This document shows, in pieces, positions 1 to 64,000 of a stretch of 64,000 bases of DNA; positions within the stretch are counted from its first letter, which is position 1; every line of letters starts with the position of its first letter. The stretch lies in the NCBI RefSeq assembly GCF_028532725.1, contig NZ_JAQKGU010000010.1, positions 1 through 64,000 on the forward strand. The letters are read 5' to 3'. The DNA is from Desulfovibrio sp. Fe33. Lineage in GTDB: Bacteria; Desulfobacterota; Desulfovibrionia; Desulfovibrionales; Desulfovibrionaceae. Position numbers and translations under genes: made by a program. The notes under the pieces were generated by a model. That model saw only the letters and a program-made list of their open reading frames with translations, searched no databases and was not told the origin of the DNA.

Positions 1-208
1 TTTCGGGATCGCCCACGAGCCGCATATGCAGCCCAAAGGACATGAGCTCGTAGAACCGCTCCGCCAGCTCGCCCAGAGGCTTGGCGGCGTCGAGAAGGTT
101 CGGGGTTTCACGGATGGCAGTGAAGGCTGCGTCGAGAGCGAAGAGCCAGTCGGCGTCCGGCGTCTCCAACCATTTTTTATTGCTTAAGAAACTGGCGATA
201 CCACACAT
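1..208 (-). CDS. N-terminal fragment, possible class II glutamine amidotransferase-type protein
   Basis: The gene runs off the left edge of the window; only about 69 N-terminal residues are visible. The chosen ATG gives a protein starting MCGIASFL, with Cys at position 2. That resembles the N-terminal-nucleophile cysteine of class II glutamine amidotransferases such as GlmS, where Met removal exposes the catalytic Cys. An AGGAG stands 12 bases upstream on the minus strand. The frame stays open further upstream to an ATG near 290, so a longer N-terminus without an exposed Cys is possible. The rest of the visible part is helical and I do not recognise it. The family call is inference from the first residues only. 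Confidence 0.4.
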   Translation of the reverse strand, partial: MCGIASFLSNKKWLETPDADWLFALDAAFTAIRETPNLLDAAKPLGELAERFYELMSFGLHMRLVGDPE

Positions 209-614
209 GGCGGTCGTGTACTCCTGGTGGATGGTTTCGGTGCGGAACGGCGGGGCGGTGCTGGAATGCATGGCGCGCCGGGCGTCCTGCATGGACTAGT
301 TGAATTACTGCACATGCCCTGGCTTGGCAAGGGCGGGGCCGGCAGCGGGGCGGCCAGCGCCGCTCCTGAGGATATCCGGCTCCGGCCGAGGGCGGCATCA
401 AAGGCCCCGCGCGTATTCCGCCGACTTCAGCGGAAAAGCCGGACCAGCCCGCATCGCCTTCGCGTCGGAGGTCATTTTGCCGTCCCGGATTCATGACGAT
501 TGGGCCGTTCCCGTTATTCCAATTGCGATACCCCGCATTCTTGTGGCATGGTCGCGCCATTGGGGAGCAAAGCTCGATTCTGTTTCAACCGGTACACTTC
601 AAGGAGATTATGTA
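209..614. other. Intergenic region between divergent genes
   Basis: About 400 bases separate the left-edge gene from the response regulator at 615. Open frames here are short or overlap in several frames, with no ribosome site or recognisable product. The region should hold divergent promoters, but I see no convincing -35/-10 or -24/-12 pair. A small inverted repeat, ATGG-tcgcg-CCAT, lies near 548-560. Confidence 0.4.
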
Positions 615-995
615 ATGGCCAAGAAGATCCTCATTGTTGATGACGAGGTTCACATCAAGATGCTGCTTGAGCAGACGCTTGAGGAGCTTGAGGACGAATT
701 TGAAGTTGACCTGTACACCGCCTCCGATGGGGAGGAGGGCCTGGAGTTCATCCGCAGCAAACGCCCCGATCTGGTCTTTCTCGATATCATGATGCCCAAG
801 ATGAACGGTTACGAGGTTTGCCGCATCATCAAGGACGACGCCTCCCTCGCCGATGTGAAGATCATTCTGCTCACGGCCAAGGGACAGGAAGTTGACCGCA
901 AACAGGGGTTGGAACTCGGCGCCATGATGTACATGACCAAGCCGTTCGATCCCGACGAGATTCTGCGGGTATCCAAGGAGCTCCTCGAATTGTAG
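615..995 (+). CDS. Single-domain response regulator (CheY-like receiver)
   Basis: A 126-residue protein made only of a receiver domain. The acidic pocket (VDDE near residues 9-12), the phospho-acceptor Asp57 in LVFLDIMMP, the Thr of LLTAKGQ and the Lys of MTKPFDPDE are all present, so it should accept phosphate. It has no output domain. The start at 615 is preceded by AAGGAG at the usual distance; the open frame extends upstream but without a ribosome site. The HD-GYP gene starts 30 bases downstream, so the two are probably co-transcribed and the receiver may act on or with that phosphodiesterase. The partner kinase is not adjacent. Confidence 0.85.
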   Translation: MAKKILIVDDEVHIKMLLEQTLEELEDEFEVDLYTASDGEEGLEFIRSKRPDLVFLDIMMPKMNGYEVCRIIKDDASLADVKIILLTAKGQEVDRKQGLELGAMMYMTKPFDPDEILRVSKELLEL

Positions 996-1025
996 CCGGA
1001 TTTTAGCGGCAATCGATCTTTTTTC

Positions 1026-2765
1026 ATGATAGTTCTCAAAAAATACATACGTCCCGGCGTATTGCGGAATCTTCTGCGTAAGGCGGCCAGGCTGAGCGGC
1101 GGGCGGTGTTCCCTGGCCATGAGTTTCGATGGTGCAGTGCTCATCGTGGAAGGCCCGGCCTCGGCCGATGGGTTCGGCGCGGGCGAACCGGGGGTCCTCA
1201 GCGTTCCGATCCGCTTCGACGAGACGCATTCGGGCCGGTTGTTCCTGCGCTCCGAAGATCCCGACGACGGAACCGGGCGGGCCGACCTGCTTGATCTCGT
1301 CGCCTATTCCATCCAGGAACTCGTGGATATGGAGCGCGCGCGGCGTTCCATCGCCGAGGAGGCGCTGGCCAAGTACCGCGAGCTGGCCCTGCTGCACCGC
1401 TCGGTGCCGAATATCAATACTTCCCTGCACATGCGGGACGTGGTCAACGCGCTCATAGACGAGTGTCGGCTGGAGAACTATCCAGGCGAGCTGGGCATGA
1501 TCTTCCTGCTGGAGCCAAGCCGCAAGATGTTCCGTCTGGCCGTGCAATTCGGTTTTCCCTTCGGCACCTATCTTCAGCCCATGGTGGACAGCGCCCTGTT
1601 CCAGGAGGTTGTCGCCTCGGGGCGGGCCGAGATCGTCAATGATTTGGAAAAGGAGTCGCGTTGGGACGGCGAACTCCCGGGGCTCGGGTCCATGATCCTT
1701 ATTCCCGTCAATTCGCCCAATCGATGCGAGGGCGCGCTCATCCTCGCGTCCAGAAACACGGGGGTGTTCGAGGCCGCTCATCGGCGAAGCCTGTCCACCC
1801 TTGCCTCGGTGGCGGGCATTTCGGTTTCGAACGCCTTCAACTTCGAGGGCATCCAGAAGCTCATGAACGCCATCCTCCAGGCTTTGGCCGAGGCTATCGA
1901 TTCGCGGGACCCTTACACCGCCGGACATTCCGAGCGGGTGGCCCATCTGGCCGTGGCCTTCGCCCACTCACTGAACGAAGCTGGCGGATATCGGGGCGAG
2001 GCGTTCAGCGACGACGAACTGCGCGAGATTTATTACGCGGGCATTCTGCACGACGTGGGCAAGATCGGCATCAAGGAGGATGTCCTGACCAAGCGCACCA
2101 GGCTGTCCGAGCGGCGCATGGACGTCGTCCGGGCCCGCTTTCAGCTTTTGGGCCAGTTCGACGAGTTCGATTGGGGAAGGGCCTATAATTGCCTTTGCGA
2201 CGTGAACAAGGCCATGGTCCCGGACGCGGCCGATCTGGATTTCGTCCGCGAGCTGGGAGCCAGGGTCATGCGCCGCAACGGGACCGATCTGCGTTATCTG
2301 TATGATGACGAATTGGAAAACCTGCTGCTCACCTACGGCAACTTGACCAGGGACGAACGCAGGGAGATTCAGCGTCATCCGGCCGAGAGCGAGCGCATTT
2401 TGCAGCATATCCCCATGCAGGACGGCTACGGCAATCTCCTGACCATTATCCGCCAGCACCATGAGCGGCTGGACGGTTCGGGCTATCCTGACGGTCTGGG
2501 AAAAGAGGAAATCCTGCTCCAGAGCCGCCTTATGGCCATCGTGGATATTTACGACGCGGTCACCCAGGAGCGGCATTACAAGCCCGCATACACCCGCAGC
2601 GAAGCCATGAAGATTCTTCGCAAGGAAGTGGATGAAGGCAAGCTCGACGCCGATCTGACCAATTTTTTCCTCACGAATATCGAAAGCATCGAGATGCTTT
2701 CCGATCAGGTCAAGGTGACCAGGGCCACCCACCTGTCGTCCCTCGGCAATCTGTCCAGCCTCTAG
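1026..2765 (+). CDS. GAF and HD-GYP domain protein, probable cyclic-di-GMP phosphodiesterase
   Basis: A 579-residue soluble protein. Residues about 120-270 look like a GAF sensory domain, and residues about 280-560 form an HD-GYP domain. The metal-binding HD pair (His342-Asp343 in ILHDVGKIG) and the GYP signature (486-488, in RLDGSGYPDGL) are intact, so c-di-GMP hydrolysis is expected. About 80 residues separate the HD and GYP segments (roughly 360-440), somewhat longer than in compact family members. It lies directly downstream of a receiver-only regulator, suggesting a split response regulator/phosphodiesterase pair. Activity is inferred from motifs only. Confidence 0.85.
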   Translation: MIVLKKYIRPGVLRNLLRKAARLSGGRCSLAMSFDGAVLIVEGPASADGFGAGEPGVLSVPIRFDETHSGRLFLRSEDPDDGTGRADLLDLVAYSIQELVDMERARRSIAEEALAKYRELALLHRSVPNINTSLHMRDVVNALIDECRLENYPGELGMIFLLEPSRKMFRLAVQFGFPFGTYLQPMVDSALFQEVVASGRAEIVNDLEKESRWDGELPGLGSMILIPVNSPNRCEGALILASRNTGVFEAAHRRSLSTLASVAGISVSNAFNFEGIQKLMNAILQALAEAIDSRDPYTAGHSERVAHLAVAFAHSLNEAGGYRGEAFSDDELREIYYAGILHDVGKIGIKEDVLTKRTRLSERRMDVVRARFQLLGQFDEFDWGRAYNCLCDVNKAMVPDAADLDFVRELGARVMRRNGTDLRYLYDDELENLLLTYGNLTRDERREIQRHPAESERILQHIPMQDGYGNLLTIIRQHHERLDGSGYPDGLGKEEILLQSRLMAIVDIYDAVTQERHYKPAYTRSEAMKILRKEVDEGKLDADLTNFFLTNIESIEMLSDQVKVTRATHLSSLGNLSSL

Positions 2766-2793
2766 ATAAAGCCGGACCGCGCCGTGAATGCGG

Positions 2794-4383
2794 TCAGCGG
2801 ATGTGTCGGCGCGCGATGCAGGGCAGGGGCAATTGCCCTTCGGCGAACAGGGTCTTGCAGAAGAGCGGTAGGTCGAGCCGCCATTCGCGCCGCAGTTCGG
2901 TCAGCTCGTGCAGGCCGAGAATGGGCATGACCCTGTGGCCGGGGGCCATGCGGATGAGCTTGGCCTCGGCCATTCCTTCCTCCCTGGTGAACCCAGCCTT
3001 GTCCAGGATGGCCAGACAGTGGTCCTGGTCCAGGTTGCCCGAAGCCAGTTCACAGTCGATGCGGGCCAGGGCCGCCCGGCGCAGGCCGCGCACATGGCGG
3101 ACCAGCCGGTCCAGATCGGTTTCCAGATAGCCCAGCTCATCGAGAAGATGCTCGGAGAAAGCCAGCCAGCCCGCCATGAACAGGGGGTTGGTCACCTGGC
3201 TGAGGATCGGGTCGTCGAGCGCGCGGCGTTGGGAATCGAGCAGGTGGCGTCCAGGGTATGTCTGCATTGCCGTAAGGAAGGGGAATTCGCGGCGAATGCG
3301 GGCCAGGTGGGCGGGGGTGTCCCGGAATCTGTTGCCGGTAAAAATCTGAGGACTGACGTAGCAGCGGGACGGCTCGTTTTCCCAGGCCCCGAGCACGGGG
3401 TCATGGTGAATGGGCCGCAGGCCGGACGCCATGTGCCGGGGTTGTGGCTCTATGCGCAGGCCGGAATCGGCGAAGACCCCGGACAGAGGGCCGTTCTGCA
3501 CGAAGCTGCGCAGCCGGTGTATCTCGCGGATAATCAGGTCCAGGGGAGCGAGACCGTCAGTCGGCGGGCCCTCGTATCCTTCGTACAGTTCCAGCCAAGA
3601 CCCGCCGCCGATCGAGGATTCCAGCCGTTTGAGGGAGGTCAGCCGGGCGTCGAAATCGGCTTCGGCCAGGTCGCGCAACTCCTCCACGGATCGGGTCGTG
3701 CCGAGGACGTGCTCAGCCGTGTAGCTGAAGGGCGGTCCATCCGGGTCGGGGATCACGGGCCTGGAGGTGATGAAACGGTCATATTCGCGCAGGGAGGCCA
3801 GGGCGTCTGCCAGGAAACGGGGGGCCCTGCCCGCGTGGCCCAGTTCCGTGCCGCTCAGTTCGGTCAGGTAGCGGGCGCAGTCCCGGACCATGGTCTGGGA
3901 GTTGGCCCGCCCAGCCGCGCTGGCGGCTTCGACGTTTTCAGTGGCGTGGGCGAGCAGGGCGGGAACGGCCTTGAGCCGCGCGATGAATCGCTTCTGCCTG
4001 GCCCGTTCGTTCTTGGCGGGCAGGTCGGCGGCCTGTTCGAGTCCCGTGAAGGCCACCTGGAGATAGAGTTCCGGCGCCCGTTCCCAGGCGCGGATGCCGT
4101 CCAGCTCGGCGATGGCGCCGCCCGCGTTCATGGCCAGGGCCTGCGCCCGCGCCTTGTCCAGCGGGTCCGTGGCCTTGTCCGCTTCGGCGAGGAAGGTTTG
4201 GCGGAAGGATTCGAGGGAAGCCAGGTGGCGGGGGATGCCCTTGCGGGAAAGATCGTCCAGCCGGTCGAGACGTTTGGAAGCGTCCGTCACGGGCGGCATG
4301 AGCGGGAATGCGCCCGAGGCGCACATTACCGGATAGTGTTTTGCCAGGTAGGCGAAGAACTTTTTGGCGATTCCGGGTTTCAT
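2794..4383 (-). CDS. DUF885-family protein with degenerate zinc motif
   Basis: A 529-residue protein resembling the DUF885 family, which is related to zinc carboxypeptidases. Members usually carry an HExxPGHH-type zinc motif followed by a helix of the form GWALYAExLxxELG. Here the second element is recognisable (GWLAFSEHLLDELGY, 405-419), but the first reads MQTYPGRH (373-380): the His-Glu pair has become Met-Gln. The fold is probably kept while peptidase activity is probably lost. No signal peptide is obvious. The gene starts 24 bases after cheV ends on the same strand, so the two may be co-transcribed. It converges with the HD-GYP gene. Confidence 0.65.
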   Translation of the reverse strand: MKPGIAKKFFAYLAKHYPVMCASGAFPLMPPVTDASKRLDRLDDLSRKGIPRHLASLESFRQTFLAEADKATDPLDKARAQALAMNAGGAIAELDGIRAWERAPELYLQVAFTGLEQAADLPAKNERARQKRFIARLKAVPALLAHATENVEAASAAGRANSQTMVRDCARYLTELSGTELGHAGRAPRFLADALASLREYDRFITSRPVIPDPDGPPFSYTAEHVLGTTRSVEELRDLAEADFDARLTSLKRLESSIGGGSWLELYEGYEGPPTDGLAPLDLIIREIHRLRSFVQNGPLSGVFADSGLRIEPQPRHMASGLRPIHHDPVLGAWENEPSRCYVSPQIFTGNRFRDTPAHLARIRREFPFLTAMQTYPGRHLLDSQRRALDDPILSQVTNPLFMAGWLAFSEHLLDELGYLETDLDRLVRHVRGLRRAALARIDCELASGNLDQDHCLAILDKAGFTREEGMAEAKLIRMAPGHRVMPILGLHELTELRREWRLDLPLFCKTLFAEGQLPLPCIARRHIR

Positions 4384-4407
4384 GCGTTCTTTGCCTCGGG
4401 GTCCGGT

Positions 4408-5361
4408 CTAGTCGGCCTGGGTTTCGAGCAGTTTCATCGCCCGGGGGGCGAGTTCGCTCAGTTCAGCTTTGGAAATCTGCGCATCGGCCCCGACGGCCAT
4501 GCCTTTGTGATGCAGGGTCTCGGTGATGATGGAAGAACAGAGGATGACCGGCAGGCTTCTGAGGCTTGCGTCTTCCTTGATGCGCCGGGTCAGGGTGTGC
4601 CCGTCCATGGAAGGCATTTCGATGTCCGTGACCACCAGGTTCACGAACCGGTCCAGGGAGCAATTCTCCTCGGCCGCCTTGGCCTTGGCCTTGAGCAGGT
4701 ATTGCAGGGCCATTTCGCCGTTTTCCACCGTCTGGACCTTGAAACCGGCCGAGGTCAGAATGTTGGCGATCATCTTGCGCGCCATGGCGGAATCGTCGGC
4801 CAGGAGCACCCGGTATTCCTTGTGGGCTATGGTCTCCCTGACGGCGTGGGAGGGATCCAGGTCCGGCTCGCCCTCGGGGTTGAGGTCCATGCAAATCTTT
4901 TCCATGTCCAGGATGAAGGTGATCCGCCCGGAAATCTTGACCACGCCGGTGATGGAATTGACCGTCAGGGCCGAGACGTAGTTGGTGGGGGCCTCCACCT
5001 CCTGCCAGCCTATGCGGTGGATGCGGGTCACGCCCGAAACCAGGAACGCGCTCTTGGTGCGGTTGAACTGGGTGACGATGACCTTGGGCGGCTCGTTCTC
5101 CGCGCGGGTCTTGCCCAGCCATCCCGTCAGGTCGATGAGCGGAATGACCTCGTTGCGGAGAGTGAACGCGCCGAGCACGGATTCGTGGGGCGCTTCGGGC
5201 ATCTCGGTCAGCTCGGGCATCTGGATGATTTCCAGGACCTTGGCGACGTTGATGCCGTAATACCCCCGGTAGCCGCCTTTCGCGCGCATTTCGTCGAGAT
5301 AGAATTCGACGATTTCGAGCTCATTGGTGCCCGACTCCAACAGGATCTTGGTTTCGCTCAT
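4408..5361 (-). CDS. cheV: Chemotaxis coupling protein CheV
   Basis: A CheW-like coupling domain (about residues 20-165) is followed by a receiver domain (about 185-315), the architecture of CheV, which links chemoreceptors to CheA and can be phosphorylated by it. The receiver keeps the acidic pair (LLADDSAMARK), the acceptor Asp in LVVTDIEMPSMDG and a Lys in AQISKAEL. ATG 5361 was chosen over an in-frame TTG six bases upstream because GGAG then sits about ten bases away. No other chemotaxis genes lie nearby, so this is an orphan cheV. Length is normal for the family. Confidence 0.9.
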   Translation of the reverse strand: MSETKILLESGTNELEIVEFYLDEMRAKGGYRGYYGINVAKVLEIIQMPELTEMPEAPHESVLGAFTLRNEVIPLIDLTGWLGKTRAENEPPKVIVTQFNRTKSAFLVSGVTRIHRIGWQEVEAPTNYVSALTVNSITGVVKISGRITFILDMEKICMDLNPEGEPDLDPSHAVRETIAHKEYRVLLADDSAMARKMIANILTSAGFKVQTVENGEMALQYLLKAKAKAAEENCSLDRFVNLVVTDIEMPSMDGHTLTRRIKEDASLRSLPVILCSSIITETLHHKGMAVGADAQISKAELSELAPRAMKLLETQAD

Positions 5362-5410
5362 TAACAAGTGTCTCCAGGGCCTCTGCGGACCCGCCGGTAT
5401 AGTGACCTAG

Positions 5411-5439
5411 AACATATACAAGCGGTTTGCCGTGCGCAA
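5411..5439 (-). promoter_or_regulatory. Possible sigma-70 promoter for cheV
   Basis: On the minus strand TTGCGC and TATGTT are separated by 17 bases about 50 bases upstream of the cheV start. Both hexamers are imperfect, so this is only a candidate. Confidence 0.25.
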
Positions 5440-5474
5440 CCCCGGACATGGGGCTATTCCCGGTGGAAAGGCAG

Positions 5475-6863
5475 CTATTCTCCGTCGATGCCGTATTTTT
5501 TTATTTTGTAATGTATGGCCCGGCGGCTGATTCCCAGACGGTCTGCGGCGACCTTTCTGACTCCGCCCGCCGCCTTGAGGGCGCGGATGATCGTTTCACG
5601 CTCGTTGTCCTCCAGGGAGAGGCTTTCTCCGGAGACATGCGGCGAGCCGGGGGACGGCGTTTCGAGCTGGAGATCTTCGGCTCCGATGGTTTCCCCGTCG
5701 CAGAAGACCAGGGACGCCTCCAGGGTGTTCTCCAACTCCCGGACGTTGCCCGGCCAGGGATGATTCTCGAGCAGGCGCAGGGCCGCGTCCGAGAGCTTCG
5801 CGCGGGGACGTTCCTGGCGTGCGCAGAGGCGTTCGAGAAGCCCGTCCGCCAGGGCCGGGATGTCCTCGCGCCGTTCGCGCAGGGGAGGGATGGTTAGCGT
5901 AACCACCTTGAGGCGGTAGTAGAGGTCTTCGCGGAACCCGCCGTCCGCGACCATCTTCGGGAGGTTCGCGTTGGTGGCGGCGATGACCCGGCAGGACACG
6001 GTCCGCTCTCCGTTGTCGCCCACTCTTCGGATGGTCCCTTCCTGGAGGAAGCGCAACAGCCGGGTCTGCATCTCCGGGGAGATGTTGCCGATCTCGTCGA
6101 GGAACAGGGTCCCGCCGTCGGCTTCCTCGATGAGCCCCTTCTTGTCTTTGACCGCGTGGGTGAAGGACCCTTTGACGTGGCCGAAAAGTTCGCTTTCGAG
6201 CAGGGTGGGCTGGGTGGACCCGCAGTCCACCACCACGAAGGGACCGCCCGCACGGGGACTGGCGTCGTGCAGGATGCGCGCGGCCATCTCCTTGCCCGTG
6301 CCCGACTCGCCGAAGAGCAGGACCGTGGCCGTTGAGCGGGCAACCCTGTCCAGCCGTTCCAGAAACCGGGCCATGGCCGGGGCCTGTCCGCCGATCAGGC
6401 CGTGTGCGCCGGATTTGGGGGCGGGGCGGGAAGAGGGCCGTCCAGCGGGCTTCGCGCCGGGCGCGCCGCCCGGAGCCGCCTCGCCGCGGGTTTCGAGCCT
6501 GGCGCGGATTCGGCGGACCAGCTCCTTGCCGTCGAACGGCTTGGTCAGGTAATCGGCAGCCCCATCCTGGATGGACCCTACGGCGTCCGGGATGGTCCCG
6601 TGGGCCGTGAGCATGATGATCGGGATGTGCGGCCAGTTTTCCATGACTTCCTTGAGCAACCCCCGTCCGCCCATGCCGGGCATCTTCACGTCGGAGACGA
6701 TCAGGTCCACCGGCTCGTCCGCCAGCATTTCCAGCGCGGTCTCGGCCCGGTCGGCCAGCAGCGGGCTCAGCCCGGAGGAAAGCAGGCGCGCTTCGAGCAC
6801 CTGCAGGATGTTTTCGTCGTCGTCGACCACGAGTATGGTCGGAATGTCCGGTTTCGCGCTCAT
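5475..6863 (-). CDS. Sigma-54-dependent response regulator (NtrC family)
   Basis: A 462-residue regulator: receiver (about 8-125, acceptor Asp58 in LIVSDVKMPGM), Ala/Pro/Gly-rich linker (about 128-155), AAA+ sigma-54 activator domain (about 160-395, Walker A GESGTGKE at 185-192, Walker B GTLFLDEIGN) and a Fis-type helix-turn-helix at the C-terminus. The loop that contacts sigma-54, normally GAFTGA, reads GSFTHA (232-237); the central Phe-Thr is kept. It lies 12 bases downstream of its probable kinase. Organisation resembles GlrK/GlrR (QseE/QseF). Targets are unknown. Confidence 0.9.
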   Translation of the reverse strand: MSAKPDIPTILVVDDDENILQVLEARLLSSGLSPLLADRAETALEMLADEPVDLIVSDVKMPGMGGRGLLKEVMENWPHIPIIMLTAHGTIPDAVGSIQDGAADYLTKPFDGKELVRRIRARLETRGEAAPGGAPGAKPAGRPSSRPAPKSGAHGLIGGQAPAMARFLERLDRVARSTATVLLFGESGTGKEMAARILHDASPRAGGPFVVVDCGSTQPTLLESELFGHVKGSFTHAVKDKKGLIEEADGGTLFLDEIGNISPEMQTRLLRFLQEGTIRRVGDNGERTVSCRVIAATNANLPKMVADGGFREDLYYRLKVVTLTIPPLRERREDIPALADGLLERLCARQERPRAKLSDAALRLLENHPWPGNVRELENTLEASLVFCDGETIGAEDLQLETPSPGSPHVSGESLSLEDNERETIIRALKAAGGVRKVAADRLGISRRAIHYKIKKYGIDGE

Positions 6864-6875
6864 GGATGCTCCTCG

Positions 6876-8291
6876 TCAGGAAGTGGCGGGCAGTGTGAAG
6901 AAAAAGACGGAACCCCGGCCCGGTTCGCTCTCGACCCAGATGCGGCCCCCGTGGGCCAGGACGATGCGTTGCGAGATGGCCAGGCCCAGCCCGGCCCCGT
7001 CGATGCTCTCCCTCACGCCGGGTTCGCGGTAGTATTTGAGAAAAATGCGCTCCTGTTCGTCATGCGGGATGCCCGGCCCGTCGTCCGCGACGCTGAAGAC
7101 CGCTTCCCCGTCCCTGCGGACGGCGCTCACCAGGACCGATCCATCCCGGCCGGAGAACTTCACGGCGTTGCCCACCAGATTGGTCAACACCTGGCGGATG
7201 TGCTCTGGATCGGCCCGGACGGCGAGTTTTGGCTCGACATCCGCATTCAGGGCCACATGGGCCGCCTTGGCCGTGGGCGTCATCCGTTCCAGGGTGGATG
7301 CCACCAATTCCGCCGCGTCCATGCGCTCCGGGGCGAGTTCCAGTTCTTGGGCCTCCAGGCGCGAGACCGAGAGGAGCCTGGTCAGCAGGGCGGACAGCCG
7401 GTCGGACTCCTGCTCGGCGATGTCCAGGAACCGCTTCTGCTTTTCGTTGACCTCGCCGAAGGCGCCGGACCCGATGAGGTCCACGGCCTCGCGCACCGAA
7501 GTCAGCGGGGTGCGTATCTCGTGGGAGAGCATGGCTATGAAGTCGGCGCGCATACGCTCTTCGCGTCTGAGTCGCGCGGCCATGGCGTTGAAGGCCAGGG
7601 CCAGCTCCCCCAGTTCGTCGCCCGACAGGATGCGCACGTCCCGTGGAGCGGCTCCCTCGCCGAGTTCGCGGATGCCGCGACGCACCTCGGTCAGGGAGCG
7701 GTTCAGGGTATAGGCCAGCAGCAGGCTGCCCCCCACGCCCACGATCAGGCAGAAGGCCAGCCCGTACATGCCCACGTTCGCGGCGTGACGGCCCGCGTCG
7801 CGCAGGGCGGTCAACCGCGCTTCGAGGTCGGCCTGGTTGTCCAGCAGGGATTGTTCGAGGATGTCGGTCCAGTCGCGGACCGTGTCGTCGGGGGCCAGGT
7901 TGTCCCCCGGGGAATTGGCCGGGTCCAGGGTGATCTCGTATTCCGAGGTCAGCTCCTTCCATTCTTCGGCGTACCGGGGATGTTCCCGGATGGTCTCGTT
8001 GAGGATTTCCCCGAACCGGGTCAGGTCTTCGACGATGAAGCTCACCGCCGCCTGGTCGCCGCCCAGGATGCGGTAGCGGCGGATGTTGTTCTGCACGTTG
8101 CCGAGGCGTTCGAGCATGCGCTGTATGGCCGAGTCCAAGGCGTGGTTTTCGGTGACGATGAGGGCGGCGATGTCGGCGTCCTGCCTGACCTGGCGGAAGA
8201 GGTAGGCCGAGGTGGCGAAGAACACCGCGATCAGGGCGCATGACCAGATGGTCAGCTTGGTTGCGATATTCAGGTGGCGGGCCTCGGGCAT
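6876..8291 (-). CDS. Membrane sensor histidine kinase, partner of the adjacent NtrC-type regulator
   Basis: A 471-residue kinase with a membrane segment near residues 12-30, an extracytoplasmic part of about 150 residues, a second membrane segment beginning MYGLAFCLIVGVGG, a HAMP linker, a HisKA domain (FIAMLSHEIRTPLTS, phospho-acceptor His) and a HATPase domain with DDGPGIP and GAGLGLAI boxes. The ATG at 8291 is preceded by TAGGAG at 7 bases; an open frame further upstream has no ribosome site. Sharing an operon with the downstream regulator implies cognate partners. The signal is not evident. Confidence 0.88.
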   Translation of the reverse strand: MPEARHLNIATKLTIWSCALIAVFFATSAYLFRQVRQDADIAALIVTENHALDSAIQRMLERLGNVQNNIRRYRILGGDQAAVSFIVEDLTRFGEILNETIREHPRYAEEWKELTSEYEITLDPANSPGDNLAPDDTVRDWTDILEQSLLDNQADLEARLTALRDAGRHAANVGMYGLAFCLIVGVGGSLLLAYTLNRSLTEVRRGIRELGEGAAPRDVRILSGDELGELALAFNAMAARLRREERMRADFIAMLSHEIRTPLTSVREAVDLIGSGAFGEVNEKQKRFLDIAEQESDRLSALLTRLLSVSRLEAQELELAPERMDAAELVASTLERMTPTAKAAHVALNADVEPKLAVRADPEHIRQVLTNLVGNAVKFSGRDGSVLVSAVRRDGEAVFSVADDGPGIPHDEQERIFLKYYREPGVRESIDGAGLGLAISQRIVLAHGGRIWVESEPGRGSVFFFTLPATS

Positions 8292-8405
8292 GGCAAGTCT
8301 CCTACCGCATCCGGGTGGGGGGCGCAATCGAAGCGCGCGGCAAACGATACCGCCCGTCACGCCGTGGGGCGCAGCGGGCGGGCCGGTTGATCGAGGGCCG
8401 GGAAA

Positions 8406-8678
8406 TCAGCCCCGGATTTCAAATACGTCGTACGTCTTGTCGTGGTCGAAGGAGTTGCAGGTGATCTCGATCTTGTCCACGATGGGGGCCTCGGTCTTGA
8501 GGTGCTCGCGGAAGGCCGCGTACATCGCCGCCTCGCCCTGCAACAGGATTTCGGCCTTGCGGTCGGCTATGTTCCGTACCCAGCCCTTGAGTCCCAGGCG
8601 TTGGGCGGTGCTCTGAACCCAGGATTGGAAATTGCCTCCCGTGACCTTGCCTTCGACGATACAAGTGTAGCTCAGCAT
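8406..8678 (-). CDS. Acylphosphatase-like protein, catalytic Arg replaced
   Basis: A 90-residue protein with the acylphosphatase fold pattern: the GKVTGGNFQSW loop (10-20) and the GWVRN segment (32-36) match the family in position. Acylphosphatases need an Arg in the phosphate loop (GxVQGVGFR) and an Asn; here the Asn (Asn36) is kept, but the Arg position is Gln18 and the loop is otherwise changed. It is therefore probably inactive as an acylphosphatase, perhaps a binding or regulatory derivative. It is a single gene, divergent from the secreted protein at 8854. Confidence 0.7.
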   Translation of the reverse strand: MLSYTCIVEGKVTGGNFQSWVQSTAQRLGLKGWVRNIADRKAEILLQGEAAMYAAFREHLKTEAPIVDKIEITCNSFDHDKTYDVFEIRG

Positions 8679-8853
8679 GATGAACCTCCGATTTCGTGTT
8701 TCCGCTTATCTGTCGCTATAGGACAAAATCAGAAAAGAGAAAAGGGGAAGGCCGAGAAAATGGCTGCATTGGCGGTTGCCATGGCGGGCCGGGCCGTGTA
8801 TGGTCTAACTCTGCTCTGAGCGCTTCACAGTCGTGAAGCGGAGGAATCCCCCA

Positions 8854-9447
8854 ATGCGTATATTGTTTTTTATTGTCGCCGTGATCGCGATGATCATCTT
8901 TTCGGCTCCGGTCTGGGCGTCGCTTCCCTACTGCAACCCGGACGTGGGCTATACCATCTGGCTGCCCCAGGATTGGACCGAAGCCTCGGCGGACTATCTG
9001 GACTCGGCCGAGCGGGCGCGTATGCCGTGGCCTGTCCAGGGCATGGCCCCGGATTGGAAAGCCGGCTACGTCAATGCCGACGGCCGGGGATGCTCCCTTC
9101 TGGTGGAGGTCAAGCCGGGCCGCAAGATGCAGGCCTCGGACATCTCCAACTTCAATAGATTTTTGATCCGCTCCCTGACCCGGTCCATTCGCGACCAGGC
9201 TCGCCTGCCCGGCGATCCTGTTACGGTCTTCAAGGACGCCTCCTATTTCAAGGACAAGAAGACCCTGCGCATCGAGACCGAGGTCTCTCGGGACGGCGAG
9301 ACCAAACTCAATCTGGCCTACATCGTCTACACCCGAAAGGGCATGTTGGCTTTCGCCGCCTCCGTGGACCCCGGCGACGCCAAGGCCCGCCGCGCCGTGG
9401 ACGAGGCCGTGCTTTCGGTCTACCTGGACGACAAGCTCCGCTACTGA
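8854..9447 (+). CDS. Hypothetical exported protein
   Basis: A 197-residue protein with a typical signal peptide (about residues 1-22, ending VWA). I do not recognise the family. The mature part contains two Cys (PYCNPDVGY and GRGCSLLV) that could form a disulfide. The start at 8854 has GGAGG eight bases upstream; an in-frame GTG at 8833 is less likely. It stands alone, followed after 170 bases by another small exported protein on the same strand. A periplasmic location is inferred from the leader. Confidence 0.7.
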   Translation: MRILFFIVAVIAMIIFSAPVWASLPYCNPDVGYTIWLPQDWTEASADYLDSAERARMPWPVQGMAPDWKAGYVNADGRGCSLLVEVKPGRKMQASDISNFNRFLIRSLTRSIRDQARLPGDPVTVFKDASYFKDKKTLRIETEVSRDGETKLNLAYIVYTRKGMLAFAASVDPGDAKARRAVDEAVLSVYLDDKLRY

Positions 9448-9618
9448 CCCGCCGTTGACGCGCGGAAGCGGTGCGGATACCATTGCCCCGAGCGGGAACG
9501 TATGGTTCCCGGGTGCGCATTTTTGGGCGCGCGCGAAAAGTCGGGCATGGGCAACGCATTGAAGTCGCAGCGATTTCATTTGGGAACGCCCTTTGCTTGA
9601 AGGGCGCAGGAGGCCCGA

Positions 9619-9864
9619 GTGAAGAAAATACTATTGGCGACAGTCCTCACTCTCGTGATGCTCTCCCCGGTCCGGGCCGCGGACGTCCGTTTCCCGGCGG
9701 GTCCTTTGCTCGCGGCCTCCGAACAGGGCGACAGGAGAAACGGCCAGGCCGTGCACGGAGACCGGGACGAGAAGCACCACAAGACGGTTATCATCAAGGG
9801 CAAGGGCGGCAAGGTCACCGGCGTGGAGCGGGAGCCTGAAAAGCGGCCTAAAAAGAAGAAATAG
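9619..9864 (+). CDS. Small hypothetical exported protein with basic tail
   Basis: An 81-residue protein with a GTG start preceded by AGGAGG five bases upstream, which fixes the start. A signal peptide covers about residues 1-20 (ending VRA). The mature part is short, polar and very basic, ending in PEKRPKKKK. No family is recognised. A strong bidirectional hairpin follows directly. Confidence 0.6.
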   Translation: MKKILLATVLTLVMLSPVRAADVRFPAGPLLAASEQGDRRNGQAVHGDRDEKHHKTVIIKGKGGKVTGVEREPEKRPKKKK

Positions 9865-9875
9865 CCGTGTGTCGA

Positions 9876-9929
9876 AGCGCGCGAAAAAGCCCCCGCGACC
9901 TATTGGTCGAGGGGGCTTTTTCGCGCGCT
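9876..9929. terminator. Bidirectional rho-independent terminator
   Basis: A near-perfect inverted repeat of about 19 bases, with an inner CGACC/GGTCG stem, contains an A-run on the left arm and a T-run on the right. It sits between convergent genes ending at 9864 and 9940 and can serve both. Confidence 0.85.
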
Positions 9930-9939
9930 TGCGCAGGGG

Positions 9940-10443
9940 CTACTGGGCGGTGCCGCAGGCGGGGGTCTGCGGATCCACGCCGCTTTCGAGCAGCTTGGAG
10001 CGGTACTCCTTGACTTCGTCCAGGGAGTTCCAGCCCTCGTACATTTCCATCCATTCGCTGAAATCGAGGTATTCCTCGTCCAGGTGCGGCTCGTGCATTT
10101 TCTGCCACACGTTGAACAGGTACATCTCCACCTTGAACCGGGCGTCGTCGAAAACCTGCGGCAGGACCGTGGCTTCGTACTTCTCGCCGTCCAGGCGCGA
10201 CGCGACAAAGGAGCAGACGTTGTCCTGGGAGCGTTTGTAGTCGAGGGGAGCGTCGTTGACCATGTCCGCGAACCTGTAGAGGACAGGGTATTCCGCCTCG
10301 AGTTTCCGCAGCTTTTCCTCCGGAATTTCTATTCGCAATCCGCCGTCTTTATCAACCGTGAAATAGAACCTTACCCATTGGTCGAATTGGAAGATTTCGA
10401 GGGCATCGTTGATGGCATTCTTTACGCTGACGCTTCTGAGCAT
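9940..10443 (-). CDS. Conserved hypothetical protein
   Basis: A 167-residue soluble, acidic protein of unknown function. AAGGAG lies seven bases before the ATG, so the start is well supported. It has no signal peptide or membrane segment; aromatic residues are frequent (for example EYLDFSEWMEMYEGW). I do not recognise a domain. It is monocistronic, converging on the terminator shared with the small exported gene. Confidence 0.7.
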   Translation of the reverse strand: MLRSVSVKNAINDALEIFQFDQWVRFYFTVDKDGGLRIEIPEEKLRKLEAEYPVLYRFADMVNDAPLDYKRSQDNVCSFVASRLDGEKYEATVLPQVFDDARFKVEMYLFNVWQKMHEPHLDEEYLDFSEWMEMYEGWNSLDEVKEYRSKLLESGVDPQTPACGTAQ

Positions 10444-10617
10444 GATCTTGCTCCTTTGAATTTATGCTTGGATTCGGGAATATGGTCATCATACCGTTTC
10501 GAGTCAAGGGGAAATCCGGCAAGCCGGGGGTAGACAAAGCGGATGCAGTTGTTATATGAAGTGCGGCTCGCAAGAAAGAAAAGCCCATACCGGGCCTAAA
10601 TATCTAAGGAGATAACC

Positions 10618-10728
10618 ATGGCACGCCACAAGAAGCATGAGCGCATGAAGGAACTGGATCGCAAGCGTCACCGCCGCCAGAAGGCCATCAAGGCCCGCAT
10701 CCGGGAAGCCAAGGCCGCCAAGGCCTAA
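10618..10728 (+). CDS. Very small basic protein (36 residues)
   Basis: A short open frame with an excellent ribosome site (AAGGAGATAACC before the ATG) encodes a 36-residue peptide of almost only Arg, Lys, His, Ala and Glu, starting MARHKKHERMKEL and ending REAKAAKA. It would form one long basic helix and could bind nucleic acid or the ribosome. I do not recognise a family. The strong ribosome site and absence of competing frames argue that it is real. Confidence 0.6.
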   Translation: MARHKKHERMKELDRKRHRRQKAIKARIREAKAAKA

Positions 10729-10872
10729 CCCAGTCGTTTGTCCGCGCCGCGCCCCCAAGCCGGCGCGTTTCCCCGCCGGGCCGTGCGTTGCGCGCACGGC
10801 GCCGGGGCTTGTTAGCGCCCCGCATGAGGCGCTGGAATTTTTGCCTTTGTCATCGAAGGAACGTTTTAAGTC

Positions 10873-11184
10873 ATGCCCATCTACGAGTACCAATGCAATT
10901 CCTGCCACGCCGTGTTCGAGGAGTGGCAGTCCGGGTTCGAAGAACACGAAATGCGCTGTCCCGAGTGCGGGGGCGAGTCCAAGAAACTCATTTCCCACTC
11001 TTCCTTTCATCTGAAGGGAGGCGGTTGGTACGCCGACGGTTATGGCGGAACGAGCGCCGGGAACAAACCCGGCGAAGCGCAGTCGCCCGCCGACAGCGGC
11101 GGATCAGAGACCTCGGCCAAGCCGCAAGCGGCCCCGGCCTGTCCCGCCAAGGCGGATACATCGAGCGCAGGTTCAGCGTCCTAG
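10873..11184 (+). CDS. FmdB-family zinc ribbon protein
   Basis: A 103-residue protein beginning MPIYEYQCNSC, the signature of the FmdB/CxxC_CxxC_SSSS regulatory-protein family. Cys8, Cys11, Cys29 and Cys32 form the zinc knuckle. The family's Ser-rich segment appears as HSSFHLKGGGWY, followed by a disordered Gly/Ala/Ser-rich tail. The biological role of the family is poorly defined. A terminator follows, then purB, so it probably forms its own transcript. Confidence 0.85.
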   Translation: MPIYEYQCNSCHAVFEEWQSGFEEHEMRCPECGGESKKLISHSSFHLKGGGWYADGYGGTSAGNKPGEAQSPADSGGSETSAKPQAAPACPAKADTSSAGSAS

Positions 11185-11193
11185 ACACGCGCC

Positions 11194-11219
11194 AAAGGCA
11201 GCACCCGCTGCCTTTTTTA
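11194..11219 (+). terminator. Rho-independent terminator
   Basis: AAAGGCAGC, a four-base loop, then GCTGCCTTT running into a T-tract, 9 bases after the zinc ribbon gene. Confidence 0.85.
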
Positions 11220-11307
11220 TTGGCTCCGCGCCACTTGAGTTTTTACAGCTCCGTTGCCATAGTGTACCACTTGCGCGGCGAGCACCCAAAAATGGAGAAA
11301 AGAGACG

Positions 11308-12603
11308 ATGCTTGAACGGTATTCCCGTCCGGAGATGCGGGCGTTGTGGACCCTGGAAAACAAGTTCCGGGTCTGGCTTGAGGTGGAGTTGGCGGTGGTC
11401 AGGGCCTGGACCGAAATGGGAAGGGTCCCGCAGGCCGCCTGCGACGAGATTCACGAGAAGGCGGATTTCGACGTCGACCGTATCCTGGAGATCGAACAGA
11501 CCACCAAGCACGACGTCATCGCATTCCTGTCCGCCGTCGAGGAAAAGGTCGGGCCGAGCTCCCGTTACATTCATCTGGGATGCACTTCTTCCGACATCGT
11601 CGACACGGCCAACGGGCTGCTCCTGACCCGTGCCGGGGTGATTATTTCCGAAGGCATCGACCGCATCCTTGAGGTGCTCAAGGGCCTTGCCTACAAGCAT
11701 AAGGGCCTGATCTGCATGGGCCGGACCCACGGCATCCACGCCGAGCCCACCACCTACGGCCTGAAGTTCACCGGCTTCTACGCCGAGTTCGCCCGCCACA
11801 AGGTGCGTTTCGAGGCGGCCCGCGAGAACATCCGCGTGGGCAAGCTCTCCGGCGCGGTGGGCACTTTCGCCCACTCCGGTCCCGAGCTCGAAGAGCGCAC
11901 CTGCGCCGCGCTCGGCCTTGCGCCGGACCCGCACTCCACCCAGATCGTGCAGCGCGACCGCTATGCCCAGTTCTTTACCTCCCTGGCCATGCTGGCCGGG
12001 GGCATCGAGCGGCTTGGCCTTGAGCTGCGCCACTTGCAGCGCACCGAGGTTTCCGAGGTCGAGGAAGGCTTCACCAAGGGCCAGAAGGGCTCCTCCGCCA
12101 TGCCCCACAAGAAGAACCCCATTTCCGCCGAGAACCTCTGCGGCCTGGCCCGGTTGATCCGCTCTAACTCCCTTGCGGCCATGGAAAACCAGGCCCTGTG
12201 GCATGAGCGCGACATCTCCCATTCCTCCGTGGAGCGGGTCATCATGCCCGACACCACCGCGCTCATCGACTACATGCTGCACCGCATGGCCGGGGTTCTG
12301 GAACGGCTGGTGGTCAAGGAGGACGTCATCGAGCGGAACCTGCTCAGCTCCTTCGGCCTTTTCTATTCCCAGCGTGTCCTGAACAAGCTCATCGACACCG
12401 GCCTGAAGCGGCAGGAAGCCTACGAAATGGTGCAGCGCGTGGCCATGCGCTGCTGGGAAAACCGCGTCCAGTTCGAGGACGAGGTGCGTAACGACCCGGA
12501 AGTTAAGAAACATCTGGGTTCCAACGAACTTGACGAAGCTTTTGACCCTTCGTATTACAAACGCTATGAAGACGTGGTTTTCCATCGCGTCTTCGAGGGA
12601 TAA
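11308..12603 (+). CDS. purB: Adenylosuccinate lyase
   Basis: A 431-residue cytoplasmic enzyme of the fumarase/aspartase superfamily, catalysing two fumarate eliminations in purine synthesis (SAICAR to AICAR and adenylosuccinate to AMP). The superfamily signature [10 protein letters not shown] is present, as are HLGCTSSD and GRTHG. Length is normal. pyrE follows four bases later, joining a purine and a pyrimidine gene in one transcript. Confidence 0.96.
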
Positions 12604-12607
12604 CAGG

Positions 12608-13165
12608 ATGACGGAACTCAAATCGCGGCTGGCAAGGCTTCTGCTCAAGCTCTCCTACAAGGAAGGCGATTTCACGCTGACTTCGGGAAAGAAGAGCGAC
12701 TATTACTTCGACTGCAAGCAGACCGCGCTCAATGCCGAGGGCGGCTACCTCATCGGGCGGCTCTTCGTGGAGATGCTCAAGAACTACGAGGTGCAGGGCG
12801 TGGGCGGCATGACTCTCGGGGCGGACCCGCTGGTCTCCGCAGTGACCGTGGTGTCCTTCCTGGAAGGACGGCCGCTGCCCGGTTTCATCATCCGCAAGAA
12901 GGCCAAGGGTCATGGCACCAACCAGTACCTTGAGGGATTGGCCAACTTCAGCGAGGGCGACCGGGTCGTCCTGCTGGAGGACGTCTGCACCACCGGCGGC
13001 ACGCTCATAACCGCCGCCGAGCGCGTGCGCGATGCCGGGCTCGAGATTGCAGGCGTGCTGGCCGTCCTCGATCGCGAGGAAGGCGGCCGTGAGCGGCTGA
13101 AGGAGGCCGGGCTGGAGCTCGACGCCATCTTCACCCGCCAGGAATTGCTGGCTGCGGGGAAATAG
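12608..13165 (+). CDS. pyrE: Orotate phosphoribosyltransferase
   Basis: A 185-residue type I phosphoribosyltransferase that converts orotate and PRPP to OMP in pyrimidine synthesis. The PRPP-binding motif VVLLEDVCTTGGT and the flexible-loop segment IRKKAKGHG are present. The ATG at 12608 was chosen because it follows purB by four bases with AGG upstream; the open frame begins earlier inside purB. Translational coupling with purB is likely. Confidence 0.95.
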   Translation: MTELKSRLARLLLKLSYKEGDFTLTSGKKSDYYFDCKQTALNAEGGYLIGRLFVEMLKNYEVQGVGGMTLGADPLVSAVTVVSFLEGRPLPGFIIRKKAKGHGTNQYLEGLANFSEGDRVVLLEDVCTTGGTLITAAERVRDAGLEIAGVLAVLDREEGGRERLKEAGLELDAIFTRQELLAAGK

Positions 13166-13222
13166 GCTCGCCGGAACGCCGGGAGCCGGTTTGGTGAAAC
13201 CAGGAGCGGGTAGTAACAGCAC

Positions 13223-14482
13223 ATGCGGGTAGCACTCATCGTCCTGACACTCATTATGTCCGCGACAACGGCCCTGGCCGGGGGTTGGACGCCGTTGCTT
13301 TCCTCCCATTCCTACGGGCCGGAGCGAATCATCGCCGTGGACAAGAGAGCGCAGGAGCTGATCGTGCTCGAACGCAAGTCGCCCTTGCACGAGGTGCGGC
13401 GTTTTCCCTGTACCACAGGGCAGTCCCTGGGCGACAAGGCCGTTGAAGGCGATATGCGCACCCCCGAGGGCGTTTATTTCGTCGGCCGCCGCATCAACCG
13501 CGAGCTGGATTGGGATCTCTACGGAAATATCGCCTATTCCTTGAATTATCCCAATCCGATCGACCGCATCAAGGGCAAGACCGGCTCCGGCATCTGGCTG
13601 CACGGCCGGGGCAAGACCTTCCTGCCCCGCGATACGCTCGGCTGCGTTGCGCTCAAGGTCCCGGACATGAAGAACGTGGCCCTGGACGCGGCCTACGGCA
13701 CTCCGGTGGTCATAGCCGACGACGTCGACTGGACCCCGGAGCCGGGCGAAAGCGAGATCACGGCCATGAATCTGGTCAAGACCCTGGAAGCCTGGGCCCG
13801 CGATTGGGGCGCCAAGGACGAGGCGTTCTTTTCCTATTACGACGAGCCGCTCCTCAAGATGTCCGAGGGACTCGATTTCGACGGGTTCGAGGCGCACAAG
13901 CGCAACATATTCTCCGCCCAGCCCTGGATACACGTCATGGTGGACAACGTCAGGGCCATTCCCGGCCCCGGCTACTGGGTGACCTGGTTCGACCAGTATT
14001 ACCGGACCAGGGGCATGGCCTCCACCACGGGCAAACGGTTCTACTGGGTGCAGGACGAGCAGGGCCGCTGGCGCATCGCCGGGCGCGAGTACGTCCCCGT
14101 CACCGAAGAACTGGACGGCAAGTATCTGGCCGCCAAGACGGTCGAGGCCAGGGAGCTGGTGGAGAAATGGCGCGAGGCGTGGCTTGCCGCCGACGTGGCC
14201 GCATACGGGAGTTTCTACGAGCGGGACGCCGACCAGGGAGGGCGTCGCGGGGCGGCCGATATCGCCGATTACAAAAAGACGTTGTGGGCCAAGAAGCCTC
14301 CTGTTAGGTTGGAAATTGATGACCTGAAAGTCGCTTTGCATCCCATGGGGCTCAAGGTGGCCTTTGACCAGGTTTTCGCCGATGCCGGGGGGTATGAGGA
14401 CAGAGGCCGCAAGACCTTGATCCTGGTACCCGAAGGCGACTCCTGGAAAATCGACAGTGAGCAGTGGAGACGGATGAGATGA
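13223..14482 (+). CDS. Csd6/Pgp2-like L,D-carboxypeptidase/transpeptidase
   Basis: A 419-residue exported protein with signal peptide (about 1-19, ending ALA), a YkuD-type L,D-transpeptidase domain (about 35-170) and a C-terminal region (about 295-419) that reads as an NTF2-like domain. The catalytic pair is visible: His127 in SGIWLHGRG and Cys141 in TLGCVAL, 14 residues apart. This domain order matches Helicobacter Csd6 and Campylobacter Pgp2, which trim peptidoglycan tetrapeptides and set helical shape; that match is from known family architecture. It begins an operon: its stop overlaps the next start by four bases, and an M99 peptidase follows. A plain L,D-transpeptidase is the alternative. 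Confidence 0.8.
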   Translation: MRVALIVLTLIMSATTALAGGWTPLLSSHSYGPERIIAVDKRAQELIVLERKSPLHEVRRFPCTTGQSLGDKAVEGDMRTPEGVYFVGRRINRELDWDLYGNIAYSLNYPNPIDRIKGKTGSGIWLHGRGKTFLPRDTLGCVALKVPDMKNVALDAAYGTPVVIADDVDWTPEPGESEITAMNLVKTLEAWARDWGAKDEAFFSYYDEPLLKMSEGLDFDGFEAHKRNIFSAQPWIHVMVDNVRAIPGPGYWVTWFDQYYRTRGMASTTGKRFYWVQDEQGRWRIAGREYVPVTEELDGKYLAAKTVEARELVEKWREAWLAADVAAYGSFYERDADQGGRRGAADIADYKKTLWAKKPPVRLEIDDLKVALHPMGLKVAFDQVFADAGGYEDRGRKTLILVPEGDSWKIDSEQWRRMR

Positions 14483-15186
14483 GCGATTCCAAGTACAGCG
14501 TGCTCTTCATGCGCGATGACCGGGACGTGTCCCGATATCGCCTAAGCCCGTTCTGGCTGAAGATGTTTGTCTTCAGCCAGGTCTTTTTGCTTCTGTGCGC
14601 CGCAGGCGGCATCTATATGGGAGTGCGCGGGTTCCGGATCAACGCCGCGCTCCAAACCGAGAAGAAGGATTTGGAACAGCGTCTGGTGGACGCCGAAGTG
14701 CGTCTGGAACGGCTGGGGAACATGGAGAAAATCCTCGAATCCTACGACGCTACCGAACTGCAATCCCTCCTGTCCGCCGCCACGACCGAGGCGGAGCACC
14801 CCGAGCCGCGCGAGGAAATCAACCTGAACAAGATTTTCACCCGCGCCGACACCCGCCAGGTCGGCGTGGAAAACATGCAGGCCAAGCTGACGGGGCGCAA
14901 GCTGACCGTCTCCTTCGAGCTGAACAACCTCCAGGCCACCAAGTCCATGGCCGGGCAGGCGGACTTCATCTTTCTGACCAAGGGCGGCGCGGCCGAGGAC
15001 GCCGAAACCAACAAGGACGACCTGTCGTTCCAGATTCAACGATTCAAGCGCATTCAAACCACCTTCCTCCTGCCCGAAGGCATGGAGCGCAAGGATCTCT
15101 TCGGGTTGCGGCTTGAAATCAAGGGAAAGGATGGAGATGTCGTTTTCGCCGAAACGTATCCCTTCTACCACATTCTGGCTTCTTAG
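14479..15186 (+). CDS. Membrane-anchored coiled-coil protein, unknown function
   Basis: A 235-residue protein with a cytoplasmic N-terminus, one membrane segment (about 27-47) and a predicted coiled coil (about 55-88), then an extracytoplasmic part of about 145 residues that looks beta-rich. No family is recognised. The start overlaps the preceding stop as ATGA, and its own 3' end overlaps the next gene by about 50 bases, so the three genes are tightly coupled. Lying between two peptidoglycan peptidases, it may scaffold or localise them; that is inference from position and topology. Confidence 0.75.
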   Translation: MSDSKYSVLFMRDDRDVSRYRLSPFWLKMFVFSQVFLLLCAAGGIYMGVRGFRINAALQTEKKDLEQRLVDAEVRLERLGNMEKILESYDATELQSLLSAATTEAEHPEPREEINLNKIFTRADTRQVGVENMQAKLTGRKLTVSFELNNLQATKSMAGQADFIFLTKGGAAEDAETNKDDLSFQIQRFKRIQTTFLLPEGMERKDLFGLRLEIKGKDGDVVFAETYPFYHILAS

Positions 15187-16903
15187 CCTGATCCTCTTCC
15201 TCTCCTTCGCCTCCCCGGCCGACGCAGGATCGTGGGAGCATTCATTTTTCGCGGGCACACAATACCCTCTCAAGGTCGTCTATCTCCAGGGCGGGCAGCC
15301 CGGGCCCACCGTCATGGTCCAGGGCGGCATCCAGGGCGATGAAACCGCCGGGTACATCACCGCCCAACTCCTTTCACAGGGCAAGGTCCTGCGGGGCAAC
15401 CTGATCGTCCTGCCTCGGGCCAACGTGCCGTCCATCAACCTGCGCAAGCGGCAGATCAACGTGGACATGAACCGCCGCTTCGACCAAAATTACAACCGCT
15501 TCTACGAGGACCGCGTGGCCCGGGTCATCCGCTACCTCCTCAACCAGGCGGACGCCTTCATCCATCTGCACGAGGGCAGCGGCTTCTACAACCCGACCTA
15601 CGTGGACAACCTGCGCAACCCGAAGCGGTACGGACAGTCCTTCATCGTGGACACCCTGGCCTACAACCAGATCGATCTGGCCGGGACCGTGGCCCCTGTG
15701 CTGGACGAACTCAACAACCACATCGGGATGAGCGACTACAAGTTCCGGCTGTTCAACACCAGGACCTTCGACCAGGGCACCAATTATCCCGAGATGCGCA
15801 AATCCCTGACCTGCTACGCGCTGGCCGAGCACAACATCCCGGCCGTGGCCGTGGAGGTCTCCAAGTCCATCATTCAGATAGACTGGAAGGTCCGGCAGCA
15901 GTTGACCGCCACCATCATGCTTCTTCACCGTCTCGGCGTCGAAGTGGTTCCGCCCGAGTTCACCGACGAGGATGTGCAGGCCTATGCCCGGAAGGGTGTG
16001 ACGGTCATGGTCAACGGCCGCACCCTGGGCAAGGACAAGGTCATTAATCTGGCCCCGGGTTCGACCCTGGCCGTGAAGCAGGTTTCCGCCGGACCGACCG
16101 AGTTCGCTCCGGAACTTGCCCTGTTCGCCTCGGACCGGCCTGGCGTGAACCTCATCAACGCCCGGCGCATGGTTCTCGAACAGTTCTCAGAGCTGGAATT
16201 GCGCTCCGACGGCCGCAAGGTAGCCGAGGCGCAGGTTCGCTGGACCGGCAGGCTTCCCAACGCGCCGGGCGACGATACCCCGGTGTTCGTCTGTTGGCTC
16301 AACGGCAACCCAATTTTCGTGCGCGAGGGCGAAACCCTCCATGCCGTACTCGGCGACCAGCTCATTCTCGAAGGGATTTGGGGCAGCGACCTCAAGGAAG
16401 TGGTCAACCTCAAGGGGTTCGTGGCCATCCCCTGGGCCAACAACGGCCAGGACCTTGGCTGGGAGATCATTTTGGACCCCGACAATTTCATGTCCAAGTA
16501 CGCCCTTGAGGAAGACCGTTCGTCCGGAACCCTGTTCCGGGTCGTCCGGGAGACGCCCGGTGTGCCAAGGTCCACGTTCTACGTCGAGATTCTGCCGCGT
16601 ACTGTCCTTGCCCTGCGCCTCGGCGACGAGCGTGGGCAAAACCTGCTTATTCCGTGGATTTCCGGCGGCAGCTACAGGTTGCCCGAAGGCGACTACGTGT
16701 TCGAGTCCGCATGGAGCAACGGCCCGGACGACAAGCTGGTGGCCCTGGCCGGGGACGTGCCCTTGGAAAAAGGACGTTCTTTCCGGGTTGATTACACCCG
16801 TCCACTCAAGCTGACCGTGCGCCAGGCCACAACCTTCGGCGATATCGGGAGCATGACGTTTACCGCAGGCGGTTTGGCCAGCCGGGAGACGCGCGCGCAA
16901 TAA
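15137..16903 (+). CDS. Csd4/Pgp1-like M99-family peptidoglycan carboxypeptidase
   Basis: A 588-residue exported protein with a signal peptide (about 1-30). The catalytic region shows the modified zinc motif of family M99 (Helicobacter Csd4, Campylobacter Pgp1): Gln66-x-x-Glu69 in GGIQGDET instead of the usual His-x-x-Glu, His145 in HLHEGSG and a candidate catalytic Glu240 in VAVEVSKS. Spacings (Gln to His 79, Gln to Glu 174) are close to those of Csd4. Beta-rich C-terminal domains make it longer than Csd4. Csd4 trims tripeptides to dipeptides. ATG 15137 was chosen for AAAGG six bases upstream; ATG 15131 is possible. Confidence 0.8.
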   Translation: MSFSPKRIPSTTFWLLSLILFLSFASPADAGSWEHSFFAGTQYPLKVVYLQGGQPGPTVMVQGGIQGDETAGYITAQLLSQGKVLRGNLIVLPRANVPSINLRKRQINVDMNRRFDQNYNRFYEDRVARVIRYLLNQADAFIHLHEGSGFYNPTYVDNLRNPKRYGQSFIVDTLAYNQIDLAGTVAPVLDELNNHIGMSDYKFRLFNTRTFDQGTNYPEMRKSLTCYALAEHNIPAVAVEVSKSIIQIDWKVRQQLTATIMLLHRLGVEVVPPEFTDEDVQAYARKGVTVMVNGRTLGKDKVINLAPGSTLAVKQVSAGPTEFAPELALFASDRPGVNLINARRMVLEQFSELELRSDGRKVAEAQVRWTGRLPNAPGDDTPVFVCWLNGNPIFVREGETLHAVLGDQLILEGIWGSDLKEVVNLKGFVAIPWANNGQDLGWEIILDPDNFMSKYALEEDRSSGTLFRVVRETPGVPRSTFYVEILPRTVLALRLGDERGQNLLIPWISGGSYRLPEGDYVFESAWSNGPDDKLVALAGDVPLEKGRSFRVDYTRPLKLTVRQATTFGDIGSMTFTAGGLASRETRAQ

Positions 16904-16919
16904 CCCGTGACGCCGGTCC

Positions 16920-16973
16920 CTGAACGCGACGAGCCCCGTCCGGATTCTTCCGGGCGGGGCTCGTCGCGTTCAG
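16920..16973. terminator. Long hairpin between convergent genes
   Basis: A perfect 19-base inverted repeat (CTGAACGCGACGAGCCCCG and its complement) with a further CCGG/CCGG stem inside. There is no clear T-run, but its place between genes ending at 16903 and 16987 suggests a bidirectional terminator. Confidence 0.65.
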
Positions 16974-16986
16974 GATAACGGGCGGG

Positions 16987-17238
16987 TCAACGCATGAGCA
17001 GGCCAATGAGGGCCAGCGGCACGCCAAAGCAGAGCAGCACGGCCCCGAACTCCACCGCGCCGTACAGGAGCAGGGCCGCCGCCACGAGGATGAGCAGCAC
17101 GCCGGAAGTCACGGCCAGACGCGGGGAAAGCGTCATTTTCCGCGTGATCTCGTCGATAGGCCGTTTCACAGCCTGGCCGCACCGGCGGCACTTACGGTCC
17201 TGGGGGCGGATGGCCGTCCCGCATTTAGGGCATTTCAT
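16987..17238 (-). CDS. Small zinc-ribbon membrane protein
   Basis: An 83-residue protein with an N-terminal zinc ribbon (MKCPKCGTAI and CRRCG, four Cys) followed by two adjacent membrane segments (about 42-60 and 64-82). This is a common but uncharacterised small membrane-protein layout. It is a single gene with no informative neighbours. Confidence 0.7.
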   Translation of the reverse strand: MKCPKCGTAIRPQDRKCRRCGQAVKRPIDEITRKMTLSPRLAVTSGVLLILVAAALLLYGAVEFGAVLLCFGVPLALIGLLMR

Positions 17239-17376
17239 GGGCTGGCGGTTAGCACAGTTTGTGTGCAGGGAAAACCCCTTATTCCTGTCGCTTGCGATTT
17301 TTGCATACGCAAGGACTTTTCACGCCCGGAGAGACAACATCCGTATGTTCAAAATTGAACCGGAGAGCGCCGCAGG

Positions 17377-17407
17377 CCGCCCGCCGCGCGTCGAGAGCGG
17401 CGGGCGG
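17377..17407. terminator. GC-rich hairpin, possible terminator
   Basis: CCGCCCGCCGC and its exact complement are separated by nine bases, downstream of the minus-strand dehydrogenase gene. There is no T-run, so termination is uncertain. Confidence 0.4.
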
Positions 17408-17435
17408 TTGTCGGCGGACCATGCAGCCCGGCTGA

Positions 17436-18416
17436 CTAGTCGTATATTTCTGGGTTGAGGCAGGTCTCGGGCTTCCGGCCTTCGAGCATGGCGATGAGGT
17501 TGCGGGCGGCCAGCACGGCCATGTCGGCTCGCGCGGAGGCTGTGCCGGAACCTATATGCGGCAGCAGAACCACGTTTTCCAGCTCGGCCATGCCGGGCGT
17601 TAGGGCGGGTTCATTTTCATATACGTCCAGGCCTGCTCCGGCGATCTCCCCGGTTTTCAGGGCGTGGAGCAGGGCCTGCTCGTCGATGACGGGGCCGCGT
17701 CCTGTATTGATGATGCAGGCGGTCCGCTTCATGCGCGCAAAGGCGTCGGACCCGAACAGATGCCGGGTGCCGGGATTGAGCGGGGTATGAAGGGATATGT
17801 AGTCTGACGCCTCCAACAGCTCCTCGAAGGAGACCAGGCGGGCGTTCAGCTCGGATTCCAGTGCTTCGTTCCGCCGGTTGGTTGAACTTGTGTACAGGAT
17901 CGGCATATCGAATCCCCGGCTCATGCGGGCCATGGCCGTGCCGATGCGTCCCGCGCCCACGATGCCCAGGGTCTTGCCGGACACGTCGCCGCCGATGAAT
18001 TGCAGGGGGCCCCAGCCGGGCCAGTCGCCGGAACGCATCGTCCGGTCCGCGGGGATGACCTTGCGGGCCACGGCGAAGAGCAGCGCCCAGGCGCATTCGG
18101 CGGTGGCGTTGGTCAGCACGTCCGGGGTGTTGGATACGGGCATTGACCGCCGGGTGGCTTCGGGCACGTCGATGTTGTCGAAGCCGACGGCGTAGTTGGC
18201 GTATCCCTTGAGTTTGGGAGCCGCGTCGAAAAACTCGGCGTCGATCCTCTCGGTGAGCAGGCCGATGACTCCCTGGCAGTCGGCGATTATTTCAAGCAGT
18301 TCGGTGCGGGACACGGGGGCGTCCACGGGGTTGACTTCCACCTCGGCCACCTGTCGGAGCAGGGCGAGCCCTTCTTCGGGGATTTGGCGGGTGACGTACA
18401 CCTTTGGTCGATCCAT
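17436..18416 (-). CDS. D-2-hydroxyacid dehydrogenase (glyoxylate/hydroxypyruvate reductase type)
   Basis: A 326-residue member of the D-isomer 2-hydroxyacid dehydrogenase family. The nucleotide-binding motif GAGRIGTA (155-162) and the catalytic Arg240 (NTGRGPVID), Glu269 (ENEP) and His287 (LPHIGSG) are all present. The segment after the second strand, TSSTNRR (176-182), carries basic residues as in NADPH-preferring members. Glyoxylate or hydroxypyruvate reduction is the most likely activity, but exact substrate cannot be read from sequence. It is monocistronic, with tRNA-Arg upstream on the same strand. Confidence 0.85.
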   Translation of the reverse strand: MDRPKVYVTRQIPEEGLALLRQVAEVEVNPVDAPVSRTELLEIIADCQGVIGLLTERIDAEFFDAAPKLKGYANYAVGFDNIDVPEATRRSMPVSNTPDVLTNATAECAWALLFAVARKVIPADRTMRSGDWPGWGPLQFIGGDVSGKTLGIVGAGRIGTAMARMSRGFDMPILYTSSTNRRNEALESELNARLVSFEELLEASDYISLHTPLNPGTRHLFGSDAFARMKRTACIINTGRGPVIDEQALLHALKTGEIAGAGLDVYENEPALTPGMAELENVVLLPHIGSGTASARADMAVLAARNLIAMLEGRKPETCLNPEIYD

Positions 18417-18491
18417 TCTTTCCTCCTTGGATGTTCAACCAAAGAATGCGGTCAGGCGTCCAAGGAGTCAATCGCCGATTGGCGCAACTGA

Positions 18492-18526
18492 AAAGTCCCC
18501 TGTAGGTTGACCTACAGGGGGACTTT
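18492..18526 (-). terminator. Terminator of the tRNA-Arg transcript
   Basis: AAAGTCCCCTGTAGG, a TTGA loop, and its complement with one bulge; on the minus strand it ends in a short T-run, eight bases after the tRNA 3' end. Confidence 0.75.
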
Positions 18527-18533
18527 GCTAGCG

Positions 18534-18610
18534 TGGTGCGCCCGGCACGATTCGAACGTGCGATCTTTCGGTTCGTAGCCGAATGCTCTATCCAGCTGAG
18601 CCACGGGCGC
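18534..18610 (-). tRNA. tRNA-Arg (anticodon ACG)
   Basis: A 77-base cloverleaf read on the minus strand: acceptor GCGCCCG/CGGGCGC, D-arm GCTC/GAGC, anticodon stem TTCGG/CCGAA with loop CTACGAA (anticodon ACG, read as ICG after deamination), T-arm GCACG-TTCGAAT-CGTGC, discriminator A and an encoded CCA. It decodes CGN arginine codons. Confidence 0.95.
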
Positions 18611-19088
18611 GCAAACGAGATGCATGTCTATGCGTAACCTCGTCGGACGTCAAGCGCTTTTTTTCAGTTTTTTAAATTTGTCCGAGAAAATCTTCCCGTG
18701 ACTCACGGCGCGGGCTTTCGTCTGTCCCGTCGAGCCGGATGACGGACCGCCGTAAAACCGCGTCATACGGGCGATAATCGAAGATCATGCCCAGGGCCGT
18801 GGGCTAACCAGGCCCGCCGCCAAGTGATTTTGGCAGAATGGGAAAAAATTCCGGCGACTCATTTTCTCCATTGATCGGGTTTGTCCGTGTTCGGGTTGAT
18901 GCTCAAAAAAAGATCATTTTTTTCTTCCCGGAGGGAGAAAATGAGGAGTTTGCCTGCTCTGGACGCGCGCATGGGAGGTCGCGCGGGAGGATGTGGGGAA
19001 CTGTGTTGAACGAGATGTATTTTCCCCTTGCCTATGGCGGTGGGGTGCGGCAACGTTGGTGTGTAAACAACCATACGGGAACAACTTA
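18611..19088. other. Intergenic region upstream of the CysH-like gene
   Basis: About 480 bases. The half nearest the tRNA should contain its promoter. One 83-codon open frame (18838-19089) has a low-complexity translation and no ribosome site, so I do not call it. No integrase or attachment repeat is visible beside the tRNA in this window. A purine-rich stretch lies near 18925-18955. Confidence 0.4.
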
Positions 19089-19766
19089 ATGTCCACTCTC
19101 GAAGAGAAAGTTCTGCATAGCGAAACCCTCCTTGCAGCTCTGGCCGACCGCATAGACCCCGCCCGGGTACGCGTGGCCTGGACCGGAGGCAAGGATTCCA
19201 CCGTTGTCCTGTTTATCTGGAAAACCTTGGTCGAACACGCCGGCAACGGCCCTGTCCGGGCCATCAACCTTGATACCGGCTGCAAGTTCCCCGAAGTGCT
19301 CGCCTTCCGCGACCAACTGGCCGAGGCGTGGGGAGTGGACCTTCATGTAGCCCGTCCCGCCGTTTCCCTGGACGGGTATCCCTTGGCCCGCGATCCGCTC
19401 GTCTGCTGCCGAGAACTCAAGGTGGAGCCCTTGAAAAAGGCGGTGCGCGAAACCGGGACCGATTTCCTTCTGACCGGCATTCGCCGGGATGAGCACCCGG
19501 ATCGCCTGACCAGAAAAGAGATGGAGAAGCGGAGCGACCCGGCTCACACCCTGGTCAACCCGTTGCTCGATTGGACCGAAACCGACGTCTGGGCTTTCCA
19601 CGCCCGCTTCGGCCTGCCGTACTGCGAACTCTACGATCAAGGTTACCGTTCCCTTGGCTGCCGCCCCTGCACCACGCTTCCCGACGTGCAGGGGGGCGAA
19701 CGGTCCGGCCGGGCCGGAGGCAAGGAGGCGGTTCTGTCCGCCCTGACCAATCTCGGATACTTCTGA
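19089..19766 (+). CDS. CysH-like (PAPS/APS reductase fold) protein lacking the catalytic C-terminus
   Basis: A 225-residue adenine-nucleotide alpha-hydrolase-fold protein. The PP-loop is WTGGKDST (31-38). Four Cys arranged as in iron-sulfur APS reductases are present: Cys106-Cys107 in LVCCREL and Cys191/Cys194 in GCRPC, so a [4Fe-4S] cluster is likely. The C-terminal ECGLH tail that carries the catalytic Cys in CysH is missing; the protein ends NLGYF. It therefore probably binds a nucleotide and a cluster without acting as an ordinary thiol-dependent reductase. The ATG at 19089 has only a weak ribosome site; an extension to 18993 is open but its translation looks non-coding. Confidence 0.75.
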
Positions 19767-20094
19767 GCAGTCTTCATAGTCCGGGTGGCGAATCACTCGG
19801 AGGCCATGTCAGGTGGGTATTGTGCTTTTTTTCACTAAATTCCATACTTTTTCGAGACGTGTTTTATCAAAAACGTCAAATTGTGCAAAATCGTGTGTAG
19901 ATACGGTCTGTTGCAGTGTGCCTGAGTATGAGGCAAAAGTTCGGTTCGGGCCTTGACCTGGGTGTCAACTTCACCTAAGGACAAGTGTTTATTAGGCTAA
20001 GGGGTAAGTGCAAACGCACTGGTTTTCGGTTGGAGGTGAACCGGAATCCAGGTGCCTGCTGTACTCGTTCTTCATCTTCTGAAACGAGGTCTTC
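19767..20094. other. Upstream region of the ech operon
   Basis: A 328-base gap, AT-rich in its first half (about 19825-19900) and likely to hold the ech promoter and leader. Visible elements are the palindrome at 19953-19968, a CCTAA/TTAGG inverted repeat near 19974-19996 and a CGGTT/AACCG stem near 20026-20042. No open frame is supported. Confidence 0.5.
19953..19968. promoter_or_regulatory. Candidate CRP/FNR-family (HcpR-like) operator
   Basis: TTGAC-six bases-GTCAA is a perfect five-base inverted repeat, about 126 bases before echA. It fits the TTGACc-N4-gGTCAA consensus I recall for HcpR in Desulfovibrio, except for one inner base. TTGACC is also a fair -35 element with TAAGGA 17 bases on, so a bound regulator could affect RNA polymerase directly. 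Confidence 0.45.
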
Positions 20095-21993
20095 ATGTCA
20101 AATCTGTTAGTGCTTCTCATCCTGCTGCCGATGGCAGCGGCGACGGTCTGTTATTTCGTGCGGTCTTCGTCCGTGCGGAAGCTGACCGTACTCGCCACTG
20201 GGGGCATCCTGACGCTTGCGTCGTTGGGGCTGCTTATGCAGGGGACGTTTGCGCCGATCGAGATCGGCTCATTCCTGGGCATAGGCAGTGATTTCCTGGT
20301 TACCGTCCTGGATTTCGTGCTGCTGGGGCTCATTTTCTTTTATGGTTACAAACACAAAAGCCTGCTCGTCCAGGGCTTCACGTTGGCCCAGACCGCTTTG
20401 CTCGTCTGGTTCGAGGCGGTTATGGTCGGCCACGAGGCGGTGCCCGCATTGATGGGCGACCAACTCGCACTGATCATGGTCCTGGTCGTATCGATCATCG
20501 GCTCCCTCATCTGCGTCTTCGCCATTCCCTATATGAAGGAACACGAAGAGCATCTGGGATTGAAGAAGACCCGCCAGCCGCGGTTCTTCTTTTTCATGCT
20601 GCTGTTCCTGGGCGCCATGAACGGTCTGGTCCTGTCCAACAACATCCTGTGGATGTACTTCTTCTTCGAAGTGACCACCCTGTGCTCCTTCATGCTCATC
20701 GGGCATGACGCCACCGAGATCGCCACGAAGAATTCGATCCGGGCCTTGTGGATGAACGCCTTCGGAGGCCTGGCCTTCGTTGTCGGCATGATGCTGGTCT
20801 ACGCTCATGCCGGTACGCTGAACATCTCCGCGATCCTCGCCCTCGGTCCCTCCGGAGCCATGATGGTCACAGGCGTCGCTTTCCTCTGTCTGGCCGGTTT
20901 CACCAAGGCCGCCCAGGTCCCGTTCCAGTCCTGGCTGCTCGGGGCCATGGTCGCTCCGACCCCGGTTTCCGCGCTCCTGCACTCCTCGACAATGGTCAAG
21001 GCGGGCGTTTTCGTGGTGCTGCGGTTTGCTCCGGTTTATGCCGGAACCTTCTTGTCGACGGGCATCGCCTTGTGCGGCGCGTTCACCTTCCTCAGCTGCG
21101 CAGCTCTCGGCGTGGGGCAGTCCAACGGCAAGAAAATCCTGGCTTACTCCACTGTGGCCAACCTCGGCCTGATAATCTGCTGCGCGGGCATCAACACCCC
21201 GTTGGCGTTGACCGCGGCGATCCTGCTTATCCTCTTCCACGCGATCTCCAAGTCGCTGCTCTTCCTGTGCGTCGGCACCATCGAGCAGGCCATCGGTTCC
21301 CGTGACATCGAGGACATGCGCGGCCTGTACGGCGAGCATCCCCGGACCGCCCTCATCACCATCGCGGGCATCCTTTCCATGATGCTGCCGCCTTTCGGCG
21401 TGCTGCTCGGCAAGTGGATGGCCATCGAGGCTTCCGCCGACAGCAACATCTTCGTGGTGGTCATGCTGGCCCTGGGCTCGGCCCTGATGGTCGTGTACCT
21501 GGCCCGCTGGGCGGGTTCCCTCATGGGCACCCGCGAGCAGGGCGCCCGGCCGGAATCCCAGCCTCTGCTCATCCGCATTCCGCTGATGACCCTGTGCCTG
21601 GGTACCGTGGTCCTCTCCCTGGCCTCTCCGTGGATCTACAACTCCTTGCTGGCTCCCTGGATCGGTTCGGCTCCCTTTACCGTGGGCTTCGGCTCCCTTG
21701 AGTCCGCTCACGGCACCTTTGTGGTGGTGCCTCTGGGCCTGGTTCTCGGTCTTGGCTTGCTGTACGCGGTCAAGGCGGCCTCGGGCTACCGCAGGGTCAA
21801 GATCATGCCGCCCTACGTGAGCGGGGTGAACAGTTCCGCTGACGGCACCTACGTCGGTCCCATGAACGGCGACGTGCCGTTCTCCACCGGCAACCTCTAT
21901 CTGGGCGAGCTGTTCGCTGAACCCAAGCTCACGCCCATCTTCAACGCAATGGCGGTCGCGCTGATCGTCCTCATGCTGGGAGGGGCGCTCTAA
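20095..21993 (+). CDS. echA: Ech hydrogenase subunit A (NuoL/MrpA-type membrane subunit)
   Basis: A 632-residue integral membrane protein of the proton-conducting complex I/Mrp antiporter family, with many membrane segments and the conserved transporter core (for example AAQVPFQSWLLGAMVAPTPV and HSSTMVKAGVF). In Ech hydrogenase it couples ferredoxin-linked hydrogen turnover to ion movement across the cytoplasmic membrane. It is first of six genes in the order echABCDEF; its stop codon overlaps the echB start by one base (TAATG). A GAGGT sits just upstream of the ATG. Confidence 0.92.
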   Translation: MSNLLVLLILLPMAAATVCYFVRSSSVRKLTVLATGGILTLASLGLLMQGTFAPIEIGSFLGIGSDFLVTVLDFVLLGLIFFYGYKHKSLLVQGFTLAQTALLVWFEAVMVGHEAVPALMGDQLALIMVLVVSIIGSLICVFAIPYMKEHEEHLGLKKTRQPRFFFFMLLFLGAMNGLVLSNNILWMYFFFEVTTLCSFMLIGHDATEIATKNSIRALWMNAFGGLAFVVGMMLVYAHAGTLNISAILALGPSGAMMVTGVAFLCLAGFTKAAQVPFQSWLLGAMVAPTPVSALLHSSTMVKAGVFVVLRFAPVYAGTFLSTGIALCGAFTFLSCAALGVGQSNGKKILAYSTVANLGLIICCAGINTPLALTAAILLILFHAISKSLLFLCVGTIEQAIGSRDIEDMRGLYGEHPRTALITIAGILSMMLPPFGVLLGKWMAIEASADSNIFVVVMLALGSALMVVYLARWAGSLMGTREQGARPESQPLLIRIPLMTLCLGTVVLSLASPWIYNSLLAPWIGSAPFTVGFGSLESAHGTFVVVPLGLVLGLGLLYAVKAASGYRRVKIMPPYVSGVNSSADGTYVGPMNGDVPFSTGNLYLGELFAEPKLTPIFNAMAVALIVLMLGGAL

Positions 21994-22841
21994 TGGAAAC
22001 TCTCATTCTCGTCATCATCGGACTTGTTGGCGCTCCGTTGGCGGGCGGCCTGCTCGCCGGTCTGGATCGTCGCGTAACCGCCTGGTTCCAGTCGCGGCAG
22101 GGTCCCCCGATCATGCAGGCCTTCTATGACGTGGCCAAGCTCTTCGGAAAAGAGAAGATGGTCGTCAACCAGTGGCAGATCCTCTGCGCCTGGGTGTACC
22201 TCGTGGCGGCGGCCGCTTCCGTGGCCCTGTTCTTCGCTCAGGGCGACCTGCTGCTCGTCATCTTCGTGCAGGCCATCGGCGCGGTCTTCCTGGTCATGGG
22301 CGCCATGTCCACCAAGTCCCCGTACGCCCAGGTCGGCGCGCAGCGCGAGCTGATTCAGGTCCTGGCCTACGAGCCGATACTGGTCCTGGTCTTCGTGGGC
22401 TTCTACATGGTCACCGGCAGCTTCTCCATCGAGGCCATCTGGGCCCAAGAGACGCCGTTGCTGGCCAAGATGCCGCTGCTGTACCTGGCATTGGGCTACG
22501 CCCTGACCATCAAGCTGCGGAAGTCCCCGTTCGACTTCTCGACTTCCCATCACGGCCATCAGGAACTGGTCAAGGGATTGCTCACCGAGTATTCCGGCCC
22601 CTACCTCGGCCTGATCGAAATCGCCCACTGGTACGAGACCATCCTGGTGCTCGGCCTGTGCGCGCTCTTCTGGCATACCAACGTGGCCTGGATGGCGCTT
22701 CTGCTCGCGGCCACCTACATGCTCGAAATCCTGGTGGACAACACCATGGCCCGTATGACCTGGCGCTGGATGATCAAGCGCGTCTGGCTGCTCGGCATGG
22801 GCATGTCCGTCGTTAACCTCATCTGGCTGTACGCGGGGTAA
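21993..22841 (+). CDS. echB: Ech hydrogenase subunit B (NuoH-like)
   Basis: A 282-residue membrane protein of the NuoH/HyfC family that anchors the hydrogenase module to the membrane arm. Family features are visible: SRQGPPIMQAFYDVAKLF near residues 34-51, and the acidic loop KSPFDFSTSHHGHQELVKG, where complex I has the quinone-site acidic residues. About eight membrane segments are expected. Its start overlaps the echA stop, and echC follows after three bases. Confidence 0.92.
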   Translation: METLILVIIGLVGAPLAGGLLAGLDRRVTAWFQSRQGPPIMQAFYDVAKLFGKEKMVVNQWQILCAWVYLVAAAASVALFFAQGDLLLVIFVQAIGAVFLVMGAMSTKSPYAQVGAQRELIQVLAYEPILVLVFVGFYMVTGSFSIEAIWAQETPLLAKMPLLYLALGYALTIKLRKSPFDFSTSHHGHQELVKGLLTEYSGPYLGLIEIAHWYETILVLGLCALFWHTNVAWMALLLAATYMLEILVDNTMARMTWRWMIKRVWLLGMGMSVVNLIWLYAG

Positions 22842-22844
22842 ATC

Positions 22845-23288
22845 ATGTTCGGATCATTCATAAAGAAATCTCGCGCCAAATCGCCGTGGATCATGCACTT
22901 CGACTGCGGTAGCTGCAACGGCTGCGATATCGAGGTCCTGGCCTGCCTGACCCCCCTCTATGACGTGGAGCGGTTCGGCGTCGTCAACGTCGGCAACCCC
23001 AAGCACGCTGACGTGCTTCTGGTCACTGGCACGGTCAACCACCGGAACAAGAAGGTGCTCAAGAACATCTACGATCAGATGCCCGAGCCCAAGGCCGTCA
23101 TCGCCATCGGCGCGTGCGGCAACACCGGCGGTATTTTCCGCGAAGCCTACAATGTCGTGGGCGGCGTGGACAAGGTCATCCCCGTGGACGTCTACGTTCC
23201 CGGCTGTCCGGCCAAGCCCGAGGCCATCATCGACGGCGTCGTGGCGGGACTCGCCAAGTTCGCCCAGAAAGTCGAAGAAGCCAAGTAG
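22845..23288 (+). CDS. echC: Ech hydrogenase small subunit C
   Basis: A 147-residue subunit of the NuoB/small [NiFe]-hydrogenase type carrying the proximal [4Fe-4S] cluster. The four-Cys pattern is present: DCGSCNGCDIE, GACGNTGG and VPGCPAKPE. It hands electrons between the EchE active site and the EchF ferredoxin clusters. Length is typical of Ech small subunits, which lack the extra C-terminal cluster domain of standard hydrogenases. Confidence 0.93.
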   Translation: MFGSFIKKSRAKSPWIMHFDCGSCNGCDIEVLACLTPLYDVERFGVVNVGNPKHADVLLVTGTVNHRNKKVLKNIYDQMPEPKAVIAIGACGNTGGIFREAYNVVGGVDKVIPVDVYVPGCPAKPEAIIDGVVAGLAKFAQKVEEAK

Positions 23289-23306
23289 CTTCACGCGAGG
23301 TATTCA

Positions 23307-23672
23307 ATGCAAGGTAAAGTTATAGATGTGACCGTCGACACCCTTGTTGGCGAAGTCATGAATATGAAGAACGACGGGCAGAGGCTTGTCACGTACTCCA
23401 CCTATCAGGAAGGAGACAAGATCGGCATCCTCTACCACTTCGACAAGAACCTGGAGATCACCCACCTGCGGCTGCTGGCCGATATGGACAAGCCCATCCC
23501 GAGCGTGTCCGGCGTCTATTTCGCCGCCCTCCTGGTGGAAAACGAAATCCGCGACCAGTGGGACGTCAAGTTCGACGGCCTGGTTCTCGACTTCAACCGC
23601 ACGCTCTATCTCGACCCCGAGGTCACCCAGGTTCCCCTGGTGTCCAACGTCAAGATCGAGCCCAAGAAATAG
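23307..23672 (+). CDS. echD: Ech hydrogenase subunit D (NuoC-like)
   Basis: A 121-residue soluble subunit related to NuoC (30 kDa subunit of complex I), recognised by the pattern GILYHFDKNLEITHLRLLAD and by its place between the small and large hydrogenase subunits. No cofactor ligands are expected; it is structural. A GAGGT ribosome site precedes the ATG. Sequence conservation in this subunit is low, so context weighs heavily. Confidence 0.88.
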   Translation: MQGKVIDVTVDTLVGEVMNMKNDGQRLVTYSTYQEGDKIGILYHFDKNLEITHLRLLADMDKPIPSVSGVYFAALLVENEIRDQWDVKFDGLVLDFNRTLYLDPEVTQVPLVSNVKIEPKK

Positions 23673-23681
23673 GGGGCTGAA

Positions 23682-24761
23682 ATGGCAACCACCGTTATAC
23701 CCTTCGGCCCGCAGCATCCCGTCCTGCCCGAGCCGGTTCACTTGACCCTCAAGGTCGAGGACGAGATCGTCAAGGAGGCCATCCCGGCGCTGGGCTATGT
23801 CCATCGCGGCCTGGAAAAACTGGCCGACATCCGCGACTACCATCAGATGATTAACGTCTGCGAACGCGTTTGCGGCATCTGCTCCATGATTCACGCCGTC
23901 TGCTACTCGCAGAGCGTCGAGGAACTCATGGGCGTGGAGGTCCCGGACCGCGCCAAAATGCTGCGCATCATCTGGTCCGAGCTTCATCGCTGCCACTCCC
24001 ATCTGCTCTGGCTGGGCCTGTTCGCCGACGCCTTCGGCTTCGAGTCCCTGTTCATGCAGTTCTGGCGTGTGCGCGAGCGCATCATGGACATCAACGAGGC
24101 GACCACCGGCAGCCGCGTCATCGTTTCGGTCAACGTCATCGGCGGCGTCCGCGCCGACCTCAGCCCCGAGCAGATCCGCTGGATTCTGTCCGAGATCGAG
24201 ATCGTCGAGAAGGAAGTCCGCGCGATGCAGGACACCATCATGAACGACTACACGGTCAAGTCCCGTACCGTGGGCATCGGCGTGATGACCAAGGCCCAGG
24301 CCTGGGAACTCGGCGCCGCAGGGCCGACCCTGCGCGGCTCCGGCGTGGCGTCCGACATGCGCATGACCGGCTACGGCGCGTACGGCGAGCTGGACTTCGA
24401 ACCCGTGGTCGAGGCCGCGGGCGACTGCTGGGCGCGTTCCACGGTCCGCTTCCGCGAAGTGCTCCAGTCCATTGATCTGGTCCGGCAGGCCATCGCCAAG
24501 CTGCCCGAGGGCGAGCTTGCCGCCAAGGTCAAGGGCAACCCGCCCGAGGGAGAGATATTCTCCCGTGTCGAACAGCCGCGCGGAGAGTGCGTCTACTACA
24601 TCCGAGGCAACGGCACCAAGCATCTGGACCGGCTGCGCATCCGCACCCCCACGTTCGCCAACATCCCGCCGCTTCTGGCCATGCTGCCGGGCTGCGAGCT
24701 GGCCGACGTGCCGGTCATCGTGCTGTCCATCGACCCGTGCATCAGCTGCACCGAACGCTAG
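23682..24761 (+). CDS. echE: Ech hydrogenase large subunit E
   Basis: A 359-residue [NiFe]-hydrogenase large subunit related to NuoD. Both nickel-ligand pairs are intact: Cys64 and Cys67 in ERVCGICSM, and Cys353 and Cys356 in DPCISCTER at the C-terminus. It should therefore carry a working NiFe centre, unlike complex I NuoD. The protein ends three residues after the last Cys, so there is no C-terminal extension for a maturation protease to remove. No hyp maturation genes are in this window. Confidence 0.94.
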   Translation: MATTVIPFGPQHPVLPEPVHLTLKVEDEIVKEAIPALGYVHRGLEKLADIRDYHQMINVCERVCGICSMIHAVCYSQSVEELMGVEVPDRAKMLRIIWSELHRCHSHLLWLGLFADAFGFESLFMQFWRVRERIMDINEATTGSRVIVSVNVIGGVRADLSPEQIRWILSEIEIVEKEVRAMQDTIMNDYTVKSRTVGIGVMTKAQAWELGAAGPTLRGSGVASDMRMTGYGAYGELDFEPVVEAAGDCWARSTVRFREVLQSIDLVRQAIAKLPEGELAAKVKGNPPEGEIFSRVEQPRGECVYYIRGNGTKHLDRLRIRTPTFANIPPLLAMLPGCELADVPVIVLSIDPCISCTER

Positions 24762-24769
24762 GAGGTCGT

Positions 24770-25294
24770 ATGCTGTTTACACCCACAGTCATCAGGAACC
24801 TGCTGAAAAAGCCCGTCACCCGGAAGTATCCCTTCGAGGTGCGCGCTCCGTTCCCCAAGTATAGGGGAGAGCTGGTTATCGACATCAACAAGTGCATCCT
24901 CTGCGGCCTGTGTTCGCGCAAGTGCCCCAGCCAGTGCATCGTCGTGGACAAGGCGTCCGGCACCTGGCAGTGCGATCCCCATGCCTGCGTCTACTGCGGC
25001 CTGTGCAGGGACAACTGCCCGACCAAGTGCCTGTCCATGAAGGACACGCACCGCAAGCCGGTCACCGAGAAGATCACCTGGATCGAGCACGGGAATCCGC
25101 CCAAGCCCAAAAAGATGACCGTCGCTTCCAAGGCCGAGCCTGAAGCCAAGGTCGAAACCGAGCCCGAAGCCAAGGTCGAAACGAAGGTTGAAGCCATGCC
25201 TGAAACCAAGGCGGAAGCTACGCCGGAAGTGAAGGCCGAAGCCAAGCCTGAAACGAAACAGGCCGGCAAGAAGGGCAAAAAAAGCGGCAAATAG
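24770..25294 (+). CDS. echF: Ech hydrogenase ferredoxin-like subunit F with repetitive acidic/basic tail
   Basis: A 174-residue NuoI-type subunit with two [4Fe-4S] motifs, CxxCxxCxxxC at 42/45/48/52 and 73/76/79/83, linking EchC to cytoplasmic ferredoxin. After residue about 112 it carries a 60-residue tail of imperfect Glu-Pro-Glu-Ala-Lys-Val repeats ending KKGKKSGK. Ech ferredoxin subunits I know of end soon after the second cluster, so this tail is unusual. GGAGG lies four bases before the chosen ATG; a longer upstream frame overlaps echE and was rejected. A terminator follows. Confidence 0.92.
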   Translation: MLFTPTVIRNLLKKPVTRKYPFEVRAPFPKYRGELVIDINKCILCGLCSRKCPSQCIVVDKASGTWQCDPHACVYCGLCRDNCPTKCLSMKDTHRKPVTEKITWIEHGNPPKPKKMTVASKAEPEAKVETEPEAKVETKVEAMPETKAEATPEVKAEAKPETKQAGKKGKKSGK

Positions 25295-25315
25295 CCGTTT
25301 CCCAATGCAATGAGC

Positions 25316-25348
25316 AAAGCCCCCGCGCGCGAGTGCGGGGGCTTTTTT
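25316..25348 (+). terminator. Terminator of the ech operon
   Basis: AAAGCCCCCGC and GCGGGGGCTTTTTT form a strong stem with a T-tract, 22 bases after echF. Confidence 0.9.
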
Positions 25349-25349
25349 A

Positions 25350-25604
25350 TGCCTCCGGCGGCCGGGGGAAGAGGAAGGAAAAACCTTTCGGTGAAAGGTT
25401 CTTTCCTTCCTCTTCCCCCGGACCCCCATCTCCATCCTTTTCCAAAGCTTTTTAGTGCGCTTTGCGGGATGAACAAAAAAATACGTGAAACGTTGAAAGG
25501 TAGGGAGAGGTAGGTAATCGAGCGAAGCGAGCGACAAGAAGTTTTGAAGGGGAGTCCAGAGGGGAAAACTTTTTCAAAAGTTTCCCCTCTGGCCGCCGGA
25601 GGCA
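25350..25604. repeat. Dispersed intergenic repeat, copy 1 (255 bp)
   Basis: The element is bounded by the 14-base inverted repeat TGCCTCCGGCGGCC / GGCCGCCGGAGGCA. Inside are a long hairpin (GGGGGAAGAGGAAGGAAA and complement, with an inner ACCTTTC/GAAAGGT stem) and a second one (CAGAGGGGAAAACTTTT...GTTTCCCCTCTG). The middle holds ATCGAGCGAAGCGAGCGAC. It lies directly after the ech terminator and ends five bases before the fmdE-like stop codon. It encodes nothing convincing; short open frames recur only because the DNA repeats. Confidence 0.85.
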
Positions 25605-25609
25605 TTCCT

Positions 25610-26149
25610 CTACAACTTCTGGTCGATTTCCCCGAAGCAGGGGATGCAGTATGTCTTGCCGCCGTAGCGGCGGGTACGCGACTCCATGACGGCCTCGCCG
25701 CACTGTGCGCAGTGGAGGCTTTCGAGGACCTGCGCGGGCCTCGGGGCGGGGCAATCGAGCCGGGTGACGGTGAACATGTCGTCGAGGGGAATGGTCATGA
25801 AATGGTCGATGGCTTCCTCCCAGCACTCGTTGGGCTTGCGGGGGCCGGTTTCCTTGAGCAGGGCGCGGAACCCCTTGCCGGATTTGCGGTCGAAGAAGGT
25901 GAAGGCGCGTTTACCGTAGTCCTTGTGGATGAAGTTGCCTTTGCCGAGGGTGCAGTCGGTCAGGAACTGGATGGCGTCCACGCCGCACATGTCGGTTTCG
26001 GCCACAGTGACCAGCTCAAGGGTGTCGAGTTCGCCGAGTTCTCGCTGGACGAGCTCCACGGCGCGTATGCCGATGGTCAGGCCGGGACAGTGGTGCCCGT
26101 GGAATCGGATGGTTTCGTCGATTTGCTCTTTGGGAATGGCGCAGGACAT
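25610..26149 (-). CDS. FmdE-family protein with C-terminal zinc ribbon
   Basis: A 179-residue protein of the FmdE family, named after a gene of molybdenum formylmethanofuran dehydrogenase operons. The characteristic RFHGHHCPGLTIG segment lies at about 14-26, and another conserved Cys occurs in AETDMCGVDAIQ. The C-terminus carries a zinc ribbon (CAQC and CIPC). AAGGAG precedes the ATG. It is the last gene of a cluster with a metal-chelate-type ABC importer, 21 bases behind the ATPase gene, suggesting a role in handling the imported metal. The biochemical function is not established. Confidence 0.85.
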   Translation of the reverse strand: MSCAIPKEQIDETIRFHGHHCPGLTIGIRAVELVQRELGELDTLELVTVAETDMCGVDAIQFLTDCTLGKGNFIHKDYGKRAFTFFDRKSGKGFRALLKETGPRKPNECWEEAIDHFMTIPLDDMFTVTRLDCPAPRPAQVLESLHCAQCGEAVMESRTRRYGGKTYCIPCFGEIDQKL

Positions 26150-26170
26150 GGGAAGTCTCCTTTTTCGGTT

Positions 26171-26926
26171 CTATACGGCAGGGACAACCAGCGGGTGGCC
26201 CTGGACGGTGTGGATATGCACGGGCAGCCCGTAGACCTCTTCGACCACCTCGGAGGTGACTTCGCAGGCAGGGCCGGTGGAGTGGATGCGCCCGTCCTTG
26301 AGGAACAGGACCTTGTCGGCGTAGCGCAGGGCGGTGTTCAGGTCGTGCATGGTCATGACCGCGCCGATGCGGTGCTCGTCCACCACACGCCGAAGCATGG
26401 TCAGGATGTCCACCTGGCTTTTGAGGTCCAGGCTGGAGGTGGGTTCGTCCAGGAGCATGAGATGGGGTTCCTGGACCAGTGCGCGGGCGATGGCGACCTT
26501 TTGCAGTTCGCCTCCGGAAAGCTGGTCGATGTGGCGCAGGGCCAAGTGGGCCATGTGCAGCCTTTTCAGGGCGGAATCCACGATTTTGAGGTCGTTTTCG
26601 CCCACGCGCCAGACGATGTGGGGCTTGCGGCCCATGAGCACGGCGTCGAACACGGTCAGCCGTGCGGTTTCGTTGCGTTGGGCCACGTAGCCGATGCCGA
26701 GCGCTATTTCGTCAGGGCGCATCCTGAGCACGTCGCGGTTTTCGACCATGACCTTGCCCGCGCACGGGGCATGGATGGCGTTGATGCACTTGAGCAGGGT
26801 GGTCTTGCCCACGCCGTTGGGCCCGAGGATGGCCATGAGCTCGCCGCCCTCGATATCGAAATTTACGTCGCGAAGGACCTTGCGCCCGTTGTAGGCGAAG
26901 TCGAGGTCGGTGACGGAGAGGATCAT
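26171..26926 (-). CDS. ABC transporter ATP-binding protein (FepC/BtuD type)
   Basis: A 251-residue ATPase with Walker A GPNGVGKT (35-42), signature LSGGELQKV, Walker B LMLLDEPTSSLD and the H-loop MTMHD. It energises the adjacent FecCD-type permease. The start at 26926 overlaps the permease stop as ATGA; a long upstream extension in the same frame reads through the permease gene and was rejected. Substrate class (iron-chelate, cobalamin, molybdate or tungstate) cannot be decided from the ATPase. Confidence 0.92.
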   Translation of the reverse strand: MILSVTDLDFAYNGRKVLRDVNFDIEGGELMAILGPNGVGKTTLLKCINAIHAPCAGKVMVENRDVLRMRPDEIALGIGYVAQRNETARLTVFDAVLMGRKPHIVWRVGENDLKIVDSALKRLHMAHLALRHIDQLSGGELQKVAIARALVQEPHLMLLDEPTSSLDLKSQVDILTMLRRVVDEHRIGAVMTMHDLNTALRYADKVLFLKDGRIHSTGPACEVTSEVVEEVYGLPVHIHTVQGHPLVVPAV

Positions 26927-27993
26927 CGCCGCTGCCCCCTTATTATAAGATAAATGAAGACCGGCGCGCCGAGGAAGGCGGTCAGAACCGAGACCGGCAG
27001 CATATGCGGGGCGAGGATGAGCCGGGCGGCGGTGTCGGAAGCGAGCAGAAGCAGGCCGCCCGCCAGGATGGAGCCCGGCAGCAGGAAGCGGTGGTCCGAG
27101 CCGATGAGCCTGCGGACCATATGCGGAACGACAAGCCCGACGAAGCCGATGATGCCCAGGAACGCGATGATGACCGCCGTGAGCATGGAAGCGAGCATCA
27201 TGCCGATCAGCCGGACGCGGTCCACGCGCACCCCCAGCCCCTTTGCGGTCTCGTCGCCCGCGTCGATGGCGTTGTAGTTCCAGCCGTTGGCCAGGAAGTA
27301 GAGGGAGGTGACGACGGTGACGGCGGTCATGACGCCCAGCTCGGACCATGATGCCCGGGCCGTGTCGCCGAAGGTCCAGAAGACCATGGCCGCCAGTTGC
27401 ACGTCGTCGGCGAAGAATTGCAGGAACATGGTCCCGGCGGTGAACAACGCGCCCAGGGCCACGCCGGTCAGGATCATGACCTCGGGCGTGGACCCGCGCA
27501 GTCTCGATACGGCCACGATGACTCCGGCTGCGGCGAGGCTGAAGAAGAAGGCCACGGCGGTGGTCAGGTACGGGTTGGTGATGTTCACGGCGTCCGCGTT
27601 GGTGGAAGCCATGATGCCGCCGCCCAGGATCATCACCGAAAACGCCGCGCCGAATGCCGCCGCGTGGGATATCCCCAAGGTGAAGGGCGAGCCGAGAGGG
27701 TTGCGCAGGATGGACTGCATGACGGCGCCCGCGACGGACAGGCCCGCGCCCGCCACGATGGCGGACAGGGCCTGGGGAAGGCGGATGTTCCAGATGATGA
27801 CGTCATAGCGTTTGGAAACGGCCCAGCCCATGAGGGTCCGGCCGACGTCCGCAACCGGGATGTGCGCCGCACCCATGGAGATGGAAACCACCAGTCCCAG
27901 GACCAGCAGCCCGCCGGCAAGGCCGATCAGGAGCAGCTTGACGCCGATGTAGCGCCTGTATTCGGCGGGAACCTGTCCGTCGGAGAAGTGCAT
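26923..27993 (-). CDS. ABC transporter permease, FecCD/BtuC family
   Basis: A 356-residue inner-membrane permease with about ten membrane segments. Family features include RLPQALSAIVAGAGLSVAG and NPLGSPFTLGIS in the first half and FLGIIGFVGLVVPHMVRRL in the second, where the ATPase docks. It forms the channel for a periplasmic metal-chelate binding protein encoded just upstream; only one base separates the two genes. Confidence 0.92.
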   Translation of the reverse strand: MHFSDGQVPAEYRRYIGVKLLLIGLAGGLLVLGLVVSISMGAAHIPVADVGRTLMGWAVSKRYDVIIWNIRLPQALSAIVAGAGLSVAGAVMQSILRNPLGSPFTLGISHAAAFGAAFSVMILGGGIMASTNADAVNITNPYLTTAVAFFFSLAAAGVIVAVSRLRGSTPEVMILTGVALGALFTAGTMFLQFFADDVQLAAMVFWTFGDTARASWSELGVMTAVTVVTSLYFLANGWNYNAIDAGDETAKGLGVRVDRVRLIGMMLASMLTAVIIAFLGIIGFVGLVVPHMVRRLIGSDHRFLLPGSILAGGLLLLASDTAARLILAPHMLPVSVLTAFLGAPVFIYLIIRGQRR

Positions 27994-27994
27994 G

Positions 27995-29098
27995 TCAGTT
28001 CACCGGCACGGGCTTGTATGCCATCCCCTTGAATTGGGCGTCCATGTCCTTGAAGACCGGCTTGCCCACCAGGAACGAGTAGATTTCGTCCGCCTTGGCT
28101 TGCGGGTCCACGTCGGCGAACCGCTCGGGGTAGAGGATCGTCCCGATGAAATAGGCGTTGGCCAGGATGGAGCCGAAGTTCTGCGTGTACCAGTTGTAGG
28201 GCAGCAGTCCGTAAACGCGGCCTTCTTTGACGGCGGTCAACATGCGGTAGGCCGGGTCGTTGCGCAGCTCGTAAAGGCCGCCTGCGTCGTCGCCCATTTG
28301 CAGGGTGGAGAGATCAAGAAAAAGGACGTCCGGGTCCCATTCCACGATCTTTTCCTTGGCGATATCCGACTGGGTCATGCTCTTGCCCGCCTCGCCCGCT
28401 TCATAGGCCAGGTTGATGGCGTTGACGAAGGTGAACGGAGGGTAGGCGGGTTCCGTGGACTGGAATCCGTGGGGGCCGCGGAAGGCCACGCCGCCCACGT
28501 AGACCGTGGACCGCTCCTGCCCGGGCACGTCGCCGGTCCTGAGGCTCAGGTCGCGGATCAGTCCGTCCATGTAATTAATAATGTCCTCGGCGCGTTGCTC
28601 CTTGCCCACGACCTTCGCCATGATGCGCAGGCTCCGATACATCTCGGGCAGGTTCTTGCCCAGGTCGCCGTAGTTGAGGACCACCACCGGAATGCCGGTC
28701 TTGTCCTGGAGCTCCTGGGGGTCGTGGCCCATGGCCGAGTATGTCTTGAGGATGACCTGGGGCTGTTTCTCCAGTGTCAGGATGAGCTCGGGATTGTCGT
28801 GTCCCCGGAACTGCCCGAAGATGGGCATTTCCTTGAATTGCGGGTTGGCGATGGCGTAGGGCCGGGCGTCGAACTTGCGGCGGCGCGCCTCGATGTCGTC
28901 CACGGCCACGATGCGGTCCTGGGCCTGGAGGTAGGTCAAGAGGCGCAGGCAGCCGGAGCCGGAGCAGATGACCCTGTCCACCTTGTCGGGGATTTCGTTG
29001 GCCCTGCCGATTGAATCGGTCAGGGAGCGGGCCGCCCCGTCCGTGGGAAAGGTCAGGAAAAGCAGCAACAGGGCGTAGACAAGATGATTTTTTCGCAT
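27995..29098 (-). CDS. Periplasmic metal-chelate binding protein of the ABC importer
   Basis: A 367-residue exported protein with signal peptide (about 1-23) and no lipobox Cys, matching the periplasmic binding protein family for iron siderophores, cobalamin and molybdate/tungstate type II systems (for example VDRVICSGSGCLRLLTYL and KQPQVILKTYSAMG). It is the first gene of the four-gene cluster. Pairing with FmdE, a protein tied to molybdenum/tungsten enzymes, hints at molybdate or tungstate, but iron-chelate transport is the usual automatic call. Substrate remains open. Confidence 0.85.
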   Translation of the reverse strand: MRKNHLVYALLLLFLTFPTDGAARSLTDSIGRANEIPDKVDRVICSGSGCLRLLTYLQAQDRIVAVDDIEARRRKFDARPYAIANPQFKEMPIFGQFRGHDNPELILTLEKQPQVILKTYSAMGHDPQELQDKTGIPVVVLNYGDLGKNLPEMYRSLRIMAKVVGKEQRAEDIINYMDGLIRDLSLRTGDVPGQERSTVYVGGVAFRGPHGFQSTEPAYPPFTFVNAINLAYEAGEAGKSMTQSDIAKEKIVEWDPDVLFLDLSTLQMGDDAGGLYELRNDPAYRMLTAVKEGRVYGLLPYNWYTQNFGSILANAYFIGTILYPERFADVDPQAKADEIYSFLVGKPVFKDMDAQFKGMAYKPVPVN

Positions 29099-29504
29099 TT
29101 GAGCACCTTTGGTGGCATAAAAAAATTTGAATGAAATGATTATATTGCTACGAAATGTGAAAATGTAACACTATGACGTTCCTAAATAAAAGGGACAAGA
29201 GCGTCAAGAGGAAAAGGAAAACGGACTGTTGCGATTCGGTTTTTGCTTGGAAAGCGGCGTTCCATGAGCCGTCCACCAAAAAATAAAAGTTGCGATTATG
29301 GCGATGCATATGCTCCATCGCACGTGTTACTCGGTGGGGCGGTCCACGGCCCTTTCCAGCCACCGTGTGCGGAGGGGCCGGTCCGGGCGGTTCTCGGCCG
29401 GCGACCGTCTGCGGCGAACGTGTCGCTCGCCAACCGCGGAGCCTGTATTTGCCGCTTGCGGCCTCTTGGCTTGGCCGGGGAAATTGCGTAACGTGCCAAT
29501 CCTT
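29099..29504. other. Intergenic region between the importer cluster and ispG
   Basis: About 400 bases. The left part (29100-29230) is strongly AT-rich and probably holds the promoter of the minus-strand importer operon. The right part is GC-rich; the ispG frame stays open through it from 29298, but that translation is Arg-rich and unlike IspG, so it is treated as non-coding. I see no riboswitch that I can name. Confidence 0.4.
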
Positions 29505-30578
29505 ATGCAACGCAAGCAGACAAGAGTCGTGAACATCGGCGGCGTGGGCATCGGCGGGGACAACCCGGTCCGGGTCCAGTCCATGTGCAACACGGATACG
29601 CGCGACGTCCTGGCCACGGTGACCCAGATCAACCAACTGGCCGAGGCGGGGTGCGAGATCGTGCGGCTGGCCGTGCCCGACGAGGCCGCGGCCGCCAAGC
29701 TCGAAACCATCCGCGCCCAATCCCCGGTGCCGCTCATCGCGGACATTCATTTCGACCACCGGCTGGCCCTGTCCGCGTTGGACGCCGGGTTCGACGGCCT
29801 GCGCATCAACCCCGGCAATATCGGGGACGAGGCCAAGGTGGACGCCGTGGTCCGGGCGGCCAAGGCGTGTGCCACGCCCATCCGCATAGGGGTCAACGGA
29901 GGTTCGCTCGAAAAGGACCTGCTCAAGACGTACGGCGGCCCGACGCCCGAGGCCATGGTCGAGTCCGGTCTGCGCCATGTGCGTATGCTTGAGGCGCGCG
30001 GTTTCCACGACATCAAGATTTCCCTCAAGACCTCGTCGGTCCTCAAGACCATCGCGGCCTACAGGCTTATGTCCGAGCAGGTGGATTACCCCCTGCATAT
30101 CGGCATCACCGAGGCTGGCACGTTGGTGCGCGGCGCGGTCAAATCCTCCGTGGGGCTCGGTATTCTGCTGTTCGAGGGCATCGGCGACACCATGCGCGTG
30201 TCCCTGACCCACGATCCCGTGGCCGAAATCGGCGTTGCCTATGAGATCCTGCGCAGCTTGGGCTTGCGGGAACGCGGCCCTGAGATTATATCCTGCCCCA
30301 CCTGCGGGCGTACGGAGATCGGGCTCATCGAGCTGGCCGAGCAAGTGGAGGCCGCCCTGCGCGGCGTGGAGGAGGTCTTCACCGTGGCCGTCATGGGCTG
30401 CGTGGTCAATGGCCCGGGCGAGGCCCGCGAGGCCGACATCGGCATCGCCGGAGGTCGCGACCTGGGCATCATCTTCCGCAAGGGCGAGGTGGTCCGCAAG
30501 GTCAAGGGCAACGCCAACCTGCTGCCCGAATTCATGAAAGAAATCGAAAAATTCCTGGAAGAAAGGAGAAGTGAATAG
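29505..30578 (+). CDS. ispG: 4-hydroxy-3-methylbut-2-enyl-diphosphate synthase (IspG)
   Basis: A 357-residue [4Fe-4S] enzyme of the MEP isoprenoid pathway, converting methylerythritol cyclodiphosphate to HMBPP. Substrate-binding segments (VQSMCNTDT, IADIHFDH, RINPGNIG, GVNGGSLE) and the cluster ligands in SCPTCGR and MGCVVNGPGE are present. The start is uncertain: ATG 29505 gives the usual length, and an in-frame GTG at 29493 is equally possible; neither has a strong ribosome site. proS begins at the base after the stop codon. Confidence 0.93.
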   Translation: MQRKQTRVVNIGGVGIGGDNPVRVQSMCNTDTRDVLATVTQINQLAEAGCEIVRLAVPDEAAAAKLETIRAQSPVPLIADIHFDHRLALSALDAGFDGLRINPGNIGDEAKVDAVVRAAKACATPIRIGVNGGSLEKDLLKTYGGPTPEAMVESGLRHVRMLEARGFHDIKISLKTSSVLKTIAAYRLMSEQVDYPLHIGITEAGTLVRGAVKSSVGLGILLFEGIGDTMRVSLTHDPVAEIGVAYEILRSLGLRERGPEIISCPTCGRTEIGLIELAEQVEAALRGVEEVFTVAVMGCVVNGPGEAREADIGIAGGRDLGIIFRKGEVVRKVKGNANLLPEFMKEIEKFLEERRSE

Positions 30579-32321
30579 ATGCGTCTTTCCCGTTACTACA
30601 TCCCGACCCTGAAGGAGGACCCGGCCGACGCCGAGGTCGTCTCCCACAAGCTCCTGATGCGCGCGGGCATGATCCGCAAGCTGACCAGCGGCATCTACAA
30701 CTACCTGCCGCTCGGCCTGCGCGCCGTCAACAAGGTCGCCGACATCATCCGCGAGGAGATGGACAACGCGGGGGCGCTCGAAGTGCTCCTGCCCACGGTC
30801 CAGCCCGCCGACCTATGGAAGGAGACCGGCCGTTGGGACTATTACGGCAAGGAACTGCTCCGCTTCAAGGATCGCAACGACCGCGACTACTGTCTCGGAC
30901 CCACCCATGAAGAGATCATGACCGATCTGGTGCGCGGGGAGATCAAGTCCTACAAGCAGCTTCCCATCAATCTCTATCAGGTCCAGACCAAGTTCCGCGA
31001 CGAGATTCGCCCCCGGTTCGGCCTCATGCGCGGCCGCGAATTCATCATGAAGGACGCCTACTCCTTCGATAAGGACGAGGCGGGCGCGGAAAAGTCCTAT
31101 TGGGACATGTTCGAGGCCTACAAGAAGGCCTTCTCCCGCATCGGTCTGCGCTTCAAGCCGGTCCAGGCTGACTCCGGGGCCATCGGCGGAGATTTCTCCC
31201 ATGAATTCATGGTGCTGGCCGATACCGGCGAGGACACCATCGCCTCCTGCCTGTCCTGTGATTTCGGGGCCAATCTCGAAAAGGCCAAGGTCAAGGCGCC
31301 CCAGGGCGAACCCGCCGACGAGTCGGCCGTGCCGCCCATGGAGGAGGTCGCCACTCCCGGTGCGCACACTGTCGAGGAGGTCTGCGAGTTTCTGGGCATC
31401 CCCGCCGACAAGCTGGTCAAGACCCTGCTTTTCGTCGTGGACGGCAAGCCCGTGGCCGGGTTGGTTCGCGGCGACCGCGAGTTGAACGACGTCAAGTTGC
31501 GCAACCTTGTGGGCGGCAACGAGATCGAGCTGGCCGACGAGGCGCTGGTCCGCAAGCTGACCAACGCTCCGGTAGGGTTCGCCGGTCCCGCCGGGCTGGA
31601 CAAGGACGTGCCCATCTACGCCGATCACGAACTGCTTGCCGCTACTGACTGGGTGGCTGGAGCCAACAAGGGCGACACCCATGTGCTCCACCTGGCACTG
31701 AACCGCGATTGCGACATCGTCAAGTTCGCCGACCTGCGCGTCATCGAACCCACCGATCCCTGTCCGGAATGCGGCGGAGCGATCGAGTTCACCAAGGGCA
31801 TCGAAGTGGGCCACGTGTTTAAGCTCGGCCTCAAGTACTCCAAGAAGATGGAAGCCACCTTCCTCGACGAGAACGGCAAGTCCCAATATATGATAATGGG
31901 CTGCTACGGTATCGGCGTGTCCCGCATCGTGGCCTCGGCCATCGAGCAGAACTTCGACGAGAACGGCTGCTGTTTCCCGCCGTCCATCGCCCCCTTCGAG
32001 GTGTGCCTCATCGCCCTCGGCGGCAAGGATCAGGATGTGGCCGACAAGGCCGAGGAACTCTACGCCGAACTCAAGGGCATGGGCGTGGACGTCGCTTTCG
32101 ACGACCGCAACGAGCGGCCGGGCGTCAAGTTCGCCGAAGCCGATCTCATCGGTTATCCCATGCAGCTCGTGCTTGGCGGCAAGGGCCTCAAGAACGGCAT
32201 CATCGAGGCCAAGGACCGCAAGACCGGCGAAAAGATCGAGCTGCCCCTCGACACCTTCGCCGAGTCCTTCGCCGAATGGCGCAATCAGATCTGGAATAGC
32301 TGGGGCCTGCAAACCCCGTAG
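30579..32321 (+). CDS. proS: Prolyl-tRNA synthetase
   Basis: A 580-residue class II aminoacyl-tRNA synthetase of the bacterial type, with the editing (INS) domain inserted between motifs 2 and 3 (about residues 225-390). Motif 2 appears as [20 protein letters not shown] and motif 3 as [12 protein letters not shown]; the anticodon-binding domain is C-terminal. The start abuts the ispG stop (TAGATG), with AGGAGA upstream. Length is normal. Confidence 0.96.
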
Positions 32322-32345
32322 ATTCCGCTTGTTCGTTGTTATCCG

Positions 32346-32382
32346 AAACCCCCGTCGCGGAATCCGCGCCGGGGTTTTTTTT
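32346..32382 (+). terminator. Terminator after proS
   Basis: AAACCCC and GGGGTTTTTTTT close a stem with an inner GCGG/CCGC pair, ending in an eight-base T-tract, 24 bases after proS. Confidence 0.85.
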
Positions 32383-32383
32383 G

Positions 32384-32635
32384 TGCCTCCGGCGGCCGGG
32401 GGAAGAGGAAGGAAAAACCTTTCGGTGAAAGGTTCTTTCCTTCCTCTTCCCCCGGACCCCCATCTCCATCCTTTTCCAAAGCTTTTTGTGCGCTTTGCGG
32501 GAGGAACCAAAATACGGGAAAAAATAGAAAGTTTGGATAGATAGGTAATCGAGCGAAGCGAGCGACAAGAAGTTTTGAAAGGGAGTCCAGAGGGGAAAAC
32601 TTTTTCAAAAGTTTCCCCTCTGGCCGCCGGAGGCA
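32384..32635. repeat. Dispersed intergenic repeat, copy 2 (252 bp)
   Basis: Nearly identical to the copy at 25350-25604, in the same orientation and with the same 14-base inverted ends; it differs mainly in a short central segment (about 32488-32548). As in copy 1 it begins directly after the T-run of a terminator. Confidence 0.85.
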
Positions 32636-32721
32636 TTCCCAACTCCGCGCTTTCAGGTTGAAGCATGGAGTTGTGGGTGGTAGGTTTTGATCGGCCGGAA
32701 CAGACGTATGGGAGAGGGGCT

Positions 32722-33333
32722 ATGGCAATCGAGAGCGGTATTGCGTTGGCGTTGGCGACGTTGGTGTTTGCGTGTATCCCCGGACCGGGCATTTCAGCCG
32801 TGGTGGCGCAGTCTTTGGCGCGCGGTTTCAAGGCGGGCGGCGCATTCACGGCGGGACTGGTCCTGGGCGATGTGTGCTATCTGCTGACGGCCCTGTTCGG
32901 CATGGGCTGGATCGCCTCGCAGATCGGGCCGTATTTCGCGGTCCTCAAATGGGCGGGCGCGGCCTATCTGGTGTATATGGGCGTGAATTGCTGGCTGGCG
33001 AAGCCTGATTTTTCGGCTGCGTCGTGCGAACTGCCGGTTCGCACGGGGCGCAGCTTTCTGGCCGGACTGTGCGTGACGCTCGGCAACCCCAAGGCCATCG
33101 CCTTCTACTGCGGGTTCCTGCCCGGTTTTGTGGACATGCGGTCCTTGAATTCCACGGACGTGGTTCTGGTCATGGCCATCATTGTTCCGATCATCGCCAC
33201 GGTCCCCCTTGTTTACGCCTGGCTCGCCTCGCGCGGCCGTCACGCCATCCGTTCCACCCGGTTGTGGAAGGCCATGAACCGCACCGCAGGCACCATCATG
33301 ATCGGAGCCGGAGCAGCCATCGCCTCGGAGTAA
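32722..33333 (+). CDS. LysE/RhtB-family amino-acid exporter
   Basis: A 203-residue membrane protein with about six hydrophobic segments. The family's N-terminal signature is present (ACIPGPGISAVVAQSLARGF), as is the central NPKAIAFYCGFLPGFVD. Members export amino acids or homoserine lactones; the substrate here is unknown. ATG 32722 has a purine-rich ribosome site (GGGAGAGG) that the earlier in-frame start lacks. It stands alone between repeat copy 2 and xseA. Confidence 0.85.
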   Translation: MAIESGIALALATLVFACIPGPGISAVVAQSLARGFKAGGAFTAGLVLGDVCYLLTALFGMGWIASQIGPYFAVLKWAGAAYLVYMGVNCWLAKPDFSAASCELPVRTGRSFLAGLCVTLGNPKAIAFYCGFLPGFVDMRSLNSTDVVLVMAIIVPIIATVPLVYAWLASRGRHAIRSTRLWKAMNRTAGTIMIGAGAAIASE

Positions 33334-33440
33334 CGTAGAATTTCAACCAAACCATCATCCCCTCGCCAATACAGCGAAGCGTAATAAAAAGTTTGGGAAG
33401 GGGGAGGGGATGTGGGGCCGGGGGAATGGGAGGCATTTTT

Positions 33441-34931
33441 TTGTCCAATATACTGACCGTTTCCGAACTGACCAGATCGGTCAAGGCCTTGCTGGAGGCC
33501 GAGTTCCCGTTCGTGTGGGTGCGGGGGCAGGTGTCGAACCTGGCGCGACCGGCGTCCGGGCATGTGTATTTCACGCTGACCGACGGCGACGCGGCCTTGT
33601 CCGTGGTCTGGTTCCGATCGTCGCAGCGGTCGGCGGAGCCTGTAAAAAAGGGCGGGGACATGGTCAACCCGCTGACCGGCGAGATCGAGGAATCGTCCGG
33701 CGGCACGGCGTTGACCGGCAGCGGGCTTGAGGACGGCATGGAGGTGCTTTGCGCCGGGCGGCTGAACGTGTACGAGCCGCGCGGGCAGTATCAACTGGTG
33801 GCCGAACTGGTCCAGGCGCAGGGCGTGGGCGATCTGGCCGTGGCCTTCGAGGCGTTGAAGAAGAAGCTGGCGGCCAAGGGATATTTCGACGAAGACCGGA
33901 AGCTGGACCTGCCGAGGAATCCCCGGCGGGTGGCGGTCATTACCTCAAAATCCGGCGCGGCCATTCGGGATTTCCTGCGCATCGCGGACACGCGCGGCAC
34001 CGGGGCGGAGATACGTATTTATCCGGTGCTGGTGCAGGGCGACCGGGCGCCCGCGCAGATTGCGGCCGCGCTCGACCTTGTGGACGGGGAATCCTGGGCC
34101 GAAGTGGCCGTGCTCATTCGCGGCGGCGGGTCGCTGGAGGATTTGTGGGCCTTCAATACGGAGGAAGTTGCGGATGCCATTTTTCGGGCGCGGTTGCCGG
34201 TCGTGACCGGCGTGGGGCATGAGCCGGACGTGTCCATTGCTGATTTCGTGGCCGACAAGCGGGCGGCCACCCCGAGCCATGCGGCCCAGGAGCTGTGGCC
34301 CCGGCGCGAGACGCTGGCGCAGAAGGTGGACGCCCTAGACCTGAGCCTGGGCCGGGCATATGCCGGATGGCTGTCGGGCAAGGAAGGGGCTTTCGAGCAT
34401 ATGCGCAAGGCCCTGGTCTGGCTGTCGCCCGCGCGGCGGCTGGAACGCATGGAGGACAGGTTCTCGGCGTTGATGGCCAGGCTGGAAGGGGCTGGATTGG
34501 ATCATTTTTTCGGATGCGCGGAACGGGCCGTGCGCACGGCCGAGGGGCTGGACCGGGCCTACGGGCCGCAGCGGCCGATGGGGCTGGGGCGGGAGGTCGC
34601 CGGGCTGGCGGGCCGCCTGAACCGGGCCTTTGGCCCGCAGCGCGTGGACCGCATGGCCGGGGACGTGGCCGGGCTCGGGCGGCTGTTGGACAAAGGGGGC
34701 CGGACGGCGTCCGAAGGCGCGGCGCAGCGGCTGGCCGTCTTGGAAACGGCCTTGCGCGGCCTTGATCCGGAAGGGCCGCTCGAACGGGGCTACGCCCTGG
34801 TGCGGGTGGCCGGAACCGGCGAATTTTTATGTGACCCGAGAAGGGTGACGAAGGGCGATGCTCTTGATATCACAGTGCGTGACGGCCGAGTGGCGGCTAT
34901 TGTGACGGATTCCCGACCAAACAAGGAATAG
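33441..34931 (+). CDS. xseA: Exodeoxyribonuclease VII large subunit
   Basis: A 496-residue nuclease subunit with an N-terminal OB-fold (QVSNLARPASGHVYFTLTD) and the catalytic domain (RVAVITSKSGAAIRDF, IRGGGSLEDLWAFN, VGHEPDVSIADFVAD). With XseB it degrades single-stranded DNA. TTG 33441 was chosen because GGGAGG lies seven bases upstream; ATG 33426 is the alternative. The OB domain carries an insertion of about 28 residues between SSQRSAEP and EVLCAGRLN compared with the E. coli protein. xseB lies 2.4 kb downstream, separated by two M23 peptidase genes. Confidence 0.93.
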   Translation: MSNILTVSELTRSVKALLEAEFPFVWVRGQVSNLARPASGHVYFTLTDGDAALSVVWFRSSQRSAEPVKKGGDMVNPLTGEIEESSGGTALTGSGLEDGMEVLCAGRLNVYEPRGQYQLVAELVQAQGVGDLAVAFEALKKKLAAKGYFDEDRKLDLPRNPRRVAVITSKSGAAIRDFLRIADTRGTGAEIRIYPVLVQGDRAPAQIAAALDLVDGESWAEVAVLIRGGGSLEDLWAFNTEEVADAIFRARLPVVTGVGHEPDVSIADFVADKRAATPSHAAQELWPRRETLAQKVDALDLSLGRAYAGWLSGKEGAFEHMRKALVWLSPARRLERMEDRFSALMARLEGAGLDHFFGCAERAVRTAEGLDRAYGPQRPMGLGREVAGLAGRLNRAFGPQRVDRMAGDVAGLGRLLDKGGRTASEGAAQRLAVLETALRGLDPEGPLERGYALVRVAGTGEFLCDPRRVTKGDALDITVRDGRVAAIVTDSRPNKE

Positions 34932-34937
34932 AGGTTT

Positions 34938-36125
34938 ATGCGACGGTTTTTTCTGATTGTGTTTCTGACTGCCCTGCTGGGCCTTCCCTTGAATGCCATG
35001 GCCCAGGATGCGTCCTTCGGGCTGGAAGAGGGCGACGGCCCTTCCCTGGTCACTGCGGCCGAATCCCAAGCACAGGCCGTGCCCGCCCCGGTTCCGGCCG
35101 AGCCCGCTTCGGCTGTTGCCGCTCCCGCCGAGGCCGAGTCCCTCCCGGCCGTGCCCGCCCCGGCTCAGTCCGAGCCGTCTTCGGAAGCGGTCGAATCCGC
35201 CCCCGCCGAGGCAGAAACAGCCCCGGCCGAGGCTGTCCCGACTCCTGTCGAAACCGCTCCTGTTCAGGCTGCGGCCGAACCCGCTCCGGTTGCGGTCAAG
35301 CCTGTTCCGACCCTGGTGCTGGCCGCGCCGCGCAAGGCCGGTGTGGGCAAGCCGTTTCTGGTCCGGCTGACCTCGGACCTGCCGCTGGAATCGGTATCGA
35401 TTCGCTGGCAGGGGCGCGAGGTGGCTCCGTCCATTTCCGTCTGGAACGATCGTCATGTGGCCCTGGCCATGCTCGGCACGGACGTGCTCACCGAGCGTCC
35501 GGGCAAGGAAGAGCTGGTTGTCGTCGCTTCCGTGGGAGGCAGGGAAAGCACCCTGCGCCGCACGGTGCGCATCGCGCCGGAGGACTATCCCAAGCAGGAG
35601 CTGACCCTGCCGGAGAAGATGGTCTCCCCGCCCAAGGAGGTTCACGACCGCATTGCGGCCGAGGGCAAGCTGACCACGGAGGCCAAGAATACGGTTTCGG
35701 CCCGGCGCATGTGGCATCTGCCCCTGGAGCGGCCCGTCCAAGGCAAGATCCTGAGCGTGTATGGGGCACAGCGAATCCTCAACGGCAAGCCCAAGAATCC
35801 GCATCGGGGACTGGATTTTCGTTCTCCCATGGGCAATCCGGTCAAGTGCGTGGACGGCGGTCGCGTCATCCTGGTGGGCGACCACTACTATGCGGGCAAT
35901 TCGGTTTACGTGGACCACGGCAACGGGGTGGTGTCCATGTACTTCCACCTGTCGGAGCCCACGGTCAAGGAAGGGGACGAGGTCAAGCGAGGCCAGACCA
36001 TAGGGCTCACCGGCATGACCGGACGGGCCACCGGCCCCCACCTGCATTTTTCGTTGTCGGTTCAGGGGGAACTGGTCGATCCGGCGCCCTTGTTCACCAT
36101 GTCCGCAGACACGTTGTTGCAATAG
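34938..36125 (+). CDS. Exported M23 (LytM) peptidase with Ala/Pro/Glu-rich linker
   Basis: A 395-residue exported protein: signal peptide (about 1-23), a disordered Ala-Pro-Glu-Val linker (about 40-125), a beta-rich middle domain (about 128-215) and a LytM/M23 zinc endopeptidase domain (about 265-385). The zinc ligands are in place: His and Asp in HRGLDF, and His in HLHFS. It should cut peptidoglycan cross-links. It begins six bases after xseA and resembles the next peptidase along most of its length outside the linker, so the two arose by tandem duplication. Confidence 0.9.
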   Translation: MRRFFLIVFLTALLGLPLNAMAQDASFGLEEGDGPSLVTAAESQAQAVPAPVPAEPASAVAAPAEAESLPAVPAPAQSEPSSEAVESAPAEAETAPAEAVPTPVETAPVQAAAEPAPVAVKPVPTLVLAAPRKAGVGKPFLVRLTSDLPLESVSIRWQGREVAPSISVWNDRHVALAMLGTDVLTERPGKEELVVVASVGGRESTLRRTVRIAPEDYPKQELTLPEKMVSPPKEVHDRIAAEGKLTTEAKNTVSARRMWHLPLERPVQGKILSVYGAQRILNGKPKNPHRGLDFRSPMGNPVKCVDGGRVILVGDHYYAGNSVYVDHGNGVVSMYFHLSEPTVKEGDEVKRGQTIGLTGMTGRATGPHLHFSLSVQGELVDPAPLFTMSADTLLQ

Positions 36126-36331
36126 GAATGGGACCTATATGTTTAACTCCCCGGTTTCGCGGCAGGACGCCGCGGAGCGGAAAAAATCCGCGCCGAAGGC
36201 GCATTCCGGGGATGCAAGGGTGTTAACCCTTGCCCGCCGGAGGCGAAATCACCCGGCTGTTGCCGCCAAGCGGCTTTCAACGCCTGATTTTGTCTTCAGG
36301 GAGTTAAAGGGATAGTTCCCATAGGAATGGG
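36122..36331. repeat. Small insertion-like segment with direct and inverted flanks
   Basis: The direct repeat ATAGGAATGGG occurs at 36122-36132 and 36321-36331. Just inside lie the inverted repeats TTTAACTCCC (36142-36151) and GGGAGTTAAA (36299-36308). The roughly 190 bases between contain further short palindromes and no gene. It resembles a small non-autonomous element between the paired peptidase genes, but this rests on one copy. Confidence 0.4.
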
Positions 36332-36344
36332 TTGATCGATTTCA

Positions 36345-37256
36345 ATGTATTGCCAATCTTCGAATAAACGGCGGGGGCCGTTGGGTCCCTGCCTCGTCTT
36401 TCTCATCTGCCTGATGGCGTCGGTCCCGGCCCTGGCCGGGGATATGGTCGACGTCGAGGCCCCGGCGTCCGTCGGGACGGGCAAGCCCTTCCTGGTGCGC
36501 ATCGGCACCTGGTACCCTTTGGAGGACCTGGAGGTCCGATGGGACAGGAAGAGCGTGCGCCCTGCTGTGACGCTGCGCGGGGAACGGTCAGAGGCCGTGG
36601 TCCTGCTGGGAACGGACTATCGCGGCGGGTCCGGGCTCCGCGAGCTGGAAGTGGTGGCGCATATCTGGGGGCATGAGCGGCGGTTTGCGCGTTCTGTCGA
36701 GGTCTTGGAATCCGAGTGGGGCACGGAGACTTTGTCCGTGGAGCCGAAGATGGTTCGTCCGCCCGCCTCCGAGCTTGCCCGTATTGAAAAGGAGCGGAAG
36801 ACGCTTGCCGCCGCCCTGGCCGTGGTTTCTCCGGAACGGTATTGGGACTTGCCCTTCCACCGTCCGGTCAAGGGGAAGATGCTCAGCCGGTTCGGCCTGT
36901 ACCGGACGTTCAACGGCAATGTGGCGGCGCGGCATACCGGCCTGGACTTCCGGGCATGGCTCGGCACGCCCATCCACGCCCTGGCCGCCGGGAGAGTTGT
37001 TCTTGTCGACGGCTTTTACTATGCTGGGAACAGCGTGTTGATCGACCACGGAAACGGCTTTTTCTCCATGTCCGCCCATCTGTCCGAAACGATGGTCAGG
37101 CAGGGGGATATGGTCGAGGCCGGTCAGGTCCTCGGATTGTCCGGGGCCACAGGCCGGGTCACGGGCGCGCATCTGCATCTGGCCGCGTTTGTGCTTGGGG
37201 CGGTGGTCGATCCGGAGGTTTTATTTCAAACGTCTTTTTGCAACATATTTGAATAA
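36345..37256 (+). CDS. Exported M23 (LytM) peptidase, second paralogue
   Basis: A 303-residue exported zinc peptidase, paralogous to the one upstream but without its long linker. Signal peptide about 1-31 (ending ALA), a beta-rich domain starting VDVEAPASVGTGKPFLVRI (compare GVGKPFLVRL in the paralogue) and an M23 domain with ligands in HTGLDF and HLHLA. Both peptidases share the segment VDGFYYAGNSV/VGDHYYAGNSV. The start has only a weak ribosome site, and translation may depend on the upstream transcript. Confidence 0.88.
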   Translation: MYCQSSNKRRGPLGPCLVFLICLMASVPALAGDMVDVEAPASVGTGKPFLVRIGTWYPLEDLEVRWDRKSVRPAVTLRGERSEAVVLLGTDYRGGSGLRELEVVAHIWGHERRFARSVEVLESEWGTETLSVEPKMVRPPASELARIEKERKTLAAALAVVSPERYWDLPFHRPVKGKMLSRFGLYRTFNGNVAARHTGLDFRAWLGTPIHALAAGRVVLVDGFYYAGNSVLIDHGNGFFSMSAHLSETMVRQGDMVEAGQVLGLSGATGRVTGAHLHLAAFVLGAVVDPEVLFQTSFCNIFE

Positions 37257-37292
37257 TAAAGAATTGATTAATCAAGCCGAGGGAGGTAGCCC

Positions 37293-37535
37293 GTGGCGAA
37301 CGATACATTCGAAGACCGGCTGGAGCGGCTCAAGCTCGTAGTGGAAAAGCTGGAGCGCGGCGATCTGCCCCTGGAAGAGGGCGTGGCCCTCTACAAGGAG
37401 GGGTTGGAACTCGTCAAGGCGTGCGGCAGACAGTTGGAGACCGCTCGGCACGAGGTCAAGCTCGTGTCCGAAGGGCTGGTCCGGGAATTCGACGCCCTTG
37501 AGGCTCTGAACTCGGAAACGGAGGACGAATTGTGA
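37293..37535 (+). CDS. xseB: Exodeoxyribonuclease VII small subunit
   Basis: An 80-residue helical protein typical of XseB (FEDRLERLKLVVEKLERGDL, then PLEEGVALYKEGLELVKAC). It assembles on XseA. GTG start with GGGAGG upstream. It begins the xseB-ispA-dxs unit found in many proteobacteria; its stop overlaps the ispA start as GTGA. Confidence 0.94.
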   Translation: MANDTFEDRLERLKLVVEKLERGDLPLEEGVALYKEGLELVKACGRQLETARHEVKLVSEGLVREFDALEALNSETEDEL

Positions 37536-38425
37536 CGTTCAAGGATGAGCTGGGCCGCCGCGCGGCCGAGGTTGAGGGATATCTCGTCACCTGCCTGCGG
37601 GGCAGGGGAGTACCGGCGCGACTGCTCGAATCCATGGAATATTCCCTGCTGGCAGGCGGCAAACGGCTGCGGCCGGTGCTGGTCCTGGCCTGGAACGGAC
37701 TGCTCGGCGGCGAAACGGCCAAGGCCATGCCTTTTGCCGCCTCGCTCGAATGCATCCACACCTATTCGCTGATCCATGACGATTTGCCCGCCATGGACGA
37801 CGACGATCTGCGGAGGGGCAGGCCGTCCAACCATAAGCAATTCGACGAAGCGACGGCCATCCTGGCGGGCGACGGACTGCTGACCGAGGCCTTCGGGCTC
37901 ATGTCCGCGTCGTCCATATTCAAGGGACTGCCCGCCGACAGGGTGCTCCGGGCCATCCATATCGTGGCCGGGGCTGCCGGAGCGGGCGGCATGGTCGGCG
38001 GCCAGGCCGTGGACATGGAGTTTACCGGGCGCACCGGGGTGTCCCTGGAAGAGCTCAGGAACATGCACGCCATGAAGACCGGGGCGCTCATCACCGCCGC
38101 CTGCGAGTGCGGGGCGATCCTGTCGGGAGCCGACGAGGCGGATATCGACAACGCCCGCCGGTTCGGGCGCAACATCGGCGTGGCCTTCCAGATCGTGGAC
38201 GACATCCTCGACGTGGTCGGCGACACCGCCACTCTTGGCAAGCCCGTCGGCAGCGACGAGGCCATGGGCAAGTCGACGTATCCGGCGCTCATGGGACTTG
38301 AAAAGAGTAAATCGTTGGCAAAGGACTATGTGGACGAGGCCCTGACCCATTTGTCCGGCTATTTCGGGAGCGAACAGGAGTTCCTCTGGCAATTGGCCAG
38401 ATACATAGTGGACAGGGTCTATTGA
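37532..38425 (+). CDS. ispA: Polyprenyl (farnesyl/geranylgeranyl) diphosphate synthase
   Basis: A 297-residue prenyl transferase that extends DMAPP with IPP. The first Asp-rich motif is DDLPAMDDDDLRRG and the second DDILD, both complete. Short-chain product (C15 or C20) is expected from length and from its place beside dxs, but cannot be fixed from sequence. GTG start overlapping the xseB stop implies translational coupling. Confidence 0.93.
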   Translation: MTFKDELGRRAAEVEGYLVTCLRGRGVPARLLESMEYSLLAGGKRLRPVLVLAWNGLLGGETAKAMPFAASLECIHTYSLIHDDLPAMDDDDLRRGRPSNHKQFDEATAILAGDGLLTEAFGLMSASSIFKGLPADRVLRAIHIVAGAAGAGGMVGGQAVDMEFTGRTGVSLEELRNMHAMKTGALITAACECGAILSGADEADIDNARRFGRNIGVAFQIVDDILDVVGDTATLGKPVGSDEAMGKSTYPALMGLEKSKSLAKDYVDEALTHLSGYFGSEQEFLWQLARYIVDRVY

Positions 38426-38446
38426 TTGAACTAGGATTTCGCTCCC

Positions 38447-40345
38447 ATGATCAAAGACCCGAAACAGACGACCATTCTGTCGAAGATACACAAGCCCGGT
38501 GACGTTCGTGACCTGGAAGGGGATCAGATGGCCACGCTCGCCCAGGAGCTGCGTGACATCATCGTCAGCCAGGTCTCGGTGCACGGCGGCCATCTAGCCC
38601 CGTCGCTCGGCGTGATCGAGTTGACCCTGGCCCTTTTCCGCTCCTTCGACCTTGAACACGACAAGCTTGTTTGGGACGTGGGCCATCAGGCCTACGCCCA
38701 CAAACTGCTCACCGGCAGGGTTGAGGAGTTTGCCACCCTTCGCCAGAAGGGCGGCATCAGCGGTTTCCCGCGTATGGCCGAGTCCCCCTATGACCATTTC
38801 GGCGTGGGCCATTCGTCCACGTCCATCTCGGCGGCGCTCGGCATGGCCATGGCCCGCGACCTCAAGGGCGAGGATCACGAGGTGGTGGCGGTCATCGGCG
38901 ACGGCTCCCTGACCGCCGGGCTGGCCTTTGAAGGCTTGAATCAGGCCGGAGACCTGGGCCGCAAGATGGTCGTGGTCCTCAACGACAACGAAATGTCCAT
39001 CTCCAAAAATGTGGGCGCGCTGTCGCAGTTCCTGAGCCGCAAGATGACCACCCCGTTCCTGCAACGGCTGAAATCCGACGTGGAGGGGCTGCTCGGGACC
39101 ATTCCCAAGATCGGCGGCGACCTGGCCGTGTACGCCAAGCGGTACGGGGATTCGGTCAAATCCTTCTTCACTCCCGGAATGCTGTTCGAGGCGTTTCATT
39201 TCACCTACGTCGGCCCCATCGACGGCCACGATACGGCCACCATGGTCAAGGTCTTCGAAGAGGTGAAGAAGCTGAACAAGCCGGTGCTGGTCCATGTGAT
39301 GACCAAGAAGGGCAAGGGCTACGAGCCCGCCGAGTCCGACCCCTCACACTACCACGGCGTGGGCGAGTTCATCCCCGAGACCGGCCTGGCCCGGAAGTTC
39401 TCCGGCTCCGGCCTGCCGTCCTATACCTCGATTTTCGGCTCCACCCTGTGTTCCCTCGCGGCCAAGGACGATAAGATCGTGGCCATAACCGCGGCCATGC
39501 CGGAGGGGACGGGCACGGAGTGTTTCCGCAAGAATTATCCGGACAGGTTCGTGGACGTGGGCATCTGCGAACAGCACGCGGTGACGTTCGCCGCCGGGCT
39601 GGCCACCGAGGGGTACAAGCCCGCCGTGGCCATCTACTCGACATTCATGCAGCGGGCCTACGACCAGATAGTGCACGACGTCTGCCTGCAGAACCTGAAC
39701 GTGAATTTCTTCCTGGACCGGTGTGGGCTGGTAGGCGAAGACGGCGCGACCCACCACGGGGCCTTCGACATGAGTTTCCTGCGCCACATCCCGAACCTGG
39801 TGGTCATGGCCCCCAAGGACGAGGCCGAACTGGCCCGGATGATGGTCACTGCCTTTGCTCACGAAGGTCCATGCTCCATCCGCTACCCTCGCGGCACCGG
39901 AGTCGGGGCCAAGGTGTCCTCCGATCCGACCCCCATCGCCATCGGCCGGGGCGAGTTGATGCATGACGGGGCGGACGCCCTTGTCGTAACCATCGGCTCC
40001 CGCGTTTATCCCGCCGTTGAGGCGGCCATGGAGCTGGCCGGGGAAGGGCTGGACGTGGCGGTCTTCAACTCCCGTTTCGTCAAGCCGCTGCCAGAGGAGC
40101 AGCTCCTGGAACTGGCCGGGCGGTTCAACCGCATCCTGCTGGTGGAGGAGAACGCCATGGCGGGCGGCTTCGGCTCGGCGGTGCTCGAACTGTTCACCGC
40201 GCGCGAAGTCATGGACGGCAAGCGCATCAAGCAGCTCGGCATCCCGGACGAGTTCATCGAGCACGGCGCGCAAAAGGAACTGCGCCAAATGCTCGGACTC
40301 GACAAGGACGGGATAAAGCGGGCGCTCAAGAAGCTCTGTGGATAG
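38447..40345 (+). CDS. dxs: 1-deoxy-D-xylulose-5-phosphate synthase
   Basis: A 632-residue thiamine-diphosphate enzyme that condenses pyruvate and glyceraldehyde 3-phosphate, the entry step of the MEP pathway. Visible family features are VHGGHLAPSLG and VGHQAYAHKLLTGR in the N-terminus, the cofactor motif GDGSLTAGLAFEGLN through LNDNEMSIS, and the transketolase pyrimidine domain (GICEQHAVTFAAGLA). Last of the xseB-ispA-dxs unit; a methyltransferase-like gene begins five bases later. Confidence 0.96.
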   Translation: MIKDPKQTTILSKIHKPGDVRDLEGDQMATLAQELRDIIVSQVSVHGGHLAPSLGVIELTLALFRSFDLEHDKLVWDVGHQAYAHKLLTGRVEEFATLRQKGGISGFPRMAESPYDHFGVGHSSTSISAALGMAMARDLKGEDHEVVAVIGDGSLTAGLAFEGLNQAGDLGRKMVVVLNDNEMSISKNVGALSQFLSRKMTTPFLQRLKSDVEGLLGTIPKIGGDLAVYAKRYGDSVKSFFTPGMLFEAFHFTYVGPIDGHDTATMVKVFEEVKKLNKPVLVHVMTKKGKGYEPAESDPSHYHGVGEFIPETGLARKFSGSGLPSYTSIFGSTLCSLAAKDDKIVAITAAMPEGTGTECFRKNYPDRFVDVGICEQHAVTFAAGLATEGYKPAVAIYSTFMQRAYDQIVHDVCLQNLNVNFFLDRCGLVGEDGATHHGAFDMSFLRHIPNLVVMAPKDEAELARMMVTAFAHEGPCSIRYPRGTGVGAKVSSDPTPIAIGRGELMHDGADALVVTIGSRVYPAVEAAMELAGEGLDVAVFNSRFVKPLPEEQLLELAGRFNRILLVEENAMAGGFGSAVLELFTAREVMDGKRIKQLGIPDEFIEHGAQKELRQMLGLDKDGIKRALKKLCG

Positions 40346-40350
40346 CCGTC

Positions 40351-41250
40351 ATGGCCTCCCGCGAAATGCTTCCGCCCGGCACCGGTCTCTTCACCCGGCT
40401 GGGCCGTTTTTTCCGCGGCGTTTCGACCTTGCGCTCCTGGATGGGGTTCGGCGGCATCATGCAGGGGTTTCATATCCCGTACCGTTGGGCCGGGAGCCTC
40501 TCGCCCTTCACTGAAGATGACCGCTACGAATGGATAAAGGCGGCTTGGGACGCGGATCGCGCCCCGTTCGAGGAAACCCTTTCCCTCATTGAAAAACACC
40601 TGGACCGGCTGGCCGAGTTTTCGGCGGCCGCCCCAGATGACCCGGATCGGCCCCGTTTCGACCAGAGCTGGTTCCCCGGCCTGGACGGGGCCGCGGCCTA
40701 TGCCCTTGTCAGGGAGCTGAAGCCCGAGCGGATCATCGAGATCGGTTCCGGCCATTCCACGCGGTTCATGGCCCGGGCCATTCGCGACGGGGAGCTTTCC
40801 ACCCGGTTTTCCTCCATTGATCCGGTGCCGAGACGGGATATCGACCACCTCTGCCGCGAAGTCGTTCGCACGACCCTGGACAAGGCGGACCCTGCCGCGT
40901 TCGGCGAGTTGGGCGCTGGCGACATCCTGTTTTTTGACGGCAGCCACATAGCCATGCCCGGCACGGACGTCGATACCCTGTTCAATCGGATTCTGCCCGG
41001 CCTTGCGCCAGGGGTATGGGTGCATGTCCACGACATTTTCCTGCCGAACGGCTACCCGGACATTTGGGCGTGGCGAGGCTACAACGAACAGCTCCTGGCC
41101 GCTTCCCTGTTGGCGGGCGGCGACAGGTTCAAGGTTCGCTTCGCTTCGGCCTACGTGCGCCGCTGCATGGGGGAAGCCATCGAAAACTGGCCGATAACCG
41201 TACCGGAACAGGCCTTCGAATCCTCGCTCTGGCTCGAAAAGAGGGCCTGA
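40351..41250 (+). CDS. Class I SAM-dependent methyltransferase-like protein
   Basis: A 299-residue protein whose second half contains a SAM-binding Rossmann pattern: IIEIGSGHSTRFMARA (motif I), FSSIDPVPR (acidic loop) and AGDILFFDGSHI. The N-terminal 120 residues are unlike known domains. Together these suggest a Methyltransf_24-type enzyme, possibly acting on a sugar or lipid. It follows dxs by five bases and may be transcribed with it, yet no isoprenoid role is evident. Substrate unknown. Confidence 0.7.
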   Translation: MASREMLPPGTGLFTRLGRFFRGVSTLRSWMGFGGIMQGFHIPYRWAGSLSPFTEDDRYEWIKAAWDADRAPFEETLSLIEKHLDRLAEFSAAAPDDPDRPRFDQSWFPGLDGAAAYALVRELKPERIIEIGSGHSTRFMARAIRDGELSTRFSSIDPVPRRDIDHLCREVVRTTLDKADPAAFGELGAGDILFFDGSHIAMPGTDVDTLFNRILPGLAPGVWVHVHDIFLPNGYPDIWAWRGYNEQLLAASLLAGGDRFKVRFASAYVRRCMGEAIENWPITVPEQAFESSLWLEKRA

Positions 41251-41370
41251 CCGCCACGGCGGCGGGGCGTTGCCGGAATACCTGGGCGGACGCGCGGCCT
41301 TTCAATCCTGTTCGCGGGCAGGCGCGGCGGGCGTCAAGGACGCTGTAGGGAACGGTCGGTCGGGGCGAAA

Positions 41371-41417
41371 AAAAAGGGAAGGAAAAACCTTGATGAGAGG
41401 TTTTTCCTTCCCTTTTT
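41371..41417. terminator. Bidirectional terminator
   Basis: A perfect 20-base inverted repeat (AAAAAGGGAAGGAAAAACCT and complement) with a seven-base loop; A- and T-runs at both ends allow use by the convergent genes ending at 41250 and 41435. Confidence 0.88.
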
Positions 41418-41434
41418 CGGCGTTTGCGGCGCGC

Positions 41435-41923
41435 CTAGCGGCCGCAGCACTTCTTGTATTTCTTGCCGGAGCCGCAGGGACAGGGCTCGTTGCGGCCGAT
41501 CTTGGGTTCCTTGCGGATGGGAGGCCCGGCGACCATCTGGCCGTCCACATAGAGCCATTTGCCGTCCAGGAAGTGGAACCGGCTCCGCTCGCGGTGCTTT
41601 TGTTCCTCGCCGTCGATGGCGTATTCGGCGGTGAACTCGACAATGCCCGCCTCGTCGCCTTCCTGGCCTGCCCACGTGTCGTGGATGGTCAGGCCAAGCC
41701 ATTCGGCGGCCTCGGCCCACTTGCGCACGGATTCGTCATCGTGGTCCTTGAGGGCCTCGGGCGCGAGGGTTTCCTTGAGATAATCGAGCTTCTGGAGCAC
41801 GTAGGCGGTATAGCGGGAGCGCATGAGCGCTTCGGCGGTCGGAGCCACGGCCTCGCCGGAGATATAGGGGGCGCAGCACTTGGACAGTTCCAGGCCGGAC
41901 CCGCAAGGGCATTCTTGGGACAT
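41435..41923 (-). CDS. YchJ-like SEC-C motif protein
   Basis: A 162-residue protein with a SEC-C-type metal motif at each end ([13 protein letters not shown] at 5-17, and [15 protein letters not shown] at the C-terminus) around an NTF2-like core, as in YchJ/UPF0225. The motif binds zinc, as in the tail of SecA. Function of the family is unknown. Single gene. Confidence 0.85.
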
Positions 41924-42027
41924 GGGATACCTCGTTTGGTTTTTGGTCAGCGGATTGTAGAGAAAACCGTCCGGCTGTCAATGAGTAACCGCTTGCCCCT
42001 TGCCGCCCGGCATGGCACCCTGCGATC

Positions 42028-42456
42028 ATGCTTCCCGTCACCGATACCGTTTCCATACCCTGGAGCGAGCTCCGTTTTATCGCCTGCCGCAGTTCCGGGC
42101 CGGGCGGACAGCACGTCAACACCACGGATACCCGTGTGACGCTGCTGTTCGACGTGGAGAATTCCCCGAGCCTGACCGAATTGCAGAAGGTGGCGGTCAA
42201 GGGCAAGCTCAAACGCCGTATGGACAAACGCGGGGTGCTTCAGGTGACCAGCCAGAAGTTCCGCAGCCAGAAGACCAACAAGGATTCGGCCGTGGAGCGG
42301 TTCGTGGAGCTCATGCAGTGGGCGCTCGCGCCGGTGATTCCGCGCAGGGAGACAAGGACACCCATGTCGGCCAAGCGCAGGCGGCTGGACCGCAAGAAGC
42401 GCACGGCCGATCGCAAGCGCGATCGCAAACTGCCCGATTTCAGCGGGGAATATTAG
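42028..42456 (+). CDS. arfB: Peptidyl-tRNA hydrolase ArfB (ribosome rescue)
   Basis: A 142-residue class I release-factor-like protein with the catalytic GGQ (26-28, in [12 protein letters not shown]) and a basic C-terminal tail ([15 protein letters not shown]) that enters the empty mRNA channel of stalled ribosomes. The codon-recognition domains of true release factors are absent. Its end overlaps that of the convergent glycosyltransferase gene by four bases. Confidence 0.92.
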
Positions 42457-43445
42457 CCCTTTCTCAGGGCGGCCTTCAGGTAGCGTTCTCCCAGTTCCAT
42501 GTCCGCATAGGCTTCGGCCAGGTGCAGATAGACCACCTTGAGATATCTGGCGTGGATGCTTTTCGCGTCGGCCAGCCGCTTTTGCACGGCTTCCGGCGGG
42601 ATGGCGTCCATGGCGGCGAGCAGGGTCCCGGCCCTGTGGTGCGCCCTGTGCGCCGCTTCGATCTCGGCGTGGCCCGCGCGGGCGATGGCCTCCCGCCGCT
42701 CGGGATCGGCCAGGAGTTCGCAGACGATGCGGACCAGCTCGTCCATGTCGTCGGGGGGATAGGTGACCAGATGCACGCCGTCCTTGAAGAGCAGGGATTG
42801 GCCGTGGCCTATGTCGGGCGTGACCAGGCAGGAGCCCGTGGCCAGGGCCTCGAAGACCCGGAAGTTGAGGTCGCCCCGCTCGGCGATGTTCAGGACGACC
42901 TTCGCCTTGGGAAAAAGCTCGCCGAATTCGCCCTTGGCCACGTGGAGATTGGGCAGCCGGGCCTTGAGCTCCTTGAGGAATTCATAGCGCACGGGCGTGG
43001 TCTCGCGGTTCACGTTGCCCACGAAGAGCAGGTCCCACTCCTTGGCCGGAGGCGGTTCCGGCGGTTGTTCGTCGCGCAGGGGATAGGGCGGCAGCCAGAG
43101 AATCCGTTCGTCGGCCAGCCGCTTGCGGAAGCGGGGCATGTGGTCGCGCAGGGACACGGCGACCATGTCGAACCCCTGGGCGTACATGGGGTACCAGGAG
43201 TGGATGTGCGAGTCGATGGCGTAAAATGCCGTGGCGCAAGGGTATGATTCCACGCCGATGAGCGGCGGGGGGATGGACCTGTCCGCGTAGAGGACGATGT
43301 CCGGCTCACCGTGGCAGCGGGCGACGATGTCCTCCCACTCCAGGGTGTCCGGCCCGGAGAGGGGGATGTTGACGATGTCGAAGCCCGCGTCCCGGGTATG
43401 CTGCGGCCGGAAATAGTAGCCGCCGATCCAGGCGATTCGCTTCAC
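42453..43445 (-). CDS. CgeB-like glycosyltransferase
   Basis: A 330-residue cytoplasmic protein of GT-B type. The C-terminal half shows the CgeB/Glyco_trans_1_2 pattern ([53 protein letters not shown]). Donor and acceptor are unknown. It follows the kinase-methyltransferase fusion by three bases, so the two act in one pathway, perhaps decoration of a surface glycan, flagellin or a small metabolite (inference). Confidence 0.78.
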
Positions 43446-43448
43446 GGC

Positions 43449-44663
43449 CTATCCTTCCCTGCGGGCCATGTGCAGGATGCGCCTGGGGCCGATGCACGAC
43501 TGCTGGCGGTGGGACGGGAGATTCCTTTTCAGCTTGAATCCCTGGCGCGTGGCCTCGGCGATGATGACCGGCAACTGGCTCTCGCCCACTTCGAGGATGC
43601 ATTCGTTGCAGTGGGCGAACATGATCTCGGTGGTCAGCTCGAATTTGCCTGTGCGGTGCAGGACGTTCAGGGCCATGATGATGTCGTACTTGCGTTGCAA
43701 CGGGGTGGTGATGTCGTAGACCATGAAGCGGCAGCCGGAGCCTTTGGCCGAGGCCAGGCGATTGGCAAGGTCCACGGCTCCACGGTCCATGTCGAGTCCC
43801 ACTCCCGCCGCGCCCAATTCCTCGGCCTTGAAGGTGTAATAGCCGTGCATACAGCCGTAGTCGCACAGGGACTTGCCCGAGAACTCCACGCCGAGCTTGA
43901 GGATGTTTTGCCAGGCCAGGCCGGATTGGGTGAAGCCGGGCACGAGCACGCGGCCCCGGTACTCGATGGTCTGGTAGAAAGGATTGAACGAGTCCGCTTC
44001 GGCGATGGTCTTGAAAACCTCGCGGTCGGTTTCGGGTACGCCCGGATGGGCTGCGTCACGGTTTGCCTCGGCCCAGCGGAGGATGTCGCCGGTGTCCGCG
44101 ACCACCTCATAGCCCGGCAAAACCGGTTCGAGAGTCTCGCAGAACGGGGTCCCCGCAGGAATGGGCTTGCCCGCGCGGATGGCTTCCTTGGTCTTGCGCA
44201 CCCGGCGCAGGGCGAACCGTTCCATGCGGACCTCGCGCGGCGGGTTGAGATAGAAGGGCCGGACGATGGTGAAGGGCGAGTAAATGTCGTCCAGGGCGTC
44301 GAGGAAGGCCTGGTGGATGTGCGCGTGGCTGATGCGGCATCCTTCGAGCACGAGATTCCGGTAGCGGAGAGCGCGCAGCTTGCGGATGAAGATTCCCTTG
44401 AAATCCGAGTAGGTTCCCGGCTGGCGCACGGCTTCGATGTCGTCGCCGTATCGGGCCGCCACCTCCGGCGTGAAGGCGTCCAGGCGCAGGAGCTCATAGT
44501 CCAGGTCCCGGGCAAGTTGCCTGGCCGCGAAACTCTTGCCCGCTGCCGGCGGCCCGGCGATGAGGATGACCTTGGGGCTGAATCGGTAGATTCGTTCCGT
44601 TGCGGTTCGTTTTCCGGCCTGATCGATGACTGCGGCGGCTTGGGGTGCGCTCGGCTCTTTCAT
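43449..44663 (-). CDS. P-loop kinase and SAM-methyltransferase fusion protein
   Basis: A 404-residue protein with two parts. Residues about 27-200 form a P-loop kinase-like domain (Walker A LIAGPPAAGKSFAARQL). Residues about 235-404 form a methyltransferase (LCDYGCMHGYYTFKAEELGA as motif I, VGLDMDRGAVDLANRL, MVYDITTPL, IMALNVLHR). Such a fusion suggests phosphorylation and methylation of the same or linked substrates. The first ATG of the frame lies further upstream, but the Met at 44663 gives a more natural N-terminus; neither has a strong ribosome site. The glycosyltransferase gene follows directly. Confidence 0.75.
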   Translation of the reverse strand: MKEPSAPQAAAVIDQAGKRTATERIYRFSPKVILIAGPPAAGKSFAARQLARDLDYELLRLDAFTPEVAARYGDDIEAVRQPGTYSDFKGIFIRKLRALRYRNLVLEGCRISHAHIHQAFLDALDDIYSPFTIVRPFYLNPPREVRMERFALRRVRKTKEAIRAGKPIPAGTPFCETLEPVLPGYEVVADTGDILRWAEANRDAAHPGVPETDREVFKTIAEADSFNPFYQTIEYRGRVLVPGFTQSGLAWQNILKLGVEFSGKSLCDYGCMHGYYTFKAEELGAAGVGLDMDRGAVDLANRLASAKGSGCRFMVYDITTPLQRKYDIIMALNVLHRTGKFELTTEIMFAHCNECILEVGESQLPVIIAEATRQGFKLKRNLPSHRQQSCIGPRRILHMARREG

Positions 44664-44805
44664 GATACGTCCAATGTATTCAAGTCGTTGGAGGCCGCAA
44701 CACAAGACGGTCCGTCAGAATCGCGGCGAGAAAGGGGCATGAATTGCCCGTCGCGGGAGAAATTGCACGATACATGCCAAGGACCTGCGGTCCCGGGCGG
44801 GTCGT

Positions 44806-45420
44806 TTAGGTCAGGCCGAGCTCTTCCAGGGCGAGATACAGTTCGCGGCTGATCCAGGCGTCGGTGGCGGCGTAGATCACTTGCTGCCGGGAGAGCTTGT
44901 CCTTGGCCCAGTTGGAGCATTGGGCGGACTTGGAAATGCGGAACCCGAGCAGGTTGGCGGCCATGTTGCGCAGGCCGTGCGTCTGAAGATTGTATTTGGC
45001 CGTGATGGTGGACAGGTCCACGAAACCGCTCGGTTTGAACCGGGTGTGTTTCTGGAGCCCGAGAATGTCGTCGCGCACGGCCACGCCGGTCTTGAGAATG
45101 CGCCGGTTGGCCAGGATGTCGCAGACCCCTTTGGCCAGGGGAAGGACGCCCAACTGGAAGACGTAGGCGCAGTCGGCTGTGGCGAGTTGGAGGATGGAAG
45201 GCGGACCGGGCTTTTTGCCCTTCCTGAAAACCGGACGGGTCTCGGTGTCGAAGCCGAGCAGGGAGGAATCAAGCATTCCTTCCATAGCTTCTTCGAGATC
45301 GGAATCCGTTCGGACGACTTTGATTTCCCCTTCATAGCGGCGAAGGGGCAGGTCGTTGATCTCTTCCTTGGAAAAGGTCCGAAGGTACTGTTGCGGAATA
45401 TCGAGGCTGTCCGTAGTCAT
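44806..45420 (-). CDS. DEDD-type 3'-5' exonuclease (RNase D/WRN-like)
   Basis: A 204-residue single-domain exonuclease. The three DEDDy motifs are present: Asp-x-Glu in LLGFDTETRP, the middle Asp in VAVRDDILGL and Tyr-x3-Asp in YAATDAW. There is no HRDC domain, so it is shorter than RNase D and nearer the stand-alone proteins of this superfamily. DNA versus RNA substrate cannot be decided. Single gene. Confidence 0.85.
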   Translation of the reverse strand: MTTDSLDIPQQYLRTFSKEEINDLPLRRYEGEIKVVRTDSDLEEAMEGMLDSSLLGFDTETRPVFRKGKKPGPPSILQLATADCAYVFQLGVLPLAKGVCDILANRRILKTGVAVRDDILGLQKHTRFKPSGFVDLSTITAKYNLQTHGLRNMAANLLGFRISKSAQCSNWAKDKLSRQQVIYAATDAWISRELYLALEELGLT

Positions 45421-45491
45421 TAATATGCTTGGTGCGTTAGAAATTTTGGTGGATCGTTCTACATTCCCGCAGGTTCGTCAAGTACTAGGTT

Positions 45492-45521
45492 GCCCGTCCG
45501 ACCGGAAGTTGTCGGACGGGC
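45492..45521. terminator. Hairpin downstream of the TPR-like gene
   Basis: GCCCGTCCGAC, eight bases, GTCGGACGGGC. It lies 11 bases after the minus-strand gene ending at 45533; no T-run, so efficiency is uncertain. Confidence 0.55.
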
Positions 45522-45532
45522 GAGCTGACGGA

Positions 45533-46192
45533 CTATTCCATGTGGTACAAGCCGCGGGAGCAGGGGGTGCTGTTCTGGCGCCACCAGTATGCTCCGTTAC
45601 AACTGTCCGTGGACGGAATCACGTTGTCCCTGCCGTTGTATCTTGCCACGTTTTCCACGAACTGATGCTGGGTTTCCTTTTCGATGGAGGCGATGGCGTC
45701 GGCCAGCGGGACCGAACCGTCCTTGACCCCCGGCAGCACCTTCGACATTTGCGTGGTGATGTACCGTTGCGAAGGATTGCTGTCCAGGAATCTGTCGAAG
45801 GCCTTGAGCGAGGCTTCCTTGTCGCCTTTCTTCCCCTGCGCCAGGGCGATGAACAGGGCTGCGTCCCATATCTTGTCCTTCTCTCCCAGGGCGTCTTCGA
45901 GCGTTTTTATGCACAGGTCGTACTCCCCGGCGAAATACATGGCTATGCCAGCCTCGACCATGTTCGACTGGAATTTCATGGTGCGCAGGGGCGGGTCATG
46001 CCGCAACGCCTCGGCGTATGTCGCGGCCGCATCCTTGAAGTGCCCGACGGCCTTGTCGTTGCTGCGCGTGACGTACATCCTCCATGCTCGCTGGAATTTG
46101 CGGTCGCCCAGGGAGACCGGGTCCGCCGTTGCGGGCAGGGCCGTGGCCAGGATCAGCAGAAAGGCGATGGTTGCGGTCAGGGTTTTGCGCAT
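45533..46192 (-). CDS. Exported TPR-like protein, unknown function
   Basis: A 219-residue exported protein with signal peptide (about 1-23, ending ATA) and helical repeats resembling tetratricopeptide units (AVGHFKDAAATYAEALRHDP; EAGIAMYFAGEYDLCIKTLE; FIALAQGKKGDKEASLKAFD). The C-terminus has two Cys (DSCNGAYWW and TPCSRG) that could form a disulfide. It follows the 248-residue gene by 17 bases on the same strand, so both may be one transcript. Probable protein-protein interaction role in the periplasm. Confidence 0.72.
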   Translation of the reverse strand: MRKTLTATIAFLLILATALPATADPVSLGDRKFQRAWRMYVTRSNDKAVGHFKDAAATYAEALRHDPPLRTMKFQSNMVEAGIAMYFAGEYDLCIKTLEDALGEKDKIWDAALFIALAQGKKGDKEASLKAFDRFLDSNPSQRYITTQMSKVLPGVKDGSVPLADAIASIEKETQHQFVENVARYNGRDNVIPSTDSCNGAYWWRQNSTPCSRGLYHME

Positions 46193-46209
46193 GGTGGAAG
46201 CCTCCTTGT

Positions 46210-46956
46210 TCAGGACATGTAGGTCCTGGCTATGCGGAAGATGTCGTCGTAGGCCGTCTTGTTGCGGATGGCCAGGGCCATTTCCAGGGCCATGTCCATC
46301 TTGCGGGCCGTTTCGGCCATGACACGATCCCGTATGGATTCGAGGTGGTTGGCCAGGAAGTCGGCCTCGAAATTGTCGATGGCCAGGGAGATGCCTTCGG
46401 AAAAGAAACGCGAACCGAGATGCGGGATGAAGCGGTCGAGGTTTTGTCTGCCTTCGCGCCGGGCGTACATGACGAAGAAGAGCAGTTTGACCAGCAGCCG
46501 GTCGGCCTTGATCTTGTGGTCCACGGAAAGCAGGATGTCCAGATCCACTCCCCGGGGTTTGATGGCGTCGAACATGGCCGAGGCCATGTCGAAGGCCCGG
46601 TCCTCGGTCATGAGCGGCTGGGCGAACTTGGAGTCCAGCCGGACCAGGGTGACGCGCGGGTTTTCCCCCGAGGCGATGGCGTAGACGGCCAGCCGCATGA
46701 GGTCGATCTTGGTGCGGTAGTCGTCGATGAGGATGTCCTTCTTGGCCGAGGCCAACCGGCGCACCAGGGGAACGTCCAGGGAGGAAAAGACCGTTTCGAG
46801 CAGGTGCAGGATGTAGGGCTCCGAGGCGGAAGCGATTTCCTCGTCCAGGATGTCGCGGCCCTTGCGGGCGTCCATGATCTTCTTGATGGACAGCCAGTAG
46901 GCGGCCAGCCCCTCAACGGGCATTTCAAGTATGTCGAGTTCCTGTGGCTTCTGCAT
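46210..46956 (-). CDS. Conserved hypothetical helical protein
   Basis: A 248-residue soluble protein, almost wholly helical and without a signal peptide. I recognise no domain. The long regular frame and the close spacing to the TPR-like gene support it being real. A cytoplasmic location is assumed. Confidence 0.68.
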   Translation of the reverse strand: MQKPQELDILEMPVEGLAAYWLSIKKIMDARKGRDILDEEIASASEPYILHLLETVFSSLDVPLVRRLASAKKDILIDDYRTKIDLMRLAVYAIASGENPRVTLVRLDSKFAQPLMTEDRAFDMASAMFDAIKPRGVDLDILLSVDHKIKADRLLVKLLFFVMYARREGRQNLDRFIPHLGSRFFSEGISLAIDNFEADFLANHLESIRDRVMAETARKMDMALEMALAIRNKTAYDDIFRIARTYMS

Positions 46957-47075
46957 GGCGGTCCGCTTTGGGCTTGACGGGGCGGCGAAAAAAAAGACAC
47001 CCTGTACGTTGTATCACAGCGTATCCGATTTTTTGAAGAAAACAAATACGGTCCTTGACGGCGGAGACTTTTTTC

Positions 47076-47858
47076 ATGCTCGACTATCCTCAATTCGACC
47101 CGATCATGATTTCCATAGGTCCTTTGGACCTGCGATGGTACGGCATGATGTACGTTTTCGGCATCCTGAGCGGCTGGCTGCTGGGCCGTTACCGCGCGAC
47201 CAAGCCGTGGAACAAGATGACGCCCAAACTCATGGACGACTTCATTACCTGGGCCATCCTCGGCGTGGTTTTCGGGGGCCGTATCGGCTATGTCCTGTTT
47301 TACAATCCCTCGTTTTATCTTTCCAATCCGCTTCAGATTTTCGCGGTCTGGGAGGGCGGCATGTCTTTCCACGGCGGTTGCCTCGGCGTGCTGCTCGCCT
47401 GCTGGCTCTTCGGCCGCGCCAACGGCATGACATTTCCCGAAGTGGGCGACTTCATCTCCCCCCTCGTTCCGCCCGGCCTGTTCTTCGGGCGCATCGGCAA
47501 CTTCATCAACGGCGAACTGTGGGGACGCTACACGGACCTGCCGTGGGCCATGCCGTTCCCCGGGGCGGGAGGGCTGCCGCGTCACCCCTCGCAGCTCTAC
47601 GAGGCCGCGCTGGAGGGGCTGGTCCTGTTCATCATCGTCTGGGTCTATTCGGCCAAACCTCGGTCGAGGGGATGTGTCGGCGCGCTGTTCCTGCTCGGTT
47701 ACGGTGTCTTCCGCTTCCTGGTGGAGTTCGCCCGCGAGCCTGATCGGCAACTCGGCTTCGTGGCCCTCAACTGGATGTCCATGGGCCAGGTGCTTTGCCT
47801 GCCCATGATCCTGTTCGGTCTCGGCTGGTTGATTTGGGCGTATCGCAAGTCATCGTAA
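47076..47858 (+). CDS. lgt: Prolipoprotein diacylglyceryl transferase
   Basis: A 260-residue inner-membrane enzyme that transfers diacylglycerol from phosphatidylglycerol to the lipobox Cys of prolipoproteins. The family signature GRIGNFINGELWGR is present, with HGGCLG and HPSQLYEA and about seven membrane segments. ATG 47076 was chosen for GGAG nine bases upstream; a TTG at 47055 is less likely. Its end overlaps the convergent gene by nine bases. Confidence 0.95.
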   Translation: MLDYPQFDPIMISIGPLDLRWYGMMYVFGILSGWLLGRYRATKPWNKMTPKLMDDFITWAILGVVFGGRIGYVLFYNPSFYLSNPLQIFAVWEGGMSFHGGCLGVLLACWLFGRANGMTFPEVGDFISPLVPPGLFFGRIGNFINGELWGRYTDLPWAMPFPGAGGLPRHPSQLYEAALEGLVLFIIVWVYSAKPRSRGCVGALFLLGYGVFRFLVEFAREPDRQLGFVALNWMSMGQVLCLPMILFGLGWLIWAYRKSS

Positions 47859-48626
47859 TACCGGCACTTCGATTTCGAACAGGCGGTCCCAACACTTGCC
47901 GGTGACGTAGAGGCGTCCGCCCGTCGCGTCATAGGCTATGCCGTTGGCCGTCCCGGCTCCCCGGTTCAGTCTCCCGCGCAGGGAAGACAGGTCGAGCCAG
48001 GCGCGGACCTTGCCGTCGGCCGGGTCGATGATCGCCACCCTGTCCGACTTCCAGATGTTGGCGTAGAGCCATTCCCCCACGAATTCCAGTTCGTTGAGCA
48101 GACGCACCGGGCGTCCCTCGTCCGTTACATCCAATGTGCCCGTGAGGGCGAAGTCATCGGCGTCGCGCAGTTCCAGCCGGGATTTTCCCGTGGACATGAC
48201 AAATCTCTCCCCGTCGAAGGCCAGCCCCCAGCCCTCGGTTTTTCCGAAGGTCGAGCGGTAGGCGAACCGTCCTTTGGGCGCGAGGTCCTTGAGGTCGAAT
48301 ATCAGGCCGATGCCCGACTTCCAGGTGAGCATTCGCAAGGTGCTGCCCCGGGGCGCGATGCCCTCGGCGAACAGGGAGGGCGCGACCGGCACGGTCTTCA
48401 GCTTGCGGCCGGTCCCGGGCTCGACCATGGCCACGAAGGAACGATTGTATCCGCCCGAAGATTCGTAGAACACGCCGTCGAGATGGAAGAGCCCCTGAGT
48501 GGAGGTCCCGGCGTCGTGAGGATATTCGGCGACGGTCCGGCAGGGGATGACGGGAGTTTGCGCCGCTGCGGGCGCGGCCCAAGCCGTCAGGGCCAGCAGC
48601 ATGAGAATGGCGATGGGCATGTGCAT
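47850..48626 (-). CDS. Exported glutamine cyclotransferase-like protein
   Basis: A 258-residue exported protein with signal peptide (about 1-22, ending AAA) and the five-bladed beta-propeller pattern of the glutamine cyclotransferase family (TSTQGLFHLDGVFYESSG, LLNELEFVGEWLYANIW, TGKCWDRLFEIEV). Such enzymes convert N-terminal Gln to pyroglutamate; the bacterial role is not well known. AGGA six bases before ATG 48626 supports this start rather than the longer frame. It is separated by about 115 bases from the TetR gene on the same strand. Confidence 0.83.
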   Translation of the reverse strand: MHMPIAILMLLALTAWAAPAAAQTPVIPCRTVAEYPHDAGTSTQGLFHLDGVFYESSGGYNRSFVAMVEPGTGRKLKTVPVAPSLFAEGIAPRGSTLRMLTWKSGIGLIFDLKDLAPKGRFAYRSTFGKTEGWGLAFDGERFVMSTGKSRLELRDADDFALTGTLDVTDEGRPVRLLNELEFVGEWLYANIWKSDRVAIIDPADGKVRAWLDLSSLRGRLNRGAGTANGIAYDATGGRLYVTGKCWDRLFEIEVPVLR

Positions 48627-48740
48627 GGGCGGTCCTGGAAAAGGGAGCGGGGGGGCATTCATGATGCGGCTCCCCGCTCCCGGGAAGGGCGCGGAAGACC
48701 GGCATGATCTTATGGGAGGTTGGCCGGTCCGCCGCACGCC

Positions 48741-49373
48741 TTACGCGCGATGTTTTACGGCATTAACGCCGCCGAGGGCGAAGCGGACCACGTGGTCCAC
48801 GAAAGCTTCCACATCAAGGCCCAGACCGGGCCGGTTTGGCGTCAGGCGGTCCAGGATAGGCTGGGTCAGAAGGTGGTCGAGCATGAGAGCCCAGATGTTC
48901 GAACTGCAATAGGCCAGCGTCTGTTCCGGCGTGCCCGGGCCGAGCAGCTTGCTCAGGATGTCGCGCAATTCATTGGCGCGCGGCTGGACCTGGTGCCGTG
49001 CGATAAGGTCGAGGTTGTGGCTCGGTTTGGCCATTTCTCGGAGGAAAATCGCCCACTTCTGCGCGATTTGCCCGGTGCTTTGGGTGTAGATCTCTTCCGC
49101 CAGCCCCTTGACGAACTTGTGCAGCCGCTCTTCGGGGGGCAGGTCCCTGTCGTCGCTGGAAATCCACTCTTCCCCCTTGGGGAAGATCTCTTCGAGCACG
49201 GCCGCATACAGGCCGTCCTTGCTGCCGTAATGATAGTTCACCGCCGCAACATTGGCCTTGGCCAGGCCGCAGATGTCCCGCACCGTGGCCGAGTCGAATC
49301 CCTTGTCGGCGAAAACCTCCATGGCGGCGAGCAAAAGCGCGGTTTTGGTATTGACGTCGGGGGAATCGTTCAT
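48741..49373 (-). CDS. TetR-family transcriptional regulator
   Basis: A 210-residue repressor-type regulator. The N-terminal helix-turn-helix is clear (FADKGFDSATVRDICGLA, then VNYHYGSKDGLYAAVLEE), and the C-terminal half resembles the ligand domain of the CerR/DUF1956 group. It is divergent from ispH; whether it controls ispH, itself or the downstream cyclotransferase-like gene is not shown by the sequence. Ligand unknown. Confidence 0.88.
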   Translation of the reverse strand: MNDSPDVNTKTALLLAAMEVFADKGFDSATVRDICGLAKANVAAVNYHYGSKDGLYAAVLEEIFPKGEEWISSDDRDLPPEERLHKFVKGLAEEIYTQSTGQIAQKWAIFLREMAKPSHNLDLIARHQVQPRANELRDILSKLLGPGTPEQTLAYCSSNIWALMLDHLLTQPILDRLTPNRPGLGLDVEAFVDHVVRFALGGVNAVKHRA

Positions 49374-49515
49374 AATTAAGGGCCTACGGGCGTAAAATAC
49401 GCAGTAAAAAAGCTTGAAACATATGTTTGACGAATTCTATTCATGAGTGGAGTCGGCAAGTCAAGGGTTTTCCCCGGAGCCGATTGTTTCGCGAACAACC
49501 GCAAGGAGCGTGGAA

Positions 49516-50364
49516 GTGGAAGTCATCTTAGCCGAAACCGCGGGGTTCTGTATGGGCGTGGACATGGCCCTGACCAAGCTCGACCAGCTTGTCGCCGAGC
49601 CCGACGGCCATCCCATCTACATACTCGGACCCATCATCCATAACCCGCAGGTGCTCAAGCGCTACGCCGACAAGGGCGTGATAATGGTTCACGATCCCGC
49701 CGAGGTCCCGGCCGGGGCGCACGTCGTCATCCGTGCCCACGGCATCACCCGCCAGGTGGAGGAATCCCTGCGCGAACGGCAGGTGCTCATCAAGGACGCA
49801 ACTTGTCCCCGGGTCAAGAAGGCGCAGTTGCTCATCGAGCGCAACACCGCGGACGGCGGCAAGCTGCTTCTCTACGGCGAGGCCGACCATCCCGAGGTGG
49901 CCGGTCTGGTCAGCTACGCCGGGAACGGCCATTTCGTCTTCGGTTCCGCCGAAGAGTTGGCCGGATACGAGCTCACTCCGGGGGAGCGGTATGTCCTGGC
50001 CGCCCAGACCACCCAGGATCGGGTGGAATTCGAGGCCATCGCCGAAAGCCTGGCCGGGCGGGGCGACCTGGACGTCGTCGTGCTCGAAACCATCTGCGAC
50101 GCCACCAAGCTGCGCCAGACCGAAGCCAAGGAATTGGCGAAGAAAGTGGATTTCATGGTCGTGGTCGGCGGGTACAACAGCGGCAACACCCGCAGGCTCG
50201 CCAAGGTGGTCACGGAACAGGGCACGCCCTGCAAGCACGTGGAGACCATGGAAGAACTGCCCATGAACGAACTCGCGGGCTACAAGCGCATCGGCGTCAC
50301 CGCGGGGGCCTCCACTCCCAGGCTCCTCATCGATGAGGTTCTTGCCGGTCTCAAGGCGCTGTAA
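49516..50364 (+). CDS. ispH: 4-hydroxy-3-methylbut-2-enyl diphosphate reductase (IspH)
   Basis: A 282-residue iron-sulfur enzyme that forms IPP and DMAPP in the last MEP step. The three cluster Cys are in AGFCMGV, DATCPRVK and ETICDAT. Conserved AHGIT and QTTQD are present. GTG 49516 was chosen because AAGGAG lies seven bases upstream; the frame extends to 49447 without such a site. The gene is monocistronic here. Confidence 0.94.
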   Translation: MEVILAETAGFCMGVDMALTKLDQLVAEPDGHPIYILGPIIHNPQVLKRYADKGVIMVHDPAEVPAGAHVVIRAHGITRQVEESLRERQVLIKDATCPRVKKAQLLIERNTADGGKLLLYGEADHPEVAGLVSYAGNGHFVFGSAEELAGYELTPGERYVLAAQTTQDRVEFEAIAESLAGRGDLDVVVLETICDATKLRQTEAKELAKKVDFMVVVGGYNSGNTRRLAKVVTEQGTPCKHVETMEELPMNELAGYKRIGVTAGASTPRLLIDEVLAGLKAL

Positions 50365-50807
50365 GGACGACGCTTCCGGGCCTGTTGACCGACGATCGGA
50401 ATATTCTTGCGGGGGGCGGCACTTCGTCTTTCGCGGCGGGGCATCCTGGCGCGAAAAAGGGGTCAGGCGGTCCCGGGCCGGGTCTGTTCCGGGAGCTGTC
50501 CCTGACCCCGTTCGGGACGGTTTCGACATCTCAGCCGCGTTGCAGGTACCGCCGGCCGCAGTGGAGGGCTTGGGTCCGGGGAACGCGACTCTCCTGGTGC
50601 GATGCCGGTAACCGTCAGCAAGGGGAGGAGTGCCGTTTTCAGGCGGCCTGTGCGGCCGTTGGTTCGAACATACCTTTTTGGCCGGATAGTGGTATTATAT
50701 TTTCATTGTCCTCGGGTGTCTGATCCGGGGGAAAAACAAAAAGGTTGTCCGGTTTGTGCCAAGGGCATACCTTGACCCGGTACGAATGTGACAACAAGGA
50801 GTCGGAT
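50365..50807. other. Long structured leader or intergenic region upstream of moaE-moaA
   Basis: About 440 bases without a supported gene. At 50459-50512 a large hairpin is possible (GGGGTCAGG with CCTGACCCC, plus CCCGG/CCGGG). A second GC-rich block at 50540-50632 contains several complementary segments. It precedes molybdopterin genes, where a Moco-type riboswitch would be expected in many proteobacteria, but I could not match a consensus by eye. An AT-rich stretch near 50690-50705 may belong to the nearest promoter. Confidence 0.4.
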
Positions 50808-51170
50808 ATGGATTTCAACAAGGTCCTGGCAGATCTGAAAAAGGAGCCCGGTTTCGCCGAGAACGTGGGCATGATCCTGGTGCATAACGGCGTGGTTCGG
50901 AGCTGGTCCCGCAAGGGCCGCGAAGAAGTGGTGGCCATCGACATCACCCCCGATTTCGAGAAGATGGAGGAAATCCGTCAGGAGATCGAGGCCCGCGAAG
51001 GTATTTTCCGCGCCTGGTGCCACGCCAACTCGGGCCACATGAAGCCCGGTGACGACGTGCTTTTCCTCATCGTGGCGGGCGACATCCGTGAAAACGTCAA
51101 GCCTGCCCTGGCCGACTTCCTTGACCGCGTCAAGGCCGAGGCCGTGTCCAAGAAAGAAATCTTCGCGTAG
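50808..51170 (+). CDS. moaE: MoaE-like molybdopterin synthase catalytic subunit
   Basis: A 120-residue protein that aligns by eye with MoaE, the subunit that inserts sulfur into precursor Z with MoaD. Matching parts are NGVVRSWSRKG (family TGxVR), HMKPGDDVLFLIVAG (family LxxGDEVVxVxV) and the C-terminal lysines of RVKAEAVSKKEIF, the positions of the two catalytic Lys. The usual HRIG is changed to HANSG, so it is a divergent member. CAAGGAG precedes the ATG; moaA starts six bases after its stop. Confidence 0.75.
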   Translation: MDFNKVLADLKKEPGFAENVGMILVHNGVVRSWSRKGREEVVAIDITPDFEKMEEIRQEIEAREGIFRAWCHANSGHMKPGDDVLFLIVAGDIRENVKPALADFLDRVKAEAVSKKEIFA

Positions 51171-51176
51171 GACGCC

Positions 51177-52184
51177 ATGCACAAGAACCTTGAGGACATC
51201 CACGGCCGCGAGGTCAGCTACATGCGCATCAGCGTGACCGACAGGTGCAACCTGCGGTGTACCTACTGCGCGGGCGAGGGGCTGGACTTCATCCCGCATC
51301 CGAACATCCTGCGTTACGAAGAAATATTGGAGCTCATGGGCATGGCCCGGAACCTCGGGGTGCGGAAAATCCGGTTCACGGGCGGAGAGCCCTTCGTCCG
51401 GAAGGGTTTCGCCGATTTCATGGTCGCTGCGGCCGAACGGTTCGGGGACCTGGATTTGTGCGTGACCACCAACGCTACCCTCATAGGCGAACACGTCGAA
51501 CGGCTGGCTGCGGCGGGTATCAGGCGGGTGAACATCTCCCTGGACTCCCTGAATCCCGAGAAGTTCAAGGCCATCACCGGCCGCGATCATTACGCCGTGG
51601 TTCGGGAGAACATCGACCGTTGCCTGGCCGCGAACATGGCGCTGAAGATCAACGCCGTGGCAATGAAGGGCGTCAACGACGATGAACTGGGCGATTTCAT
51701 CGAGTTCGCCCGGACCCATCCCGTGGACTTCAGGTTTATCGAGTTCATGCCCGTGGGGCTGGAGACCGGCTGGGATGATTCCCGCGTCTGGACCGCCGCC
51801 GAAATCCTGGCCGAGGCCCGTCCCTATGCCGAACTGATCCCCGTGACCGAGCCCGGGGCGCGGCGTCGCGGCCCGGCCCGCATGTACAGTATCGAAGGCG
51901 GCCTGGGCCGCATCGGGCTGATTTCCCCTTATTCCGACCACTTCTGCTCCACCTGCAACCGGCTGCGCATCACCTCGGACGGCAATCTGAGAACCTGCCT
52001 CTTTTCGGACAGGGTCTACCGGCTCCGTCCCGCTCTTCGCCATCCGGCCCTGGGCATGGAAAAGGTCGAGAAGATCATCCGGCTGGCCGGAAAGAACAAG
52101 CCCATCGGCAATGAGCTGCTGCGGAAGATGCGCGCCGCCGATCACGGCGTCTGCAAGACCCGCATGGCCTCCATCGGCGGGTAG
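51177..52184 (+). CDS. moaA: GTP 3',8-cyclase MoaA
   Basis: A 335-residue radical-SAM enzyme for the first step of molybdopterin synthesis. The SAM cluster motif is CNLRCTYC, followed by FTGGEPFVRKGF. The second cluster ligands are in FCSTCNRLRITSDGNLRTC. The protein ends IGG, the C-terminal Gly-Gly needed for catalysis in this family. It forms a two-gene unit with moaE; moaC and moaD are not in this window. A terminator follows. Confidence 0.95.
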   Translation: MHKNLEDIHGREVSYMRISVTDRCNLRCTYCAGEGLDFIPHPNILRYEEILELMGMARNLGVRKIRFTGGEPFVRKGFADFMVAAAERFGDLDLCVTTNATLIGEHVERLAAAGIRRVNISLDSLNPEKFKAITGRDHYAVVRENIDRCLAANMALKINAVAMKGVNDDELGDFIEFARTHPVDFRFIEFMPVGLETGWDDSRVWTAAEILAEARPYAELIPVTEPGARRRGPARMYSIEGGLGRIGLISPYSDHFCSTCNRLRITSDGNLRTCLFSDRVYRLRPALRHPALGMEKVEKIIRLAGKNKPIGNELLRKMRAADHGVCKTRMASIGG

Positions 52185-52229
52185 GAGAGCCTTTTCGGCC
52201 GCGGGCCGAAGGACACGCTATCAATGAAG

Positions 52230-52260
52230 AGGGCCTCATCGGAATTCGATGAGGCCCTTT
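52230..52260. terminator. Terminator between moaA and the DUF748 gene
   Basis: AGGGCCTCATCG, GAATT loop, CGATGAGGCCCTTT. The stem lies between convergent genes ending at 52184 and 52297. Confidence 0.85.
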
Positions 52261-52296
52261 GTCGTTGTCGGCGTGGTGCAAGCCGGTCCGGCCGCC

Positions 52297-55200
52297 TTAG
52301 TCGATGCCCAGGTCCGCCCGGTGTTTCGGCACGCCGGTCTTGCCCTCGGGTTTGGTGTCGCGGTCGAGGAGGAAGACGCGGTCAGTCAGGTCCGGATTGC
52401 CGGTGATGACGTACTGCTTGACGGCGTTGGCCCGCCGCAAGGCCAGTTCACGGAGCATCTCGTCCGTCACGACGATCCTGTCGCGGATGAACTTTTCCAT
52501 GACGTCCACGGGCTGCCGGTCAGTGACGAACAGGGTGGTGGGCTTGACGCCTTCCTCGTCCGGCTCGTCGGCGTACGCCTCATAAAGCATGTCCTCGTAT
52601 TCTTCCGGGGCGACGACGATTGCGTCAACCGTGGTCTCGGCCCGCTTGGAGCGCGGCAGGTCGTCGTATTTGGCCTGCCTGACCTTGTGTTCGAGAATGG
52701 CCTGAACCAAGCCGTTCGTGTCGGCGACGGGGTCGTAAACCCCATCCACTTCAAGCTTGAGCTTTGGGCGTTCCGTAAGAGCCTTGACGACCGTGTCGAG
52801 CTTCTCCGTGCCCTGCGCGCTCAATGCTGCCCGGCCCGGATCGAAGACTACGAAATCCATGTTTTCCCCGCCTCCGAATATGGAGCCGATAAGGGAAAAC
52901 GGCGATGTCAGGGCCTTGAAGAGCAGGTTGATGATGGCCTGGAACACGATGCCGCCGATGCGGAAGTTCGGGTCGTCCAGCCTTCCGGAGACGGGCAGGT
53001 TGAGCTGCATGTCGCCGTTGGAGTCCTGGAGCAGGGATAGGCCGAACTCGACCGGGATGTTGGGCGCGTCGGGCCGTTTGTCCTTCTTGCCCAGCTTGAG
53101 CTGCTCGATGAAGAACTTGTTCTTGGCGTTGAGGACCCAGTCCTCGGTCTTGAATATCACGTCCGCGTATAGCCGCCCCTTTTCTATGGGGTAGGCCAGG
53201 TTCTTGAGGGTGTACGGGGTCAGGGGAACCAGCTCCATGCCGTTCACCGAAATGGTCAGATCGGAGTAGATCGGCCTGACCAGGGGGTTGAGCACGCCGG
53301 TGACCGCCACGGGCGTCGGGCCGAGTTTGGCCTTGAATTCCACCTTGGGACGCGCCTCCGCGGTCTGGCCGATGTCGGTCAGGACAAGGTTCATGTCCGT
53401 GGTCTCCGTGGCATAGGCCGGGTGGATGCTGTCGTCTCGGAATTTGACCGAGCCGTTCTGCATACCGATTTTGCCCACGGTCAGGGTTTCGAAAAACGGC
53501 TTCTCCTCGGCGGCTTCGGCTTCGGTCTTCGCCTCGATGGCCGCGACCTCGGCCGGGGGAACCGGGGCCGGCGCGTCGGGTCCGGCCGCTGCGGAATCGG
53601 CGGGCGGCTGCGGGGGCTCGGCCAGGCGCAGGGCGCGCCGTATGTTCAGTCTGCCGTCCTTGTCGAAGTGCACCAGGGCGCGCGGGCCGTTCAGGTTGAT
53701 TTCGCCCACGGACAGGGACATGGGGGCATTGGCGAAGGTGACGCCCTTGACGTCCAGGCGGTCGATGCCCGCCATTTCGGCGTCGTCGAAGGTGGTCTTG
53801 ACCTTGAGCCCGGTCAGGGCCGTGTCGCCCCTGGCCGTGTACTTCGGTGTCTCGCCCCCGGTGAACGCATAGGAGATGTTGGCGTGGGCCGCGCCGTCCG
53901 AGATCAGCAGTTCGGTGTCCTCGGCCAGGTAGCCGTCCAGCGGCCTGAGGCCGAGCTTGTCGACCCGTATACCGCCCGAGGAGGCGAGCGGGTCCAGGGA
54001 GGCCCGGCCGTTGGCGGAAAACCAACCCCCGCCGGACCAGCCTCCGCTCAGGGAGTAGGGCATTTGCGCGCCCTTTTCCGTCGTGAAATCGGCCATGTCC
54101 AGTTTGAAGTTGCGCACTCCAAGCCGGGCAGGGTGCTCCAGGGCCAGGTCGCGGAAGTCGGCGGCTCCCTCCTCCACCACGAGGTGGCCCAGGGTGGCCT
54201 TCCAGGGTTCTTGGCTTTCGCCGTTCCCTTCCGTCTTCACCTCGTCGGCGGGAGAGTCTTCGGCCGTTTGGCCCATGTCCGCGAAAATCTTTTCCAGGTC
54301 CAGTCGGCCGTCCTTTTCCCGTATCACTTTGACCGAGGGCGCGGTCAGTTTGATCTCGGCCACGCCGATTTCGCGGGCCGCCAGATCGAGAGACGCGCCC
54401 GATACGTTCAGCGTGTCCATGGTGAAGCTCGGCTCCTCGGCTTCCGGCTTGCGTACGGCCAGGCCCGCCAGGCTGGCGGTTCCGTTTTGCACGGTCAGTT
54501 GCGGAGCGCCGTCGGCATCGCGGTAGTCGATGTTCACGGAAAAGCCGAGGGAACCGGAATCCACCAGCAACGGCTGGAATTCATTGATGTAGGGACCGTA
54601 AAGGGGCACGTCCAGGTCCTTGCCGGAAAGGGTCAGTTTGGCCGTCGGCGGGTCCACGGTGGCCTCGCCGTTGATGTAGATGAAGCCCTTTTCCCCGAAG
54701 GAACCCTTGACCACGGTGGTCTGAGCGGCGCGGGTGGTCAGCCCCTCCACATCGATGTCGAGCTGCCGGAAGGTGTGTTGGAAGCCGTTTTTGACCTGCT
54801 TGTCGGTGAAATCAATGGTGCCGTTGTTCAGTTCGAATTTACGCAGGTCCAGAACGAAGGCGGCGTCCGTGTCCGCTTCCGTCTTGACCTTGGGGCCGGT
54901 GGCCCCGGCCTGGGAGCCGGGGAAATATCCCGCCCAATTGATTTCGCCGCCGTCCCGGCGCACGACCTTGAAAAACGGCTGCTCCATGGTCACCTGCTTG
55001 ACGACCAGGGCGTTGTCTCTCAAGGAAAAACGCTCCATCTCGAAGGAGAGTTTCTTCATGGTGAGGACGGAACCGTCGCCGGGGGTGGTCAGCTCCAGAT
55101 CGGTAAGGCTGCCGCCGCCGCCGAGGAAGAACCTGATCCGCTGGCCCTCGGGCCGTTCGAAGAACAGGGAGAAATCCGAAGTGAACCGGCCCTTGCTCAA

Positions 55201-55956
55201 CTGGAGCGGAGTCTTGATGGGGACGTACTTCCAGTATTGGCGCAAATCCACATCCACGGCCCCCAGCTCGAATTCCGTTTGCAGGGTCTTGTCGAAGGGC
55301 AGGGTCTTGCCTTTGAGTTCCACGGGGTCGCCGTTGACCACCGCCTTGAACATGGGCTGGGTGAATTCCTTGACCTGGTCCGTGAAGCTCGACGTAAACG
55401 GGACCACCAGGTTGATGTCGGATATGACGTGCTTTTTTTCGCGGGGGCGGTCGTCGAAGGTGATGGTCGAGTTGGTCATCTCGAAGCCGTAGAGGGCGAA
55501 GGGGAAAATAGCTCCCTCTTCCTTTTGCTCTTCGGCGTCTTCCGGGGTGCCCAGGAGGTCGGAGATGGAATATCGGCCGTTCCCGTAGAAGGTCAGGTTT
55601 ACATTCAGGTCGTCCAGCTTGAGATAGCCGATGACCGGCGCCAGTTTCCAGATGGTGGCGATGCCGGGCGCGGCCATCATGTGGCCCAGGGAGATAAGGT
55701 CGCCTTCCTCCTCGCGGTTCTTGACGCGCAGCCCGGTGATCTCCAGGTGGAAGTTGAGCGGGTTGAAATAGATTTCCTCCACCTGCGCTTCCCGGTCGAG
55801 GATGCTTCGGGCTTGCGAGGTCAGGACGGATTTCATGATTGGCGGCACGGCGAAGAAGCCGAACAGGGTATAGGCGGCGAACGCGGTCAGCAGCCAGAAA
55901 ACAATCCGTCGCAGGCGCGGAGTGCCTATTTCGATTTTGTCGAGGAAAGCGAGCAT
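52297..55956 (-). CDS. Large AsmA-like DUF748 protein
   Basis: A 1219-residue protein with one N-terminal membrane segment (about 18-38) and a very long extracytoplasmic part of repeating beta-rich AsmA/DUF748 units, seen as recurring patterns such as LNLTFYGNGRYSISDLLG-like segments and KDGRLDLEKIF / KDGRLNIRRAL. An Ala/Pro-rich linker (about 780-810) splits it. Near the C-terminus LDTVVKALTERPKLKLEVDG resembles the start of an OmpA-like peptidoglycan-binding fold. Large AsmA-like proteins are thought to bridge the envelope and move phospholipids. Monocistronic, divergent from the sensor kinase. Confidence 0.85.
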   Translation of the reverse strand: MLAFLDKIEIGTPRLRRIVFWLLTAFAAYTLFGFFAVPPIMKSVLTSQARSILDREAQVEEIYFNPLNFHLEITGLRVKNREEEGDLISLGHMMAAPGIATIWKLAPVIGYLKLDDLNVNLTFYGNGRYSISDLLGTPEDAEEQKEEGAIFPFALYGFEMTNSTITFDDRPREKKHVISDINLVVPFTSSFTDQVKEFTQPMFKAVVNGDPVELKGKTLPFDKTLQTEFELGAVDVDLRQYWKYVPIKTPLQLSKGRFTSDFSLFFERPEGQRIRFFLGGGGSLTDLELTTPGDGSVLTMKKLSFEMERFSLRDNALVVKQVTMEQPFFKVVRRDGGEINWAGYFPGSQAGATGPKVKTEADTDAAFVLDLRKFELNNGTIDFTDKQVKNGFQHTFRQLDIDVEGLTTRAAQTTVVKGSFGEKGFIYINGEATVDPPTAKLTLSGKDLDVPLYGPYINEFQPLLVDSGSLGFSVNIDYRDADGAPQLTVQNGTASLAGLAVRKPEAEEPSFTMDTLNVSGASLDLAAREIGVAEIKLTAPSVKVIREKDGRLDLEKIFADMGQTAEDSPADEVKTEGNGESQEPWKATLGHLVVEEGAADFRDLALEHPARLGVRNFKLDMADFTTEKGAQMPYSLSGGWSGGGWFSANGRASLDPLASSGGIRVDKLGLRPLDGYLAEDTELLISDGAAHANISYAFTGGETPKYTARGDTALTGLKVKTTFDDAEMAGIDRLDVKGVTFANAPMSLSVGEINLNGPRALVHFDKDGRLNIRRALRLAEPPQPPADSAAAGPDAPAPVPPAEVAAIEAKTEAEAAEEKPFFETLTVGKIGMQNGSVKFRDDSIHPAYATETTDMNLVLTDIGQTAEARPKVEFKAKLGPTPVAVTGVLNPLVRPIYSDLTISVNGMELVPLTPYTLKNLAYPIEKGRLYADVIFKTEDWVLNAKNKFFIEQLKLGKKDKRPDAPNIPVEFGLSLLQDSNGDMQLNLPVSGRLDDPNFRIGGIVFQAIINLLFKALTSPFSLIGSIFGGGENMDFVVFDPGRAALSAQGTEKLDTVVKALTERPKLKLEVDGVYDPVADTNGLVQAILEHKVRQAKYDDLPRSKRAETTVDAIVVAPEEYEDMLYEAYADEPDEEGVKPTTLFVTDRQPVDVMEKFIRDRIVVTDEMLRELALRRANAVKQYVITGNPDLTDRVFLLDRDTKPEGKTGVPKHRADLGID

Positions 55957-56128
55957 ATTGAGTCCATCCAGGGGGTAATTGGTTCCGACGCCGAATGAGT
56001 CTAGCGCAAAATTACCGGAGAATCCATATATCCCGGACTAAATGAAGGCGCATTGCGCGGGGAGTTTCACCCCGGTTCGGTGTTGACGGACGGCCTTTCA
56101 TTCTACGGTATGGAAAATACGGATTTTG

Positions 56129-56158
56129 TTGCCATATTGTGGAAATGCGGTGTATGTT
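56129..56158 (+). promoter_or_regulatory. Possible sigma-70 promoter for the kinase operon
   Basis: TTGCCA (five of six consensus bases) and TATGTT (four of six) are separated by 18 bases, about 80 bases before the kinase start. Confidence 0.35.
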
Positions 56159-56241
56159 GCAATCAAATGCAAGTGCGCCCGCGGGGTTTCTGAACCCGGC
56201 CCGAGGTTCCCCGGGCGCTCAACTCCTACCGGAGCGGAACC

Positions 56242-57960
56242 ATGTCCGACGACCATTATTACCAGGGTTTGGCCAGGAGCATGATGTTCACCATCATCCT
56301 GGTTTCCTTCGCTCCTCTTTTCATCGTCGTGCTCATCGCCGGGTACCAGTACAGCGTCGCCTACGAAGAGAAGGTCGAGGCGCATCTGCGGGAACTGGTC
56401 CTCAAACATGACCAGACCATCGATGCCTACCTGGACGAGAAGGTTTCCGAAATTCGGGTGCTGGCCGAGGTCATCGATCTCGGCGGCCTGGCCTCGCCGG
56501 AAGGGATCAAGTCCCTGCACGACGCGCTCGGCCGGGGGCACGGCTCGGATTTCGTGGACCTGGGGCTCATCGACGAGAACGGCATCCAGGTCGCCTATTC
56601 CGGCCCGTTCCAACTTCAGGGGCTGGACTATTCCGGCGAGCCGTGGTTCCAGGCCGTGCGCGAGAACATGGTTCACGTCAGCGACGTGGGGCTGGGAATG
56701 CGCGGCGTGCCGCATTTCATCATCGCCCTGCGTATGCGGGCCGACGGCCGCGAATGGGTCCTGCGCACCACGCTGGACTTCATTACCTTCAACCGGCTGG
56801 TGGAAAATATCCGTATCGGCGAGACGGGCATGGCCTATATCATCAATTTGCAGGGCGAGTTCCAGACCACCCCGCATCGGGACATGTCCGCCGAGGTCCC
56901 GTTCCTGCGCGAACTCGCCCGGTCCATCTCCGGGAGCGCCGATCAGGTGCGCGGCAAGGCCGCAATGGCCGTCATGGACAATCCCGCCACGGGCCGCGAG
57001 ACCATCTTCGTGACCAGCCAGATCAAGGGCGGCGACTGGCTTATGGTCTACCAGCAGGATTCGGCCGACGCCTTCGCCACTCTGAACCGTAGCCGTGATC
57101 TCGCCATCGTCATCCTGTTCATCGGAGGCGCGGCCATCTCGGTCATGGCGTGCCTCATGAGCCGCCGGATGGCCCGCAAGGTCGCCCGGGCGGACGCGGC
57201 CAAAGACATCATGAACGAGCAGTTCATCGAGGCTGGCAAGCTGGCCAGCGTGGGCGAGCTGGCGGCGGGCATCGCGCACGAGATCAACAACCCCGTGGCC
57301 ATCATGGTCGAGGAGGCGGGCTGGATTCAGGACTTGCTCGAGGAGGGGCTCTCCAGGGGCGACAACGAGCGCGAGGTCCAGCGGGCGCTCAACCAGATCC
57401 GCACCCAGGGCGCGCGTTGCAAGGAAATCACCCACAAGCTTCTTTCATTTGCCCGCAAGATCGATCCCACGGTCATGTCCGTGGACCTCAACGAACTGAT
57501 CCGGGAGATAGCCGAGCTGTCCTCCCAGCGGGCCAAGTACGCCAACGTGGTCATCGAGACCAGCCTGGGCGACAACATCGCGCCCATCAAGGCGAGTCCT
57601 TCCGAAATGCAGCAGGTGTTCCTCAACCTGGTCAACAACGCCATCGACGCCATGGACCCGGGCGGGGGTAGCCTGGACATCAGCACCCGCCAGGAAGGCG
57701 ACACGGTGCTGGCCCTGGTGTCGGACACCGGGTCCGGCATTCCCGAGGCCAACCTGTCGCGTATCTTCGATCCGTTTTTCACCACCAAACCCGTGGGCAA
57801 GGGGACCGGTCTGGGCCTGTCCATCATCTACGGGATCATCAACAAGATGGGCGGCAACATTTCGGTGGACTCCGCCGTGGGCAGGGGCACCACCTTCACC
57901 CTCCGTCTGCCGGCCGGCGCGGCTGGGGACGCCGAGGAATTTGCGGCCGTACGGATGTAA
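56242..57960 (+). CDS. Membrane sensor histidine kinase heading the receiver/PPS-like operon
   Basis: A 572-residue kinase: membrane segment (about 14-36), extracytoplasmic sensor (about 37-280, Cache-like by pattern, for example [14 protein letters not shown]), second membrane segment (about 285-305), a short linker without HAMP or PAS, HisKA with His346 in [14 protein letters not shown] and a HATPase domain ([28 protein letters not shown]). The ligand is unknown. Three receiver genes and a PEP-synthase-like gene follow on the same strand with short gaps, so this kinase is their likely phosphate source. Confidence 0.9.
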
Positions 57961-57987
57961 TGAGCATACAACCAACAGGAGGGCGAC

Positions 57988-58422
57988 ATGCCTGCTAGAG
58001 TATTGCTCGTCGATGACGAGAAAGGGTTCGTGGATACCATGACCAAGCGCCTTGAGAGCCGCGGCTTCACCGTGGGCGTGGCCTATGACGGGCCGCAAGC
58101 CCTGGCCGCGCTGGACAAGGCCGGAATAAACTTCGATGTGGTCGTCCTGGACGTCAAGATGCCGGGAATGGACGGCAACGAAGTGCTTAAGCGCATCAGG
58201 GGAGATTATCCCCTTGTTGAGGTCATCATGCTCACCGGCCACGCCACCGTGGAATCGGCCATCGAGGGCATGAAGGCCGGGGCCTTCGACTACATGATGA
58301 AGCCGTGCGAACTGAGCGAGCTCATCGACAAGATCGGCGAAGCCTACGACAAGAAACAGGCGCACGAGGACAAAATCCTCGAAGCCCGCGCCCGGCACAT
58401 CGAGTTGCGCAGGGGAGACTAG
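57988..58422 (+). CDS. Single-domain response regulator 1
   Basis: A 144-residue receiver with no output domain. Acceptor Asp55 (VVVLDVKMPGMDG), Thr in MLTGHA and Lys in YMMKPCEL are present. A charged C-terminal helix of about 20 residues extends beyond the fold. GGAGG precedes the ATG. It lies 27 bases after the kinase; it resembles the other two receivers, especially the third, suggesting local duplication. Confidence 0.88.
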   Translation: MPARVLLVDDEKGFVDTMTKRLESRGFTVGVAYDGPQALAALDKAGINFDVVVLDVKMPGMDGNEVLKRIRGDYPLVEVIMLTGHATVESAIEGMKAGAFDYMMKPCELSELIDKIGEAYDKKQAHEDKILEARARHIELRRGD

Positions 58423-58431
58423 GGGGGAGCC

Positions 58432-58803
58432 ATGGTTGATACGCCCATCCGCGTCCTTCTGGTCGACGACGAGCTCGGCTTTCTCGATGTGCTGGCCAAG
58501 CGCATGGGCAAGCGGGGCTATGCGGTTACGACCGCGGGCAGCGGGGCCGAATCCATCCGGGTGCTCCGGGACCATGATTTTGATGTTGCAGTCCTTGATC
58601 TCAAGCTTGAAGATATGGACGGTATCGAGGTTTTGCAGATAATGAAGAAAATGGTGCCGGAACTGCCGGTCATCATGCTTACCGGCCACGGTTCGGAGCA
58701 GGCCGCCAGGGAAGGCGTCGAGTCCGGCGCCTTCGACTACCTGCTCAAGCCGTGTGATTTGGACGACCTCCTCGAAAAGGTCGGGGAGGCCGTGGCCGGT
58801 TAG
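58432..58803 (+). CDS. Single-domain response regulator 2
   Basis: A 123-residue receiver without output domain. Acceptor Asp56 lies in VAVLDLKLEDMDG, where the usual MPGM is changed to LEDM; the Thr (MLTGHG) and Lys (YLLKPCDL) are kept. Nine bases separate it from the first receiver. It lacks the extended C-terminal helix of the other two, so it may have a different partner. Confidence 0.88.
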   Translation: MVDTPIRVLLVDDELGFLDVLAKRMGKRGYAVTTAGSGAESIRVLRDHDFDVAVLDLKLEDMDGIEVLQIMKKMVPELPVIMLTGHGSEQAAREGVESGAFDYLLKPCDLDDLLEKVGEAVAG

Positions 58804-58835
58804 TCGGGAACGACAACGAAGAATCGGGAGTGGCC

Positions 58836-59243
58836 ATGGCCGACATAAAAGCGCTCCTTGTGGACGACGAGGAATCTTTTCGCAACACGCTGTGCAAGCG
58901 GCTTTCCCGCCGGGGGATGACCGTGGAGCAGGCGGGCTCGGGCGAGGAGGCCCTGGAACGCCTCAAGACCTACCAGCCGGACGTAATCCTGCTCGACGTC
59001 AAGATGCCCGGCATGGACGGACTGACCGCCCTGCACAAAATCAAGGAAGTCGATCCGCTGGTGGAGGTGGTCATGCTTACCGGCCACGCCAGCATGGAGA
59101 TAGCCATTCGGGGCATGGAACTAGGAGCTTTCGACTACCTGATGAAGCCGGTGGAGTTCGAGGAGTTGCTCTACAAGCTCGAAGACGCCTCCAGCCGAAA
59201 GAAGCGGCATGAGGAGCGCATCGCGGCCCGGGCGAAGAGTTAG
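58836..59243 (+). CDS. Single-domain response regulator 3
   Basis: A 135-residue receiver without output domain; acceptor Asp54 (ILLDVKMPGMDG), Thr (MLTGHA) and Lys (YLMKPVEF) present. The C-terminal helix is strongly basic (RKKRHEERIAARAKS). ATG 58836 was chosen for GGGAG five bases upstream; a GTG at 58830 overlaps that ribosome site. The PEP-synthase-like gene begins 78 bases on. Confidence 0.88.
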   Translation: MADIKALLVDDEESFRNTLCKRLSRRGMTVEQAGSGEEALERLKTYQPDVILLDVKMPGMDGLTALHKIKEVDPLVEVVMLTGHASMEIAIRGMELGAFDYLMKPVEFEELLYKLEDASSRKKRHEERIAARAKS

Positions 59244-59321
59244 TGATTTTCGGTCCGTACCCTGCTAGAAGCAGATGACCCTGTGACCTTGACTTAGACG
59301 CTTTCCAGAGGACGACATTTC

Positions 59322-61913
59322 ATGGGCCTGTTCGATTGGCTGCGGTTCCGGAAAAAGGAAAAGACCCCCGAGGAGCGGGCCGAGATGCGCCGCGTCTTCG
59401 CCACCCGCTACGACCACTTCCGGCTGCTCATCCAGGCCAACACCCGCGCCCATGAACTCATGGGCGAGCTGGAGGAGGCCCTCCGAGGCTTCACCCCCTA
59501 CGGGATGCATTTCGTGCGGACTCTGTGCACGCGCATTTCCACATCCATCTACCAGATGGTTCGCCACCTGGGCGAGCTGGAGGAGAAGGGCCACGATGAT
59601 CTTGTGGCGGCCATGCAGGCCATCAACGAGCGCATCATGGAGGAGCTGGAGCCCGACGTCCATGCCGTGGGCGGCGAGCTGGTCATCGACCTGGCCGAGG
59701 TCAACCGCGACCACGCCGACCTGTGCGGCCCCAAGATGGCCATGCTCGGCGAGGCCGGGTCCAACCTCGGGCTGCGCATTCCTTCCGGCTTCGTCATCAC
59801 CGTGGCCGCCTATCAACAATTTGCCCGGAACCAGGGGCTCGGCGCCGAGATCGATCGGCTTATTCAGACCATGGCCGGGGACGACCGGGAGTCCGTTTTC
59901 CAGATTTCGTCGAGCATCATGCAGCTCATCATGGATACCCGGCTGCCCGACGATCTTGCCGCGACCATACTGGACGCCTACGACAACCTGGCCGCGAAGC
60001 TCGGTTCGCCTCCGGATTTGGCCGTGCGGTCAAGCGCGCTCGGCGAGGATATCGAAGGTTCTTCCTTCGCAGGGCAATACAGGTCGGTGCTCAACGTGGA
60101 CCGCGCTTCCTTGCTCGATGCCTACAAGGAAGTCGTCGCCTCCAAGTACTCCCGCCAGGCCATGGCCTACCGGCTCAGCCACGGCATCCGCGACGACGAT
60201 GTGGCCATGAGCGTCGGCTGCATGACCATGGTGGAGTCCGTTGTCGGCGGCGTGGCGTATTCGGGCAATCCGGTGAACGTGCGCGACGATCGCATCTCCA
60301 TCAGTTCGGTCTGGGGACTGCCCAAGCCTGTCGTGGACGGCACCGCCGGAACCGACGAATTCATTGTCTCCCGCGATCCCCTTCGTCTGGAAGAGGTGCA
60401 TGTGGCCGAGAAAACCGACATGTACGTCTGTAGCGACGGCGAGGGCGTATGCCGGGAGAAGCTTACAGAAGATAAGGCCTCCCAGCCTTCCCTGACCGAG
60501 GAGCAGGCCTTGCTCGTGGCGCGTGAAACCGTGCGCATCGAGGAGCATTTCGGCACGCCCCAGGATATCGAGTGGGCCATGAGCCCGGACGGGGCCTTTC
60601 ATCTACTCCAGTGCCGTCCGCTCATGCGTGTCTCCTCGGGCGAGCACAGCACGCCGTCGGCCAACCTGCCCAAACCAGTACTCTCCGGCGGCAAGACCGC
60701 CAGCCCCGGCGTGGGCGTGGGACCGGCTTTCGTCGTGCGCAAGGATGTGGACGCTCTCAGCTTCCCCGACGGCGGCGTAATGATCCTGCGCCAGGCTCTG
60801 CCCAGCCGGGCGGCCCTTCTCGATCGCGCCAGCGCGCTCATTTCCGAACAGGGCGGCATGGCCGGACATCTGGCCAACGTGGCCCGCGAGTTCGGCGTCC
60901 CGGCCCTGTTCGGGGTCAAAGGCGCCGTCAGCCGTTTCGAGAACGGCCGGATTCTCACCGTGGATGCGGAGGGAAGGGCCGTGTACGAAGGCGCGGTGGA
61001 GGCCTTGCTCAAGGAGCATACCCGGCAGCGGATCATGCGCGGCAGTCCGGTGCAGGGCGCTCTGCGCAAGGCGGCCCGCCACATTGTCCGTCTCAATCTG
61101 ACCAACCCGGAATCCCCGGAATTCAAGCCCTCCAACTGCCGGACCCTGCATGACGTCATGCGTTACTGTCACGAGCGGGCCGTGAACGTCATGTTCGAGT
61201 TCGGCACTCACGACGACTACATCGAAGCCGCCAGCCGCCAGCTCATCTGCGACGTGCCCAAACAATTCTGGATTCTCAATCTGGACGACGGATTCTCCCC
61301 CGAAGGCCAGGAGCGCAAGGACCGCTGCATTCTTCTGGAGCACATAGTTTCCTACCCCATGCAAAAGTTATGGGAGGGGATGCAGGCCGTGCCGTGGGAA
61401 GGCCCTCCGCCGGTCCACGGCCGAGGACTCATGTCGGTCATGTTCGAGGCCACCATGAACCCGGACCTCGTCCCGTCCACCGGGACCCGCTACACGCAGA
61501 AGAACTATTTCATGGTCTCCAAGAATTACTGTTCCCTGCAATCGCGCTTCGGCTTTCATTTCTGCGGCGTCGAGGCCCTTGTGGGCGACCGGGTTAGCGA
61601 AAACTATGCTTCCTTCCAGTTCAAGGGCGGGGCCGCCAACATGGAACGGCGCATCCGTCGCGCCCGTTTCGTAGGCGATCTCCTGGAAATGTTCGACTTC
61701 CGCGTTCGCGTTCGTCAGGACAACATGTTCGCCCGCGTGGAAGGGCTCGATCGGGAAACCATGGGCCATCGACTCAAGATCATCGGCTACCTCATTACCC
61801 ATACCCGCCAACTCGACATGATTATGTCGGACGAAAGCGCTATCGCCCGCCGCCGAGATCGGTTTCTTAACGACTTCAAGCTGTTCGACGATCCGCCCGC
61901 TGAAGGGGAGTAA
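59322..61913 (+). CDS. PEP-synthase-like protein lacking the PEP-binding barrel
   Basis: An 863-residue cytoplasmic protein. Residues 1-130 are a unique helical domain. Residues about 135-440 match the ATP-grasp pyruvate-phosphate dikinase N-domain (AVRSSALGEDIEGSSFAGQY). Residues about 470-560 match the swivelling phosphohistidine domain, with His516 in GGMAGHLANVAREFG. The C-terminal TIM barrel that binds pyruvate/PEP is missing; instead about 300 residues of unknown type follow. It cannot be an ordinary PEP synthase but could transfer phosphate from ATP through His516 to another target. Its operon of one kinase and three receivers suggests signalling. Confidence 0.8.
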   Translation: MGLFDWLRFRKKEKTPEERAEMRRVFATRYDHFRLLIQANTRAHELMGELEEALRGFTPYGMHFVRTLCTRISTSIYQMVRHLGELEEKGHDDLVAAMQAINERIMEELEPDVHAVGGELVIDLAEVNRDHADLCGPKMAMLGEAGSNLGLRIPSGFVITVAAYQQFARNQGLGAEIDRLIQTMAGDDRESVFQISSSIMQLIMDTRLPDDLAATILDAYDNLAAKLGSPPDLAVRSSALGEDIEGSSFAGQYRSVLNVDRASLLDAYKEVVASKYSRQAMAYRLSHGIRDDDVAMSVGCMTMVESVVGGVAYSGNPVNVRDDRISISSVWGLPKPVVDGTAGTDEFIVSRDPLRLEEVHVAEKTDMYVCSDGEGVCREKLTEDKASQPSLTEEQALLVARETVRIEEHFGTPQDIEWAMSPDGAFHLLQCRPLMRVSSGEHSTPSANLPKPVLSGGKTASPGVGVGPAFVVRKDVDALSFPDGGVMILRQALPSRAALLDRASALISEQGGMAGHLANVAREFGVPALFGVKGAVSRFENGRILTVDAEGRAVYEGAVEALLKEHTRQRIMRGSPVQGALRKAARHIVRLNLTNPESPEFKPSNCRTLHDVMRYCHERAVNVMFEFGTHDDYIEAASRQLICDVPKQFWILNLDDGFSPEGQERKDRCILLEHIVSYPMQKLWEGMQAVPWEGPPPVHGRGLMSVMFEATMNPDLVPSTGTRYTQKNYFMVSKNYCSLQSRFGFHFCGVEALVGDRVSENYASFQFKGGAANMERRIRRARFVGDLLEMFDFRVRVRQDNMFARVEGLDRETMGHRLKIIGYLITHTRQLDMIMSDESAIARRRDRFLNDFKLFDDPPAEGE

Positions 61914-61920
61914 GGGAGAG

Positions 61921-62453
61921 TGCCTCCGGCGGCCGGGGGAAGGGGAAAGGGAAACCCTTTGAAAAGGGTTTTCCCTTTCCCCTTCCCCCGGACCCCCATC
62001 CCCTTTTCCTTCCTAAACTTTTTGGGCCGCTTCGCGGGTTTTCACGACGTTGTGTCGGTCTGTCGTCCGAAAGTCGGCCATGTCGCGTTCGCTTGGCCTC
62101 GCCGAAGGCGTGATAAGAAGCTTTGAAAGGGAGTCCAGAGGGGAAACTTTCCCGAAAGTTTCCTCCTCTGGCCGCCGGAGACATTCCTTTCAATCTTCTG
62201 TTCTCAAGTCGGCCATGTCGCGTTCGCCCGGCCCCGCCGAAGGCGCGATAAGAAGCTTTGAAGGGGAGTCCAGAGGGGAAACTTTCTCGAAAGTTTCCTC
62301 CTCTGGCCGCCGGAGGCATTCCTTTCAATCTTCTGTCCTCAAGTCGGCCATGTCGCGTTCGCCCGGCCCCGCCGAAGGCGCGATAAGAAGCTTTGAAGGG
62401 GAGCCCAGAGGGGAAACTTTCTCGAAAGTTTCCTCCTCTGGCCGCCGGAGGCA
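61921..62453. repeat. Dispersed intergenic repeat, copy 3, with 135-bp triplication
   Basis: It has the same 14-base inverted ends and left hairpin as the copies at 25350 and 32384. The right part is repeated three times with a period of exactly 135 bases, starting at 62071, 62206 and 62341; each unit holds the CAGAGGGGAAACTTT hairpin and ends in GGCCGCCGGAGGCATTC (first unit: one changed base). Units two and three are almost identical, so the amplification is recent. Open frames across it are products of the repetition. Confidence 0.85.
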
Positions 62454-62470
62454 TTCTCGATCAAAGGCGC

Positions 62471-62503
62471 AAAAAAAGGCGGCTCCCCGGGGGGAGCCGC
62501 CTT
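62471..62503 (-). terminator. Terminator of the cytochrome transcript
   Basis: AAGGCGGCTCCCC and GGGGAGCCGCCTT pair tightly; on the minus strand a seven-base T-run follows. It lies 20 bases after the cytochrome stop. Confidence 0.9.
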
Positions 62504-62522
62504 GTATCAGCAATGGGCAATG

Positions 62523-62921
62523 CTACTTTACGTGGCATTCGCCGCAGGCGACGGGGCCTTTGCCTTCATTTTCGTGACAGCCCTGGCATTGCAGGTGGTA
62601 GGCACGCATGAGCGGGGTGCCGCCATCGTCGCGGACTTCGGCGTGGCAGGAGCTACAGGGCTCGCCCTCGGAGGATTCTTCGAGGTTCTGGGTGCCGTCG
62701 TCGTTTTTGGAGTGGTGGCAGACCACACAGTCGTCCAGGCCGGCCTTTTCGTTGTGGGCATCATGGACAAAGGGCACGCGGGGGCGTTCGAGCTTGGCGA
62801 AGCCGTCGGCGGGCACCTCGGTCATGTCGTCCTGGGAAAAGGCCGTGGGGGCCATGTAGGCGACGACCAGCAGGATGACGGTCAGCATGGAGGCCGCAAG
62901 CGTGAAGGTGTTCTTTTTCAT
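62523..62921 (-). CDS. tmcA: Periplasmic tetraheme class III cytochrome c (TmcA-like)
   Basis: A 132-residue exported cytochrome with signal peptide (about 1-29). Four CxxCH heme sites lie at 65-69, 89-93, 112-116 and 126-130, and four further His (53, 56, 70 and 109) can supply the distal ligands, the full set for a cytochrome c3. It starts nine bases after the HdrD-like gene and ends at a terminator. Adjacency to that gene, and to a kinase/receiver operon, matches what I recall of the tmc region of Desulfovibrio vulgaris (type II cytochrome c3). DsrJ also follows an HdrD-like gene but has three hemes. The tmc name is inference. Confidence 0.8.
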
Positions 62922-62930
62922 TGCGTCCTC

Positions 62931-64000
62931 CTAGACTTCCGGTTTTTCCATCAGTTCGTAGATGATGTCGCTGATGAACTTACCGTGCATCCCGAGATCA
63001 TAGTAACCGATGATGTCTTCGATGCCGCCGTGACAGTTGTGGCACGGAATGACGATGTCGTGCACGCCGGTCGCCTTGAGCTGTTCGGCTTTGACGCGGT
63101 TGCCGGTCATGCGGGTCTTCTTGAACGGCGGCCCGCAGTTGATGACGCCGCCGCCTGCGCAACAGCAGTAGTTGTGCTCGCGGTTGGGGGTCATTTCGAC
63201 CACTTCCTTGCACAGGAAGTGGACCACGTCGCGGAGCTTGTCCATGAGGCCTCGGCCGCGGATGATGTTGCACGGGTCCTGAATGGTCACCGGGTTTTCG
63301 TACTGGTGGGTGATCTTGATTTTGCCTTCGTTGATCAGTTCCCAGTAGAAGTCGATGGCGTGGATGACCGGAACCGGCATCTTCTTGTGGCCGAGCCAGC
63401 GGTTGCCCATGTCGTAGACGGAGCGGAAGGCGTGGCCGCATTCACCCATGACGATGCGCTTGACGCGCAGCTTCTGGGCGGATTCGTAGTGGGCGCGTTT
63501 GAGGCGGCCCATATTTTCGTAGTCGCCGACGAACATGCACATGTCCGAGTTGTCCCAGCCCGGATGGGAAGGCATGGTCCAATCCACGCCGGCCGCGTTC
63601 ATGATGGCCGCGGCCTGGTAGATGAGCTGGGTCCGGAACTTGGGTTCCGGGGCGATGACGGAGTAGTAGATTTCGGCCCCTTCCTTGTCCAGGGGGATGC
63701 GCAGGTCCGGGAACTCGTCGCGGGCCTCGTCCTCCTGCCACTGCAGGGAGTCGATCCACTCGTCGTCCTTGACCCACATCTGGTTCATGGTCGAGGCGTG
63801 GGAGTGGGCGGTGTCGCGGATGTACTGCGGGACCACGTCCAGCAGGTAGCAGATGCGGCGCACCATGGACATGATGTAGCCGGTGTCGATGCCGATGGGG
63901 CAGTAGTGGGCGCACCGTTTGCAGAGGTTGCACTCGGTGTAGGCCATCTGGGCCATTTCGTAGATGCGCTGGGGCGAGACCTTGCCCTTCTTGTCCATCA
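62931..64000 (-). CDS. tmcB: HdrD-like iron-sulfur protein (TmcB-like), probably cut by the window edge
   Basis: At least 355 residues. A ferredoxin-type motif CxxCxxCxxxCP (Cys23/26/29/33) is followed by two CCG-type segments as in heterodisulfide reductase HdrD: GECGHAF / QDPCNIIRG and NYCCCAGGG / IPCHNCHGG. Related proteins usually carry two ferredoxin motifs, and the Met at 63998 is at the very edge, so the true start is likely outside. In Tmc and Dsr complexes this subunit faces the cytoplasm and exchanges electrons with a membrane cytochrome b. tmcC and tmcD would be expected beyond the edge. Confidence 0.75.
   Translation of the reverse strand, partial: MDKKGKVSPQRIYEMAQMAYTECNLCKRCAHYCPIGIDTGYIMSMVRRICYLLDVVPQYIRDTAHSHASTMNQMWVKDDEWIDSLQWQEDEARDEFPDLRIPLDKEGAEIYYSVIAPEPKFRTQLIYQAAAIMNAAGVDWTMPSHPGWDNSDMCMFVGDYENMGRLKRAHYESAQKLRVKRIVMGECGHAFRSVYDMGNRWLGHKKMPVPVIHAIDFYWELINEGKIKITHQYENPVTIQDPCNIIRGRGLMDKLRDVVHFLCKEVVEMTPNREHNYCCCAGGGVINCGPPFKKTRMTGNRVKAEQLKATGVHDIVIPCHNCHGGIEDIIGYYDLGMHGKFISDIIYELMEKPEV

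Follow-up and report, generated by a model that had tools for sequence, protein, structure and literature searches.

The operon described here appears to represent half of a two-component module that, in sulfate-reducing bacteria, controls the activity of sulfur-oxyanion permeases by way of a PEP-synthase-like phosphotransferase, a reading to which we assign a probability of about 0.5. It lies in a 64,000-nucleotide stretch of DNA (the window) from Desulfovibrio sp. Fe33 and codes for a sensor histidine kinase (HK), three receivers (RR1, RR2 and RR3) and PPSL, a PEP-synthase-like protein devoid of the PEP/pyruvate barrel (Table 1). The operon is apparently part of a large, multi-copy and so far undescribed family of sulfate-reducer gene clusters. 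Its pathway link to permease control is drawn by analogy, from the genetics of a paralog.

Table 1. Position of the operon genes and of the PPSL domains in the window
Feature	Positions	Strand	Basis
HK, sensor histidine kinase: 2 predicted TM segments flanking dCache_1, then HisKA, HATPase_c	56242..57960	+	Pfam
RR1, bare receiver, position-1 group	57988..58422	+	Pfam, receiver tree
RR2, bare receiver, position-2 group	58432..58803	+	Pfam, receiver tree
RR3, bare receiver, position-3 group	58830..59243	+	Pfam, receiver tree
PPSL, barrel-less PEP-synthase-like protein, 863 aa	59322..61913	+	Pfam, family alignment
PPSL N-terminal helical domain, residues 1-118, conserved in family	59322..59675	+	family profile
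PPSL PPDK_N ATP-grasp domain, residues 133-442	59718..60647	+	Pfam
PPSL PEP-utilizers phosphohistidine swivel domain, residues 481-550	60762..60971	+	Pfam
PPSL His516 codon, expected phosphoacceptor	60867..60869	+	alignment to PEP synthase
PPSL C-terminal domain, residues 563-863, no family found	61008..61910	+	alignment, profile and fold searches

The five genes follow each other with gaps of 27, 9, 26 and 78 bp, in order from HK to PPSL. Pfam confirmed the gene complement proposed in the first-pass annotation (kinase, three bare receivers and PPS-like protein), Response_reg being the sole domain above cut-off in RR1-3. The same search found no DNA-binding domain in any of the five proteins, in line with the earlier claim that such an output is missing from the operon. 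The HisKA/HATPase_c kinase and the receivers with intact phosphorylation-site residues identify a two-component system. A PADLOC scan of PPSL and HK, the two proteins submitted to it, gave no defence-system match and a defence-system reading was dropped on that ground.

The receivers are position-specific lineages, most clearly at positions 1 and 2. In the receiver tree 37 of the 38 distinct position-1 domains (RR1 group) share one clade (support 0.965), as do 40/40 distinct position-2 domains (RR2 group; support 0.84). The largest position-3 clade (RR3 group; support 0.75) holds 27/40 and includes 16 of the 21 lone receivers found upstream of PPSL genes. Of 124 receivers of positions 1 to 3, duplicates being kept in this count, 123 retain all four phosphorylation-site residues. 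The correlation of receiver and PPSL distances is weak (partial r of 0.34 for RR3, 0.26 for RR1 and 0.02 for RR2; 29 loci), and a receiver-PPSL fusion, sought as proof of contact, was found in 0 of 171 ORFs with PPSL-type domains, counted per locus.

PPSL shares with PEP synthase (pyruvate, water dikinase) the ATP-grasp and phosphohistidine swivel domains with their catalytic residues, as had been recognized earlier. PPDK_N (PF01326) is detected at E 4.9e-88 and the PEP-utilizers swivel (PF00391) at E 1e-15. Lys138, Arg236, Glu417, Gln430 and Arg432 of the ATP-grasp domain are kept in nearly all relatives, and His516 corresponds to the swivel histidine in an alignment with the solved PEP synthase 8a8e. 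PPSL differs from PEP synthase by the missing barrel, by another C-terminal domain and by an additional N-terminal helical domain. The latter, taken for unique in the first-pass annotation, is a family trait: its profile matches 163 of the 171 ORFs with PPSL-type domains, a per-locus set in which a single gene can enter more than once. By fold, residues 118-567 come closest to rifampin phosphotransferase, PEP synthase and PPDK, and rifampin phosphotransferase is the top match for residues 118-557 (Z 41.5, rmsd 3.2, 419 aligned). This enzyme has an ATP-grasp domain and a swivel His like PPSL and a differing acceptor domain, which is inserted elsewhere in the chain than the PPSL C-terminal domain; we know of no link between it and two-component genes. 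PPSL remains below cut-off for both the PEP synthase equivalog TIGR01418 (320 bits, cut-off 739.75) and the rifampin phosphotransferase equivalog NF041857 (223 bits, cut-off 999).

The earlier proposal that ~300 residues of no known family take the place of the barrel was borne out. The barrel family PEP-utilizers_C (PF02896) is absent at E<=1 from the window PPSL and 88 relatives, while the same library detects it at 2.9e-45 in the genome's own barrel-bearing enzyme. Any one Pfam or NCBIfam family matches this region in at most 5 of the 88 relatives (best E 0.0027), comparison of the domain profile with PDB chains gave none below E 0.47, and a Foldseek search with the predicted domain gave no match at E<=0.001. 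The best VIA-align match, to designed ferredoxin-like proteins (Z 6.9, rmsd 1.8), covers just 65 residues. The domain is a family with no Pfam, NCBIfam or PDB relative found here, which does not imply a new fold. Its residues His610, Asp611, Arg614, His617, Arg742, His746, Asn761, Arg780, Asp800 and Asp832 are invariant in 88/88 sequences.

The surroundings of PPSL genes were mapped with home-made profiles, not curated annotation, in loci L034-L153, a set composed of the best 80 of at least 572 matches by similarity to the window domain and of 40 hand-picked whole-protein matches. The same gene was found at L043/L080, and at L063/L184, and neighbour counts were redone on distinct genes and receivers; like the family counts, they are not phylogenetically independent. 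Of the distinct PPSL genes, 80 are flanked by 5 kb of sequence on each side; within this distance 77 of the 80 have a receiver, 65 a kinase, 56 a TSUP gene and 59 an anion permease gene of either the TSUP/TauE or the DASS type. Conservation of the gene linkage in relatives, set beforehand as a test of the first-pass reading, is thus observed, and a chance adjacency was rejected on this recurrence. The chance expectation for TSUP near PPSL is ~2%, from 6.6 TSUP genes per genome; by locus set, TSUP neighbours amount to 22/40 and 35/41 (counted per locus). TSUP and DASS are absent within 5 kb of 21/80 distinct PPSL genes, 8 of them window-type. TauE-g236 is found directly upstream of PPSL in 50/127 distinct genes of L034-L153, 18 of these 50 having the full order HK-R-R-R-TauE-g236-PPSL, and the relative L105 joins DASS, TauE and PPSL. 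Among 150 genomes whose listings were compared, 105 are g236-positive and all 105 carry the PPSL C-terminal domain; g236 occurs in 0/20 genomes without this domain. Several of the clusters mapped, such as that on contig C7 of Fe33, carry an HK and a sigma-54 response regulator after TauE-g236 or PPSL. The previously suggested tie to tmc genes is weak: tmcA/tmcB are directly 3' of PPSL in 4 of the 7 mapped window-type loci (L036-L039, of L036-L041 and L048), on a map that takes its ORFs from a codon model of the Fe33 genome and misses genes in several loci, and they are treated as mere neighbours.

The PPSL C-terminal domain is found in 130/150 genomes of the order, a better figure than the 133/150 given by a whole-protein search that included 5 matches without this domain and missed 2 genomes. 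Across the phylum it is present in 107/145 dsrA-positive versus 3/151 dsrA-negative genomes, in searches that scored at most 8 or at most 6 candidates per genome depending on the search; within this phylum the family is near-restricted to dsrA-positive genomes. No dsrA match was obtained in the window's genome nor in two other PPSL carriers. The window group of 10 in the PPSL tree (support 0.816) is nested in a 19-tip clade (support 1.0) that also holds operons with TauE-g236 directly upstream or near (L043 and L080 being one gene), in a tally biased by 20 loci (L176-L195) chosen mostly for g236.

In Fe33 the module is split between a PPSL locus and a TauE-g236 locus, each with its own HK-R-R-R. 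The window operon (L036) has no TauE permease beside it, while the TauE-g236 pair of contig C7 has a separate HK-R-R-R and no PPSL in its cluster. This C7 pair is the likely permease for the window operon; its g236 belongs to a second type and is 39% identical to the PPSL-linked query. The genome carries further copies: a DASS gene is three genes distant from paralog 2, and paralog 3 (L035) has the order TauE-g205-PtxB-HK-R-PPSL-DSPase. DVU0258-DVU0262 may be the counterpart of the window operon in the model strain; no paper in the literature searched names these locus tags.

The genetics that bears on permease control concerns the nitrate cluster DVU0251-DVU0245 / Dde_0597-Dde_0605 which, in the part of PMC4001038 available here, resembles the module in grouping TauE, histidine kinase, receiver, PPS-like protein and phosphatase. 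It differs from the window operon by having one receiver versus three and additional PtxB-like and phosphatase genes. The window operon shares with it the association of kinase, bare receiver and PPS-like protein; paralog 3 has in addition TauE in the operon and matches the nitrate cluster (PMC4001038) by gene order, domains and sizes rather than by sequence alignment. The same portion of the paper reports equal growth with and without 100 mM nitrate for insertion mutants of DVU0246 (PPS-like), DVU0247 (receiver), DVU0250 and DVU0251 (TauE), and inhibition by nitrate of the DVU0245 (phosphatase) mutant. Two genes gave conflicting results: the mutant in the phosphatase gene had increased fitness in nitrate in D. 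alaskensis, unlike in D. vulgaris, and that in DVU0250 was resistant when alone and unfit when pooled. Its authors suggest a leaky thiosulfate transporter and, in that portion, give the PPS-like protein no mechanism (PMC4001038). Transposon effects within one operon are hard to separate gene by gene. If the gene order is that of the Fe33 copy, DVU0245 is all that the cluster has downstream of DVU0246, and the phenotype of the DVU0246 mutant is then not accounted for by polarity. The first-pass interpretation holds for the linkage of a barrel-less PPS-like protein to bare receivers and falls short in missing the TSUP/DASS permease link; the two-locus split, the near-restriction to dsrA-positive genomes and the genetics of the paralogous cluster (PMC4001038, as available) had also escaped it.

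We infer phosphotransfer, its acceptor and its direction as follows. The dCache kinase would sense an extracytoplasmic anion and phosphorylate the receivers, of which the RR3-type would act on PPSL. PPSL would use ATP to charge His516, its predicted phosphoacceptor, and the C-terminal domain, via its invariant His/Arg/Asp set, may take the phosphoryl group or bind a ligand; this step would license the permease (TSUP/TauE in this lineage). Control of the permease by PPSL is probably post-translational. More tentatively, the module may represent a novel two-component output in which receivers control an ATP-driven phosphohistidine protein that gates sulfur-oxyanion permeases post-translationally, with the C-terminal domain as phosphate acceptor or anion sensor.

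A possible, if unlikely, alternative is that PPSL has a metabolic role and transfers phosphate to a small molecule, much as rifampin phosphotransferase modifies its drug. In this case the C-terminal domain would bind the acceptor, receivers would set activity and the permease link, seen in maps whose labels cover signalling and permease genes and a small number of further families, would reflect handling of the transported compound. Both the closest folds of PPSL and the His, Asp, Arg and Asn residues invariant in its C-terminal domain, as in an active or ligand site, are consistent with such an enzyme; the similar effect of insertions in the PPS-like and permease genes of the nitrate cluster (PMC4001038, portion available) argues against it.

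We consider it rather improbable that PPSL or the bare receivers serve as phosphate donor or sink for an adjacent HK and sigma-54 response regulator that switches permease genes. This transcriptional scheme accords with the position of such pairs after TauE-g236 or PPSL in several clusters, C7 among them. It also accords with the transcriptional model put forward, in the available text of PMC11887813, for the DASS sulfate-uptake clusters of Desulfobacteraceae, which resemble the module in clustering Cache-domain kinases, response regulators and sulfate transporters. However, the mapped stretch of the window operon holds no sigma-54 regulator, nor do L058 and L071, and the ATP-grasp domain and conserved C-terminal domain are left unexplained. 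The words "phosphoenolpyruvate" and "dikinase" are both absent from the main text of PMC11887813, as far as available; this paper and PMC4001038 were the sole relevant results of a literature search for a described receiver/PEP-synthase-like/permease system. Very improbable is a role of PPSL mainly as a binding or scaffold protein with a dispensable catalytic part: in the relative L064:7392 both the swivel His and the ATP-grasp residues are gone and the C-terminal invariants are kept, yet the catalytic His is present in 36/37 aligned relatives. The reading of PPSL as an ordinary PEP synthase whose barrel has diverged was rejected, since the strong match of residues 119-598 to PEP synthase models stands against a barrel missing from PPSL and its 88 relatives and detected in the control enzyme, and against a predicted C-terminal secondary-structure order that, in our reading, differs from a TIM barrel.

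Dissimilatory sulfate reduction starts with the import of sulfate and related anions, a step whose control is, to our knowledge, poorly understood. By uniting sensing, ATP-dependent phosphorylation and sulfur-anion permeases, the conserved multi-copy module offers a testable answer. If the reading as a novel two-component output is true, the module would be an ATP-fed counterpart to the regulatory side of the PTS, in this phylum nearly confined to dsrA-carrying organisms. Nitrate is used against souring, and the module could explain the nitrate resistance of Desulfovibrio with insertions in the PEP-synthase-like gene.

The gene of the PEP-synthase-like protein (PPSL) closes a run of five genes spaced by intergenic gaps of 9 to 78 bp. 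Domain searches confirm the first-pass annotation of this operon as a kinase, three bare receivers (RR1 to RR3) and a PEP-synthase-like protein lacking its barrel: a normal PEP-binding barrel (PF02896) was sought in PPSL, including its carboxyl terminus, and has no match at E<=1, the positive control being the barrel-bearing enzyme of the same genome (2.9e-45). The ATP-grasp domain and phosphohistidine swivel are retained, as had been proposed. The swivel His516 is found in 36 of 37 aligned relatives, nearly all of which also keep the ATP-grasp residues Lys138, Arg236, Glu417, Gln430 and Arg432.

Coordinates and make-up of the operon, its flanks and related loci
Feature	Location	Strand	Description
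Window operon	56242-61913	+	Five genes
HK	Window operon	+	Membrane histidine kinase with dCache_1 sensor (Pfam)
RR1, RR2, RR3	Window operon	+	Receiver-only proteins, no further domain
PPSL	59322-61913	+	863 residues; PPDK_N ATP-grasp 133-442; PEP-utilizers swivel 481-550
Tandem repeat	62071-62456		135 bp repeat, 2.9 copies, 96% matches, between PPSL and tmcA
AsmA-like DUF748 protein	52297-55956	-	Very large; divergent from the operon
Cluster on contig C7	L157, 5624-13697		HK-R-R-R-TauE-g236-HK-sigma54 regulator, without PPSL; divergent receiver upstream
Degenerate PPSL	L064:7386-10100 (copy L064:7392)		Swivel His and ATP-grasp residues lost, C-terminal invariants kept
Long PPSL frame	L068:7759 onward		1838-residue stop-to-stop frame containing PPSL

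Mean pLDDT in the AlphaFold models is 84 over all of PPSL and 82 over the carboxyl terminal domain, a fair quality. Residues 118-567 match the folds of rifampin phosphotransferase (Z 41.5), PEP synthase and PPDK; a role of PPSL as a small-molecule phosphotransferase is a rival to its assignment to a permease pathway. The carboxyl terminal domain model has no convincing fold match in structure comparison. Among 88 relatives, any one Pfam or NCBIfam family matches its ~300 residues in at most 5 (best E 0.0027), and a profile search of PDB sequences gives nothing under E 0.47. Ten of its residues are invariant in 88/88 sequences of the alignment (A3): His610, Asp611, Arg614, His617, Arg742, His746, Asn761, Arg780, Asp800 and Asp832. 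In the degenerate PPSL of locus L064, separated from an intact copy by a kinase and a receiver, this domain may function without phosphotransfer.

The amino terminal domain, ATP-grasp, His and carboxyl terminal domain follow in this order in 160 of 171 ORFs with PPSL-type domains; six others carry the carboxyl terminal domain and miss a part (several truncated by the locus end), and five have no match to it, one being the barrel-bearing enzyme. The L068 frame is probably not a genuine fusion, since its extension lies opposite an HK-R-HK run. Within the order, 130/150 genomes have the carboxyl terminal domain and 133/150 a whole-PPSL match at E<=1e-40, five of the latter without this domain. 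A contig scan with the domain finds at least 572 relatives; the best 80 of these belong mostly, going by contig titles, to deltaproteobacterial sulfate-reducer lineages, with Myxococcales in the title of one contig and Candidatus Magnetobacteriaceae in that of another. Among 296 genomes of the phylum, related and thus not independent, 110 carry the domain, 107 of them with dsrA scoring above its cut-off; dsrA is found in 38 of the 186 others. The three domain-positive, dsrA-negative genomes include that of the window, whose 24-contig assembly gives no dsrA match and holds aprA and tmcA/tmcB; an assembly gap is our guess.

The kinase/receiver linkage seen in the first-pass annotation holds across relatives; the permease context had escaped it. 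For the 80 distinct PPSL genes flanked on either side by 5 kb of sequence, a receiver is found within this distance in 77, a kinase in 65, a TSUP permease in 56 (chance expectation about 2%) and a TSUP or DASS permease in 59. An earlier per-locus count with looser thresholds gave 79/81 receivers and 68/81 kinases. TauE, a TSUP permease (PF01925), and g236, a protein of ~236 residues for which two membrane segments are predicted and Pfam gives no match, directly precede PPSL in 50 of 127 distinct genes, 18 of them as HK-R-R-R-TauE-g236-PPSL. The window order, HK-R-R-R-PPSL, accounts for 10/127, and 21/127, contig ends counted in, have no labelled gene directly upstream. All 105 g236-positive genomes of the 150 carry the PPSL carboxyl terminal domain; g236 occurs in 0/20 genomes lacking it. 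In the PPSL tree the window group of 10 lies inside a 19-tip clade (support 1.0; one gene is represented by two tips) that also contains operons still carrying TauE-g236. Two more operons resembling HK-R-R-R-PPSL, those of L048 and L087, are placed elsewhere.

The only g236 of the window's genome lies with its TauE on contig C7, preceded by its own HK-R-R-R and followed by a kinase and a sigma-54 regulator. Between the window operon and C7, kinase identity is 47%, and receivers paired by position share 51-58%, RR3 being slightly closer to the first C7 receiver (53%). Because of this match, and because PPSL adjoins a cluster of C7 make-up in L045, L075 and L185, the two operons would be parts of one system, with C7 as the likely partner locus. 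In a rival reading, PPSL would donate phosphate to the neighbouring sigma-54 system or serve as its sink.

A receiver tree was built from 306 domains, 296 of them distinct. Of the receivers in HK-R-R-R runs, 37/38 distinct position-1 and 40/40 distinct position-2 members each group in one clade without other positions (support 0.965 and 0.84); the largest such clade for position 3 holds 27/40 (0.75). This makes RR1 and RR2 old proteins, each separately maintained, and RR3 less clearly so. Of the 21 distinct lone receivers immediately preceding PPSL, 16 join the position-3 clade, which makes the RR3 type the likely PPSL partner; a receiver-PPSL distance-correlation test points the same way, weakly. 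Of 124 position-1 to -3 receivers, duplicates included, 123 have all four phosphorylation-site residues intact.

Two more full-length PPSL copies (40% and 32% identity) are found in this genome. Around paralog 2 lie several kinases and receivers and, three genes away, a DASS permease gene. Paralog 3 follows TauE, a 205-residue protein, a phosphonate-binding-type protein, a kinase and a receiver, and precedes a dual-specificity phosphatase, matching in gene order and domains the published nitrate cluster DVU0251-DVU0245/Dde_0597-Dde_0605. According to PMC4001038, D. vulgaris becomes indifferent to 100 mM nitrate when TauE, DVU0250, the receiver or the PPS-like gene carries an insertion, pooled and single assays conflicting for DVU0250; its phosphatase mutant is inhibited by nitrate. 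In D. alaskensis the mutant of the phosphatase gene, too, is fitter in nitrate. A leaky thiosulfate transporter is the authors' suggestion; they also mention, as unpublished data, G20 mutants mildly sick on thiosulfate. Polarity on TauE would not easily explain the PPS-like insertion phenotype because, in our copy, the PPS-like gene is downstream of TauE. Transcriptional control was proposed for Desulfobacteraceae clusters that combine DASS sulfate transporters with many two-component systems (2025, PMC11887813); the words phosphoenolpyruvate and dikinase are absent from the main text of that paper.

Two-component proteins, ATP-grasp/swivel phosphotransferases and TSUP and DASS permeases are known kinds, and a phenotype has been published for a cluster with the same set of genes (PMC4001038). 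In the literature searched we found no description of the combination as a system, the three-receiver design, the carboxyl terminal domain family or its near-restriction to dsrA-positive genomes. The genetics of that cluster together with comparative genomics support a link of PPSL, bare receiver and permease in one pathway; direction of control, phosphotransfer and acceptor are what we infer. The kinase would most likely sense an extracytoplasmic anion and phosphorylate the receivers, of which the RR3 type would switch PPSL; PPSL would then move phosphate from ATP onto His516 and, through or with its carboxyl terminal domain, on to a permease-enabling target.
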